A stretch of DNA of 64,000 nucleotides from Candidula unifasciata. Its lineage: Eukaryota > Mollusca > Gastropoda > Stylommatophora > Geomitridae. Positions 1 to 64,000 of this stretch are shown here, piece by piece. Under the pieces are notes generated by a model, which worked only from the letters and a program-made list of their open reading frames with translations, made no database searches and had not been told where the DNA came from. A program made the position numbers and the translations under genes. Position 1 is the first letter of the stretch. Every line of letters starts with the position of its first letter. The stretch covers positions 1 through 64,000 of the forward strand of contig CAJHNH020000693.1 of the NCBI GenBank assembly GCA_905116865.2, read 5' to 3'.

Positions 1-150
1 GTCTGTTATTTGTTGTTATAATAATAGAATGACAGTTCTGTTTGTGTTCGTCTTATATGTGTTCTAGTGTACTACCCATCTACAAAAATTATTCTATTCG
101 CCTGGTTCCTTATTTACTTGTTATATCCACATGTGATACGCACCTAACAT
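1..150. other. Unassigned AT-rich flank
   Basis: AT-rich sequence before the first array; nothing recognisable on either strand. Confidence 0.5.
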
Positions 151-154
151 CTCA

Positions 155-1838
155 TGTCTAATTTGTACAGTCCCATATGTCTCGTCTGCCTTATCTCTAG
201 TGTCTAATGTGTACAGTCCCATATGTCATGTTTGCCTTATCTCTAGTGTCTAATGTGTACAGTCCCATATGTCATGTTTGCCTTATCTCTAGTGTCTAAT
301 GTGTACAGTCCCATATGTCATGTTTGCCTTATCTCTAGTGTCTAATGTGTACAGTCCCACATGTCATGTTTGCCTTATCTCCAGTGTCTAATGTGTACAG
401 TCCCACATGTCATGTTTGCCTAATCTCTAGTTCTAATGTGTACAGTCCCATATGTCACATTTGCCTACCCTCTAGTATCTAATGTGTACAGTCCCACATG
501 TCATGTGTGCCTCATCTCTAGTGTCTAATGTGTACAGTCCCACATGTCATAATTGCCTACCTTCTAGTGTCTAATGTGTACAGTCCCATATGTCATGTTT
601 GCCTACCCTCTAATGTCTAATGTGTACAGTCCCACATGTCATAATTGCCTACCCTCTAGTGTCTAATGTGTACAGTCCCATATGTCATGTTTGCCTACCC
701 TCTAGTGTCTAATATGTACAGTCCTATATGTCATGTTTGCCTACCCTCTGATGTCTGATGTGTACAGTCCCATATGTCATGTTTGCCTTGTCTCTAGTGT
801 CTAATGTGTACAGTCTCATATGTCACGTTTGCCTACTCTCTAGTGTCTAATGTGTACAGTCCTACATGTCAAAATTGCCTACCCTTTAATATCTAATGTG
901 TACAGTCCCCTATGTCATGTTTGCCTTATCTCTAGTGTCTAATGTGTACAGTCCCATATGTCAAGTTAATCTACCTTTTAGTGTCTAATGTGTACAGTCC
1001 CATATGTCATGTTTGCCTACCCTTTAATATCTAATGTGTACAATCCCAAATGTCATGTTTGCCTTATCTCTAGTGTCTAATGTGTACAGTCCCATATGTC
1101 CAGTTAGTCTACCTTCTAGTGTCTAATGTGTACAGTCCTACATGTCAAAATTGCCTACCCTTAATATCTAATGTGTACAGTCCTATATGTCACGTTTGCC
1201 TTATCTCCAGTGTCTAATTTGTACAGTCCCAAATGTCACGTTTGCTTAATCTCTAGTGTCTAATGTGTACAGTCCCACATGTCATGTTCGCCTTATCTCC
1301 AGTGTCTAATGTGTACAGTCCCACATGTCATGTTTGCCTAATCTCTAGTTCTAATGTGTACAGTCCCATATGTCACATTTGCCTACCCTCTAGTGTCTAA
1401 TGTGTACAGTCCTATATGTCATGTTTGCCTTATCTCTAGTTCCTAATGTGTACAGTCCCACATGTCATGTTTGCCGTATCTCTAGTGTCTAATGTGTACA
1501 GTCCCACATGTCATGTTTGCCTTATCTCTAGTGTATAATGTGTACAGTCCCACATGTCAAGTTTGCCTTATCTCTAGTGTCTAATGTGTACAGTCCTACA
1601 TGTCATGTTTGCCTTATCTCTAGTGTATAATGTGTACAGTCCCACATGTCATGTTTGCCTTATCTCTAGTGTATAATGTGTACAGTCCCACATGTCATGT
1701 TTGCCTTATCTCTAGTGTATAATGTGTACAGTCCCACATGTCATGTTTGCCTACCCTCTACTGTCTAATGTGTACAGTCCCATATGTCATGTTTGCCTTA
1801 TCTCTAGTGTCTATTGTGTACAGTCCCACATGTCATGT
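155..1838. repeat. 44-bp minisatellite, about 38 copies
   Basis: Unit approximates GTCTAATGTGTACAGTCCCA followed by TATGTCATGTTTGCCTTATCTCTA. Copies vary at a few sites (TATG or CATG; TTATCTC or ACCCTC), which arranges them into sub-blocks. Confidence 0.95.
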
Positions 1839-2520
1839 CATGTTAAACACCACCATGATCACTTCACTCTAATCTTAGGGGCTCAGTTATCAAGCTGAGG
1901 CATCTCATTACCACCATACCATCACTGTTTATACTAATAATAATGACGAAAGTCATCCACTGATTGCTAGCTTAATAAATCAATTATATGGTCTTATCCT
2001 GCATCAGTTTTTGTAATTCCAAACGTGTCTGTTCTTACATGTTTAATTAAACTGCTAAGATAGAATATCATTTGGTGGGGGCTCATTAAATAATAATAAT
2101 TATTATAATTATTTAATAATGGAAGGTCGATGGAAGGGGTCAACTGCCCTGTCTTATAACTCATTCAATATAATAATACAGACATCTAAAACCCCTTTCC
2201 TTCTCTTGTGGGTACCAAGTGCAGCTAATGTTAAAGTAATTAACGAGCCAATATGGCTGTTTCCTTGTATATCCATGACTTTGTCTGAGAGCAGCATAGC
2301 CCGGATATTAGTTCAGTTAATCTGGTGGAGAGGATGTGTTGAGAGGAAAATCCCTACTCAACATATAAATCATTTAAACCCAAATCCAGAGAACCCACGA
2401 CCCGTTACGACACACAAAGTGTATTCCCAAGGGGACGAGGGGCCATTATGTCACAATGTACAAGAGACACCCCTGTAGTATGTATGCGATGTATACCCTG
2501 CTAAATATTGCAGGTAGGCT
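1839..2520. other. Intergenic, no feature recognised
   Basis: Contains a 119-codon open frame from 2119 with no recognisable domain, biased composition or splice context. I see no convincing gene here. Confidence 0.5.
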
Positions 2521-2524
2521 CAAA

Positions 2525-3000
2525 GTTCTGTAAGCAAAGTCATTTCTCAGAGTAGCCGGAGATAAGAATCATCTCCTGCATGAAGTCCTAGACAGAGCTG
2601 AGTCACAGACTGAAAAGAAGAAGGTCTTGGATGGCGCAAGTTGAAGACACAGACATGTGTGTAGGCGAGATAACACAGACATGTGTGTAGGCGTGATAAC
2701 ACAGACATGTGTGTAGTCGAGATAACACAGACATGTGTGTAGGCGTGATAACACAGACATATGTGTAGGCTTGATAACACAGACATGTGTGTAGGCTTGA
2801 TAACACAAGCGAGGAAAGGAGTGGGTTAGAGTTGTCTAGGTTTCTGTTTCTGATCAAACTGGGCCATCAGTGCAGAGACTGGCCAGCTGGTGTAGCAGAA
2901 TCAGTTCAACAAATGATTCCTGGCAATTCCCGCCCAAGTGATGTGATTATCTATACAGATGGCTCTGTGTTGACAGGAATACTAGAAAAATTTGACTAAA
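2525..3000 (+). mobile_element. LINE fragment: RT tail and RNase H start, split by a minisatellite
   Basis: 2540-2640 reads like RVAGDKNHLLHEVLDRAES, matching LRVAADKEHPLYKAVEAVKH in the LINE at 11.5-13.9 kb. 2860-2990 reads CRDWPAGVAESVQQMI and VIIYTDGSV, the start of an RNase H domain whose first catalytic Asp is in YTDGS. Six copies of a 26-bp repeat sit between. I assign it to an RNase H-bearing non-LTR group (I/Nimb-like) by domain content. It is a pseudogene. Confidence 0.75.
2648..2808. repeat. 26-bp minisatellite inside a LINE fragment
   Basis: Six copies of ACAGACATGTGTGTAGGCGA plus GATAAC, placed between the RT-tail and RNase H homologies of the surrounding LINE relic. Confidence 0.9.
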
Positions 3001-3034
3001 AAAGCTCAAAAAAATGGGGAAGCAGTAAAACGTG

Positions 3035-3110
3035 AACAAAACAACACAACGTAACGTTTCGACCAGGCGGCCTTTTTCAAACACAAGTGGACTACACAAA
3101 CGAGGAGAGG
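3035..3110 (-). other. Penelope-like element terminal motif (candidate)
   Basis: On the minus strand AAAAAGGCCGCCTGGTCG is followed by AAACG. This G/C stem followed by CGAAACG resembles the ribozyme-like motif in terminal repeats of Penelope-like elements. It lies in the same orientation as, and downstream of, the GIY-YIG fragment. The full hammerhead core is not seen. Confidence 0.4.
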
Positions 3111-3212
3111 AGAGTATGTAGATCTCTAAGGGGTGACATGAGCAACGTTTACAAAATGTGATGTGGAATAAATGAAATAAAATAAAATAAACGATGGCTA
3201 AAAAATATTCAT

Positions 3213-3468
3213 TCATTCAGTAGCATGTCCCTCGCGGAACCTCGCAGCCATAACAACCCTCCGGAAAACCTTCCTATCCTGAGCAAGATGTCCTGCGTCT
3301 GATACACCCATCTGGAGATCATCTGCCACATCCTGCACCCATCTTCTCCTTGGCCTTCCTCTTCCTCTCTTCCCAGGCATATACCCCTCCATTATTGTTC
3401 TCTCTAGACTTCCATGACGTTTCAAGTGACCAAAATATTTCAATTTTCTTTGTTTTATTGACTTTACT
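3213..3468 (-). mobile_element. RTE-type LINE 3' end, truncated
   Basis: Reads [20 protein letters not shown], then [20 protein letters not shown] and stop, the C-terminus of endonuclease/reverse-transcriptase LINE proteins. It ends in a short (TGAA)n tail at 3209-3220. It is almost identical to the plus-strand copy at 53160-53430, one residue differing in the shared tail (GHLAQ versus GNLAQ). It lies within a Penelope-like relic. Confidence 0.85.
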
Positions 3469-3469
3469 A

Positions 3470-3506
3470 ACAAAAAATAATAAACAGTAGTATTGTTATA
3501 TATAAT
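3470..3506. repeat. Left arm of a 37-bp inverted repeat
   Basis: Reverse complement of 4086-4122 with one mismatch (36 of 37), enclosing the Penelope-like fragment. Confidence 0.85.
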
Positions 3507-3639
3507 ATAATACTGGGAATAAAAGAAATACAAATGTTGATGATACATAAATGATACTGATAAGAAATAGAATAAAGTAATAATATGAAATAAAAGAAAA
3601 AAATTAACATTTAAAATGTCATAAGAGTAGAACTATTTA

Positions 3640-4080
3640 GATGAAGGTATGTTGGATATTGATACCACCTGGACTAAGAACACCTAGGCTATGGATGAGG
3701 CGATTTTCTAAAGCGAGGCGCATAGTATGATCGCCAGAGCAAGATTTTAATGCTGTGACAGATATATCTTCTTTACCTCTGTGGTCAGAGCTATTAAAAT
3801 GGAGAGGGATTGGTTTAAGTGTCTTCTTGTCAAAATCGGAGAGGTGTTCCCGGAAACGATCAGCTAGCTTCCTGCCAGTTTCCCCAATGTATGCCTTGTT
3901 GCATCGTTTGCAAATAATTGCATTAATTACGTTGCGGGATTCACAAGTAAAAGGTTTCCTAATTTGGAAAGAACCATTAGGGAAACTGCCCGAAGAAGTG
4001 TGAACAACAAAAGGACATGTCTTGCAGGTGCTGCCTGAGCACTGAGTAGTCCCAAGTGTCTTGCACGTGCTGCGTGAGCA
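3640..4080 (-). mobile_element. Penelope-like retroelement fragment with GIY-YIG domain
   Basis: The minus-strand reading includes CKTCPFVVH, IICKRCNKAYIGETGRKLAD, RFREHLSDFDKK, PIPLHFNSSDH and ENRLIHSLGVLSPGGIN. This is the characteristic Cys-rich GIY-YIG endonuclease (here AYIGETGR) at the C-terminus of Penelope-like elements; it cuts target DNA for insertion. The reverse-transcriptase part is missing. The frame has no ATG and is truncated upstream. Confidence 0.85.
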
Positions 4081-4085
4081 TTCTA

Positions 4086-4122
4086 ATTATATATAACAAT
4101 ACTACTGTTGATTATTTTTTGT
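4086..4122. repeat. Right arm of a 37-bp inverted repeat
   Basis: Partner of 3470-3506; contains CAATACTACTGTTGATTATT. Confidence 0.85.
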
Positions 4123-4168
4123 GGCTATATTTTTTAGCCATGGTATTTATTTAAAACTGATCTTTTAG

Positions 4169-4327
4169 GAATCTCGGTGTTATGGTATCAATGTACAAGT
4201 GGTTGATACAGAAAGGCCAACTGCTGGGGATGTGATCATTAATGCTTGCGAGCTGATGTCTCATGATATAGAGATGCAGGCTGTTGCAACACAGCACCAT
4301 TTGATGGATTTGTCACTGCATCCATAG
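4169..4327 (+). CDS. Candidate terminal exon of an unidentified plus-strand gene
   Basis: A pyrimidine-rich acceptor (GATCTTTTAG) is followed by 52 open codons and TAG. The peptide (starting ESRCYGINVQVV, then DTERPTAGDVIINACELM, ending HHLMDLSLHP) has normal, non-repetitive protein composition. An AATAAA lies 560 bases after the stop. There is no ATG at its start and no upstream exon was found; the preceding kilobase is filled by a Penelope-like fragment and a LINE tail, so any earlier exons would lie before the window or in 1836-2520. I do not recognise the family. It could be a chance open stretch or an unrecognised transposon. Confidence 0.45.
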   Translation, partial: ESRCYGINVQVVDTERPTAGDVIINACELMSHDIEMQAVATQHHLMDLSLHP

Positions 4328-4547
4328 TTCTGTTTATATTTGAGGAGATTAACATAACTTCTTCATAAAACCATCAAGCCTGAGTTTCTCACATCCATTT
4401 TTATGTGACTACCAGAATGTGCATATGTGGGTATACACATGTGTGTATATTTGTGGCCATACATGTCCGTGAAAGGTATTCAAATTTCCCTTGTTTTTTT
4501 TAAAACCAATTCAAGGGAGACTACATAGAACACCCAATGAAAAAGCT
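4328..4547. other. Possible 3' UTR start of the plus-strand gene
   Basis: AT-rich with GTGT/ATAC runs; no coding signal. Confidence 0.35.
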
Positions 4548-4840
4548 GAAAGCATGAAAAGTTGATAGAATTGAGACAGTGCAAGAAAAGTTGATAGAAT
4601 TGAGACAGTGCAAGAAAAGTTTGTAGAATTGAGACAGTGCAAGAAAAGTTGATAGAATTGAGACAGTGCAAGAAAAGTTGATAAAATTGAGACAGTGCAA
4701 GAAAAGTTGATAGAATTGAGACAGTGCAAGAAAAGTTGATAGAATTGAGACAGTGCAAGAAAAGTTGATAGAATTGAAACAGTGCAAGAAAAGTTGATAG
4801 AATTGAGACAGTGCAAGAAAAGTTGATAGAACTGAGACAC
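4548..4840. repeat. 29-bp minisatellite, about 10 copies
   Basis: Unit AGAAAAGTTGATAGAATTGA plus GACAGTGCA. Confidence 0.93.
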
Positions 4841-4885
4841 TATCTGCCTTCCAACTGTTACAACAAATAGCAATATGTCAGTTGA

Positions 4886-4891
4886 AATAAA
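4886..4891 (+). promoter_or_regulatory. Possible polyadenylation signal
   Basis: AATAAA after the candidate plus-strand terminal exon; a 29-bp minisatellite would then lie in that gene's 3' UTR. Confidence 0.35.
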
Positions 4892-5264
4892 TATTTATTA
4901 AAAGCACCAAAAGTTTGGGTCTGTGAGTCTTCTTTTCTGGGATGTGACATATGCACATCTCTCAGGAAAGTTCCATTTTGTTAGATAAGTTATTTATAGA
5001 TGGTGCAGACAGAATGAGCTGTTTATGTGTACACATGTGTGCAACATTCTTCTGCTATCACTTAGGCAAGTTGAAAAAAAACACAATAGAATCAATGTCC
5101 CTATCTTGTGTTTTGTTTTGTATCTATTCACCCACACAGAAAGACGGTTTCCTCTCCAAACTAGACATTGACATTGTTCTGTGTCTACCCTGTATGCATG
5201 TACATGCAGTTTGGCAGGCATTCCTTCAGAGTTATCTGGAAGTTAGCATCCTCTGGATCTGTTC
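4892..5264. other. Intergenic, no feature recognised
   Basis: A long open frame starts at 4951 but shows no recognisable domain before it runs into the LINE relic. Confidence 0.45.
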
Positions 5265-5510
5265 TCCAGTGTCAACAGGCAGGCAGATTAGCAGCACTGG
5301 GTGGGGAACTGATGATGAGTTAGATGTGCTCATGGACCTCTGGCAGCAAGCAAACAATGTGAAGTACAAACAGATCACTATGGTGTGCAGTGAACGGTGT
5401 AGCAGGGAGGAAGCAGGCAATCTGACCGACACTCTACACTCTCACAGGAAAGGCAAGAGGGACATAGGACAATTTATGTCAGTTTGTAGCTCAGCTCACT
5501 GAACCATGTC
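5265..5510 (+). mobile_element. Degenerate LINE RNase H tail
   Basis: Aligns by nucleotide pattern with the LINE tail at 15.66-16.1 kb: GGCAGGCAGATT, CACTGGGTGGGGAACTGAT and AGGAAAGGCAAGAGGGACAT all have counterparts there in the same order. It is the C-terminal NEQADRLAG region of the RNase H domain, heavily mutated. Confidence 0.65.
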
Positions 5511-5681
5511 TAACTACTCAGGCATTCTAAATGCTGACATCCTGAGTCTGCTATCCTCTTTGGCATTCTAACTACTGAGTCATCACCTCAAAGACATCTA
5601 AATGACTGACTTACTATGTCTATTTACCTTTAGAACATTGTAACTCTTACTGACCTAAGTGCCATCACCGAAAAAATTTCT

Positions 5682-5860
5682 AATTACTAACCTACTTCTC
5701 CATCTCTCAAGGACATTCTAATTACTAACCTACTTTTTCATCTCTCAAGGACATTCTAATTACTAACCTACTTTTTCATCTCTCAAGGACATTCTAATTA
5801 CTAACCTACTTTTGCATCTCTCAAGGACATTCTAATTACTAATTAGCAGAGCATTCTAGG
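5682..5860. repeat. 38-bp minisatellite, about 4 copies
   Basis: Unit GACATTCTAATTACTAACCT plus ACTTTTTCATCTCTCAAG. Followed at 5931-6006 by a short 18-bp repeat ACAAACAAAAAGTAGTCA. Confidence 0.88.
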
Positions 5861-6049
5861 AAATTCTTATTTTTCTAACCTTAAGAAAGCTTTCCGAGGA
5901 TACAATAACCAATCCAATCAGCCAATTGGGACTAACAAAAAGTAGTCACAAACAAAAAGTAGTCACAAACAGAAAGTAGTCAACAAACAAAAAGTAGTCA
6001 ACAAATCTGTGCCTGAAGGATGAATGGAGCATTAACTAAAAGTATGGCC

Positions 6050-8196
6050 TCCTTCCCTGTACACAAACACCTTGGCACCCAGGTGAATGTCATCACTCCT
6101 TCCCTGTACACAAACACCTTGGCACACAGGTGAATGTCATCACTCCTTCCCTGTACACAAACACCTTGACACCCAGATGAATGCCATCACTCCTTCCCTG
6201 TACACAAACACCTTGGCACCCAGGTGAATGTCATCACTCCTTCCCTGTAGACAAACACCATGACACCCAGGTAAATGCCATCACTCCTTCCCTGTAGACA
6301 AACACCTTGGCACCCAGGTGAATGCCATCACTCCTTCCCTGTACACAAACACCTTGGCACCCAGGTGAATGTCATCACTCCTTCCCTGTACACAAACACC
6401 TTGGCACCCAGGTAAATGCCATCACTCCTTCCCTGTACACAAACACCTTGGCACCCAGATGAATGTCATCACTCCTTCCCTGTACACAAACACCTTGGCA
6501 CCCAGATGAATGTCATCACTCCTTCCCTGTACACAAACACCTTGGCACCATTGTCATCACTCCCTCCCTGTACACAAACACCTTGGCACCCAGGTAAATG
6601 CCATCACTCCTTCCCTGTACACAAACACCTTGGCACCCAGGTAAATGCCATCACTCCTTCCCTGTACACAAACACCTTGGCACCCAGGTAAATGCCATCA
6701 CTCCTTCCCTGTACACAAACACCTTGGCACCCAGGTGAATGCCATCACTCCTTCCCTGTAGACAAACACCTTAGCACCCAGGTGAATGCCATCACTCCTT
6801 CCCTGTACACAAACACCTTAGCACCCAGGTGAATGCCATCACTCCTTCCCTGTACACAAACACCTTGGCACCCAGGTAAATGCCATCACTCCTTCCCTGT
6901 ACATAAACACCTTGGCACCCAGGTAAATGCCATCACTCCTTCCCTGTACACAAACACCTTGGCACCCAGGTGAATGTCATCACTCCTTCCCTGTACACAA
7001 ACACCTTAGCACCCAGGTGAATGCCATCACTCCTTCCCTGTACACAAACACCTTGGCACCCAGGTAAATGCCATCACTCCTTCCCTGTACACAAACACCT
7101 TGGCACCCAGATAAATGCCATCACTCCTTCCCTGTACACAAACACCTTGGCACCCAGGTGAATGTCATCACTCCTTCCCTGTAGACAAACACCATGACAC
7201 CCAGGTAAATGTCATCACTCCTTCCCCGTAGACAAACACCTTGGCACCCAGATGAATGCCATCACTCCTTCCCTGTACACAAACACCTTGGCACCCAGAT
7301 GAATGCCATCACTCCTTTCCTGTACACAAACACCTTGGCACCCAGGTGAATGTCATCACTCCTTCCCCGTAGACAAACACCATGGCACCCAGGTAAATGC
7401 CATCACTCCTTCCCTGTACACAAACACCTTGGCACCCAGATGAATGCCATCACTCCTTCCCTGTACACAAACACCTTGGCACCCAGGTGAATGTCATCAC
7501 TCCTTCCCTGTAGACAAACACCATGACACCCAGGTAAATGCCATCACTCCTTCCCTGTAGACAAACACCTTGGCACCCAGGTGAATGCCATCACTCCTTC
7601 CCTGTACACAAACACCTTGGCACCCAGGTGAATGTCATCACTCCTTCCCTGTACACAAACACCTTGGCACCCAGGTAAATGCCATCACTCCTTCCCTGTA
7701 CACAAACACCTTGGCACCCAGATGAATGTCATCACTCCTTCCCTGTACACAAACACCTTGGCACCCAGATGAATGTCATCACTCCTTCCCTGTACACAAA
7801 CACCTTGGCACCATTGTCATCACTCCCTCCCTGTACACAAACACCTTGGCACCCAGGTAAATGCCATCACTCCTTCCCTGTACACAAACACCTTGGCACC
7901 CAGGTAAATGCCATCACTCCTTCCCTGTACACAAACACCTTGGCACCCAGGTGAATGCCATCACTCCTTCCCTGTACACAAACACCTTGGCACCCAGGTG
8001 AATGCCATCACTCCTTCCCTGTACACAAACACCTTGGCACCCAGGTGAATGCCATCACTCCTTCCCTGTACACAAACACCTTGGCACCCAGGTGAATGCC
8101 ATCACTCCTTCCCTGTACACAAACACCTTGGCACCCAGGTGAATGTCATCACTCCTTCCCTGTACACAAACACCTTGGCCCCAGGTGAATGTCATC
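6050..8196. repeat. 47-bp minisatellite with higher-order structure, about 45 copies
   Basis: Unit TTCCCTGTACACAAACACCT, TGGCACCCAGGTGAATGTCA, TCACTCC. A block of 27 units is duplicated: positions 6241-6700 recur 1263 bases later (7504-7960), including an atypical short unit (CACCATTGTCATC) in both. The two identical 91-codon frames (6416 and 7679) come from this duplication and are not genes. Confidence 0.95.
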
Positions 8197-8364
8197 GCAA
8201 ACATTTATGGAAATGAAGAGAAAATAATCACCACTTCTTAAAATCAGCTTCACAAACTGGAATCACCAGACAGGGTTTTCTCCCGGAATGCTTGAGCTAC
8301 AAAAGGTAAATGGACTGAATGTGTGCAGTTCTATGATACAGCAACAATGTGAATGGCAGACATA

Positions 8365-8600
8365 AAACTGCATGAAAACATCAAGTTAAACACACATACA
8401 CAAGGGAAACTGCTATTTACAAACTGCATGAAAACATCAAGTGAAAAAAACATACATAAGTGAAACAGATATTTACAAACTGCATGAAAACATCAAGTGA
8501 AACACACACAGATAAGGGAAACAGCTTTTTACAAACTGCATGAAAACATCCAGTGAAACACACATACATAAGGGAAACAGCTTTTTACAAACTGCATTTT
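8365..8600. repeat. Tandem repeat of about 58 bp, 4 copies
   Basis: Unit contains ACAAACTGCATGAAAACATC, AAGTGAAACACACATACATA and AGGGAAACAGC. Confidence 0.85.
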
Positions 8601-8786
8601 TCAATGGTTGAAGATAATAATATTTCCTGTGTTTAAAATATTTATATTATGAACATCTTAACAGGTGAAAATTATGGTGAATTCTGTATTTAAAAGCACA
8701 CACATAATTTCTTAAACTTATACAGCAGAAATGCAGGAAACCTCTGGCATATGTTAATTGTTAGAGATTGCTGCTATGTATCAACA

Positions 8787-9200
8787 ATCTGCTCTCAGAT
8801 ATAGGACATGTTTGACACACTTGCTCATATACTGTGATATCTCTAATCTGCTCTCAGATATAGGACATGTTTGACACACTTGCTCATATACTGTGATATC
8901 TCTAATCTGCTCTTAGATATAGGACATGTTTCACACACTTGCTCATATACTGTGATATCTCTAATCTGCTCTCAGATATAGGACATGTTTCACACACTTG
9001 CTCATATACTGTGATATCTCTAATCTGCTCTCAGATATAGGACATGTTTCACACACTTGCTCATATACTGTGATATCTCTAATCTGCTCTCAGATATAGG
9101 ACATGTTTCACACACTTGCTCATATACTGTGATATCTCCAATCTGCTCTCAGATATAGGACATGTTTCACACACTTGCTCATATACTGTGATATCTCTAA
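8787..9200. repeat. 60-bp minisatellite, 7 copies
   Basis: Unit CTAATCTGCTCTCAGATATA, GGACATGTTTCACACACTTG, CTCATATACTGTGATATCTC, with few differences between copies. Confidence 0.93.
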
Positions 9201-9204
9201 TGGA

Positions 9205-9330
9205 AGTGAGTCATTTGAAAAGTACAGGAAGACAGCGGTAGCACCATCATGGTTGACATTGATTTTGTCCATAAATGTCATAAGAGCAGTAGATAAGGAC
9301 GAAGTGGAACTCTGATGCCACGTTGGCATT
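9205..9330 (-). mobile_element. Possible CR1/Jockey-type reverse transcriptase fragment
   Basis: Minus strand reads SSTSSLSTALMTFMDKINV then ATAVFLYFSND, which resembles the HSTSxALLxLxDKI...VFLDFSKAFD region (RT motif A) of Jockey/CR1 LINEs. Very short and with the catalytic Asp region altered. Confidence 0.4.
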
Positions 9331-9600
9331 TACCAACCTGTTATTCTGGATACATTTGTGTCCAAACATCATCATCTTAAACCAATCAGCATCATCATCT
9401 CTCTGTATGCCTTATCTTATGGCCCTATCTTTCCATTCATCAGTGTTCCCTCAAGTCTTCCTTTATCTCACACGCCCAGAGAACAGTTTGTATGTCACTT
9501 TTGACTTTCATTAGTTGTTTTGACCCTGAGCAATTCACAACATTTCTCTCAGAAACCATATCTCTGCTGCCTGCACACTTTTCCTATTTGTTCATTCACA

Positions 9601-10300
9601 TTCCAGGATTCACTGACCTAACTGGTGGAACATTCACGTTCCAGGATTCACTGACCCTAACTGGTGGAACATTCACGTTCCAGGATTCACTGACCCTAAC
9701 TGGTGGAACATTTATTTTTCAGGATTCACTGACCCTAACTGGTGGAACATTCCTGATCCAGGATTCACTGACCCTAACTGGTGGAACATTCCTGATCCAG
9801 GATTCACTGACCCTAACTGGTGGAACATTCCTGATCCAGGATTCACTGACCCTAACTGGTGGAACATTCACATTCCAGGATTCACTGACCCTAACTGGTG
9901 GAACATTCATGATCCAGGATTCACTGACCCTAACTGGTGGAACATTCATGATCCAGCATTCACTGACCCTAACTGGTGGAACATTCACGTTCCAGGATTC
10001 ACTGACCCTAACTGGTGGAACATTCACATTCCAGGATTCACTGACCCTAACTGGTGGAACATTCATGTTCCAGGATTCACTGACCCTAACTGGTGGAACA
10101 TTCATGTTCCAGGATTTACTGATCTAACTGGTGGAACATTCATGTTCCAGGATTCACTGACCTAACTGGTGGAACGTTCACATTCCAGGATTCACTGACC
10201 TAACTGGTGGAACATTCATGTTCCAGGATTCACTGACCCTAACTGGTGGAACATTCATGTTCCAGGATTCACTGACCTAACTGGTGGAACATTCACATTT
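9601..10300. repeat. 39-bp minisatellite, about 18 copies
   Basis: Unit GATTCACTGACCCTAACTGG plus TGGAACATTCACGTTCCAG. 39 is a multiple of 3 and the unit lacks stops in one frame on each strand, so both strands show long open frames (LTLTGGTFTFQDS; VRVSESWNVNVPP). Copies lacking one C (GACCTAAC) break the frame. Confidence 0.95.
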
Positions 10301-11020
10301 CAGTACTCTCTACATGTTGCCATAACTTTTACAGAGAGACTGGAGACTAGAGAACCAAATTACAAATGGTAAAATTAGAGACCAAATTACAAATAGTAAC
10401 ATCAGAAACCAAATTAAACAACAGTATGACACACTATCTCTCGTTTACCTTTGGGACAATACTAACTAATTTCTCAATGAATTATAAGGCATTGCAACTG
10501 GAAGTTAACTAAACACACCTGCAGCAAATAATCAATCTGTTTCAACACAGATTTTAAAAAAAATAGTTAAGCATATACCAAATATACAGAAATGCTTGAA
10601 ACTAAAAATACTTACACATTGCTGCCTGTAATGTTTAACAAACAAACAAGTGACTAGTGACAACTGTAAGTTCATTTCTACTGTACTACTGACATTTCTG
10701 GATAACACAACACAAGTGTAAGTTCATTTCTACTGTACTGCTGATATTTCTGGATAACACAACACAGTGTAAATTCATTTCTACTGTACTGCTGACATTT
10801 CTTGATAACCTCCCTCTGCCCCATTTTGACACACAAACAACCACACATATTATTTATATCCGTAGTAGCGTCTCAGATACCTCTAAATAAATATAATGTT
10901 GTTGGTAACTATCAAACACATGACTGACAATAGTGAATGAAATCCAAAATGCATTTACAATAAGGAACAATGAATGCCACGCAGATTTGTCTGCAGCAAC
11001 TGCCACTGAATTCAGTCAAT
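10300..11020. other. Intergenic with a 3-copy repeat of about 51 bp
   Basis: 10660-10805 holds three copies of a unit with GTAAGTTCATTTCTACTGTA. The rest shows nothing recognisable. Confidence 0.6.
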
Positions 11021-11025
11021 ACTGG

Positions 11026-11105
11026 TCAACACTGAGTGGTCAACACTGAGTGGTTAACACTGAGTGGTCAACACTGAGTGGTCAACACTGAGTGGTCAAC
11101 ACAAG
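11026..11105. repeat. 14-bp repeat, about 6 copies
   Basis: Unit GTCAACACTGAGTG. Confidence 0.88.
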
Positions 11106-11139
11106 AAACAGTGAGTGGGTCTTGCTGGATACAGCCTCA

Positions 11140-11460
11140 GACAGAATGACATTAAATGTCATCTTAGATAGCATTACATCATATATTGCCATCTCACACA
11201 GCATGACATCAATAGTGTCATCTAAGACAGCATGACATCAAATGTCATCTCAGATAGCATGACATCAAAAAATTTTCGTCTAAGATGGCACGGTATCTAC
11301 TGTCATCTTAGACAGGATCATATCCTAAAATGTTATTTCAGACAACATGAAATTAATTGTCATCTCAGATAGAATGACATCAATAAACTGACAGCTTTGA
11401 TAACATGACTTTCATAAATTGACATCTCAGATAGACTAACATTAAATATCATTTTCATCC
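11140..11460. repeat. Degenerate repeat, left part (split by a LINE)
   Basis: Diverged copies of a unit with ATCTCAGATAGCATGACATC. The same unit resumes at 13855-14000 on the other side of the LINE fragment. Confidence 0.75.
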
Positions 11461-11464
11461 ACAT

Positions 11465-13855
11465 AATCATCCCCTAACACAGCCTGGCGTGGCGACCCAG
11501 TTTCTGCTGACTGATCAGCTCCCTCCACATCTGGCGGTCTAATGCAATGGACCTCATGGCTGCATGCCTAAGGCTTGTCCAGTCTGTCAGAGATGAGTTG
11601 ACATCACAGTACTTGGCGCATTCCCATATGCACTCCGTCCCCATCATCAGCAGCCAGTGCAGAATTCCAATACTAATGGTGCCAGTCGCAGTCTGGTTGT
11701 ATGTCTGTCTTGTCTTTCCTCTGAGTGTAGTGTGATGGCTGAACCCTCTGGCGCACCCAAGTGTATCATTCTCTAGGCTATAATAATCTAGCTTCTCTTC
11801 TGACTTTGTTACTTGTTTCCAAAGGGCTCTGACCCCATTTGTCTTGTCATGTATCAATTCACCACCCAGCCGTGTAGATCCAGCCAGTCTGTCTGCCTGT
11901 TCATTCCCCACCACTCCGGCATGACTTTAAGAAAAGATCCAAAGTATGCTCACTACCCGTGACCTTGCAAGTGAAGCTTGCCACTCTGCTCAAAGGAATC
12001 ATGTCTTCACCTATTTCAGAATGCTTTCAGAGTCCGTTACAATTACGACATATGTATGTATCTTGTTCTCTAGCCACCTGTCAAGCCGCAGAGATCACCT
12101 CCACCTCCATTCTCACGCTAAATGTCATGTTATCATATGCCAGGCTGTCCTGCACTAAAGATTTTCCATTGGCTTTTGCTAAGAAACCCCAGGTACATCT
12201 CTCCGCTCTCAATATAGAACCATCTGTGTAGAAAATCAGATCATCAGGACAAGAATTGACGTGGATCAACTGTTGGACTTCCATCTCCGTAGACCCCGCT
12301 GGCCACTCTCTGCACTCCTCGCCTAATGTGATCATGACCCTACAGAGGTCAGATTTTTCCTTTGGTACTCTGACCCACTCCTCTCCTTGCCCAATGTTCT
12401 CCAGCATGCATACTTGTCTTATTGTGTTTTCTGACTAACCATCCAGGATTTCCCCCTTTTCAGCCTCTGATGCTTAACTGCTTCCACAGCTTTATATAGA
12501 GGGTGCTCTTTATCTGCAGCTACTCTGAGGTATGACTTAGTCTGCAGCACCTTTAGCCTATCTGTAATAGTCAGCAATGCAAGGATGTATTGCATGCACA
12601 CAATCGGGGTATCTCTTGTACATCCCAGGATCACCCCCCATAGCTTCATTCTATATTCTTCGAGACAGTGAGCAAACCCAATCCATAATCAATCACTGAG
12701 ATGATTGCTGGTATAGTGTGAACAGCTCCATGTCAGTTGCTGCCATAATCTTTAGTGTATTTAGACCTTTTTGGCCCTTTGACACAACTGTCTCTATGTG
12801 ATCCTGGAAAGACACGCTTGTGTCAAAGGTGATTCCCAGGTACCACAGTCTGCTGTCTCTCTTGAGGTCCCTGTCATTTATTTTGAGGCTTGGAACATCA
12901 GCTCTAACAATCCTGTTGTCCAAAGAACACCACAGTATGGTTGCCTTTTCTGGGTTGATTACGGCACTCATCTCTGTACACTACTCGATCACCTTATCTA
13001 CTGTCACCTGCAACTCTTGAGCAATTTAATTTTGATCTCTATCCTGCCTATATACAAGAATATCATCTGTAAATGTCAGTATTCTACCAACTCCAGGCAT
13101 TTCCAGGTCTGTAATCTTGCTCGTAAAAACATTGAACAGTACAGGTGAAATTGCAGATCTCTGTGGTAGTCCCGAAGCTATAATACATGGTTCAGCGGTC
13201 TATGAACCCAGGCGGAGAGCTATCCGACGAAAATATAAATCAACTGCTATCGAGTTTACTAACCAAGGACAGAATTCCCCCTCCATAAGCGCTTTCATCA
13301 AGATATTATATCTGACTTTGTTGTAAGCATTTTTTAAATCAAGTGCTGCTACCACCATTTCCAGCCTTTTCTTGAAACATTCGAATCCGTCAAAGGCAAA
13401 AGTGGCTGCATTTGACCATGTATCCTTCCCTGGCTGGTAACTTCCCAAACCTCCTGGAAGCAGCTTTCTCTGTACCAACAATTGTTGTAGCTTACCTGCC
13501 ACTATCTTCTTCAGCACTTTACCAAATGTGTTTTGTAGGGTTATGATCCTAAAGCCGCTGAGTGTTGAATGATCTTTGCCAGGTTTAGGAAGTGTGATCA
13601 GGCAGCTGTGCATCCACTCTTCTGGGACTGAAGCTGTCATCTGCAACAGGTCGGTCATGTCCCTCATATCTGACCCTGTCAGGCCTGGGTGCAGTGTCTT
13701 TCACCCTTTTCAGAACATTTTTCACATCTTCCACCTGTTTGATGTCTTCATAATGTTGATTCTTCATGGCAGCTGACAGATTTTCTCTAAAGTCTGTCAA
13801 ACTCAGTAACACGATCTTTCTTACTCTGCCTCTTCTCCTCTTCCCTTCTACTGTC
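11465..13855 (-). mobile_element. Non-LTR retrotransposon relic: RT and RNase H (I/Nimb-like)
   Basis: Minus-strand fragments in order: RT fingers/palm (13.7-13.2 kb: VPEEWMHSCLITLPKPGKD, GFRIITLQNTFGKVLKKI, AALDLKNAYNKV), RT thumb (12.97-12.69 kb: YLGITFDTSVSFQDHI), connection (12.65-12.42 kb: GCTRDTP, LRVAADKEHPLY), RNase H start (12.4-12.08 kb: CREWPAGSTEMEVQQL, LIFYTDGSI) and RNase H end (11.9-11.47 kb: VGNEQADRLAGS, then [18 protein letters not shown]). Frames are broken by stops and shifts, and the YADD palm segment near 13.1 kb is not intact, so it is dead. Known: RT plus RNase H copy element RNA into the genome by target-primed reverse transcription. It interrupts a tandem repeat. Confidence 0.88.
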
Positions 13856-14000
13856 ATTTTAGATAGCATAAAATCAATAAACTGACATCTCAGATGGCAT
13901 GAAATCGAACTTACATCTCAGATAGTCTTAAATAAATAAATTTACATCTCAGATAGCCTTTAATCAATACACTTTCATCTGAGATTGCATGAAATCAACT
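13855..14000. repeat. Degenerate repeat, right part
   Basis: Units such as ACATCTCAGATGGCATGAAA continue the 11140-11460 repeat after the LINE. Confidence 0.75.
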
Positions 14001-14114
14001 TTATTTTTAACAATTTATTCAATGAAGAAATGCAGCAGTCAAAAAAGTGTTTGATAAATATCCCTACATTCCCAGAACATCAAGCACATTCTACAAAGAG
14101 AAGATTATGTACTA

Positions 14115-14760
14115 CCAGAGCTGATGCATCAACATCAGATATCAGTGCACCTCTACCCAGAGCTGATCCATCAACACCAGATACCAGTGCACCGCTACTC
14201 AGAGCTGACCCATCAACATCAGATATCAGTGCACTTCTACCCAGAGCTGATCCATCAAAATCATATATCAGTGCACCTCTACCCAGAGCTGATCCATCAA
14301 CATCAGATATCAGTGCACCTCTACCCAGAGCTGACCCATCAACATCAGATATCAGTGCACCTCTATCCAGAGCTGATCCATCAACATCAGATATCAGTGC
14401 ACCTCTACCCAGAGCTGATCCATCAACATCAGATACCAGTGCATCACTACCCAGAGCTGACCCATCAACATCAGATACCAGTGCACTTCTACTCAGAGTT
14501 GACCCATCATCATCAGATACCAGTGCACCTCTACTCAGAGTTGACCCATCAACACCAGATACCAGTGCATTGCTACTCAGAGCTGATCCATCAACATCAG
14601 ATACCAGTGCACCTCTACTCAGAGTTGACCCATCATCATCAGATACCAGTGCACCTCTACCCAGAGCTGACCCATCAACATCAGATACCAGTGCACCTCT
14701 ACTCAGAGTTGACCCATCATCATCAGATACCAGTGCATCGCTACTCAGTGCTTCACAGAT
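14115..14760. repeat. 42-bp minisatellite, about 15 copies
   Basis: Unit CTACCCAGAGCTGATCCATC, AACATCAGATATCAGTGCAC, CT. As 42 is a multiple of 3, two plus-strand frames stay open (ADPSTSDISAPLPR; HQHQISVHLYPELI). Sub-types differ by CATC/ACATC and CTACTC/CTACCC. No start context, splice sites or domain supports a gene. Confidence 0.95.
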
Positions 14761-14779
14761 TTATAACCATTGAACTGTA

Positions 14780-15207
14780 AAATAAAGAAGCGTACATCGA
14801 CAATATAGACATTTTATGGTACTAGCAGCAACATCAATCAACAGCAACATTTCTCTACAATATTCCAATTGCCAATTTCCCATTATCATTTTTTTTAAAA
14901 TAAAGCAACACATAATATGAACTACCACAAAACAATGCTGCGCTTAACTGACAGAAATGAAGCACACATAAGCTTACGTTGCTGTGTAATGTACCTCCTG
15001 GGGGGGGGGGGGGGGGGGACACAAAACAAAAACAAATAAACAATTTATTTTGTGAGTACAAGGCAAGTAGCTGGCAATTAGAACACACACAAAATATTTG
15101 TCTGTCCACAAACTGTAGATGATGATTTCAAACTTGTACAGGAACTAAACAACAAGCATATTCTCTCTGCATTCAGTGATGAGCTATGTTGCTGCCTCTT
15201 GCTGCAT
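14780..15207 (-). other. Probable 3' UTR of the SPECC1L-like gene
   Basis: Downstream of the TGA there is an AATAAA on the minus strand (15044-15049), about 160 bases after the stop, which could be the polyadenylation signal. Beyond it lies a homopolymer of 18 to 19 C on the minus strand (15001-15019). No other coding sequence is seen. Confidence 0.5.
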
Positions 15208-15306
15208 TCATGTCTTGTCTACCTCAAAGTGTCTGTATATAGCTGTAACATAGTTCATCACAGCTTGCCAGTCAGGCCTCTCCATGGACACCATGTCATT
15301 GATGTT
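15208..15306 (-). CDS. SPECC1L: SPECC1L-like exon 13 (last coding exon)
   Basis: 99 bases including TGA. Acceptor CTCCTGTTGCAG. Encodes [20 protein letters not shown] then [12 protein letters not shown] and stop, matching vertebrate [20 protein letters not shown] and AIYKYFET. The acceptor is the innermost copy of a tandem repeat, so alternative acceptors lie every 30 bases upstream. Confidence 0.95.
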   Translation of the reverse strand, partial: NINDMVSMERPDWQAVMNYVTAIYRHFEVDKT

Positions 15307-18300
15307 CTGCAACAGGAGAAGTTCATCAATTACATTCTGCAACAGGAGAAGTTCATCAATTACATTCTGCAACAGGAGAAGTTCATCAATTACATTCTGC
15401 ATCAGGAGAAGTTCATCAATTACATTCTGCAAGAGAAGTTAATCAGTTACAATCAACATTCTGCAAGAGGAGAAGTTTATCAGTTACTTTCAACATTCTG
15501 CAAGAGGAGAAGTTCATCAGTTACATTCAAAATTCTGCAACATGACAAGTTAATAAGTTACATTCAACATTCTGCAACAGGAGAAGTTAATCAGTTACAT
15601 TCAACATTTAGGCCCCTCATGTAAACTAACACAGTATTAAGCACACACACCGAAAGCATACTGAAAAAAAAGGTGAAGACAGGGATGCTTCGAGCAAAGT
15701 AGCAAGCTTCACTGGACAGGGTCACGGGTAGTGAGCATACTTTAGATCTTTTCTCCAGGTCATGACGGCGTGGTGGGGAATGAACAGGCAGACAAATTGG
15801 CTGGATCTGCACCACTGGGTGGTGAACTGATACATAACAAGACAGATGTGGTCAAGGCCCTTTGGGAACAAGCAATGGAATCAGTAGAGAAACAAGATTA
15901 TTATGATCTGGAGAGAATGAGGCATCTGGGTATAACCAGAGGGTCAGGCCGGTTGACTACACTCAGAGGAAAGGCAAGACGGACATACAACCAGATTGTG
16001 ACCGGTACCACCAGTACTGGAACTCTGCGCTGGCTGCTGAAAATGAAGACTGAGCATGCATGGGAATGCCCCAAGTGCAGTGATGTCAGTTCTTGACTCA
16101 CCAGCTGTAGCTGAGAACACAGAATTTGTGTCAGTAGCTTTATAAACATGGACATTAATTGTTAGTGCACTTTTCTAATCTGTGATCTTTCTTATATTTT
16201 AAACAATGTATTTCAGTTGCATTTTTAAAATAGATTAATAAATATGTGAAAGCTATTTGTGCCTCTAACTTGGCCCATGTCTAAGTGAAATGACAACAAA
16301 TACATACCAGAGTTGCTTTGATTCCGACACTTTCTCCTGCACTGAAGGCAATCGTTAGGTTCCTCCTCTGCAATGAAAATGTAAAGATGTGCTAATCACA
16401 TGAGAAAGCTGGCAACAATTTAATACAAGGAAACAAAATGTTCAAATGAAATGCAATCAGAAATTAACCGCCTTTTTTCTCAGTATTTATTTATTTTATA
16501 TGCAAACTGTTGGTTTAGTTCTTCTTTAGTTCTCAGATGCGCTCTGACTTCGAAGAATAGCCCCCAATTAGTGAACTTATACACTAAATGCTTGTTGCGG
16601 GGCAGTAGGCCATTCCCCCAATCCAATGAGCCCCTAGAACAAGCAGGCAAATCAGTCACTCTTTACAGGTATTTTACATGTGCTAACTGGGCTATTAGAA
16701 TGTGTGCTAACTGGGCTATTAGAATGTGTGCTAACTGGGCTATTAGAATGTGTGCTAACTGGTCTATTAGAATGTGTGCTAACTGGGCTATTAGAATGTG
16801 TGCTAACTGGGCTATTAGAATGTGTGCTAACTGGGCTATTAGAATGTGTGCTAACTGGGCTATTAGAATGTGTGCTAACTGGGCTATTAGAATGTGTCCT
16901 AACTGGGCTATTAGAATGTGTGCTAACTGGGCTATTAGAATGTGTGCTAACTGGGCTATTCGAATGTTTGCTAACTGGGCTATTAGAATGTGTGCTAACT
17001 GGACTATTAGAATGTGTGCTAACTGGGATATTAGAATGTGTGCTAACTGGGCTATTAGAATGTGTGCTAACTGGGCTATTAGAATGTGTGCTAACTGGGC
17101 TATTGGAATGTGTGCTAACTGGACTATTAGAATGTGTGCTAACTGGGCTATTAGAATGTGTGCTAACTGGCTTATTAGAATGTGTGCTAACTGGGCTATT
17201 AGAATGTTTGCTAACTGGGCTATTAGAATGTGTGCTAACTGGGCTATTAGAATGTGTGCTAACTGGCTTATTAGAATATGTGCTAACTGGGCTATTAGAA
17301 TGTTTGCTAACTGGGCTATTAGAATGTGTGCTAACTGGGCTATTGGAATGTGTGCTAACTGGGCTATTAAAATGTTTGCTAAGGCTATTAGAATGTGTGC
17401 TAACTGGGCTATTAGAATGTGTGCTAACTGGGCTATTAGAATGTGTGCTAACTGGGCTATTAGAATGTGTGTGTGCTATTGGGTGTGCTAATTAGAGAAT
17501 GTGTGCTAACTGGGCTATTAGAATGTGTGCTAACTGGGCTATTAGAATGTGTGCTAACTGGGCTATTAGAATGTGTGCTAACTGGGCTATTAGAATGTGT
17601 CCTAACTGGACTATTAGCATGTGTGCTAACTGGACTATTAGCATGTGTGCTAACTGGGCTATTAGAATGTGTGCTAACTGGGCTATTAGAATGTGTGCTA
17701 AATGGGCTATTAGAATGTGTGCTAACAGGACTATTAGAATGTGTGCTAACTGGGCTATCAGAATGTGTCCTAACTGGGCTATTGGAATGTGTGCTAACTG
17801 GGCTATTAGAATGTGTCCTAACTGGGCTATTGGAATGTGTGCTAACTGGACTATTGGAATGTGTGCTAACTGGGCTATTAGAATGTGTGCTAACTGGGCT
17901 ATTAGAATGTGTGCTAACTGGGCTATTAGAATGTGTGCTAACTGGGCTATTAGAATGTGTGCTAACTGGGCTATTAGAATGTGTGCTAACTGGGCTATTA
18001 GAATGTGTGTTAACTTGGCTATTAGAATGTGTGCTAACTGGGCTATTAGAATGTGTGCTAACTGGGCTATTAGAATGTGTGCTAACTGGGCTATTAGAAT
18101 GTTTGCTAACTGGGCTATTAGAATGTGTGCTAACTGGACTATTAGAATGTGTGCTAACTGGGATATTAGAATGTGTGCTAACTGGGCTATTAGAATGTGT
18201 GCTAACTGGGCTATTAGAATGTGTGCTAACTGGGCTATTAGAATGTGTGCTAACTGGGCTATTAGAATGTGTGCTAACTGGGCTATTAGAATGTGTGCTA

Positions 18301-21300
18301 ACTGGACTATTAGAATGTGTGCTAACTGGGTTATTAGAATGTGTGCTAACAGGACTATTAGAATGTGTGCTAACTGGGCTATTAGAATGTGTCCTAACTG
18401 GGCTATTGGAATGTGTGCTAACTGGGCTATTAGAATGTGTCCTAACTGGGCTATTGGAATGTGTGCTAACTGGACTATTGGAATGTGTGCTAACTGGGCT
18501 ATTAGAATGTGTGCTAACTGGGCTATTAGAATGTGTGCTAACTGGGCTATTAGAATGTGTGCTAACTGGGCAATTATAATGTGTGCTAACTGGGCTATTA
18601 GAATGTGTGCTAACTGGACTATTAGAATGTGTGCTAACTGGGCTATTAGAATGTGTGCTAACTGGGCTATTGGAATGTGTGCTAACTGGGCTATTAGAAT
18701 GTGTCCTAACTGGGCTATTGGAATGTGTGCTAACTGGACTATTAGAATGTGTGCTAACGGGACTATTAGAATGTGTGCTAACTGGGCTATTAGAATGTGT
18801 GCTAACTGGGCTATTGGAATGTGTGCTAACTGGGCTATTAGAATGTGTGCTAACTGGGCTATTAGAATGTGTGCTAACTGGGCTATTGGAATGTGTGCTA
18901 ACTGGGCTATTGGAATGTGTGCTAACTGGGCTATTGAAATGTGTGCTAACTGGGCTATTGGAATGTGTGCTAACTGGGCTATTGGAATGTGTGCTAACTG
19001 GGCTATTGGAATGTGTGCTAACTGGGCTATTGGAATGTGTGCTAACTGGGCTATTAGAATGTGTGCTAACTGGACTATTAGAATGTGTGCTAACTGGACT
19101 ATTAGAATGTGTGCTAACTGGGCTATTGGAATGTGTGCTGACTGGACTATTAGAATGTGTGCTAACTGGGCTATTAGAATGTGTGCTAACTGGGGTATTG
19201 GAATGTGTGCTAACTGGGCTATTGGAATGTGTGCTAACTGGGCTATTAGAATGTGTGCTAACTGGGCTATTAGAATGTGTGCTAACTGGGCTATTGGAAT
19301 GTGTGCTAACTGGGCTATTAGAATGTGTGCTAACTGGGCTATTAGAATGTGTGCTAACTTGGCTATTGGAATGTGTGCTAATTAAACAATCATAAACCTT
19401 AGACAATGAGGCAGTTTATGGAATGGTATACAATGTGGTGTGATATCGCTACCTATTTCACAACAGTACTGTAAAAGACTACCACTTGTTACTTTACTAG
19501 GTCAAGCATTTGATCCTGACTGGTTACTCGTTGAGAAACACTTCTTCTGCCCAACATATAGGAGGGCAAGTCAATCAGTAAGTCACAAATGACTGTTTAA
19601 AAAAGCACACAAAAACTAAAGATGATAAAAACTTTACAACAGCACATTGTTCTTTAAAGGTATACTCCATAAGTATGGTCGCCATTTTGTTTCTGTGTTG
19701 GGAACATGCATGCAACACCCAGCGCCATCTAATGGACGGAGACATAAAGTTTGATGTTGCTGTCACATAATGACACATTTACAAACCACCAACTACATTT
19801 TCCTGCCATCCCATAACCATTTGTGACTGACTTATTGACTTCCACTGGTAATTTAGTTATTTTAGTGCTATTTCTGTTTCTAGTTGTCTTTGTTATTATG
19901 TTTTACAATACACACATAACTTATGCACATGTTAGTATGAAACTGTTCAATAATTAAGCACAAAATTGTTAGAATCACAAGGAGACAAGTATTTATAGAT
20001 TCTAAATAGTGCAAAACAGGGTTACTAAGATAAGTGTAGTGACACTATGTTGTGTACATTCACAAATTGCTGAGACAAGCCCATAAACAAACACAGAGAT
20101 CATATCTACCTTATCCTCGGAGGTGAGCTCACAGTAAGGAATCTTCTCAGGCACATAGCTGTGCAACAAGACACACAAGCCCACAAACAATGACAGAGAT
20201 CATATCTACCTTATCCTCGGAGGTGAGCTCACAGTAAGGAATCTTCTCAGGCACATAGCTGTGCAACAAGGCACACAAGCCCACAAACAACGACAGAGAT
20301 CATATCTACCTTATCCTCAGAGGTGAGCTCACAGTAAGGAATCTTCTCAGGCACATAGCTGTGCAACAAGGCACAGAAGCCCAGCCCATCATTCCAGCTG
20401 CTGCTAAAGTTGGTGATGTCAGTGTTCTGTAATTTCAAGAGCAGTGATCATTAGGATGGCTAGTGAGATAGTTGACAGCTTGGTTTCAATCCTTGGTCCA
20501 CAGCATATTTATTGACACACAAGAATGGCTTGTGAGATAGTTGACAGCTTGGTTTCAATCCTTGGTCCACAGCATATTTATTGACACACAAGAATGGCTT
20601 GTGAGATAGTTGACAGCTTGGTTTCAATCCTTGGTCCACAGCATATTTATTGACACACAAAAATGGCTTGTGAGATAGTTTACAGCTTAGTTTCAATCCT
20701 TGGTCCACAGCATATTTATTGACACACAAGAATGGCTTGTGAGATAGTTGACAGCTTAGTTTCAATCCTTGGTCCACAGCAAATTTATTGACACACAAGA
20801 ATGGCTTGTGAGATAGTTGACAGCTTAGTTTCAATCCTTGGTCCACAGCATATTTATTGACACACAAGAATGGCTTGTGAGATAGTTGACAGCTTAGTTT
20901 CAATCCTTGGTCCACAGCATATTTATTGACACACAAGAATGGCTTGTGAGATAGTTGACAGCTTGGTTTCAATCCTTGGTCCACAGCATATTTATTGACA
21001 CACAAGAATGGCTTGTGAGATAGTTGACAGCTTGGTTTCAATCCTTGGTGCACAGCATATTTATTGACACACAAGAATGGCTTGTGAGATAGTTGACAGC
21101 TTGGTTTCAATCCTTGGTCCACAGCATATTTATTGACACACAAGAATGGCTTGTGAGATAGTTTACAGCTTGGTTTCAATCCTTGGTCCACAGCATATTT
21201 ATTGACACACAAGAATGGCTTGTGAGATAGTAGTTTACAGCTTGGTTTCAATCCTTGGTCCACAGCATATTTATTGACACACAAGAATGGCTTGTGAGAT

Positions 21301-24300
21301 AGTTGACAGCTTGGTTTCAATCCTTGGTCCACAGCATATTTATTGACACACAAGAATGGCTTGTGAGATAGTTGACAGCTTGGTTTCAATCCTTGGTCCA
21401 CAGCATATTTATTGACACACAAGAATGGCTTGTGAGATAGTTGACAGCTTGGTTTCAATCCTTGGTCCACAGCATATTTATTGACACACGAGAATGTTAT
21501 GTTTCTTGCACACAAAATATATTTGTTACATGAGATATATGAAGTAACACAAACACTTATGAGAAAAATAAAGCAATCATATCATTATCAGATAATCTGT
21601 GCAATAAACATCCCTGACATCTTGTGTCATGTGATGTTACCTCCATACAATAAACATCCCTAACATCATGTGCCATTATATGTTATATCTGTTTTTTTTT
21701 ACATATCCTTAAAATCATGTTCATATAGTTATACCACAGACGTATCTATGCAAAAAACATCATGTGCCATTTAAAGTGCTATCACAGTTGTATCTGCAAA
21801 AAACATCATGTGCCCTATGTTGTACATATATACAATGAACATAGTTAACATCATGTACCATGTAATGTTCTATCTGTAATTTACATGTCGTTAAAATCAG
21901 AAACCATGTAATTTTCTGTTTTTAACTGGTAATGTTCTAGCTTTAAAAAACAAATCATGTGCCATGTAATGTTCTATCTGCACAAAACAAATCATGTGCC
22001 ATGTAATGTTCTATCTGCACAAAACAAATCATGTGCCATGTAATGTTCTATCTGCACAAAACAAATCATGTGCCATGTAATGTTCTATCTGCACAAAACA
22101 AATCATGTGCCATGTAATGTTCTATCTGCACAAAACAAATCATGTGCCATGTAATGTTCTATCTGCACAAAACAAATCATGTGCCATATAATGTTCTATC
22201 TGCACAAAACAAATCATGTGCCATATAATGTTCTATCTGCACAAAACAAATCATGTGCCATATAATGTTCTATCTGCACAAAACAAATCATGTGCCATGT
22301 AATGTTCTATCTGCACAAAACAAATCATGAGCCATGTGATGTTCTATCTGCACAAAACAAATCATGTGCTTTGCATGAGGTCATGATGTTGTAAGCTCTG
22401 CATGAGGTCATGATGTTGTAAGCTTTGCATGAGGTCATGATGTTGTAAGCTTTGCATGAGGTCATGATGTTGTAAGCTTTGCATGAGGTCATGATGTTGT
22501 AAGCTTTGCATGAGGTCATGTTGTTGTAAGCTTTGCATGAGGTCAAGATGCTGTAAGCTTTGCATGAGGTCATGATGTTGTAAGCTTTGCACGAGGTCAT
22601 GATGTTGTAAGCTTTGCATGACATCATGATGCTGTAAGCTTTGCATGAGGTCATGATGTTGTAAGCTCTGCATGACGTCATGATGCTGTAAGCTTTGCAT
22701 GAGGTCATGATGTTGTAAGCTTTGCATGAGGTCATGATGTTGTAAGCTTTGCATGAGGTCATGATGTTGTAAGCTCTGCATGAGGTCATGATGTTGTAAG
22801 ATTTGCATGAAGTCATGATGTTGGAAGCTCTGCATGAGGTCATGATGTTGTAAGCTTTGCATGAGGTCATGATGTTGTAAGCTTTGCATAAGGTCATGAT
22901 GTTGGAAGCTCTGCATGAGGTCATTATGTTGTAAGCTTTGCATTAGGTCATGATGTTGTAAGCTTTGCATAAGGTCATGATGTTGTAAGCTTTGCATAAG
23001 GTCATGATGTTGTAAGCTTTGCATAAGGTACATGAGGAGAAATACAAGTTGATTTTGTTGATTGGAAAGATAGCCCTCTTGCAATTTAATTTTGTTGGCA
23101 GCTGGGCCAATATTATTCTCCTAATTGAAAATTGCTTGTTTAGTTGCTTTCTTGTTACCAACAAGTGACCTGTTATGTTTATGACATGGACATTTTCTTG
23201 TAACTGAGCTACTAGATTTCTTCTTGTTTCCATGCTAACAAGAAATATCAATAGTTTTAACCTGACACAGGAGTAAAAGCATACAAAGCTAAACATCTGT
23301 CTACAAATGACACCAGAATAGTCCAGAATCAGTGTCATGTGTTGATAAGTGTGAGTTAAATCATTAGAGTTAGCACCCCTCATAAAGTGTTTTTTTTTTT
23401 TAATATATAATTTCCTGTTGGTGAATTATGTGAAAATAAAGTACATAAACATGCATATAAATAAAAAATAATGACACCTAAATTCTAAATAACTAACCAG
23501 AATAATAAATAAATCCATGTGATTCCCAAATATGCTCTTTACACAAAGAATATATGTTGTGAAAATTTTCATCAGTTTTTGAGGGATAAAGGATATGCAT
23601 TCTGTATAGATATAACATCTTATGGCACATGATGAGTTTTGTGCAGATATAAGATTACATGGCACATGATGAGTTGTGTGCAGATAGAAGATTACATGGC
23701 TCATGATTTGTTTTGTGCAGATAGAACATTACATGGCACATGATTTGTTTTGTGCAGATAGAACATCACATGGCTCATGATTTGTTTTGTGCAGATAGAA
23801 TATCACATCCCAAACACTGCACATGTATACCAAACACTGCACATGTATCCCAAAAACTTCACATGTATCCCAAACACTTCACATGTATTCCAAAAACTTC
23901 ACATGTATCCCAAACACTGCACATGTATACCAAACACTGCACATGTATCCGAAACACTTCACATGTATCCCAAACACTGCACATGTATACCAAACACTGC
24001 ACATGTATCCCAAAAACTTCACATGTATCCCAAACACTGCACATGTATCCCAAACACTGCACATGTATACCAAACACTGCACATGTATCCCAAACACTTC
24101 ACATGTATCCCAAACACTGCACATGTATACCAAACACTGCACATGTATCCGAAACACTTCACATGTATCCCAAACACTGCACATGTATTCCAAACACTGC
24201 ACATGTATCCTAAACACTTCACATGTACCCCAAACAAGTCACATGTATCCTAAACACTTCACATGCACCCCAAACATGTCACATGTATCCCAAACACTTC

Positions 24301-27300
24301 ACACATATCAAGCACCTCTGTATTCAGCCATTACAACTGCATCCTTTCCTCATTTTAATTGTTCATAATAGTGTTCTCTTCCAGAAATGCCAACAAAAAA
24401 GTTTTTGTATCTGAGCATTTCTCACCTGTCCACTTCTGGACTATGGTCTTATTCCAGGACTTCACAATGCTATTTGCTTTTAACAAAATGAGGACCATGA
24501 TGGCCTACTGCAAGATAGTGCAATAAACATTACTAGCATAATGAGGACCGTGATGGCCTACTGCAAGATAGTGCAATAAACATTACTAGCATAATGTGCT
24601 GTATTTGATGATTTGATCTTGATGATGCATCATCAGTAATTTGTTGCACAATGGGGTGTACTCGTACAATGGGCTCAGTTACTGTCATAAGAGATGTTTA
24701 TTAGGTTTGAAACTAATGGCAAGCCAGTATATGTCATGCAACATATTTCCTATCTACATATAACATCTTTTCTTCTGCCTTCTAGCCCCCAATGGAGCAT
24801 AGGTCCTCAATCAACTCACAGTGGTTGGTCCTCAATCAACTCACAGTGGTTGGTCCTCAATCAACTCACAGTGGTTGGTCCTCAATCAACTCACAGTGGT
24901 TGGTCCTCAATCAACTCACAGTGGTTGGTCCTCAATCAACTCACAGTGGTTGGTCCTCAATCAACTCACAGTCGTTGGTCCTCAATCAACTCACAGTCGT
25001 TCTATCTTTCGCTACTGCATGCAGCTCTCCCCATGTCCTCACTATCTTTTTAACTTCACTCTCTAGCTCCACTCTCCATTTCTTTTTTATCTTTGTTTAT
25101 TTCTATGTCCCTGTGGGTTCCAGTGACAAAACATTCTAGTTATATTGTTCTCAGATTCTCTCAACGTGTCCTAACCAATGCCAGCATCTTTTCTTGACCT
25201 CTTGGTCCACTGAAGCCTGTTTAGTTCACTCCCAAACCTCTACATGAGTGATTCTATCATACATTTAATTTCCTTTATTCTGAGCAGGCACCAGTTAATG
25301 AATGTTTGTGGTTTATTAGTAATTGCCTTAGCTGCTCTGCATGTTTCCGCTCCAAGCAACAGTACTGATTTGATAGGTTAGGTGCGTATCCTTTACAGGA
25401 GATTGCAGAACCAACCCCAACAGTCCCTGGCTGTTGTGTGGTTTTTCTAGGCAAATTTACGTCCAGTAGTTTGCCACTGCTTTCTGGAAAATCGGCTTTC
25501 TTAATACCACTTTTGAAACCAACGCAAGGTGCATGGCCCGCAGCTGGGATCGAACCCGGCATCCGGGCATTACGAAGCATTCGCATCAACTTAGCCACAG
25601 AGCTGACACTGATTTTATTCTGGAATCAACAATGTTAAGCATAGCATATAACATCATCACAACAACAACTTACTGAATATGGAATGGTTTTTAACTGGCA
25701 CCACTTGAGAAGAGCATTGCGTTTGGATCCCTTCATCAGCTTGGCAAGTGAGGCTAAAGGATCTTTCCCTGGCGTTTCCTTCTTTGGAACATCTACTTCA
25801 CTGTAATCAGTTGCAGACAAATAATTATGTTAACTATTTTCAAAAATGAGGACTGGCATTTTTTTTTTTTTAAATCAACAACATTATTAAGCAACTTGCT
25901 GGCCAAACTGCTGAGGAAACAGGCATCACAATCTTCTGTTACCAAACATATTTGTTAAACAATTTATAAACTGCACACACACTGTTATCATACACTGTTA
26001 TCCTACACTGTTACCATACACTGTTATCATACACTGTTACCATACACTGTTATCATACACTGTTACCATACACTTTTATCATACACTGTTACCATACACT
26101 GTTATCATACACTGTTATCATACACTGTTACCATACACTGTTATCATACACTGTTACCATACACTGTTATCATACACTGTTATCATACACTGTTACCATA
26201 CAATGTTATCTTACACTGTAACCACACAGTGTTACTGTTACCATACACTGTTACCATACACTGTTATCATACACTGTTATCATACACTGTTACCATACAC
26301 TGTTATCATACACTGTTACCATACACTGTTATCATACACTGTTACCATACACTGTTACCATACACTGTTACCATACACTGTTATCATACACTGTTACCAT
26401 ACACTGTTATCATACACTGTTATCATACACTGTTACCATACACTGTTACCATACACTGTTATCATACACTGTTACCATACACTGTTATCATACACTATTA
26501 CCATACAATGTTATCTTACACTGTAACCACACAGTGTTACTGTTACCATACACTGTTACCATACACTGTTACCATACACTGTTACCATACACTGTTATCA
26601 TACACTGTTACCATACACTGTTATCATACACTGTTACCATACACTGTTATCATACACTGTTACCATACAATGTTATCTTACACTGTAACCACACAGTGTT
26701 ACTGTTACCATACACTGTTACCATACACTGTTACCATACACTGTTATCTTACACTGTAACCATACAGTGTTACTGTTACCATACACTGTTATCATACACT
26801 GTTATCATGCACTTATTTCAGCTATCAGAAATCAAGATGTATCACAGAGAAAAGAATTAACCTTACAGGTAGGAAGACATGTTCTTGTGTATTTTAAAAA
26901 AGAGAGTTGTGGGTCTTTGTGGCTAAGGAGTTAAAACTGTTTGCTCTCGGGTCTGAAGGTGATGGCTTCATTTCACAGACTGTGTCATTGCATTCAGGAG
27001 AGGAACATTGACAGAGATGCCTGTGGATCATTACTGGAGTGTTGGAATTTGTGCATCACTGGTGGCAGGCAGCTAGCCACTCTGTCAAAAAGCCATGTGG
27101 GACACAAATTACTCTTTGCTGATGACCAGGCTTTGGTAACAGATACAGCCATGAAACTACAACATCTAACATCTATGTATGAAAAATGTAAAACAAATAA
27201 TATGAGAATCAAAACTGAAAAGATAGAAGTTATGTCAATAGGAAGAGAGAAGCAGAATCTAAATATAGCAGCAGAGTGCATTAGAAGGATTCAACAGGCA

Positions 27301-30300
27301 TGTGAACAACATTCACAATCTTCCTCTTTTGGCCTGCTGCTTGAGCTGTAAAGTGTTGCAGAGAGCAGTTAGTTGTAGTCTCCTGTATTCTGCAAGTGGC
27401 AAGTTATAGTGTCTCTTTTACTCCCTCCACCCATCTCATTTGTTTGGTCGGCATGCTGTTCTCCTGTAGTTTGTTCCAGCACAACCTTAACTGAAGATGG
27501 GACATTGGATGAAGAAATCAGCATCTGATGTAGTAAAACACACCAAGGACTGAGATAGCTAGCCATCCTCGCCCCCTCCCCCTTTTTTTTTTACAGCATA
27601 TGAAAATCCAGATCAGCAGAAAGAAACACCTGTCAAAAGTATATTCACTTCCACCCTACACTAACAGTGCCAGACATGGTCACTCACAAGAAAGCACACA
27701 AGAACATTAGTAGCCACAGAAATCACATGTCTGAGAAGGGCTGCAGGAAGAACTAGGAATGATACAATCAGAAATGAGGTCATAAGAGAAAACGTTGGCA
27801 ACCAATTCTAAATTATATACATAGAAAACAAAAACAAATGGCTTGACCACTTAGAGAGACTGGTAGTCTGGTAGTCTGGTAGTCTTAGTTTCAGCTTCAT
27901 AGCAAACGGGTTGCCCCATCTTTGCTCCGCTCCTGTGCCAGCGAAAAACACTCAGAATGTCTATCACAGTCCCTTGTGGAAAGATTGACAGACTGCTGTC
28001 TCAGCATATCTAGCATACACTCGCATTAAAGCATATGGTAGCCATCCGAAGTGCTAACACAAACAGTCCAACATTAGAAATGCAGTTCATCATTGATGAT
28101 AGCAGAACTTGTCGTCAACAGATCAGCAGTTGTCCGCGTGATCAATTTTAATACGGGTCCCGCCAGCATTGAACGACAGGCATCGCGCCATTTTCTGAAT
28201 CTACAATTCACACCACCACGTTGGTCACAGTAAAAAAAAAAACATTCCAAATGCAATCCGCAGCTCACAGGGTCACGCCATGCATTCAACTCAGAAGCTG
28301 GGCGACGAAACTATATCCAGTCTACAAATGGAGCAAAAATGCATCGGCCACCGTCCGGCAGAAGCATCTGTTCCGAACGGCGCCGCTGTCTAGCGTCCAT
28401 TTTAACCGGAAGTCTTAGAGAGAATGCCTTTTTGATGTTATACCATACAAAGCAAACACTAAAAGATGAGAAGGCTTTAGAGCAAGAACAAGAAAGAAAG
28501 ATAACACCACAGAAACTCTACAACAGAATCATGTGTCCAGGGTCAAGGCAGTCAGAAGAGCAAGAAGCAGAACCTAATATCCCAGGAGCAGAACCTAATA
28601 TCCCAGGAGCAGAACCTAATATCCCAGGAGCAGAACCTAATATCCCAGGAGCAGAACCTAATATCCCAGGAGCAGAACCTAATATCCCAGGAGCAGAACC
28701 TAATATCCCAGGAGCAGAACCTAATATCCCAGGAGCAGAATCTAATATCCCAGGAGCAGAACCTAATATCCCAGGAGCAGAACCTAATATCCCAGGAGCA
28801 GAACCTAATATCCCTATTTAGGAGGTCAGGGTATGAATATATCAACAGAAAAAGAGTTTTTAGGTTTTTTTTTTTTTGTAAACTGAACAGCTTTTTAACT
28901 CTCTGAGTCCCAAGGAACGCATCATACATTCATATGTTCCAACTTATAGGCCCAATGAACGCAAGATGCACCGATTTTACGTCTCTTTTGACCACCCCTT
29001 GGGCCTCTGATGCTAAACCCTCTGGGACTCAAGGAGTTTAAGCTCTGATGAAGTCAGATTTTCTTCACAGCCTCAGTGACGGAGGTAACAGCATGAGTGG
29101 CCCACAAAATTTGTTTTTAGGCCGCAGGGAATGTATTACATTGAATGTTTCGCTCTGTTCGTATTTACTGATGACATCCTTGATACATCTTGACATATTT
29201 CCTTTCAAAAAATGTAAAACAATCAAATACAGAGGTTCTGAAGAGATTGTGAATGAAAGGAGAATTACTGAAATAAAAAAGGAGACAACTGAAATATTTC
29301 AGCCATGTTAAAATACCACTCATTTAAAATCCACACTGAAGAGAAATGCCCAAGGTGAGAGAAAGGTGTAGACAAAGTTAGAGGTGAAATATTCAGTGAA
29401 ATACATTGCAGCCAACCTTCATTCTGGAGAGCGTACCAGATATTTTTACTTTTATTTTTAATGTAGATAAACAAATGCTTACAAAATTTATTAGTGATCT
29501 GTGCAAACTGGTTGTTTTTAAACAGATTTGTCCTCGGGATGGGGGAGATTCCCATTGTGCCCCATTCTTTAGCATTCCTAGTGACAGGGTTTGAAAAGGT
29601 ATTGTGCCATCTGCTACGAAAATGAAGCATACTATGGAATTCTGAAATATCTTTCTTTTTTATTTTTCTTTTTTTTTAACATTCTGAATGTTTTCTTTCC
29701 TTTGAAATTTTATTTTACCTGACAAATATAAACATAAAGGTAGAAGAAAGTATTGCAGAAAAACAACAAATTGATAATCAGACATATACTTTTCTTCTTA
29801 AATCAAACTATAAAAAGAAAATAATGTGTAGATGAAATCAGAAGGTAACAAAAAAACAAGTGTAGAGACTCACACGATTCCACTGCTTCTCCTTGGTGTA
29901 GTCCTGTCTTTAAGAATGGATGATATCTGGGTGACCACTTTTCCCACAGCTACAGGCTCCCCAGCATCAGCTGTAGACCCTTGTAACTGTTGTGCTGGTC
30001 CCTCAGGACTTGGCATTCCTGCAGCACTAGCACCATCAGAGGCAGGCCTTGCATTTGGAGACTTTTCTGAAGTTTTGCATTTCATGAACGATGGCCTCAA
30101 ACTGAAGTCATTAGTTGGTGAGCCTGGTCCTTCAGACACTGACAGTGATAATGCAGGAGACTTTACAAATTCTTTTAGAGATGCAATAGAGATGTCTGAA
30201 GAATTGGAACTTCGTCGGGACTCTGAATGGCTTGAATGTATTGAGGAACATCCTGACTTTACCTGCTCTTCAATAGAGCGGATAAGAGATTTGACTGAGA

Positions 30301-33300
30301 TGCTTTGACTGCGCTGATCCATATGTGGACGGCCCTCCCTCAAGGCAGCAAGTTCTCTGTCCATGGATGTCAGGACCTGAAAGTCACAGACAATTGTTCA
30401 CACTGTCTTCAGAATTTTAGGGATTGTCGTAAAATTTTAGAAAATGAGTCACACACACACACAAAAATCAAATATTTAAATTCCATTCTTCTTCTTCTCC
30501 TTAGCATTCACTGGCTGTAAACTACAGTGTAAAGTTTTGGTTGTTCGTCCAATTCTGGATTTTGGATTTGCTCCAGAACTAGAGTCTTTTGTGTAAATCT
30601 GTTTTACAGATCTGGCTCAACTTTATAACATATATATATATATATATATATATACTTGTATTTATATATATATATACTTGTATTTATATATATATATACT
30701 TGTATTTATATACATATATATATATATGCATACTGTTGGTTGTTTGCTTCTCAGGCAGACACTCAGATGTTGAAGGAAACACTCCTAACCAGTCACCTTT
30801 TACGAAATATTTGTTAGGGAGGCAGTGAGTCTTTTCTCCCCCCCCTCCCTAAATGGGACGTTGGAACCCACACAGATCTTCACCTCTTCCATCTTGTACC
30901 TTAGTGAAGTGTCAGGAGGAGACATAACATTCGTTGATGACCTCCGCCAAGAGCACTTTTAAGACTGATGTTCATTTCTGTAAGGCTGTTCTTTATGCCA
31001 TCACTCCATGTTTTACGAGGTCTTCCCCTTGCTCTATACCCGTTGTAATATTTTAGTGTGGCTCAAATGTGGTAGATAGTACCCGGGCATTCTTGTTAGA
31101 TGTCCAAACCACTTATTTTTTCTTGTTCTTTGGTAACCTGTAAGACTGGACTTTATTCCTAGCATTCGTCTGATTTCGTATTCTGTCTTTCCTTGAAGCT
31201 CCTGCAGCTCTTCTAAAGCATTTCATTTCTGTTGTCAATATGTTACATTCATGAGAAGATGTATGTGTCCACATTTGGCACCAATAGCATAGTGTGTTCC
31301 CAAAAAAAAGTTATAATAAGATTCGCTTTAGCTTAAAGCGCTTTTTAAATTTTATTTCTAAATTGTTTTTCTGTCTTCTTATCACCATTGTCTCTGTCTT
31401 TGTAGTGTTTATTCTCATATTATATTCTCTCCACCCCCACCCCCCCCCCCCCCCCCCTCCCAGGTGAATGCTGTCCCTTTTTACCTCACACATTCCCACA
31501 ACAAATTCCTGTCTACTCTATTGAATACTTTTTCCTGGTCTACGAATGTCAACAAACAGGTCTCGTCATCCATTGCTCTCTTTGTTAGTTGTCTCAATGT
31601 ATAAATGGCATCTGTGCAACCTACTGCGTCGAAAGCCCACCTGTGCTTCTGAAAGTTGATACTCTATCATTGTCTTAACTGGAGCTGCGTGGTCTCAAGG
31701 CATGGTGTCCGCCTCAAGTGCTAGAGGTTCCGGGTTCAATCCCCGGTAAGGGCTGGGATTTTTTCACATGGACTTTGACTTCTAGTAATTGCCCCTGGTC
31801 TCTGGGTAGTGAGATCAGATGCCCGTGTACATTGGTGCACACATAAAGAATCTCTTAGCAGTTGGAAAAACGAAAAGAGTAGTCAAATGGCCCTGCCCGG
31901 GCACAATTTTAAGTTTAAAATCAACTTGAAGTATTTCAGGCATTCTCGCCGGCGCTACAGAGCCTGTGCACAGTGCTGGGCTGACTTGAAAAAGTAAAGT
32001 GTCATGCGTTTCAGACACATTGTGAATTAAGGGCATTTTTCAAACACTTGAGAAAAGTATGAAGTGTCATGCGTTTAAAAGGAGAATAATGTGTCATGCG
32101 TTTCAAACACGTTATAAGCAGAAGTAAGGTGTCATGTGTTTCATACACGTTATAAGGAACAGACTGAAGAACTTGGTAATGAATGGCGACTGATGGGAAG
32201 AAAGCCAAGGGAAAGGGAAAGATATAAATACCTGGATGGCTTAGGCACATGTAATAGGCAAAATAAGAACACTGACCTAATCTGTGGTTCTGATAATCGT
32301 GTTAGAAATTGAGCTTATTGGGATGAGACATGATGAATCCATACTTATTTAACACAACTTAACTAAATCAGTGGGATGTGTGTCGGAATACCTACAGATA
32401 TTTCTGGCAATCACAGGTGCATCCCCGCTTCCTTACAGTTACTTTAGCTTTGTTTATTTTAAAATTATATTGTTCAATACAGAAAACAACATTACTGAAA
32501 CCGTGAATAGTCAAAAAATCTCCAGAGTGTGAATTTTACACTGCAAAGCAAACAGTAAATATCTGACGTTGTGTTACATGACATTGAACAATTAAAACGC
32601 AATTCAGCTGACTTCTGACTGCCAAACATTTGTTCTCCTTGTCACAAATCAGAAACATCTAGTCATCTAACTACTGACATACACTTGTTCTCCTTGTCAC
32701 CAATCAGAAACACCATACATCTGACTACTGACATACATTTGTTCTCCTTGTCACAAATCAGAAACACCATTCATCTAACTACTGACATACATTTGTTCTC
32801 CTTGTCACAAATCAGAAACACCATACATCTGACTACTGACACACACTTGTTCTCCTTGTCACAAATCAGAAACACCATTCATCTAACTACTGACATACAC
32901 TTGTTCTCCTTGTCACAAATCAGAAACACCATTCATTTAACTACTGACATACACTTGTTCTCCTTGTTCTCCTTCTCCTTGTCACAAATCAGAAACACCA
33001 TTCATCTAACTACTGACATACATTTGTTCTCCTTGTCACAAATCAGAAACACCATTCATCTAACTACTGACATACACTTGTTCTCCTTGTCACAAATCAG
33101 AAACACCATTCATCTAACTACTGACATACATTTGTTCTCCTTGTCACAAATCAGAAACACTAGTCATCTAACTACTGACATACACTTGTTCTCCTTGTCA
33201 CAAATCAGAAACACTAGTCATCTAACTACTGACATACATTTGTTCTCCTTGTCACAAATCAGAAACACTAGTCTAGTCATCTAACTACTGACATACACTT

Positions 33301-36300
33301 GTTCTCCTTGTCATAAATATTCATTCACATATTGTTACTGACTAGTTTTTAAATTCTGTTCATTTCTCTAAACTTGAACCATACCTTTCCTTTGAGCTCT
33401 GCATTGGTTAATATAGACTGCTTCAGTGAAGAATCCTCTCTGGTTTGTTTCAAAATGATATTCTCTTGTCGGAGCTTGTCCATTTCCCTCTGCATGAGCT
33501 GTAACTGCTCAGTCAGCTGACTGTTTTCGCCTGTAATGGCATCCATCTTGTCTTGTGTTTCCTGGCTAAAGTTATTAGCAATGACAACTGCCGTCTGCAA
33601 GTCCCTTTGAAACTGTTTCCATTCCTCAGACTCAACATCATGTTTGGAGCTAATCTGAACACAAATCATCTCTATAGTGTATTTATCATATCATGTATAG
33701 AGAACATTGTAAACCCCACAATAATTATATATGTATCTTAAATGCGGATGTTGGAGACTAGAAGTCATAATTGTGAATGCTGTTCAAATAACATTTTATA
33801 GATAACATGAATTCTGCATCTGCATTTATATGATGTTGATTTCAAGGTGGAAATTTGGCCAGTGTTGGATGATTTCCAGCTTTGGTGACAATTTGGCCAG
33901 TGTTTGATGATTTCCACAACTGTCTGTGCCCTAGTGTCCTTCCATGCTGTTGATTCCTCTTGCTACGAACTGTAGCCCTATGGTATTGTCAGCAGGAGAT
34001 CTCTATGCCTCACATCTGTGAGGTTCCAGGGTTCCACTCGGGGGGAAAGGGGGGGGGGGGGGATGGACACTCACTCTACATAAAAGTGATTAATTAGGGG
34101 TGTTTCCTTCAAAGTTGGATTAATCTGTCTGAGAGACAAGAAACCAAGAGTTTGCACACAACTAAGTCAGATCTGTGAAATGTATGCGCACGCAAAACTC
34201 AAATTCTGAAACAAGACCAAAGTCCACAAGAAGATAAACAATCAGGACTTTGTGCTGAAGTTTACATTCAGTAAACATGAAACAGAAGACAACCAGTGAT
34301 GAGTGAGAGACTAACTGTCTGCATACAACCAGTGATGAGTGAAAGACTAACTGTCTGCATGAAACTAGTGATGAGTGACTAACTGTCTGCATACAACTAG
34401 TGATGAGTGAAAGACTGTCTGCATACAACTAGTGATGAGTGAGAGACTAACTGTCTGCATGAAACTGGTGATGAGTGACTAACTGTCTGCATACAACTAG
34501 TGATGAGTGACTAACTGTCTGCATACAACTAGTGATGAGTAAGAGACTAACTGTCTGCATTTAACTAGTGATGAGCGAGAGACTAACTGTCTGCATACAA
34601 CTAGTGATGAGTGACTAACTGTCTGCATACAACTAGTGATGAGTAAGAGACTAACTGTCTGCATTTAACTAGTGATGAGCGAGAGACTAACTGTCTGCAT
34701 ACAACTAGTGATGAGTGAGAGACTAACTGTCTGCATACAACCAGTGATGAGTGAAAGACTAACTGTCTGCATGAAACTAGTGATGAGTGACTAACTGTCT
34801 GCATACAACTAGTGATGAGTGAAAGACTGTCTGCATACAACTAGTGATGAGTGAGAGACTAACTGTCTGCATGAAACTAGTGATGAGTGACTAACTGTCT
34901 GCATACAACTAGTGATGAGTGACTAACTGTCTGCATACAACTAGTGATGAGTAAGAGACTAACTGTCTGCATTTAACTAGTGATGAGCGACAGACTAACT
35001 GTCTGCATACAACTAGTGATGAGTGACTAACTGTCTGCAATACAACTAGTTGATGAGTAAGAGACTAACTGTCTTCATTTAACTAGTGATGAGTCGAGAG
35101 ACTAACTGTCTGCATACAACTAGTGATGAGTGAGAGACTAACTGTCTGCATACAACCAGTGATGAGTGAAAGACTAACTGTCTGCATGAAACTAGTGATG
35201 AGTGACTAACTGTCTGCATACAACTAGTGATGAGTGAAAGACTGTCTGCATACAACTAGTGATGAGTGAGAGACTAACTGTCTGCATGAAACTAGTGATG
35301 AGTGACTAACTGTCTGCATCAAAAACTAGTGATGATGTGACTAACTGTCTGCATACAACTAGTGATGAGTAAGAGACTAACTGTCTGCATTTAACTAGTG
35401 ATGAGCGAGAGACTAACTGTCTGCATACAACTAGTGATGAGTGACTAACTGTCTGCATACAACTAGTGATGAGTAAGAGACTAACTGTCTGCATTTAACT
35501 AGTGATGAGCGAGAGACTAACTGTCTGCATACAACTAGTGATGAGTGAGAGACTAACTGTCTGCATACAACTAGTGATGAGTGACTAACTGTCTGCATAT
35601 AACTAGTGATGAGTAAGAGACTAACTGTCTGCATTCAACTAGTGATGAGTGAGAGACTAACTATCTGCATTCAACTAGTGATGAGTGACAGACTAACTGT
35701 CTACGTACAACTAGTGATGAGTGAGAGACTAACTGCATACAACTAGTGGTGAGTGAAAGACTAACTGTCTGCATACAACTAGCGATGAGTGAAAGACTAA
35801 CTGTCTGGATACACCTAGTGATGAGTCAGAGACTAACTGTCAGCATACAACTAGTGATGAGTGAGAGACTGTCTGCATTCAACTAGTGATGAGTGAGAGA
35901 CTAACTGTCTGCATACAAATAGTAACGAGTGAAAGACTAACTGTCTGCATTCAACTAGTGATGAGTAAGAGACTAACTGTCTGAATACAACTAATGATGA
36001 GTGAAAGACTAACTTTCTGCATACAACTAGTGATGAGTGAGAGACTAACTGTCTGAATACAACTAATGATGAGTGAAAGACTAACTGTCTGCATACAACT
36101 AGTGATGAGTTAGAGACTAACTGTCTGCATTCAACTAGTGATGAGTGAGAGACTAACTGTCTGCATACAACTAGTGATGAGTGAAAGACTAACTGTCTGC
36201 ATACAACTAGTGATGAGTGAGAGACTAACTGTCTGCATACAACTAGTGATGAGTGAAAGACTAACTGTCTGCATGCAACTAGTGATGAGTGAGAGACTGT

Positions 36301-39300
36301 CTGCATTCAACTAGTGATGAGTGAGAGACTAACTGTCTGCATACAAATAGTGACGAGTGAAAGACTAACTGTCTGCATACAACTAGTGATGAGTGAGAGA
36401 CTAACTGTCTGCATACAAATAGTGACGAGTGAAAGACTAACTGTCTGCATACAACTAGTGATGAGTGAGAGACTAACTGTCTGAATACAACTAGTGATGA
36501 GTGAGAGACTAACTGTCTGCATACAACTAGTGATGAGTGAGAGACTAACTGTCTGAATACAACTAGTGATGAGTGAGAGACTAACTGTCTGAATACAACT
36601 AGTGATGAGTGAGAGACTAACTGTCTGCATACAAATAGTGATGAGTGAAAGACTAACTGTCTGCATACAACTAATGATGAGTGAGAGACTAACTGTCTGA
36701 ATACAACTAATGATGAGTGAAAGACTAACTGTCTGCATACAACTAATGATGAGTGAAAGACTAACTGTCTGCATACAACTAGTGAGCAACAACCAGAACT
36801 TTCTGATGGAGTTTACAGCTGGTGAACGCTAAGAAAAAGAAGAAACAGACTCCAAAGAATGGATTATTTCTAAATTAGTAACTAACCTTCTTTACCTTAT
36901 TATCTGACCTTTAGTTCAAGCATTCATATCTTTCAACTGCTAATTATGTGTGTGATCAAAACAATGATTTTCATGCCTAAGAAAATCTCGTTGAGCTCCT
37001 TTCCTCCATCTCTGCACTCGTCTTCTAGCATGATGAACAAGATATGCTTGTTTTATTTGTTCAATGCTCCAGAGGTTTAAATAATTTTATTTCATCCAGA
37101 ACAAAAACAATGAGCAAGAAAGATGAAAATAATAGGAAAAGTACATATGACATCATGATACAAATGACATCAAGCACATGTATATGACAATGAATCTGCC
37201 AAAATGGCTAGAGCACTCAAGCATATGGCTGTAAAAAGTTATGCCGGTGATAAAAATCCTGGAGATATGAACCTCACCTCCTGTAGCTCTGCTTCCATGA
37301 TCTGTTTCTGCTGCTTGGTACACCTGAGTTCTGACTGAGCCTCCTGCAGTTTTACAGTCAAACTTCTTTTCTCTTCTTTATATCTGCAGAATTATACAAA
37401 TATATGGCTCATATGACACATTTTCCTGTCCCTAACAATTATGAATTACAGCCCCTGAAGAAATGTTACTTTCTGTTTTTGCTCTCCCCACTTTCAGAAA
37501 CAAACACTGTGTATCTTCTTTGCATTTATTCATTCATTCATTATTCGTGGATTAACAACAAATATGCATTATTCAGATGACATCTCAGTAACATTTCACT
37601 TCACTGGGTAACTAGAACATTTGTTCACAATCCAAAATTAGTTTTACTCCAGAAAGCATACATTTCTAAAAAAAATATAGATTCAGCACAAAATATTTCA
37701 CATCAATTATTTTGATTTTATTTGAAAAAGATAGGATTCTGTTTGACGCAGAGATTTGTTGATTAAACTGTCAAAATGCAGCTCTGCTCTAAACTAAAAG
37801 TGGATGTTTTCACTGTACCTGTCACAGTCTGATTCCAGTTGATCTGCATGTTTTCTCAGAATGTCTTCTTTCCTCTCAGATTCCAGTTTTTCTTTTTCCA
37901 CTGCATCCAGTCTAGACTGCAGGACAGACATCTGAGTCTTTGCACTGTTGCAGATTTCTGAGGAGTCCACAAGTTTTAGCAATGTCAAAATTAAAAATTT
38001 AAAAACAAACACACACGCAAGACAGAAGAGATTACACTACAACTAATCCACAGAACAAATATGATCAGATCATTTGTAAGTTTTGAAGTGGTTATATTGG
38101 TCACAGCTTGGTCTTACCATTGTTGTCCTGGTGTCTGCTGTTAAAACACTCATGATAAAAGAAAACATTTTCTTCTTCTTCTCTGCCTGCATTTAGATTG
38201 CCATGTTAATGTCTTTGATAATATACAAGTAGAATCAGTTTCTGGTTTATGATATTCCAGTTGCAGTCAATTTGGTTGATGCTAAATTTGTTCATGTTCA
38301 TGACAGTAATACACACGCAAATCACAAATATTCTATCCAGGATATTCGGGTGTGTGAGATAACAAAAAGCCTGATAGATTGGTTGCTGCCGCTCCTCTGG
38401 GCAATGACCAATTATTTGATAAAGAGGACGTGGTGAAGCTCTATGGCATCAAATGGACAGTGCAAAAGAACAGATAGGCAATCCATACACTGAAAAACTA
38501 ATTCAATGGGGAGTGAGAAGAGGTTCTAAAAGATATTCAAAATTAGAGGGGAAACTGAGGGAGACGTTTAATCAGGTTGCAAGTGGTACTGTTAGCATGT
38601 CAACTTAACGTTGTTTACCGCAGAAGGCAACGGAGCACATGTGGGTATGTCTGAAGAAGGCAACGGAGTACGTATGGGTATGTCTGAAGAAGTCAACGGA
38701 GCACGTGTGGGTATGTCCGAAGAAGGCAACGGAGTATGTGTGGGTATGTATGAAGAAGGCAACAGAGTACGTGTGGGTATGTCTGAAGAATGCGACAGAG
38801 TACGTGTGGGTATGTCTGAAGAAGGCAACACGTGTGAGAACAATGTGCAACAGAGTGGGTATGTCTGAAGAAAAGAAGGCAACGAGAGAACAATACATGT
38901 GTGGGTATGTATGCGACAGAGTCTGTATGTCTGAAAGCGATGGAGCAGGTGTGGGTGTGACCCCAGTGCAGTGTTGTTCATTCATTCTTCCTATGGTGTT
39001 ATCATTCTTCAATAAAACTTCACTTCTGCAGCTTTCATACAATTTCAAACCAATATGCTGACTGTCCATTGTCTCCTTCATATATGGATAAACTTTGACG
39101 ACATGTTACTTCAAACTGCTATATCAGAAAAATGACACCTGTCTGAAGTGCACTAAGAATGAAGCAGTTGCAGTCAGTAATGGTTAAACTGAAGCCATAG
39201 TAAGAAACCAAATGCAATCAACAAGTTGGGTCATGAGGTTAATGTTTCTAACTCCTTACAGAAGAAAAAGGGGAATAGTTCTGCAGGACAGATGCATGCA

Positions 39301-42300
39301 AACGTTTCACACTGTCAATAAAAGACCATGAAAGTTTGATATGTATCACATTATTAAATATTTCAACCAAGTGGTCATTTTATTGTGACCGACGAAAATG
39401 TTTGTCAATCGTCGCCGACATCGGAGTTAATGCTTAAGGTTAGTTGCGTATCCTTTACAGGACGTCGCAGAACCAACCCCAGCAGCCCCTGGCTGTTGTG
39501 TGGTTTCTCTAGGCAAATTACGTCCAGTAGTTTGCCATTGCTTTCTGGACGGTCGGCCCCCTGATACCACTGTCGAAACCAACGCAAGGCACATAGCCCG
39601 CAGCTGGGATCAAACCCGGCACCCTGGCATTACGAAGCGTTCTCATCGACTTAGCCACACTGCCGACGTTAACGCTTAAAATTCATCAAATATATAGTAT
39701 AAGCACTACAAAGTTGTTTCCCTTAATTAAAATAGAGAAATAAATGGGCTAAATAAAGGTTTCAACTAAATTCATAACAAAAATCGTGATTTTAACATGA
39801 CGGTGAGCGTCCAAAACTACCAGTGAGTTAATGTAGCATGGAGCAAATCCCTTTCCAGATAGCCAGATATATGTATGCATGCACACATATATGCATTGAA
39901 TTTTAATCATCCCTATCATTTGCCCGGCCTTGAGTGGGTACCGGGTATAGTCCTGGGAAGTAAAGGTGGCTAGCATGATGTTGACCACATCATTCACCGA
40001 GTGCTGATTGGTCTATAAAATATAGGTGAAGCCCTATATGCCCAATATGCCTAAAGGTGTGGAATAGGGTCCTTTACTTTGATCTGCCACCTTTCTGTGT
40101 TGATTTCATTCGTTCTTGTTTATCTCCTTGAACTTCTGGCTTCTACTTTCTGTTTATTTTAGATTGTAGTGACATTTTAATGACCAAAGGGAATTTAGCA
40201 TATTTCTGATTTGTCATTTAGTATATATCCTGTTTCAGTAAATTACTGTTCTCCTCTGTTTTATTAACTGACAAACACCTTCACTGAATTGTTTGTATTC
40301 TTCTTCTTCTGCATTCATCCGAAGATGTAACTGCATCATGCCCATTAACAGCATGGCTGCTATACTTGCACCTTTCGGCTGACACATACGACATCTGCAG
40401 GTATTTGTTGACTGGGTTTATATTCTATTTGTTTGTCTTTCTTTTATTTGTCAAGTTTATTAACAAATGTACCTGATTGTCATTAACTGTCCTAAAGCTA
40501 CCACCGACAGGATGCACACATACTGCGAGATCTAGCATTGACTGTTCTTGAGAAACCATACCTGTTAGTTCTTGCTCCTTGCTAGACAGACAATCCTTCA
40601 GTCTGATCACCTCATGCTGAGATAAAGCCAGAGCCTCAATGAGATCTGTTAGCTTCTGCTCTGCCCTGTCTTTGTCAAGTCTGGCTGTGTGCAGTAGTGC
40701 TTCCAAATCATTCTTGTCATGAGCATGCCTGGTTGTCTCAAATTCAGTCACCTAGCAGGAAATCTTCTAGGTCAATGGGCTATCTTGAGATCATGTTAAT
40801 TTACTTTCTATTTTATACTTCTAACTTTCATGAGTGTTTTCCATAACATGCACAAAGGCATAAACATGCACACAGATATGCAAAAACACATGCATGTATG
40901 TAGTGGAACCACTCCTCTTGAACACTTCCCTTCTGCAACATTTTGGATTCTGCACCCCACCTCCCCCTTCCCCCCAAAAAAAATTGGGGAAAGGGGAGGG
41001 GGGTGCTTATGAACAAAAACTGTGGTCCTGACCAGCCATTTCTGAAACCACAGGATGAGATGAGATTGTGGCAAAACTGTGGTCCTGACCAGCCATTTCT
41101 GAAACCACAGGATGAGATGAGATTGTGGCAAAACTGTGGTCCTGACCAGCCATTTCTGAAACCACGGGATGAGATGAGATTGTGGCAAAACTTTCACTCA
41201 GTGTAGAATCTCACTTTGATGTGCAGTGTGTCTTTTCATGAATTTCCTTGCTTCTGCCCACCCTCCAGGTTAGCAGGAATTTAATTTGTATCAAACAACT
41301 GCTCTAATCCAGCCTATATATGGCACAGAATCTGTGAACTTTTAGAAACTACACAAAAACATTCACTCTAAGGGTTTTGTAGTCACCTCTGAGACACCAT
41401 AGCCACTTGTAGAAATCTGGAACAATCCCTTCCACATCCTCCATTGTTTAGGCATTCTTGAAAAGTTTGAGTGCAAATGACAAACAGGACTGTGAACTCA
41501 GCCTGATAACAAATGTGGCCAGACAAAGACATTGCATGCTTGGAGGCAGTTGGTTGCTATGATAATCTGTTTCTAGACACTGGGACACTGACAGTGTTTA
41601 CACGGACAAGTTAGTGCACAATATCACACCTCATTAATACAAGGAGCCAAAAGGTAACAATTTCCTCCATAATTTGTAACTTAACTGTGTTTATTCTTTT
41701 TGTGTGTAATCAGATTGTACAAATCCGCATTGATTTTCTATTCAACTGTATGTATGAAGTACTGTTATAAAAATTACAATATATTAATAATATTCTGGAG
41801 TTAAAAAACTGATTAATTAACTAGTAATTAACATTAATAACAGGTTTTTATCTGTTAATCTATTTAGCATTCACTGTTTTGAGGAACATAGTTTCAGTTT
41901 TAAGACAACTCTGTTTTTAAAATTCTTGTTAGTTCTAAAACCAAGGTTTGACTGTAATAATTGTATCTGGTCATAATAGATCATTTGAGTTCCTACTGTA
42001 GTAAAGAAATATTGTAGCTGTCATTAGGAATGTTTGCTCACTTTGCTCCTTTCATTTTCCAGAAATGTTTTCAGTCTAGTGACTTCAGTCTGTTCTGCTG
42101 TTTGGGCTTCTTTCATCTCCAACAGCTGTTTCTCTAAAGCCTCCTTCTCTGCCTTCAATGACGTATGAGCAAGTTTAAGCACACTGAAAATGTGAGATTA
42201 CAATATGGTTATTTCTCGTTTAAAAAATTTTTAAAAAATCAGCATCGCTAAGGTCTCAGAAATCTGTAATCTAATCATTCAATATCTATAGTTCCTTCAA

Positions 42301-45300
42301 CAGTAGATAAACACACACACAAGCTATTTCCTCAAAAGGTTAGTTGCGTATCCTTTACAGGACGTTGCAAAACCAACCACAGCAGCCCCTGGCTGTTGTG
42401 TGGTTTTTCTAGGCAAATTTACATCCAATAGTTTGCCATTGCTTCCTGGACGGTCGGCCCCCTGATACCACTGTCAAAACCAACACAAGGCGCATAGCCC
42501 GCAGCTGGGATCGAACCCGGTATCCCGGCATTACGAAGCGTTTGCATCGACTTAACCACAGAGCCGACATTTTCTCAAAAACTGCCTGTTATATCGCAAT
42601 GATGTTTTGCATGCAGACTTAGAATATCCATGAGGTTAAGGAAATATTTTTCTCACTAAAGAAGAATATCATGTGTCGTTTTTTTTCCTTCTTTATAATT
42701 TATATTTTTATTATGAAACAGTCTTGGTAGACTTTTGGAATGTTTACTTTTTATTAGTTTCAGGAAGTAATGCACACTATGATTGGTTTAACAGGGGGGT
42801 CAAAAGAAAACTACGCAATTTCATGATTTCTCTTGTGCAAGGTCGCACTCTTAGTGACCAAAATAAGACACGGTCAAGGTTGTTAGGTCAAAGAGGCTTC
42901 CACTAATTAGTGTTGAGTAATTGTGTCATACAGCTAGCTGATAAAAGCTGACATAAACATCAATTTCAAAATGAATTTGAGATGCAACTTTATTACTGTG
43001 CAGAAGGTTACCATTTGACTGTACCAGCACTTCCTCAGGGAATCTAAGATGGGTCACTGATAGTGTGATATTCATGACGCAGAGAAACAAACACGATTGG
43101 CGCTTGGTCTGGATAAAGCATCATTTAACTGTTGGATTAGACAGGACACAGAATACACTCATGTCGAGCAAGGACGGAAAAGAAAAGTTGACAACTTTGA
43201 TGTAGATATCATTAGACGTGAGATCTTAAACATGTTGGAGACAAATCAACTTGTTACTCTCCGAAACTGAAATTAAGATTGAAATCACAATGCAGTATTG
43301 ACATTTCAAAAAGTCCTTCTCAAAAATAGACATTCATTTCTGGAAAAGTGTGTAAAACATGTGCTCCGAGAGGAAGACGAGTACTGGCACCGAGATAGAT
43401 TACAATTTGTTCAGCCAGTAACAATTATGAACCTTTAGAGATCATCAACTTCGGAATGATTGAAAACCATTTCTTCAATGAGTGGTTCAATATCATCAAC
43501 CCATTAGGTACATCTACAGTTGCAACAAACACATCTCCATATCCAAATATGTCAACCGTAGTACAATTTAAGATACACCCTGTGGTCTAATGATGACCGA
43601 AGGGGAATACTAACTGTTGCATATTGGGGACATGTTTACAACTGAACAAGGCAGACAGATTGGCTGGATCTGCATCACTTGGTGGTAAATTGATACATGA
43701 CAAGGCAGATGTGGTCAAGGTCCTTTGGGAACAAGTAATCAGAAGAGAACATAGATTATCATGGCTTGGAGAAAATATACACCTGGGTGTGACCAGAGGG
43801 CCTGGCCGTCACATTACACTCAAAGGAATGGCAAGATTTACATATAATCAGATTAGAACCAGTACTATTAATATTGGAACTCTGCGCTGGCTGCTGAAGA
43901 TGGGGACGGAGTGCATATGGGAATGCACTGAGTGCTGTGATGTCTTTCTTGATACAGCTCAACTCAGCTCAGTTGAACATAAATTACAAATAAATTTACT
44001 TCACCTATCAATGTACTATGGAGACATGCCTCAAACAAAAAATAGAACCGGAAATTCAAATATTTAATGGCTACAATGGTTCAAAAAGATCAAAGTAATT
44101 GGCTGGTATTCAGCATCCCGAGCATGCATGGACTCCAAGGCTGCATGCACAAAATTGTTGTGATCTAACAGGCAGTTTTTGAGAAAATGCCCTGCAAGTG
44201 TCTTCATTAGATGTTGAACCAACTATAATAACTAACTCATTATGTAGCAGGTCCTTTTCAGAACGTTGCTCTTATCACGGTCTGTCTGAAAGAAACTTGG
44301 TCTCTCGCCAGCTCTCCCGCCTCATGCACTTTCATACTCAATGAGTCACTTACATCCTGTGCCCATCTTCCTGTTGGTCGGCCCCTGCCCCTTCTTCCTG
44401 GTACCATGCCTTCTGCTATAATATTTTCCAATCCCTCGTGGCGCTTGAGGTGACCAAAATATTTTACCTTCTGAGACAGGGTGCTTTTTATTAGCCAATC
44501 TTCCATGATGTTCAGATCTTTCAAGATGACAGTATTTCATCTCTTTTTTGTCCAAGATATTCTGAGAATCTTTCTTTAGCATTCAGCTCAAAAGCCCCTA
44601 TTCTCTTTCTTAGGGACTGGGAGATAGTCCACGACTCACATCCATATGTTGCTACAGGAAAGATGCATGCTCTCAAAATTCTAATTTTGATCTCCTAACT
44701 ACTGTGGCAAAATATATTTTATATATTACAAAAAAAACATTCGGTTTGAAAAAAATGAAGTGGAAAAAAAAAGAACACCACTATTCTGACACAAATAATA
44801 ACATCAAAACACTAATGAGATGAAGAAAGAAAATTAAATTTAAAGAAAGAAAAATAAAATTCAGGGGTCATTTAAACAAACGTTAGTCTTCCCACGGGAA
44901 GTAGGTCACGTTCCATTGATAATTTTGTTTGGACTAGTCTACCGTCATCGAGGTTATGGGTGTGGCCTGAGTGATTTTGTCTTGCATTTATGTTTTTATT
45001 CTGAGAAACAGACTGCCTGTGACATAGATTTCATCACTCTCTAAAAGGGTTGTGTGTTAGACCCAGTCTTTAGATGTTTTTAGAGTGTTAAAAGCTCTGG
45101 CATGGTGAAATATACAACACTCGATATCAACGGCATTGCGGAACAGCCCGTCGCCTTGTGTGAAGGTCAGATGGCTCAAGGTCAACCAACCAGAAGTGAG
45201 GTAGGCTGAAGGTCGACCAATCAAAACTGAGTGTATATGGGTGGTCTGTGAGAAGACCAATGTAACTATTAGCCAGAGATCAAAATCACGGTGCTAGACC

Positions 45301-48300
45301 ACAGAGGAAACAGATCATAAACAGTCAGAAATGTTAAAACTGAGTATTGCAGCTGAGTTATATCACATTTAATACAAACAGCCAAAAGGATATTATGTAT
45401 TTTGTTTACATTTTTTTTAAACAAAGACAGCTGTTAATTCAACACAAAATAGCTTGAATAAATAAATGAATTAAAGAAGGAAATGACTACACTTGAAACA
45501 TGCCAGCAGCAGCTATGTCCCCCTCTTCTGTGGCAAACTATGTCCCCCTCTTCTGTGGCAAACTATGTCCCCCTCTTCTGTGGCAAACTATGTCCCCCTC
45601 TTCTGTGGCAAACAAAGAATTCTTTCACAAAAACCACGCCGTTCAGTAGAAGTAAAATTCTTCTTCTTCTTTGTATTCAACGGTGTTAAACCACAGTGAA
45701 CAGTTCTGGTTGTTTGTCCACTTCTAGACTTTAGTTCTGATCAAGAACCTGAGTCCTGTGTGGACATCCATTTTACAGATCTGGCTTATTTGCATGCTTA
45801 CAGCAAACTGTCGTCCTGATACGGAATACAATTTTTCTTCATTTTAAATCCCCACTCCGGCTGTAGCCAGAGGCCCTAATATAACCTAACGGTTGAACAG
45901 GGTTTCTGGGACCTCTCGTCAGTGTGACCGGGTGTTTATCGCTTGGTGGATATCCTAGTGGGGTTGAATCTCATTCACTCACTCACACTCATGCTGACTG
46001 CTGGTTCCTTGCCTCTAAGGCAGATTTACTCTTTGAAGGATACCCCTAATGAGTCGACTCTACTACATGCTTGTTAGGGAGGCAGTGGGTCCATTTCTAC
46101 CCCATCCCCACAATGGAGCCCTGGAACACACATGGGAACAAAAGTTCTATGAAGAATGCATGCACTCATTAACATTCATGCGCTTGCTCCCCCGCCTGCA
46201 CACACAAGCAAGAAATGCAATACTGCACCTGGGGAAGGCATGGACAGAGCTGATTCCTCTACGACTGTGTATGGTCTAAGCTAGTGGATAATGATAAATC
46301 TTTGATGCTAATACGACTGTATGACTGTATGGTCTAAGCTAGTGGATAATGATAAATCTTTGATGCTAATACGACTGTATGACTGTATGGTCTAAGCTAG
46401 TGGATAATGATAAATCTTTGATGCTAATACGACTGTGTATGGTCTAAGCTAGTGGATAATGATAAATCTCTGATGCTAATACGACTGTGTATGGTCTAAG
46501 CATGTGGATAATGATAAATCTCTGATGTTAATGTGACTGTGTATGGTCTAAGCTAATGGATAATGATAAATCTCTGATGCTAATACCACTGTGTGACTGT
46601 ATGGTCTAGGCTAGTGGATAATGATAAATCTCTGATGCTAATACGTCTGTGTGACTGTATGGTCGAGGCTAGTGGATAATGATAAATCTCTGATGCTAAT
46701 ACGACTGTGTGACTGTATGGTCTAAGCTAGTGGATAATGATAAATCTCTGATGCTAATACGACTGTGTGACTGTATGGTCTAAGCTAGTGGATAATGATA
46801 AATCTCCGATGCTAATACGTCTGTGTGACTGTATGGTCTAAGCTAGTGGATAACGATAAATCTCTGATGCTAATACGACTGTATGACTGTATGGTCTAGG
46901 CTAGTGGATAATGATAAATCTCTGATGCTAATACGTCTGTGTGACTGTATGGTCTAAGCTAGTGGATAATGATAAATCTCTGATGCTAATATGACTGTAT
47001 GACAGTATGGTCTAGGCTAGTGGATAATGATAAATCTCTGATGCTAATACGACTGTATGACTGTATGGTCTAAGCTAGTGGATAATGATAAATCTCTGAT
47101 GCTAATACGACTGTGTGACTGAATGGTCTAGGCTAGTGGATAATGATAAATCTCTGATGCTAATATGACTGTGACTGTATGGTCTAAGCTAGTGGATAAT
47201 GATAAATCCCTGATGCTAATATGACTGTGTGACTGTATGGTCTAGGCTAGTGGATAATGATAAATCTCTGATGCTAATACGACTGTATGACTGTATGGTC
47301 TAAGCTAGTGGATAATGATAAATCTCTGATGCTAATACGTCTGTGTGACTGTATGGTCTAAGCTAGTGGATAATGATAAATCTTTGATGCTAATACGACT
47401 GTGTATGGTCTAAGCTAGTGGATAATGATAAATCTTTGATGCTAATATGACTGTGTATGGTCTAAGCTAGTGGATAATGAAAAATCTTTGATGCTAATAC
47501 GACTGTGTATGGTCTAAGCTAGTGGATAATGATAAATCTTTGATGCTAATACGACTGTGTATGGTCTAAGCTAGTGGATAATGATAAATCTTTGATGCTA
47601 ATACGACTGTGTGACTGTATGGTCTAAGCTAGTGGATAATGATAAATCTCTGATGCTAATACGACTGTATGACTGTATGGTCTAGGCTAGTGGGTAATGA
47701 TAAATCTCTGATGCTAATACGACTGTATGACTGTATGGTCTAGGCTAGTGGATAATGATAAATCTCTGATGCTAATACGACTGTGTATTGTCTAAGCTAG
47801 TGGATAATGATAAATCCCTGATGCTAATACGACTGTGTGACTGTATGGTCTAGGCTAGTGGATAATGATAAATTCCCTGATGCTAATACGACTGTGTGAC
47901 TGAATGGTCTAGGCTAGTGGATAATGATAAATTCCCTGATGCTAATACGACTGTGTGACTGAATGGTCTAGGCTAGTGGATAATGATAAATCTCTGATGC
48001 TAATACAACTGTATGATCTGGGATTTATTCCCAGTGAGCCCAGCCTGTGCCATCTTTGAGATCAGGACAGGAGACACTGCAATCAACTTCTCATGGCAAC
48101 AGTCAGCAGAGCTATATTTTGGGGTGGCTGTTGCATGGGAGGACTAAGCACTGTTGAGGATGTCCAGTGTGCAGTGTGTTGACTGGGATAACAGACACAC
48201 ACATGTGACACAGATAGACAGCTATACAAAGAGAAAGGTAAAGAAAGAGTGGAAGTGTATTTAAGAGACCAAAGCTAGAAACAAAATCCATGCTACTCAT

Positions 48301-51300
48301 TCTCAATGTGAACAAAATTACTGAGCTGACTTTGACTAAAACTATTAGTTTTATATATGTGTGTGTATAAAAGTCAGCAGTCTGATCCCACTTGACTGTA
48401 GCTGCTGCAGTCTATACACACATCCAGGTGTCAGCTGTACAATGCATACACTGAACTCACCTGTATTTCCCTCTCATTTTCTCCTCGGCCTCTTGAGCTT
48501 CTTTACATTCTGATTCCAAGCAATGCACAGCATTACACCACTCTGTCTGCTTTCTCATGAGTTCTTCTCTCTCCTCCTGTGCAGACTTGAGAAGACCAAG
48601 AAGATGGTCATCTCTGTCAGATTTATCTGGTAGATCACCAGATATCAGCAGATGCTTCAGATGCTCCAGCTGAAAATGCAAATGTTGAATCAATGATGAC
48701 ACCAGCACATGTTATCGCTGCAGGTCATTAGCATCAAAGCTGAGTCAATGGCTGACTGTCTATGTAAGTGACCAGCACTGAGAAGCAAGAATGGTTGGCT
48801 GTCTGTGTAAGTGACCAGCACTGAGAAGCAAGAATGGTTGGCTGTCTATGTAAGTGACCAGCACTGAGAAGCAAGAATGGTTGGCTGTCTATGTAAGTGA
48901 CCAGCACTGAGAAGCAAGAATGGTTGGCTGTTTATGTAAGTGACCAGCACTGAAAAGCAAGAATGGTTGGCTGTCTATGTAAGTGACCAGCACTGAAAAG
49001 CAAGAATGGTTGGCTGTCTGTGTAAGTGACCAGCACTGAAAAGCAAGAATGGTTGGCTGTCTATGTAAGTGACCAGCACTGAGAAGCAAGAATGGCTGAC
49101 TGTCTATGTAAGTAACCAGCACTGAGAAGCAAGAATGGTTGGCTGTCTATGTAAGTGACCAGCACTGAGAAGCAAGAATGGCTGACTGTCTATGTAAGTG
49201 ACCAGCACTGAGAAGCAAGAATGGTTGACTGTCTATGTAAGTGACCTGCACTGAGAAGCAAGAATGGTTGACTGTCTATGTAAGTGACCAGCACTGAGAA
49301 GCAAGAATGGTTGACTGTCTATGTAAGTGACCAGCACTGAGAAGCAAGAATGGTTGACTGTCTATGTAAGTGACCAGCACTGAGAAGCAAGAATGGTTGG
49401 CTGTCTATGTAAGTGACAGCTGAGAAGCAAGAATGGTTGACTGTGTAAGTGACCAGCACTGAGAAGCAAGAATGGTTGACTGTCTATGTAAGTGACCAGC
49501 ACTGAGAAGCAAGAATGGTTGACTGTCTATGTAAGTGACCAGCACTGAGAAGCAAGAATGGTTGACTGTCTATGTAAGTGACCTGCACTGAGAAGCAAGA
49601 ATGGCTGGCTGACTAGAATTCACAAACCTATTCTACTACTGGTATAAATATCAAATGTTTGTTTGTGTCTTCCCTCCATTGTACACTTCATCAATTTTGC
49701 ATTCCAGAAAGCATATCCGACAAATCCACTGACAATTCAAATAAAAATGTAAACAGTCATCAAACAAAGGGATCATTGAACGAATGCAGTTTACAGTTTG
49801 AACTAATGCATACAAAACTCAAATTATACTCAAAAGCAGTTAATGGCAAATATGGCTGATGGGTGAGAAATGTTAAGCCTTGACCTTTCAGGGTCACATA
49901 TGAGCTGGTTTGGCCTGTTCCCTTCTTCACTGCCTTGGCTTTCCAGAATACTGGCAAAAATCGGCCGGTCCCCCTTTCTTTTTAGGTTGGGTAAAAGTAT
50001 ACATAAACATTACCGAAAATTTAACACAATTGTTTACAAGGATAGCGACTTTTCCAAGACAAATCATAATTTATTAATGAATGTCTACAACAAAGTTTTC
50101 AAATTAGATTTATTTATGGGCCTGTTCAGACCTTGATTTGACATACAGAACATGACTTTTATTTCCAGTCACTATGACTTACAGTCACTATGATTCACAA
50201 GAGCCCTTGAACATTTGCCAAAGTCAAAGTGTCTGTCTCGCAACACCAAGATCAAAATAAATACAACGTAGACAAGACCAGTCGTTTTATATGGCTCTAA
50301 AACTTAGAGCACAACTAAAAAAGATGAAGCCTTATTACAGGTTTTCGAAAACGGAGTCTTACGACGAATCTTTGGACCCATCAAAGATGCAAACAGCCGA
50401 GAATCAAGAGTGAGAAGCAATAACGAAATTCATAATCTGTTGAAATCACCATTGATCACTGGCTTCATAAGAGCTAGTAGACTGAAATGGTTGGGGCATA
50501 CTGAAAGAATGTCAGACAACAGAGAAGTAAAAAATGTATACACAAGGGAAATATATATTTGTAGACCACAAGGCAAACGAAAAAAGAAGATGGATAGATA
50601 ATGTCCAGACAGACCTGCAAACACTTGGTGTCACCAACTGGAAAGAGAAGGCCAACCAGAGAGATGAATGGAGGCGGGTGATATCTGTAACAATGAACCC
50701 CCAAGGGTTCGGAATGCTAAAGATGAAGAAGATGATTCACAAGAGCCATGATCTGGCAAGATTAAAAATACTATGCTTCCAGTTTCACTCAGAACTCTTA
50801 AGAGCACTGCTGAACACAGTATCCTTAACAATGCTTATCCTTATCAGTGCCAAGCATGGACACTGGTCTTCAGAAGACAGAAGAAAAATAGTCACAACAT
50901 AAATGAAATCTTTATGCATTATCCGTAACAAGGAAAAACTGACTTAAGAATGATAATATCAGAAGATGACTCAGCACAGAACTAAAACTGAATGTTTCCC
51001 ACAGAGAACAGATTGGCTATGTAATCAGACTGTTAACAAACAGGGCACCATAGAGAGCAATGTTGCAGAGTTACAACAGTAACAGAACTAGATGATAGAC
51101 GGCAGAAATATTGGAGATACTGAACAGTACTTGATATGGACAGAAGGCTCCTTCCAGAGATCTCTTCCTGTCCTGTTGCTGCAAGACATTTAAGGATAGA
51201 GAAAAGAAGAAGTTTCTCTTACGTGAAATCTTGCATTTTCCAACTTGACTGTTTGTGTGCACAGGGACTCCAGAAGGACAGCCTTCTCATCTGTAAGCTT

Positions 51301-54300
51301 AGTGTTGTCTTCTGTCAGCTCATTGACAGCATCTTGTAAGTCACCCAGTTCCTATGGCAGATACCATTTCATTGTAGTTAACAGTCACACTAAGCTAGTG
51401 AAAACTTCACAGTCAATCATGGAATCACAATCTGAAACAAAACTGATGATATCCATTGTCCTCCAAACAGCAGGATGCATGCCTGAATGCCAGCGGTGAC
51501 CTCTTCCGATCTCAGGTGCATATTTGCTTTATAACAGTTGATATCAATTCTGCCACGCCTGCTAACATACTTGTTATATGTTTGTAACAAAGCCACTAGG
51601 ACTTGTTTAATTTAGGTACACCACATATGATCATGTTTTCTCAATATGTCTCCCATCTAATAAAGGATCTTTTTCATGCCTTCAGACGTACTGGCCATTT
51701 AGTGCTAGATCTTTTTGTACTGACCAATCAGCACTCAGTGGGGGACGTGATCAACATCCTTCCAGCCGCCTTTACGTCCCAGGACTTTATCTGGTACACA
51801 TTTCAGGCTTGGTCGATCTAGAAGCCAATATCAATTTTGAGAAAAGTCTGGCTCTATTCGGAATTGAACCCATGACCTTTTGATCCGAAGGCAAGCATTT
51901 AGCTGTGACGCCACAGGGGCTGCTTTCTAATGGTAGTATCCTTTCCTTCCGTCTTGATAACTGGAATTTAGTTATCTTTCTAAACTTCAAATTAATGACA
52001 TGATCTCAAACAATTCAGGCCAAAGCGTTTTTAGATAATTGCTCATGACTCACTGGATTTTGCAGCTAAAGTTTCCTAGTAACAAGTCTCATGCTAAACC
52101 TCCTTAGTGGGCTTTTAATACATGCATGGTTAGTTACAGTACTTGTATTGTTGGCTTTTAATACATGCATGGTTAGTCACAGTACTTGTATTGTTGGCTT
52201 TTAATACATGCATGGTTAGTTACAGTACTTGTATTGTTGGCTTTTAATACATGCATGGTTAGTAACAGTACTTGTATTGTTGGCTTTCAATACATGCATG
52301 GTTAGTAACAGTACTTGTATTGTTGGCTTTTAATACATGCATGGTTAGTTACAGTACTTGTATTGTTGGCTTTTAATACATGCATGGTTAGTTACAGTAC
52401 TTGTATTGTTGGCTTTTAATACATGCATGGTTAGTTACAGTACTTGTATTGTTGGCTTTTAATACATGCATGGTTAGTTACAGTACTTGTATTGTTGGCT
52501 TTTAATACATGCATGGTTAGTTACAGTACTTGTATTGTTGGCTTTTAATACATGCATGGTTAGTAACAGTACTTGTATTGTTGGCTTTCAATACATGCAT
52601 GGTTAGTAACAGTACTTGTATTGTTGGCTTTTAATACATGCATGGTTAGTTACAGTACTTGTATTGTTGGCTTTTAATACATGCATGGTTAGTAACAGTA
52701 CTTGTATTGTTGGCTTTCAATACATGCATGGTTAGTAACAGTACTTGTATTGTTGGCTTTTAATACATGCATGGTTAGTTACAGTACTTGTATTGCTGGC
52801 TTACATTATGGACCCCAGTACCACTGAAGCATTTTTTGAAATTAACTAGTGAATTTCATTTGTATCTTTCATATTTGTCTTTAATTAAAAATCAGACGAC
52901 TTCTATTTGTCATCTACTTTGATTTTCAGAAAGTGCATCCCTGCTGCCATACTATTTGAATACCAGAATGTGAATCTAATGCAGGTCTCATAACAATGAA
53001 ATCATTTTAAAGAATTAAAAATTGTATTTCAACTAATTATATTTTGCCACTGCTAAAGATTTGTCTTGAATATAAATGTTACAGACAGGTTCTAAGAATA
53101 TCTTGGGTAAAGAAAAGAACAAATGCATCCATACTTCAAGGGCTGAATATTGAAGAGGGTTGGCTAGTAAAGACAATAAAACAAAGAAAATTGAAATATT
53201 TTGGTCACTTGAAACGTCATGGAAGTCTAGAGAGAACAATAATGGAGGGGTATATGCCTGGGAAGAGAGGAAGAGGAAGGCCAAGGAGAAGATGGGTGCA
53301 GGATGTGGCAGATGATCTCCAGATGGGTGTCTCAGACGCAGGAAATCTTGCTCAGGATAGGAAGGTTTTCCGGAGGGTTGTTATGGCAGCGAGGTTCCGC
53401 GAGGGACATGCTACTGAATGAATGAATGAATGAAAGATTTGTCTCCATGTGCAGCTGCACATGTTACACAAATACAGGCTTGCATATATTTATACAACTT
53501 TGAAGGAAACTATTGCAATTAACAGCTCAAACTGTTAATACTTTTCTAATATGTGACAATTAAAAGATTTAACCAAAACAACAGACATTATAAAAGAAAT
53601 GATGCAATTAAACAATACCTCTAAAACAAAGATAAAAGTTTAATTCTTGTTGAAGCATTTTCTTGCTAACCTTTCAAAACTGTCCAATCCTCACCCATCA
53701 AACACACCATACCTGCAGGGTTGCTTGTAATTCCTCACACATCAAACATACCATACCTGCAGGGTTGCTTGTAATTCCTCACACATCAAACACACCATAC
53801 CTGCAGGGTTGCTTGTAATTCCTCACACATCAAACACATCATACCTGCAGGGTTGCTTGTAATTCCTCACCCATCAAACACATCATACCTGCAGGGTTGC
53901 TTGTAATTCCTCACACATCAAACACATCATACCTGCAGGGTTGCTTGTAATTCCTCACACATCAAACATACCATACCTGCAGGGTTGCTTGTAATTCCTC
54001 ACACATCAAACACACCATACCTGCAGGGTTGCTTGTAATTCCTCACACATCAAACACACCATACCTGCAGGGTTGCTTGTAATTCCTCACACATCAAACA
54101 TACCATACCTGCAGGGTTGCTTGTAATTCCTCACACATCAAACACACCATACCTGCAGGGTTGCTTGTAATTCCTCACACATCAAACATACCATACCTGC
54201 AGGGTGCAGGGTTGCTTGTAATTCCTCACACATCAAACATACCATACCTGCAGGGTTGCTTGTAATTCCTCACACATCAAACACACCATACCTGCAGGGT

Positions 54301-55785
54301 TGCTTGTAATTCCTCACACATCAAACATACCATACCTGCAGGGTTGCTTGTAATTCCTCACACATCAAACATACCATACCTGCAGGGTTGCTTGTAATTC
54401 CTCACACATCAAACACACCATACCTGCAGGGTTGCTTGTAATTCCTCTGTGGTTGAATAATTTGTTTCTTCCATTTGTAGTATTCTCTCTGTTAAGCATG
54501 CTAGGGAAGCTTCACTGATAGCACCATCACTATTTGCTGACTTGTTGCTCTGCTTATCCCAGTTGGCAGTGTCCAGTGAAAGTACTGATGGATGGTCAGG
54601 TGTCCCACACAGATCAGGTAGCGACATTCCTGGCTCTGAGGCAGACAAAGATGTAGATCGATGAAGGTCTGAACCGTCAACTTCACTTAAGAGAGTCTTC
54701 TCAGAAACCCCAACAAAAGTGATATTTATAGGATTTGTGTGGCTTTTTGTATGTCCTCCATCTGTGGAGATGCTGTAACAGCTCAAGCAGGTTTGCAGAT
54801 AGATGTCAGAAGTGTTATCATGACTATCAGCTGTGTCGGCACAAGAATTCTTCATCATGAGCTTTTCAGAGTCCGTGATCTGTTCTGCTGGAAATCCAAG
54901 CTCTTGTAGTCTGTCAACAAGTAATTTATTTTGGTTCCTAAGTAACTCCATTTCTTCTCTGCTCTCACTGCATGATATCTGATCTTTCAGTCTCTTAACT
55001 TCATATTTGTATTTTTCAATCTCACCCTTCCTGCTTTCTGCCACTTTAGTCAGTTCTGATATCCTTCCCTCAAGTATCTTCTTTTCTTTCTCAAAATTAG
55101 CCAACAGTTCAGCATTGAAAGCCATGACGTCTGCAGGAGCTGATGTACGCTTCTTCAAAAATTTATCTTTGCAAATATTCTGTGTACTCTGAGCTCGCTT
55201 GATGGCCAGGTTGCTGGATGACTTAGACGATGATGATTTCAGGCTTGTTCTGTCTATGGACTGTGTACTAGATGCCTTCCGCATGTTGGCAGCTAAACTA
55301 TTTAGCTTTCCTGCTTTGGATTTCATAATAACTGAGTTTCTCTCCCTCACCCGAATGGCTAGATTTTCTTTATTTTTTTCAGCAAGGTCTGCTTCAGTTT
55401 TTGTCAACAAAGAAACAGGTTGAGGAGACTCCACGACTGTTGTTAAAGATGCAGTCTTCCCCTGACTGCTTAGGTTTTCCTGGCTTTTACTGATGAACTT
55501 TTTAGCTACAGAAGTTTTATCTTTGAATCTGTCTTTGTGACTAAGACCTGAATGGTCTGACTTTGAATGTTTCATTCCCATTGCCTGCTCTGTTACTCCT
55601 TCACTTGTGATGATGGAAACAGCTGGATTTGCTGCAAGGCAAGCTCCTGATGATATAATGTTGGCAGTGCTGCCACAAACTGTGGTGGTAGGGACTGTGT
55701 TAGCAGCTTTGTTTACAGAGGCACTGTTCCCAGCTCCAGGACCTACAGTTGCTGCTGCCCGGACACACCTCTCTTGCTTCTTCAT
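15208..55785 (-). CDS. SPECC1L: Cytospin-A / SPECC1L-like protein, 13 coding exons (complete reconstruction)
   Basis: Seen: 13 exons joined by GT-AG introns with matching phases give about 1150 residues (human SPECC1L is about 1117). Coding exons, 5' to 3': 55785-54424, 51351-51223, 48669-48461, 42183-42042, 40751-40562, 37957-37819, 37383-37278, 33654-33385, 30376-29874, 25800-25674, 20426-20310, 16367-16308, 15306-15208. Domains: basic Ser/Thr-rich N-terminus (1-215), interrupted coiled coil (about 215-860), Ser/Pro-rich linker (about 865-1030), CH domain (about 1042-1148) with conserved [20 protein letters not shown] and ERPDWQ. The start is fixed by an in-frame TGA 21 bases upstream in the same exon. 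Known of the family: a cytoplasmic scaffold that binds actin and microtubules, works with non-muscle myosin regulation and adherens junctions, and causes facial clefting when mutated in humans. Invertebrates usually have one co-orthologue of SPECC1 and SPECC1L, so the symbol is approximate. Odd: three of its splice sites lie inside tandem repeats. Confidence 0.95.
15305..15605 (-). repeat. Tandem repeat carrying the exon 13 splice acceptor
   Basis: About nine copies of a unit of 30 bases (inner copies), becoming 33-37 bases further out. Read on the minus strand each unit ends in a pyrimidine tract and CAG (CTTCTCCTGTTGCAG) followed by AAT or AAC. The innermost copy is the real exon 13 acceptor. 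The four next AG positions (15337, 15367, 15397, 15427) are exactly 30 bases apart and in frame. Confidence 0.9.
15655..16120 (+). mobile_element. LINE RNase H tail in intron 12, antisense to the gene
   Basis: Includes [37 protein letters not shown] and [18 protein letters not shown], the RNase H end and Cys-rich C-terminus of the same family as the 11.5-13.9 kb LINE. Nucleotide similarity extends into its upstream part (CACGGGTAGTGAGCATACTT). 5' truncated. Confidence 0.85.
16308..16367 (-). CDS. SPECC1L: SPECC1L-like exon 12 (CH domain, 20 codons)
   Basis: 60 bases, phase 0 at both ends, too short for routine ORF calling. Acceptor TTTTCATTGCAG, donor ACTCTG|GTATGT. Encodes [20 protein letters not shown], aligning with vertebrate [20 protein letters not shown]. 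Found by looking for the missing CH-domain segment between exons 11 and 13. Confidence 0.94.
16668..19390. repeat. 24-bp minisatellite, about 113 copies, intron 11
   Basis: Unit GTGTGCTAACTGGGCTATTA plus GAAT. The 24-base length keeps most frames open on both strands for hundreds of codons ([16 protein letters not shown] and STHSNSPV repeats). Variant units (CCTAAC, GGAATG, GGATATT, TTTGCTA) recur in blocks, e.g. the same series at about 17.72-17.87 and 18.34-18.49 kb, so higher-order duplication occurred. It lies between exons 11 and 12 and is spliced out. Confidence 0.95.
19565..19845. mobile_element. Candidate MITE with terminal inverted repeats
   Basis: Left end CAAGTCAATCAGTAAGTCAC then AAATG; the right end, reverse-complemented, reads GAAGTCAATAAGTCAGTCAC then AAATG. 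About 280 bases apart with no coding capacity. Target duplication not clear. Confidence 0.6.
20097..20310 (-). repeat. 100-bp repeat duplicating the exon 11 3' end and donor
   Basis: Exact 100-base period: the donor context recurs at 20110, 20210 and 20310. Each extra copy holds roughly 60 exon-derived bases ([20 protein letters not shown]) plus the GTAGATATG donor and about 35 intron bases. Only the 20310 copy is joined to the full exon. 100 is not a multiple of 3. Confidence 0.9.
20310..20426 (-). CDS. SPECC1L: SPECC1L-like exon 11 (CH domain core)
   Basis: 117 bases, 39 codons, phase 0. Acceptor AAATTACAG, donor GATAAG|GTAGAT. Encodes [20 protein letters not shown] then [18 protein letters not shown], nearly the vertebrate CH-domain core. 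The 3' half of the exon with its donor is repeated twice more just downstream (20097-20296). Confidence 0.95.
20455..21495. repeat. 69-bp minisatellite, 15 copies, intron 10
   Basis: Unit GGCTTGTGAGATAGTTGACA, GCTTGGTTTCAATCCTTGGT, CCACAGCATATTTATTGACA, CACAAGAAT. 69 is 23 codons, so the minus strand stays open ([20 protein letters not shown]). Copies are very similar, suggesting recent expansion. It starts about 30 bases beyond the exon 11 acceptor. Confidence 0.95.
21600..21935. repeat. Degenerate copies preceding the 37-bp array
   Basis: Scattered diverged versions of CATGTGCCATGTAATGTTCT, the unit of the next array. Confidence 0.6.
21940..22362. repeat. 37-bp minisatellite, about 11 copies (forward arm)
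   Basis: Unit ACAAAACAAATCATGTGCCA plus TGTAATGTTCTATCTGC. Reverse-complement copies occur at 23605-23810. Confidence 0.93.
22363..23035. repeat. 27-bp minisatellite, about 25 copies
   Basis: Unit GCATGAGGTCATGATGTTGT plus AAGCTTT; directly abuts the 37-bp array. 27 is a multiple of 3, hence open minus-strand frames (NIMTSCKAY). Confidence 0.94.
23036..23600. other. Intron 10 sequence, no feature recognised
   Basis: AT-rich unique sequence between repeat arrays. Confidence 0.6.
23605..23810. repeat. 37-bp minisatellite, inverted arm, about 5 copies
   Basis: Units such as ATGGCACATGATTTGTTTTG plus TGCAGATAGAACATTAC are the reverse complement of the 21940-22362 unit. Confidence 0.9.
23812..24310. 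repeat. 20-bp minisatellite, about 25 copies
   Basis: Unit ATGTATCCCAAACACTGCAC with CTGC/CTTC and ATAC/ATCC variants. Confidence 0.94.
24485..24597. repeat. 56-bp direct duplication
   Basis: Two copies of a unit beginning AATGAGGACC and ending ATTACTAGCAT; one internal difference. Confidence 0.85.
24797..25003. repeat. 25-bp minisatellite, 8 copies, at the end of a LINE fragment
   Basis: Unit GGTCCTCAATCAACTCACAG plus TGGTT. It abuts the minus-strand LINE tail at 25005-25370. Confidence 0.92.
25005..25370 (-). mobile_element. RTE-type LINE C-terminal fragment
   Basis: Minus strand reads [14 protein letters not shown], a WNPQG-(basic)-R stretch and TWGELHAV, the usual C-terminal signature of endonuclease/reverse-transcriptase LINEs (WxGHVxR then TWGE). 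Stops interrupt it. Confidence 0.65.
25376..25607 (-). mobile_element. tRNA-derived SINE, family 1, copy A
   Basis: On the minus strand an A-box-like TGGCTAAGTTGATG and a B-box GGGTTCGATCCC form a tRNA-like head; the body ends GGATACGCACCTAACC. An ACTGATTT flank on both sides is a likely target duplication. Same family at 39439 and 42338. Confidence 0.82.
25674..25800 (-). CDS. SPECC1L: SPECC1L-like exon 10 (start of CH domain)
   Basis: 127 bases, phase 2 in and phase 0 out. Acceptor CTGATTACAG, donor TATTCA|GTAAGT. Encodes [20 protein letters not shown] then [11 protein letters not shown]. This is helix 1 of the CH domain and aligns to the vertebrate [19 protein letters not shown] block. 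Confidence 0.95.
25985..26820. repeat. 13-bp minisatellite, about 60 copies, intron 9
   Basis: Alternating TTACCATACACTG and TTATCATACACTG. A variant block (CAATGTTATCTTACACTGTA then ACCACACAGTGTTACTG) recurs near 26200, 26510 and 26670, giving higher-order structure. Confidence 0.94.
26940..27310 (+). mobile_element. LINE reverse transcriptase fragment
   Basis: [20 protein letters not shown] is RT motif C (FADD with catalytic Asp pair), followed by [20 protein letters not shown], the typical motif D/E context of RTE-type LINEs. Truncated on both sides. Confidence 0.8.
27311..27860. other. Intron 9 sequence, no feature recognised
   Basis: Unique sequence with a short poly-T run; no coding or repeat signal. 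Confidence 0.55.
27865..28420. mobile_element. Interspersed repeat R, copy 1
   Basis: Over about 550 bases this matches 56568-57222 and, reverse-complemented and internally deleted, 61695-61975. Shared landmarks: TTTCAGCTTCATAGCAAACG, CTCAGAAGCTGGGCGAC and AATGGAGCAAAAATGCATCG. One end is a short (CTGGTAGT)n tract. No coding capacity; class unknown. Confidence 0.8.
28555..28818. repeat. 21-bp repeat, about 12 copies
   Basis: Unit AATATCCCAGGAGCAGAACC plus T; open in all copies as EPNIPGA on plus and RFCSWDI on minus because 21 is a multiple of 3. Intronic. Confidence 0.94.
28895..29041. mobile_element. MITE, TTAA-flanked, copy 1
   Basis: Ends TTAACTCTCTGAGTCCCA and, reverse-complemented, TTAAACTCCTTGAGTCCCA: inverted repeats next to TTAA, the target preferred by piggyBac-type transposases. 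Same element inverted at 59596-59737. Confidence 0.8.
29042..29873. other. Intron 9 sequence, no feature recognised
   Basis: AT-rich unique sequence between the MITE and exon 9. Confidence 0.6.
29874..30376 (-). CDS. SPECC1L: SPECC1L-like exon 9 (linker)
   Basis: 503 bases, phase 0 in and phase 2 out. Acceptor GACTTTCAG, donor AATCGT|GTGAGT. Begins with [12 protein letters not shown] (vertebrate AVERDLAALRQG), then a Ser/Pro-rich low-complexity linker with [11 protein letters not shown], several S-P sites and RRSSG, consistent with a disordered phosphorylated region between the coiled coil and the CH domain. Confidence 0.93.
30484..30895. mobile_element. Interspersed repeat Q, copy 1 (with AT microsatellite)
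   Basis: Shares with 45655-46140, in order: a CTTCTTCTT start, TTTTACAGATCTGGCT and TTGTTAGGGAGGCAGTG. A TA/TATACTTG microsatellite (30628-30730) interrupts it. Non-coding; class unknown. Confidence 0.72.
30896..31660 (-). mobile_element. RTE-type LINE fragment, internally deleted
   Basis: Minus strand in order: [18 protein letters not shown] and [20 protein letters not shown] (RT motif A, here [11 protein letters not shown]), then [20 protein letters not shown], then [12 protein letters not shown] and MEEVK near the C-terminus. A C-run and deletion (31436-31460) separate the first parts, so the YADD segment is lost. Confidence 0.8.
31679..31996 (+). mobile_element. tRNA-derived SINE, family 2
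   Basis: tRNA-like head: GGAGCTGCGTGGTCTCAAGG with B-box GGTTCAATCCCC, followed by a body of about 230 bases ending near TGGGCTGACTTGAAAA. Single copy in the window. Confidence 0.75.
32000..32165. repeat. Degenerate repeat of about 50 bp
   Basis: Three to four diverged copies of AAGTGTCATGCGTTTCA with CACGTTATAA. Confidence 0.6.
32635..33315. repeat. 54-bp minisatellite, about 12 copies, intron 8
   Basis: Unit CATCTAACTACTGACATACA, CTTGTTCTCCTTGTCACAAA, TCAGAAACACCATT. Ends about 70 bases short of the exon 8 donor. Confidence 0.94.
33385..33654 (-). CDS. SPECC1L: SPECC1L-like exon 8
   Basis: 270 bases, 90 codons, phase 0 at both ends. Acceptor TTGTGTTCAG, donor GGAAAG|GTATGG. Carries one of the best conserved family blocks, [19 protein letters not shown] (vertebrate [19 protein letters not shown]), followed by Gln-rich coiled coil. 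Confidence 0.95.
33940..34060 (+). mobile_element. Possible SINE head (tRNA-like), truncated
   Basis: GTAGCCCTATGGTATTGTCA, then GAGGTTCCAGGGTTCCACTC, resembles the A- and B-box arrangement of a tRNA-derived SINE; followed by a G-rich run. Confidence 0.45.
34285..36790. repeat. 37-bp minisatellite, about 68 copies, intron 7
   Basis: Unit ACTAGTGATGAGTGAGAGAC plus TAACTGTCTGCATACAA, with 32- and 33-base variants. A block of about 412 bases is repeated three times (markers near 34411, 34822 and 35237), after which order becomes less regular. Confidence 0.95.
37278..37383 (-). CDS. SPECC1L: SPECC1L-like exon 7
   Basis: 106 bases, phase 2 in and phase 0 out. Acceptor AATTCTGCAG, donor CAGGAG|GTGAGG. 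Encodes Lys/Glu/Gln-rich coiled coil ([18 protein letters not shown]). Too short to stand alone; accepted because both splice sites and phases fit its neighbours. Confidence 0.87.
37819..37957 (-). CDS. SPECC1L: SPECC1L-like exon 6
   Basis: 139 bases, phase 1 in and phase 2 out. Acceptor GACTCCTCAG, donor TGTGACAG|GTACAG. Encodes [20 protein letters not shown], like the vertebrate LRSDLDEKETERSDMKETI region. Coiled coil. Confidence 0.9.
38010..38600. other. Intron 5 sequence, no feature recognised
   Basis: Around 38.34-38.6 kb the plus strand (ends with GGGGAAACTGAGGGAGACGT) may be a decayed LINE tail, but I cannot support it. Confidence 0.4.
38620..38890. repeat. 33-bp repeat, about 7 copies
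   Basis: Unit GAAGGCAACGGAGTACGTGT plus GGGTATGTCTGAA; multiple-of-3 unit, open in several frames. Confidence 0.9.
39439..39667 (-). mobile_element. tRNA-derived SINE, family 1, copy B
   Basis: Same A-box/B-box head (TGGCTAAGTCGATG; GGGTTTGATCCC) and body as copy A. Flanked by GTTAATGCTTAA (39426) and GTTAACGCTTAA (39668), a clear target-site duplication with one mismatch. Confidence 0.88.
39925..40085 (+). mobile_element. SINE family 3 body, copy 1
   Basis: AGTCCTGGGAAGTAAAGGTG, GATGTTGACCACATCATTCA and GAGTGCTGATTGGTC align with the reverse complement of 51720-51790. The tRNA-like head is not evident here. Confidence 0.65.
40562..40751 (-). CDS. SPECC1L: SPECC1L-like exon 5
   Basis: 190 bases, phase 0 in and phase 1 out. 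Acceptor CCTGCTAG, donor CTAACAG|GTATGG. Contains [20 protein letters not shown], the counterpart of the vertebrate DLLESVRLDKEKAETL motif. Coiled coil. Confidence 0.93.
41015..41195. repeat. 57-bp repeat, 3 copies
   Basis: Unit AAAACTGTGGTCCTGACCAG, CCATTTCTGAAACCACAGGA, TGAGATGAGATTGTGGC. Confidence 0.92.
41200..42041. other. Intron 4 sequence, no feature recognised
   Basis: AT-rich unique sequence running up to the exon 4 donor. Confidence 0.6.
42042..42183 (-). CDS. SPECC1L: SPECC1L-like exon 4
   Basis: 142 bases, phase 2 in and phase 0 out. Acceptor CATTTTCAG, donor AGCAAA|GTGAGC. Coiled coil: [18 protein letters not shown] and [15 protein letters not shown], equivalent to the IEMNRLKAQLENEKQK stretch of vertebrate SPECC1L. 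Confidence 0.92.
42338..42568 (-). mobile_element. tRNA-derived SINE, family 1, copy C
   Basis: Head with GGGTTCGATCCC B-box; body as in the other two copies. Flanks ATTTCCTCAAAA and ATTTTCTCAAAA are a target-site duplication with one mismatch. Confidence 0.88.
42580..43630. other. Intron 3 sequence with a possible decayed transposase
   Basis: On the plus strand 43150-43250 reads [20 protein letters not shown] then [12 protein letters not shown], which looks like a helix-turn-helix segment of an IS630/Tc1-like transposase. Stops follow and no DDE motif could be found. Confidence 0.3.
43640..43965 (+). mobile_element. LINE RNase H tail, third copy
   Basis: [20 protein letters not shown], then [20 protein letters not shown], matches the 11.5-kb and 15.7-kb LINE tails. 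5' truncated within the NEQADRLAG motif. Confidence 0.85.
44250..44700 (-). mobile_element. RTE-type LINE C-terminus (uninterrupted copy)
   Basis: Minus strand: an [13 protein letters not shown] start and [10 protein letters not shown] near 44.65 kb, then [40 protein letters not shown] and stop. A second copy at 59265-59830 carries a MITE at the site that is empty here. Confidence 0.83.
44701..45500. other. Intron 3 sequence, no feature recognised
   Basis: AT-rich, with A-runs at 44.73-44.78 kb; 45.16-45.23 kb contains a short imperfect duplication (AGGTCAACCAACCAGAAGTG / AGGTCGACCAATCAAAACTG). Confidence 0.5.
45509..45614. repeat. 25-bp repeat, 4-5 copies
   Basis: Unit ATGTCCCCCTCTTCTGTGGC plus AAACT. 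Confidence 0.9.
45655..46140. mobile_element. Interspersed repeat Q, copy 2
   Basis: Begins TTCTTCTTCTTTG; contains TTTTACAGATCTGGCTTATT and TGTTAGGGAGGCAGTG as in copy 1 at 30484-30895. Confidence 0.72.
46210..48180 (+). mobile_element. LINE 3' end expanded by an internal minisatellite
   Basis: 46215-46300 matches the end of the LINE ORF at 61.2-61.3 kb (KAWTELIPL here, KAWTEQILS there; then CTAGTGGATAATGA). 48020-48170 matches that LINE's 3' UTR (GTGGCTGTTGCATGGGAGGA here, GTGGCTGCTGCTTAGGAGGA there). Between them the segment at the ORF stop is repeated about 31 times. Confidence 0.8.
46258..48015. repeat. 58-bp minisatellite, about 31 copies, derived from a LINE tail
   Basis: Unit CTGTATGGTCTAAGCTAGTG, GATAATGATAAATCTCTGAT, GCTAATACGACTGTGTGA; some units lack a TGACTGTA block (about 50 bp). 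The unit resembles the single-copy LINE sequence at 61288-61340. Confidence 0.93.
48461..48669 (-). CDS. SPECC1L: SPECC1L-like exon 3
   Basis: 209 bases, phase 0 in and phase 2 out. Acceptor CATTTTCAG, donor ATACAG|GTGAGT. Encodes coiled coil with [16 protein letters not shown] and [12 protein letters not shown], matching the family's QDNKEAQEMI region. A 43-bp minisatellite begins about 60 bases upstream of its acceptor. Confidence 0.92.
48735..49612. repeat. 43-bp minisatellite with acceptor-like motif, intron 2
   Basis: About 20 copies. On the gene's sense (minus) strand each unit contains TTCTTGCTTCTCAG, a pyrimidine-rich run ending in CAG, which resembles a 3' splice site. The array ends about 65 bases before the exon 3 acceptor. 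Confidence 0.85.
49613..50229. other. Intron 2 sequence, no feature recognised
   Basis: Unique sequence; 50110-50230 may be the decayed start of the adjacent LINE fragment. Confidence 0.5.
50230..50740 (+). mobile_element. RTE-type LINE C-terminal fragment
   Basis: [51 protein letters not shown]: the C-terminal part after the RT domain in endonuclease/reverse-transcriptase LINEs. A frameshift separates ...GKRKKKMDR from [15 protein letters not shown]. Same family as 56.4-58.3 kb. Confidence 0.83.
51223..51351 (-). CDS. SPECC1L: SPECC1L-like exon 2
   Basis: 129 bases, 43 codons, phase 0 at both ends. Acceptor CTGCCATAG, donor CAC|GTAAGAG. The product ([16 protein letters not shown] through [15 protein letters not shown]) follows [10 protein letters not shown] exactly as ELADLQ...ESLCQQSDKLE does in vertebrate SPECC1L. 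Heptad-rich coiled coil. Confidence 0.92.
51605..51925 (-). mobile_element. tRNA-derived SINE, family 3, copy 2
   Basis: On the minus strand the head begins GCAGCCCCTGTGGCGTCACA and holds the B-box-like GGGTTCAATTCC; the body (GGGACGTAAAGGCGGCTGGA, GAGTGCTGATTGGTCAGTAC) matches 39925-40085. Lies in intron 1, same strand as the gene. Confidence 0.78.
52085..52800. repeat. 43-bp minisatellite, about 16 copies, intron 1
   Basis: Unit GGCTTTTAATACATGCATGG, TTAGTTACAGTACTTGTATT, GTT; TTAG-TTAC/TTAG-TAAC and TTTTAA/TTTCAA variants occur in matching pairs, showing block duplication. Confidence 0.95.
53080..53430 (+). mobile_element. RTE-type LINE 3' end, near-identical to 3213-3468
   Basis: Reads [20 protein letters not shown], then [20 protein letters not shown], ending REGHATE, stop and (TGAA)n. 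Longer at its 5' end than the 3.2-kb copy. Antisense to the gene in intron 1. Confidence 0.87.
53431..53689. other. Intron 1 unique sequence
   Basis: AT-rich sequence between the LINE tail and the donor array; no feature. Confidence 0.6.
53690..54444 (-). repeat. 44-bp array duplicating the exon 1 3' end and donor
   Basis: Seventeen copies with a 44-base period (one junction carries a 7-base insertion near 54198). On the minus strand each unit holds 24 exon bases (EELQATLQ), then the donor GTATGG and about 14 more intron bases. The copy at 54424 is the authentic exon end; the other 16 lie in intron 1. Confidence 0.92.
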
Positions 55786-55806
55786 GTCTTCGGATATCAG
55801 TCAGGT
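54424..55806 (-). CDS. SPECC1L: SPECC1L-like exon 1 (first coding exon, with short 5' UTR)
   Basis: Acceptor TTTCCTCCAG precedes 55806, so at least one non-coding 5' exon lies further upstream (not located). ATG is at 55785-55783; the family's human member also begins MKK. It encodes residues 1-454: Ala/Ser/Lys-rich sequence, a coiled-coil start near residues 218-300, then the conserved [11 protein letters not shown] and [10 protein letters not shown] block that directly precedes the donor CTGCAG|GTATGG. Phase 0. The last 24 coding bases and the donor are the final copy of a 17-copy tandem repeat. Confidence 0.93.
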
Positions 55807-56389
55807 CTGGAGGAAATTAACAGTCAATCATCAAATAATGAGGCTATGAAAACATAATATAAAGAACAAGTTAATGTGACATGCTTATAAATGAAATAGT
55901 GCTATTTAAGCAGTGATGAAAAGAGCAGAGGTAATGTCAAACCTGAAAGCATTGATATATACATATCATTCAGCCTCTCGGCACAGAGATCCACTTTAGC
56001 CCTGGGCTTTTTTTTTTCCATTGTCTCTTCTAGATTCATAGCATTTTATCCCAGGACCAATAGGTCCTGGTTGTGGGGGTCACCTTTTGAAGGATGTGCC
56101 TTTTCGGTCACGCACAATGCTCTTGGGTGTAGAAAGGTTTGCCAGGTCATAGGACTTACCACCTGAGTGCGCCCTTTTCACCTGTAAGGCTGGACCCAGA
56201 GGCCCACAAGGGGGAACAGCTTGTGTGTTCCACTGCCCAAGAGTCTTAGCCACTACAGCCCTGAGTCTCTATGACCCTCGACCCACTGTAAGTTTGTTGT
56301 TAGTGTGACCACAGCTCAAGCCAGTGAGACAAACTTCAACTCTGTTGCCACCCACTGATTTTTCTTCTGTGAAACTGATTTTAAGAAAG
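55807..56389. other. 5' intron/UTR region of the SPECC1L-like gene
   Basis: Upstream of the exon 1 acceptor. Contains low-complexity CCC/GGG-rich text around 56.0-56.3 kb but no recognised feature. Confidence 0.45.
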
Positions 56390-58270
56390 GAGACAAGTAT
56401 GTAAAAATTACAGAGGCATATCGCTGTTACCTACAAGCTATAAGATACTATTGGAGGTACTACTAAACAGGCTAAAACCATAAGTCGAAGCTATATTCGG
56501 TGATCATCAAGCAGGTTTCCGACAGAACAGATCAACAATATATCACATATTCATTTAAGGGTAGTCTTGGTAGTCTGGTAGTCTTAGTTTCAGCTTCATA
56601 GCAAACGGGTCACCCCATCTTTGCTCAGCTCCTGTGCCAACGAAAAACACACAGAATGTTTATCAAAGTCTCTTGTGGAAAGATTGACAGACTGCTGTCT
56701 CATCATATCTAGCATACACTCGCCTTAAAGCATACAGTAGCTATCTGAAATGCTAACACAAACAGTCCAACATTAGAAATGCAGTTCTTCATTGATGGTA
56801 GCAGAAGTCACCAACGGATCAGCAGTTGCCCACGCGATCAATTTTAATCACATACGGGCACCACCAACATTGCAATAACAGGCATCACGCCATTTTATGA
56901 ATCTACAATTCACACCACCACGTCGGTCACAGTCGAAAAAACATTCTAAATGAAATACGCAGCTCACAATGTCACACCATGCATTCAACTCAGAAGCTGG
57001 GCGACAAAACTATATCCAGTCTACAAATGGAGCAAAAATGCATCGGCCACCGTCCAGCAGAAGCAAAAGATTTGCCTCTGCTCCGAACAGTGCCCCTGCC
57101 TAGCATCCATTTTGACCCGATCTTGTCAACGAAAAAAACCGTAAACAGGCCAATGTAACAAAGCCAAAATAAAGACTTGTGGGGATTTGTATTGGATGGC
57201 ATCACAAAGTGAAAGGGTTAATAATTTGAAATCCAACATTATCTGAATATTGACCAGCCTGTGATTGTTTCAAGGCTTTGATTATTGCATTTAAGGGGAA
57301 AGGGCAGAGTGAAAATTAGTATTCTGGGAATACAGAAGAGATGAACATGATGGTTTTGTCAATTTTTAAAAATACATGTGATAATGTACAAAGAAAGTTT
57401 AAAGAATGCTATGTATGAATGACTTTGGAATACCAAAAGAGTTAATAACTATGTTTAAACTATGTATGGAAGACACTTGTAATATAGTAATAAATAAAGG
57501 CAGAAAGTCAGACCCTTTTCAAATAACATCTGGTTTAAAGCAAGGTAATGCTCGGTCCCCACTTCTTTTCAACTTGGCCCTGGAGAAAATTATAAGGAAA
57601 TTGAAACAAGAGTGTACTATAGGAGAAACTACAAGAATACTTGGATATGTTGATGACACTGTTATCACTGGAGAAAATGAACTAGTCTGTAAAAACACTG
57701 GCTCTCTTAAAAAAAAACAGCTCACAAAATGGGACTAGTTATCAATCAAGATAAGATAGAATACATAATGATAACAAGACAGGGAAAATATATAAACTCT
57801 GGTCACATAAAAGTCGATAATGTAAAAATCAAACGAACGGAAACATATAAGTACTTGGGTGCAAACTTCAATGGATCCAACATGCTGAGAGAAGAAATAC
57901 AAGCTAGAATACAATCTGGAAATAAAGTATGCTGTGCTTTTTAACATCTGCTAAAGTCAAAGTCTCTATCTTGCAACACCACCAAGACCAATCAGAATAT
58001 ATCAAATGTTGATAATACCAGTGGTTTTTTATATGGCTCTGAAACATGGAGCACAACTAACAGAGATAAAGCTCTATTACACATTTTTCTTACAACGAAT
58101 CTTTGGACCTATCAAAGATGCAAACAGTGGGGAATGGAGGGTGGGAAGCAACACAGAAATCACTGAGGCATCATGAGGGCTAAGAGACTGAAATGGCTGG
58201 AGCATACTATGAGAATATCAGAAGACAGAGAGGTAAAAAATTTTTGCGTAAGGGAGCGTATGGGCATAGA
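56390..58270 (+). mobile_element. RTE-type LINE reverse transcriptase, interrupted by repeat R
   Basis: 56400-56560 (with frameshifts) reads NYRGISLLPTSYKILLEVLL and GDHQAGFRQNRSTIYHIF, RT motifs 1-2. The interspersed repeat R follows (56568-57222). RT resumes at 57406: SGLKQGNARSPLLFNLALEK (motif B), GYVDDTVITGE (motif C, YVDD), GLVINQDKIEYIMITR, YKYLGANFNGSN, then GSETWST and KRLKWLEHTMRISEDREVKN to 58.26 kb. Known role: copies RNA into a nicked target. Dead through insertion, shifts and stops. Confidence 0.85.
56568..57222. mobile_element. Interspersed repeat R, copy 2, inserted in a LINE
   Basis: About 650 bases matching 27865-28420. Left border is TTAAGGGTAGTC with GGTAGTCT repeats; right border GAAAGGGTTAA. 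TTAA flanks both sides. It splits the RT domain of the LINE. Confidence 0.8.
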
Positions 58271-58735
58271 CCACTGAAGAAGAAGAAATTGATGTCAACG
58301 AAGAATTAATTCTGAACCAAAGACTGACAACTAGCCACTCAAAAGCAGATAAAATGTTATTAAAGTGTATCTACCCACTGGCTTAAAATGCAAGACAATG
58401 TAAATGTCACACAGAACCAACTTCTGTGTGAGATATGGAAGACTGCCCCAGAGAAAACTCCAGCGTCAAAGACAGAGAAGAGATGACATTTTCTTCAAGT
58501 ATCATAAGTTTATAGTATTACAATACATTTCTGTGAAACTGTACTCTAACAATGAAGTTTAAATTGATAGTTTTGTAAAATTAAATACAATATGTATGTA
58601 TGTATTCACTTTTACATGATTTTATTTTGATTGTTGTCCCCAAATCCTCAGTAAAATCATGTAACAGTAAAAATGTATTAGGAGATTTCAGCTATCCGTC
58701 TATTGGGTTATCTGTAATAAACCTGGAGCCCTGAG
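58271..58735. other. No feature recognised
   Basis: AT-rich sequence after the LINE fragment; probably decayed LINE 3' sequence at its start. Confidence 0.45.
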
Positions 58736-58739
58736 GTAA

Positions 58740-59070
58740 CCTTGACATGATGAATGGCTGCTGCAACCTCCATGTCCTGCATTGCAGCACTACCATCATA
58801 GGGTCGTCACAGGGGGTACTGTTGTATACATCCTCAGGATCAATGGTTGCTGTAGATGTTTCAATGCCAGCCTGAAATGCCTCACAGGTGTCATAAGTAA
58901 ACAGAGTGCAGCACTGGTGGGGTCATCCTACCCAGGTTGATATGCTCCTAGAACTCGAACAAGTAAACCCTTAACCTCCAAGATATGGGACAGCCTGCAT
59001 GCCATGATTATTTCAAGGAGTTCACCTATCATATTTTGCATGGTAATAATTCTCTAGCCATTGATCATAG
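58740..59070 (-). mobile_element. Decayed RT fragment of the RNase H-bearing LINE group
   Basis: With frameshifts the minus strand reads RIITMQNMIGELLEIIMACR, LGAYQPG, DTCEAFQAGIETSTATID and PEDVYNST, aligning with GFRIITLQNTFGKVLKKI, GSYQPGKD and VVAALDLKNAYNKV of the 13-kb LINE. Confidence 0.6.
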
Positions 59071-59264
59071 TGTGGGAATGACAAATGAGTTAATGAAACG
59101 AGAGCTTTAAAAGTGTGCTGACAATTTGGTTGTTTGCGTTTCTCCTGATCCCATTTGGTTCAGATACTAACAGCAGAAAGACATCAAGTAAACTAACATC
59201 TAACAAATGACCAAATTCAGCACATTCAAGATGTTCACCACATGTTAAAACACATACAATGTCA

Positions 59265-59830
59265 TCATCATGTAGCAGGTCCATTGCGCAATGTTGCTCT
59301 CATCGCGGTCTGCTTGAAAGAAACTTAATCTCTCACCAGCTCTCCTGCCTCATGTACTTTCATATTCAAGGAGTCACTTATATCCTGTGCCCATCTTCGT
59401 GTCGGTCGGCCCCCGCCCCTCCTTCCTGGTACCATGCCTTCTGCTATTATCTTGTCCAATCCATTGTGGCGCTTGAAATGACCAAAATATTTCAACTTCT
59501 GAGACTAGATGCTGTTCATTAGTCAATCATCCTTGATATTCAGATCATTTAAAATGTCAGTATTTCTTCTCTTTTTTCTTCCCGATTTTCTTTCTCAACT
59601 CTTTGAGTCCCAGGGGGTTTAGCATTACAGGCCCAAGGGGTAATCAAAAGAGACATAAAATCGGCGCATCATGTGTTAATTGGGCCTCTAGGTAGGAATC
59701 TATGAACATATGATTTCCTTGGGACTCAAAGAGTTAAGGACCAGGAGATAGTCCAGGACTCACATCCGTGTGTAGCTACAAGGAAGATGCATGCTGTCAA
59801 AATTTTTATTTTTATTTCCTTGCTGGCTAA
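59265..59830 (-). mobile_element. RTE-type LINE C-terminus carrying a MITE
   Basis: Minus strand: KILTACIFLVATHGCESWTI, then (after the MITE) the FGHFKRH, GRRGGGGRPT and GTGYK-type end seen in the 44.25-44.70 kb copy. Frames are disrupted. Confidence 0.78.
59596..59737. mobile_element. MITE, TTAA-type, copy 2
   Basis: Ends AACTCTTTGAGTCCCAGGGG and, reverse-complemented, TTAACTCTTTGAGTCCCAAG. The interior (ACATAAAATCGGCGCATCAT) matches copy 1 in reverse. The matching LINE copy at 44.59-44.62 kb lacks it. Confidence 0.82.
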
Positions 59831-59937
59831 CCATAGACTTTTAATGATGGGTAATCTTTGTATTGCTATGGCCATCCTCGTTAACCATAGACTTTTAATA
59901 TTGTGTAATCTTTGTATTGCTATGGCCATCCTCATTT
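59823..59937. repeat. 57-bp direct duplication
   Basis: Two copies of CTAACCATAGACTTTTAAT... followed by GTAATCTTTGTATTGCTATG and GCCATCCTC. Confidence 0.85.
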
Positions 59938-59939
59938 AG

Positions 59940-61540
59940 ATTTCTGTCAAACAGTCTCCATTCAATGCGTACACAGCAGGAGTCACGAGTGCACAAAGCG
60001 TAGGTCTAGGTAGAACAATGTCGTATGCAGATGATATCCTTGTTTACCGTCGGGGTAAAGACAGGCAGGAAATAACAACCACACTACAACACGAACTGGA
60101 CAGACTTAGTGAGTGGTGCCAGGAATCAAGAGCTCAGGTGAACCCTTTCAAAGCCTCCTTAACATGGTTCTCTCTGAATACTCACATCGTCAGTACACCA
60201 ACGCCAGTCGTAAGCATATGTGGTGTAGACATCAAGAGAACGGACACTATGAAATACCTGGGCATGACATTTGACAGATGCTTGTCATACAAATGCCACG
60301 TCGACAACGTCATACTTAGAGCCAGGAAAGGTCTGACAACACTCAAGGTGCTAGCAGCAGCTGATATTGAACAATGTCTACTTTTCCTTCTCTATCATGG
60401 GCTTGTGCTTAGCGTCATTGACTATGGTCTTGGCCTCCTCACTGTCAGCAAAACCCAGCTAGAAAGACTGGACCGAGTACAAAATGAGGCCATGAGACTC
60501 ATACTCGGCTGCACAAAAGACACCTCCAGCAACGCCATGCGTTATGTCCTGGGTTTGCCGACGATGACTAGCAGATACAAAGTGGCACAAGTCAAGGCTT
60601 ACATGAGGGTATTGGCAGACGTTAACCACCCATTGCACAAAGCTATACACGACACAAAAGGAACGCATCTCAAAAGAGGCCGCTCTTGGATGGCAAAGGC
60701 TGAGGATTTGATCCAGCAGGTATGTGACCTAGGCGTAATCAGGCACGGAAAAGAATGGATGAATACACCAGTAGACATGCATGGCATCTCTAAGGTTGTC
60801 ATCTTACTCGGAAGGTACTGTCGGGATCAGATTCCTGCGGCCGTAGACACAGAAGTAAGGGAACTGATAGATCAGCTTTCGGACCCAGAAGCTATCATCA
60901 TCTACACAGATGGATCTGTGAAGCGCGGATCAAGGTCAGCATGGGCATACACAGCGCAAAGAAGAGGGAAAACAATACATGAGGACAGCGGCGCTTACCA
61001 GACAACCGCTGCTTCTGGAGCTTTAGCGTGGGTATCTGAGCAAACCGCCACACAGGCAGTAATTGTCTCAGACTCAATGAATATGCTTCAGAAGATAGCA
61101 ACAGGCAGTATGCGCTCTGAATGGATAGAAAGCATTTGGAAATCGCACTTAACCTCCGTAACCTGGATCTACACACCGGGTCATGCGGGCGTAAAGGGAA
61201 ATGAGCGAGCGGACCAACTGGCAAGCACTGCACTAAGGATGCGGAAAAAAGCATGGACAGAGCAGATATTGTCAACGCTGTACGAACTGGGCTAGTGGAT
61301 AATGAAGAATCCTTGACACTAACATGATTGCGTGACATAAGAGTTAAGCATGGTGAAGCACGTCCTTGCCGTCTTCGAGGCCGATAAAATAGACAATAAA
61401 ACCAGCTTCTAATGGGGACAATTAGTAGAAGTACTTTGGAGTGGCTGCTGCTTAGGAGGACTGCGCACACATGGGTATGCCCAATGTGCAGTGACGTCGA
61501 TTGTGATAACAAAATATAAAATAAAGTCGGCATTCCGAAA
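59940..61540 (+). mobile_element. 5'-truncated LINE with intact RT C-terminus and RNase H frame (I/Nimb-like)
   Basis: The frame is open from about 59945 to the stop at 61293-61295. A 425-codon reading from the ATG at 60018 begins MSYADDILVY, the RT motif C with both catalytic Asp residues; the ATG is internal and not a true start. Upstream codons read FNAYTAGVTSAQSVGLGRT. Then YLGMTFDRCLSYKCHVDN (thumb), GCTKDTSSNAMRYVLGLPTM, and an RNase H domain from about residue 290: IIIYTDGS, VIVSDSMN near 350 and YTPGHAGVKGNERADQLAS near 388, all family catalytic motifs. 3' UTR to about 61540. Intactness suggests recent insertion. Confidence 0.9.
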
Positions 61541-61694
61541 CCCAAGTTCAAGGTGTCTCCTTCATGCCAAAGAACTGCATGGCTGTTGGGTTAACAGTCG
61601 TTAACGAACGCAGTCAGGTCGTTGTATGGGCAACGCCTGCTGGTGGATGTAATGTCCCTTCCCCAGCTAATAGTGAGGGTACTGCTGGGGTGAC

Positions 61695-61975
61695 CATTTA
61701 TTAACCCTCACATAATGCTTCAGGTCAAAATGGACGCTAGGCACGGCCATTTTTTTTTTTTTTTGCTTCTGCCAGGCAGTGGCCGTTGCATTTTTGCTCC
61801 ATTTGTAGACTTCCTTTCTCTCTATAGGATATAGTTTCGTCGCCCAGCTTCTGAGTTCAGTGTATGTTGTGACACTCTGAGCTACGTGTGTTTTTCGTTG
61901 GCACAGGAGCGGAGCAACTATGGGGTGACCCGTTTGCTATGAAGCTGAAACTAGGATTACCAGATTACCAGTCTC
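61695..61975. mobile_element. Interspersed repeat R, copy 3 (inverted, internal deletion)
   Basis: TTAACCCT border, AATGGACGCTAG, TTTTTGCTCCATTTGTAGAC, CGTCGCCCAGCTTCTGAGTT, ending GAAGCTGAAACTAGG and ATTACCAGATTACCAG; the reverse complement of copies 1 and 2 with the middle removed. Confidence 0.8.
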
Positions 61976-61984
61976 CATTGCTAT

Positions 61985-62510
61985 TTATTATAGAGCCTTG
62001 ATATTCAAAGTTTGTGATATTTTTAATTTCTTCATCATTTATTGTAATTTTTGGGTGACAGCTAGTTGTTTCTGCGGACATTATTTTCATTGTCATTAAT
62101 TTCAAGAATAAGTTGCTGGGTTTTTGAACAAACATAACTGAATTTGCTATTGCTATAACAGTGTTGGAAAGGAGGACTGTGTCATCTGCATGGCAAAGAT
62201 CCAGAATAGAGCTACCATTAATTATGAGAGTTCACAATTGTCACATGTCAGGTTATTTGTGACGTTGTTCATGTGGTTTACTGCATATATTGTGAATAGG
62301 TAAAGTGAGAGTATGCACCCCTGCCTCATTCCCTTTTGCACCTCGAACCAATCCGATGTTTAAACAGCTGCTCTGATGGCTGCTTACTGTTCATGTCATA
62401 AACAATGTACCAAATGTGCTGGAAAACCCAGGCTTCTCATAAAACTCCACAATTTCTGAGGTTGGACACAATCAAATGCCTTGCTATAATCAACGAAACA
62501 AGCATAAGAG
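61985..62510 (-). mobile_element. LINE reverse transcriptase fragment
   Basis: Minus strand in order: FIDYSKAFDCVQ (motif A), KLWSFMRSLGFPAHLV, EVQKGMRQGCILSLYLFTIY (motif B), LDLCHADDTVLLS (motif C with ADD), then KLMTMKIMSAETTS. Several stops, so inactive. Truncated after the palm. Confidence 0.85.
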
Positions 62511-63540
62511 TACAAATATGAAGCTGGAGTTTGCAAGAAAGTGGACAGGGGCAAAGATAAAAAGCCATGCCAGCGCAGCTGAGCAACTTCACATTGAGAA
62601 GGGGGAAGTAAATCTTATGAATTATTATCACTCAGACATTGCTGATATGGAAACTGGAAGAGCAGTGGGTACACAACAGCAAATCTACAGAGTAAACGCA
62701 GGACACGCATTGATTTGTCAGTACCGCCCGGCCCAATCGACGAATGAGAAGTGAAGGTTTTTAATCTACCAATGACCAGTTAGAGTAACTTTAACAAGCT
62801 TGATGATCTCTTCCACATTTCCACACAGGTTTAGGCACAAGAAAACGGGCCGTCAGCTGCATCGCTAATAACTGTATAGTGGAAAGTTCTACAGAAGTTT
62901 GAGTATTCTAAGACTAGCGGCACAAATGCTGAAATATGTGGTTTCAGCCTGCTACCTATCTCAGTATACTGTGAGGGGAAAGAGTAGAGAGTCAAAACTG
63001 TGAGCTAGATAGACAGCAGCACCAAGCTAGAAGCACACAACACATGACAGCACAAGGTTTAGCCAACGACTGACTAGCTGCCGATGTTTATCTGTCAATT
63101 AGTCAAACAGCGAAGATGGCACCTCATCTGTGAGGTTAACTGTGTGAAAACAAAACATCAGCCGACAAGGCAGCTCTTGAACTTTGGCCAGCGACTGTGT
63201 TGACACAAGCAAGTGTCACCAGAGGGACATCACAACACTGACATGGTGCAGCCGTCACCGGACACGTACACAGAAATAAACAAGAATGTTTGCTCACACA
63301 AAACAGCAAACGTGTGAGCAACAGAGTGTGTCCTAGGCCGGAGACAAGTCGGACATTGACATCAACCCCACCAAACAGGTACAGCTCATTAACGGCGTCA
63401 AACTGGCGGGAAATGCCCCTGTCATCAACACAAATAGCAAAACATGCAAATGTTGATAGTTTTGTCTATGCACAAATGTCATCTTTACAAACGTCATTGT
63501 GAACGGTTACCGAGCAAACCTTGTTAGAGAACGAACCTAC
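62511..63540. other. Upstream region, no gene recognised
   Basis: Slightly more GC-rich than the introns, with no repeat. Could hold the non-coding 5' exon or promoter of the SPECC1L-like gene (minus strand), but I find no splice donor or core-promoter pattern I can defend. Short open frames at 62476 and 63290 have no recognisable domain. Confidence 0.4.
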
Positions 63541-63554
63541 AACCAACATACGTA

Positions 63555-63652
63555 GAGGTGTGCGTGTGTGTGCAGGCGCGCGTATGTGTTGTGTGTGCAG
63601 GCGCGCGTGTGTGTGTGCAGGCGCGCGCGCGTGTGCGTGCAGGCGCGCGTGG
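63555..63652. repeat. GC/GT microsatellite
   Basis: Repeats of GTGTGTGTGCAGGCGCGCGT type; alternating purine-pyrimidine sequence with Z-DNA potential. Source of Cys/Arg-rich spurious frames. Confidence 0.88.
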
Positions 63653-63659
63653 AAAGCAT

Positions 63660-64000
63660 CTACACAGATACTACTGTTAATGTGGGAAGTGTTACAGCTT
63701 CATTTGATTTAGACCGGTATATGCGTTGGAATCAAGCCCCTGAGGCCTACTCTTTCCCCCACAGCAAATAACTCTGTAACAAGACTAAGCAGTCCCCGTT
63801 AACCACCTGTGGACATTCTCTTTAAAAGCATTTGTTTTTAAATCTTATATTATTCAAAATATATTTATTTACCATTCTATTATTAGTGTTATGCTCTAAA
63901 ACTAGTATTAGGCACCTCGAGGATCCCCTTTGTGCCTAGAAAATATGTACTGCGGTGACCTCTGAGGTCACCTCAATACGAATGTTTCCTCTGCGTCGGC
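63660..64000. other. Window end, no gene recognised
   Basis: Contains a perfect 9-base palindrome arm pair GGTGACCTC-T-GAGGTCACC at 63954-63972 and a 6-base stem AGGCAC/GTGCCT around 63910-63937. Confidence 0.5.

Follow-up and report, generated by a model that had tools for sequence, protein, structure and literature searches.

The cytospin-A gene and its splice-boundary arrays

The window, by which we mean the whole stretch of DNA analyzed here, comprises bases 1-64000 of a 244,092-base contig of Candidula unifasciata; the assembly searched amounts to 1.34 Gb in 7176 contigs. A spliced model and protein matches place a gene of the cytospin-A (SPECC1L) type on the minus strand at 15208-55785, where 13 coding exons and 12 GT-AG introns give a single open reading frame of 1150 amino acids. 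The best match of the modelled protein is the annotated C. unifasciata protein P0001, and the two differ only in ten residues of exon 8 that P0001 lacks. These ten in-frame residues are encoded in the genome within 33385-33654, and by eye no GT-AG intron fits that would account for their absence. Entries named as cytospin-A in four other gastropods show 84-86% identity in the region searched (residues 1000-1150), and the C-terminal CH domain matches Pfam PF00307 with 73.2 bits. That match bears out the earlier note in its claim of a CH-domain gene; its predicted product carries a CH domain at the C-terminus and resembles named cytospins, which places the gene with cytospin/SPECC1L.

The C-terminal part of the CH domain is encoded by exon 13 (15208-15306, minus strand), the last coding exon, which is placed by the spliced model and is identical in translation to the tail of P0001. 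Exon 12 (16308-16367, minus strand), placed by the same model, ends ...GIKATL|gtatgt in phase 0, so that use of any acceptor upstream of the annotated one would insert whole codons.

The acceptor of exon 13 (AG ending at 15307, minus strand) belongs to a tandem array at 15305-15608, of which it forms the innermost unit. TRF reports this array as a 30-bp array (15305-15528) overlapping a 37-bp array (15422-15608); the former includes 15307, the site that P0001 implies is used. Counted outward from the exon, the units measure 30, 30, 30, 30, 34, 37, 37 and 37 bp, followed by a ninth copy at 15572-15608, and every unit ends in CAG. The array units thereby present nine AGs in acceptor context, five of which preserve the reading frame. 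Four 30-bp units (15307-15426, minus strand), of which the three innermost are identical and the fourth differs by one base, each combine a yTnAy motif (A at -20), a pyrimidine tract and CAG, with AGs ending at 15307 (annotated), 15337, 15367 and 15397. The transitional 34-bp unit (15427-15460, minus strand) carries the AG ending at 15427, the outermost in-frame acceptor (+40 residues), and the four 37-bp units (15461-15608, minus strand) carry acceptor-like AGs ending at 15461, 15498, 15535 and 15572, which lead to a stop after 5-14 codons. The earlier note had described AGs at 15307, 15337, 15367, 15397 and 15427 (last G) as exactly 30 bases apart and in a common frame into exon 13, the series being capped by an in-frame TAA; the spacing, the frame and the cap (15441-15439, inside the 34-bp unit, with the segment 15438-15211 open) all hold, but the four outer AGs were missing from its series.

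A DNA search of the 1.34-Gb assembly, which scores best candidates only, found the exon 13 array in this single place. Repeats can be mis-sized in a draft assembly, and this one is described as built from 25.6x PacBio coverage with wtdbg2 and polishing, so an artefact or a wrong copy number has to be weighed. The array is, however, about 300 bp long against a reported PacBio read N50 of 9.9 kb, and the ordered differences in unit length and sequence would be hard to obtain from collapse or stutter; together with the single location, this makes an artefact highly improbable.

Two further splice boundaries of the same gene lie within arrays, making three of the 24 boundaries between the 13 coding exons. 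At the exon 1 donor (53688-54447, minus strand), a 44-bp unit in 17.1 copies (TRF) consists of the last 24 exon and first 20 intron bases; the 24 terminal bases of exon 1 occur exactly 16 times, the true exon end among them, and the unit contains the GT donor. The exon 11 donor, within the CH domain, lies in an array (20075-20383, minus strand) with a 100-bp unit in 3.1 copies (TRF), about 66 exon bases being contained in each copy. In both donor arrays, the reading frame runs into a stop already in the first extra copy.

Origin of the repeat unit and comparison with known systems

Units made of exon plus intron sequence are clear at the exon 1 and exon 11 donors. For the exon 13 acceptor, the earlier note had proposed an origin of the unit in the exon boundary, on the grounds that unit starts resemble the exon start. 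This likeness stands in part: the 30-bp unit start agrees with the start of exon 13 at 7 of 12 bases, a level equalled by just 1.9% of 1550 other post-CAG sites in the window, but over 15 bases the agreement is 7/15, which 10.5% of control sites reach, and the 34- and 37-bp units agree at just 4-5 of 12 bases. Gapped alignment scores, calculated for four units, were matched by 11-46% of control sites. With the 15-base match and the outer units as they are, descent from the exon boundary is weakly supported. A duplication that took in the opening bases of exon 13, in parallel with the two donors, is nevertheless a possible, if doubtful, source of the unit: the 12-base agreement of the 30-bp units and the plain presence of exon sequence in both donor arrays point toward it, while the chance-level match over 15 bases, the poor agreement of the 34- and 37-bp units and the gapped scores point away. 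The exon 1 donor array is better evidence for exon-boundary duplication than is the exon 13 acceptor array. Within the latter, the 30-bp unit appears derivable from the 37-bp unit by loss of seven bases between two AATG words in AATGTTGAATG, and such a loss would be the pattern expected from slippage.

The earlier note likened the array to tandem acceptor choice, a comparison which we judge to be apt. NAGNAG acceptors share one branch point and tract. Like the snail array, NAGNAG and other tandem acceptors are described as offering closely spaced alternative in-frame AGs (PMC3250501, PMC1449888), but the AGs of a NAGNAG are 3 nt apart, whereas in the array the spacing is 30 nt and every unit has its own acceptor signals. 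The array is not itself a NAGNAG, in which two AGs lie three bases apart, since its spacing is 30-37 bases.

Repeat-duplicated exon boundaries are already known in amphioxus and human genes, and the snail array belongs to this kind. The “mirages” of amphioxus, found in BflGb6/BflGb9 globin, Adh3, troponin C and PGBD5, are tandem repeats at exon boundaries by which splicing is reportedly undisturbed (PMC3087553, PMC3902484). As these reports describe them, they resemble the snail arrays in being minisatellite-like, in occurring at both acceptors and donors, and in having units with AG/GT signals. The snail differs in being a mollusc, in that an exon part is not demonstrable in its acceptor array (the exon 1 and exon 11 donor arrays do fit the description), and in having four in-frame units in that acceptor array. 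In intron 18 of human ABCA7, the first GT of a 25-bp VNTR is the exon 18 donor, and an isoform retaining one repeat unit, through use of the next donor, is given as 2 +/- 1% (PMC5954066); that VNTR is on the donor side, out of frame and of known length polymorphism, whereas the snail array is on the acceptor side and in frame for four units. Boundary minisatellites with a mean unit of 30 bp are also reported to alter splicing and coding sequence in human segmental duplications (PMC2812944), where they appear as differences between recent paralogs with transcript support, while the snail case concerns a single gene read from genomic sequence. A lectin repeat in prawn was considered as a parallel and rejected, the source describing 30/33-bp coding repeats and no repeated acceptors (PMC7536079). 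A literature search of open-licence full texts returned no report of an in-frame acceptor ladder.

Site strength, reading frame and choice of acceptor

The relative strength of the nine AGs was assessed with a small acceptor model trained on the 11 other acceptors in the cytospin-A gene; these training sites, which score high by construction, range from 2.5 to 10.6. Scores for the nine AGs fall between 5.7 and 7.4; the annotated 15307 has 7.07, and two of the eight other sites (15427 and 15572) score above it at 7.41. A yTnAy motif is present at all nine, with its A at -20 in eight and at -17 and -27 for 15427. Given the similar scores and the presence of this motif throughout, each unit looks like a self-contained acceptor with a branch-point-like motif, a pyrimidine tract and CAG.

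As the earlier note had worked out, splicing to 15337, 15367, 15397 or 15427 would add 10, 20, 30 or 40 residues inside the CH domain; translated in frame, the array gives 10 residues, then a decapeptide three times, and continues into exon 13. Use of 15461, 15498, 15535 or 15572 would give a stop after 5, 5, 5 or 14 codons, respectively. Stops from these outer acceptors fall in the last coding exon, where nonsense-mediated decay may spare the message. In a sequence alignment to solved CH domains, the insertion junction precedes the residues aligned to DAEDIV of alpha-actinin, a position in the CH fold which we take to be the loop before a short helix.

The question of whether the open frame of the inner units is exceptional was addressed with the 42 non-redundant arrays of the window, a set that counts the 30-bp array together with its 37-bp neighbor as one. 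The period is divisible by three in 13 of these arrays, and 26 of the 78 frames of those 13 are open, for a joint rate of about 0.10; openness in frame therefore needs no selection, and chance suffices to explain the reading frame that runs through the inner units. Seven of the 42 arrays hold a repeated acceptor-like motif on some strand, so that the repeated motif alone is no evidence of function, and because four of the nine AGs lead to early stops, the whole array is not shaped for readability. One of these seven, at 5678-5842 on the plus strand, has a 38-bp unit in 4.3 copies with TACTAAC, a pyrimidine tract and AAG; by eye, no plausible exon adjoins it.

P0001 joins exon 12 to exon 13 without an insert, which implies use of the acceptor at 15307. 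The annotation of C. unifasciata is described as drawing on mapped RNA-seq of the species (public under ENA PRJEB41346; PMC8496239) and lists one mRNA per gene, so there may be minor isoforms. Local alignment revealed no insertion at the exon 12-13 junction in any listed protein (120 out of 1523 matches, with P0001 among them). In a text-pattern pass over the same 120, 93 proteins showed no gap, 26 escaped the pattern and one, a Plutella model, had a 57-residue insertion. By eye this insertion looks like a retained intron with a repeated part of an exon, through the second copy of which the local alignment runs ungapped. The proposal that the extra acceptors are used is thus unsupported, as P0001 implies 15307 and a junction insert is absent among the listed proteins. 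By the scanning rule, the second step of splicing picks the first AG more than about 12-15 nt past the branch point; for 15307 to be used, the branch point would therefore have to lie inside the innermost unit or a short way upstream of 15337.

It could be that the additional acceptors are used to some purpose, such that the CH domain is lengthened by 10-40 residues and the copy number serves as a genetic dial. The five in-frame acceptors with similar scores and the phase 0 end of exon 12 would allow this, and Pfam still recognizes the domain with one decapeptide inserted (62.5 vs 73.2 bits). However, an insert is absent from P0001 and from the 119 proteins listed with it, a leucine-rich decapeptide is unlikely to be neutral for the folding of so compact a domain, four further acceptors truncate the protein, and openness in frame is expected in about one in ten arrays; we regard this reading as unlikely. 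It is similarly improbable that up to five self-contained in-frame acceptors yield cytospin isoforms with zero to four CH decapeptides, over a range that varies between individuals with copy number; if true, the array would be a germline-tunable splice-site ladder.

Our preferred reading, which we consider likely to be correct, is of an array that expanded by slippage and whose innermost unit supplies the splice site, any leakage to other units being low. Through slippage or unequal exchange, the 3' end of intron 12 would have acquired a growing minisatellite that now contains the exon 13 acceptor; the branch point of the innermost unit would be used, and first-AG scanning from it would select 15307 and give the normal mRNA. 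Upstream units would be used at low frequency, probably without a selected function. This reading draws on the insert-free P0001, derived from an annotation using mapped RNA-seq, and on the lack of a junction insert in the 120 proteins listed of 1523 matches. It draws also on the like scores of nine AGs of which four give early stops, on the stop that two of the gene's three splice-boundary arrays (44 and 100 bp) add in their first extra copy, on the base rate of about 0.10 for the frame, and on the precedents of amphioxus arrays reported to leave splicing undisturbed and of the ABCA7 isoform retaining one unit at 2 +/- 1%. Against it, the scores do not favor 15307 over its neighbors (those of 15427 and 15572 are higher), scanning from a more distal branch point would choose an upstream AG, and the three innermost units, identical and in frame, could also be explained by selection.

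For the choice that the spliceosome makes between near-identical acceptors, the array is a clean experiment of nature, given that order, distance and exon content vary here and the local signal hardly does. It could also represent one route by which coding length changes through repeat copy number.

Splice-boundary arrays elsewhere in the genome

With its two donor arrays, the cytospin-A gene extends repeat-duplicated exon boundaries to a land snail. Arrays occupy 36% of the window (22,798 of 64,000 bases), including 16679-19381 and 34289-36785, compared with a mean of 15% in the 72 loci of the survey described below, a comparison in which TRF thresholds differ slightly and the loci are exon-centered. 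Arrays of such kind may mislead gene prediction in minisatellite-rich genomes.

The survey covered 72 matched exons, that is, all 42 CH matches and 30 of the 49 TCP1 matches in the assembly; some loci overlap and some matches contain stops, and 71 lie outside the cytospin-A gene, the remaining one (L034) being its own exon 11. An array was found at most 60 nt from the match in 13 of the 72. Eleven of these 13 arrays were inspected by eye, the other two being L034, already known, and L054. Among the inspected arrays outside the cytospin-A gene, only one (L029) holds exon sequence across a donor, a count which is a lower bound because matches may end before the exon does. Splice-boundary arrays recur in the C. 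unifasciata genome, but they are not the rule.

L029 (1282-1525) holds a CH exon that by eye resembles those of spectrin; at its donor, six copies of a 41-bp unit form an array that takes in the exon end. Simple repeats begin at or adjoin the donor in two further loci (L024 and L044), and in another (L078) the array starts within the first few intron bases. On the acceptor side, an acceptor-like unit of 29 bp with TTTCTTCACATAG or close variants occurs 15 times ahead of a chaperonin-family (TCP1) exon (L077, 1670-2096), in an array that stops about 13 nt before the true acceptor AG. In Elysia chlorotica, the protein P0007 of the same gene as P0001 has TRFESTNTLRW three times after ERPDW, which may be read-through into a splice-boundary minisatellite.
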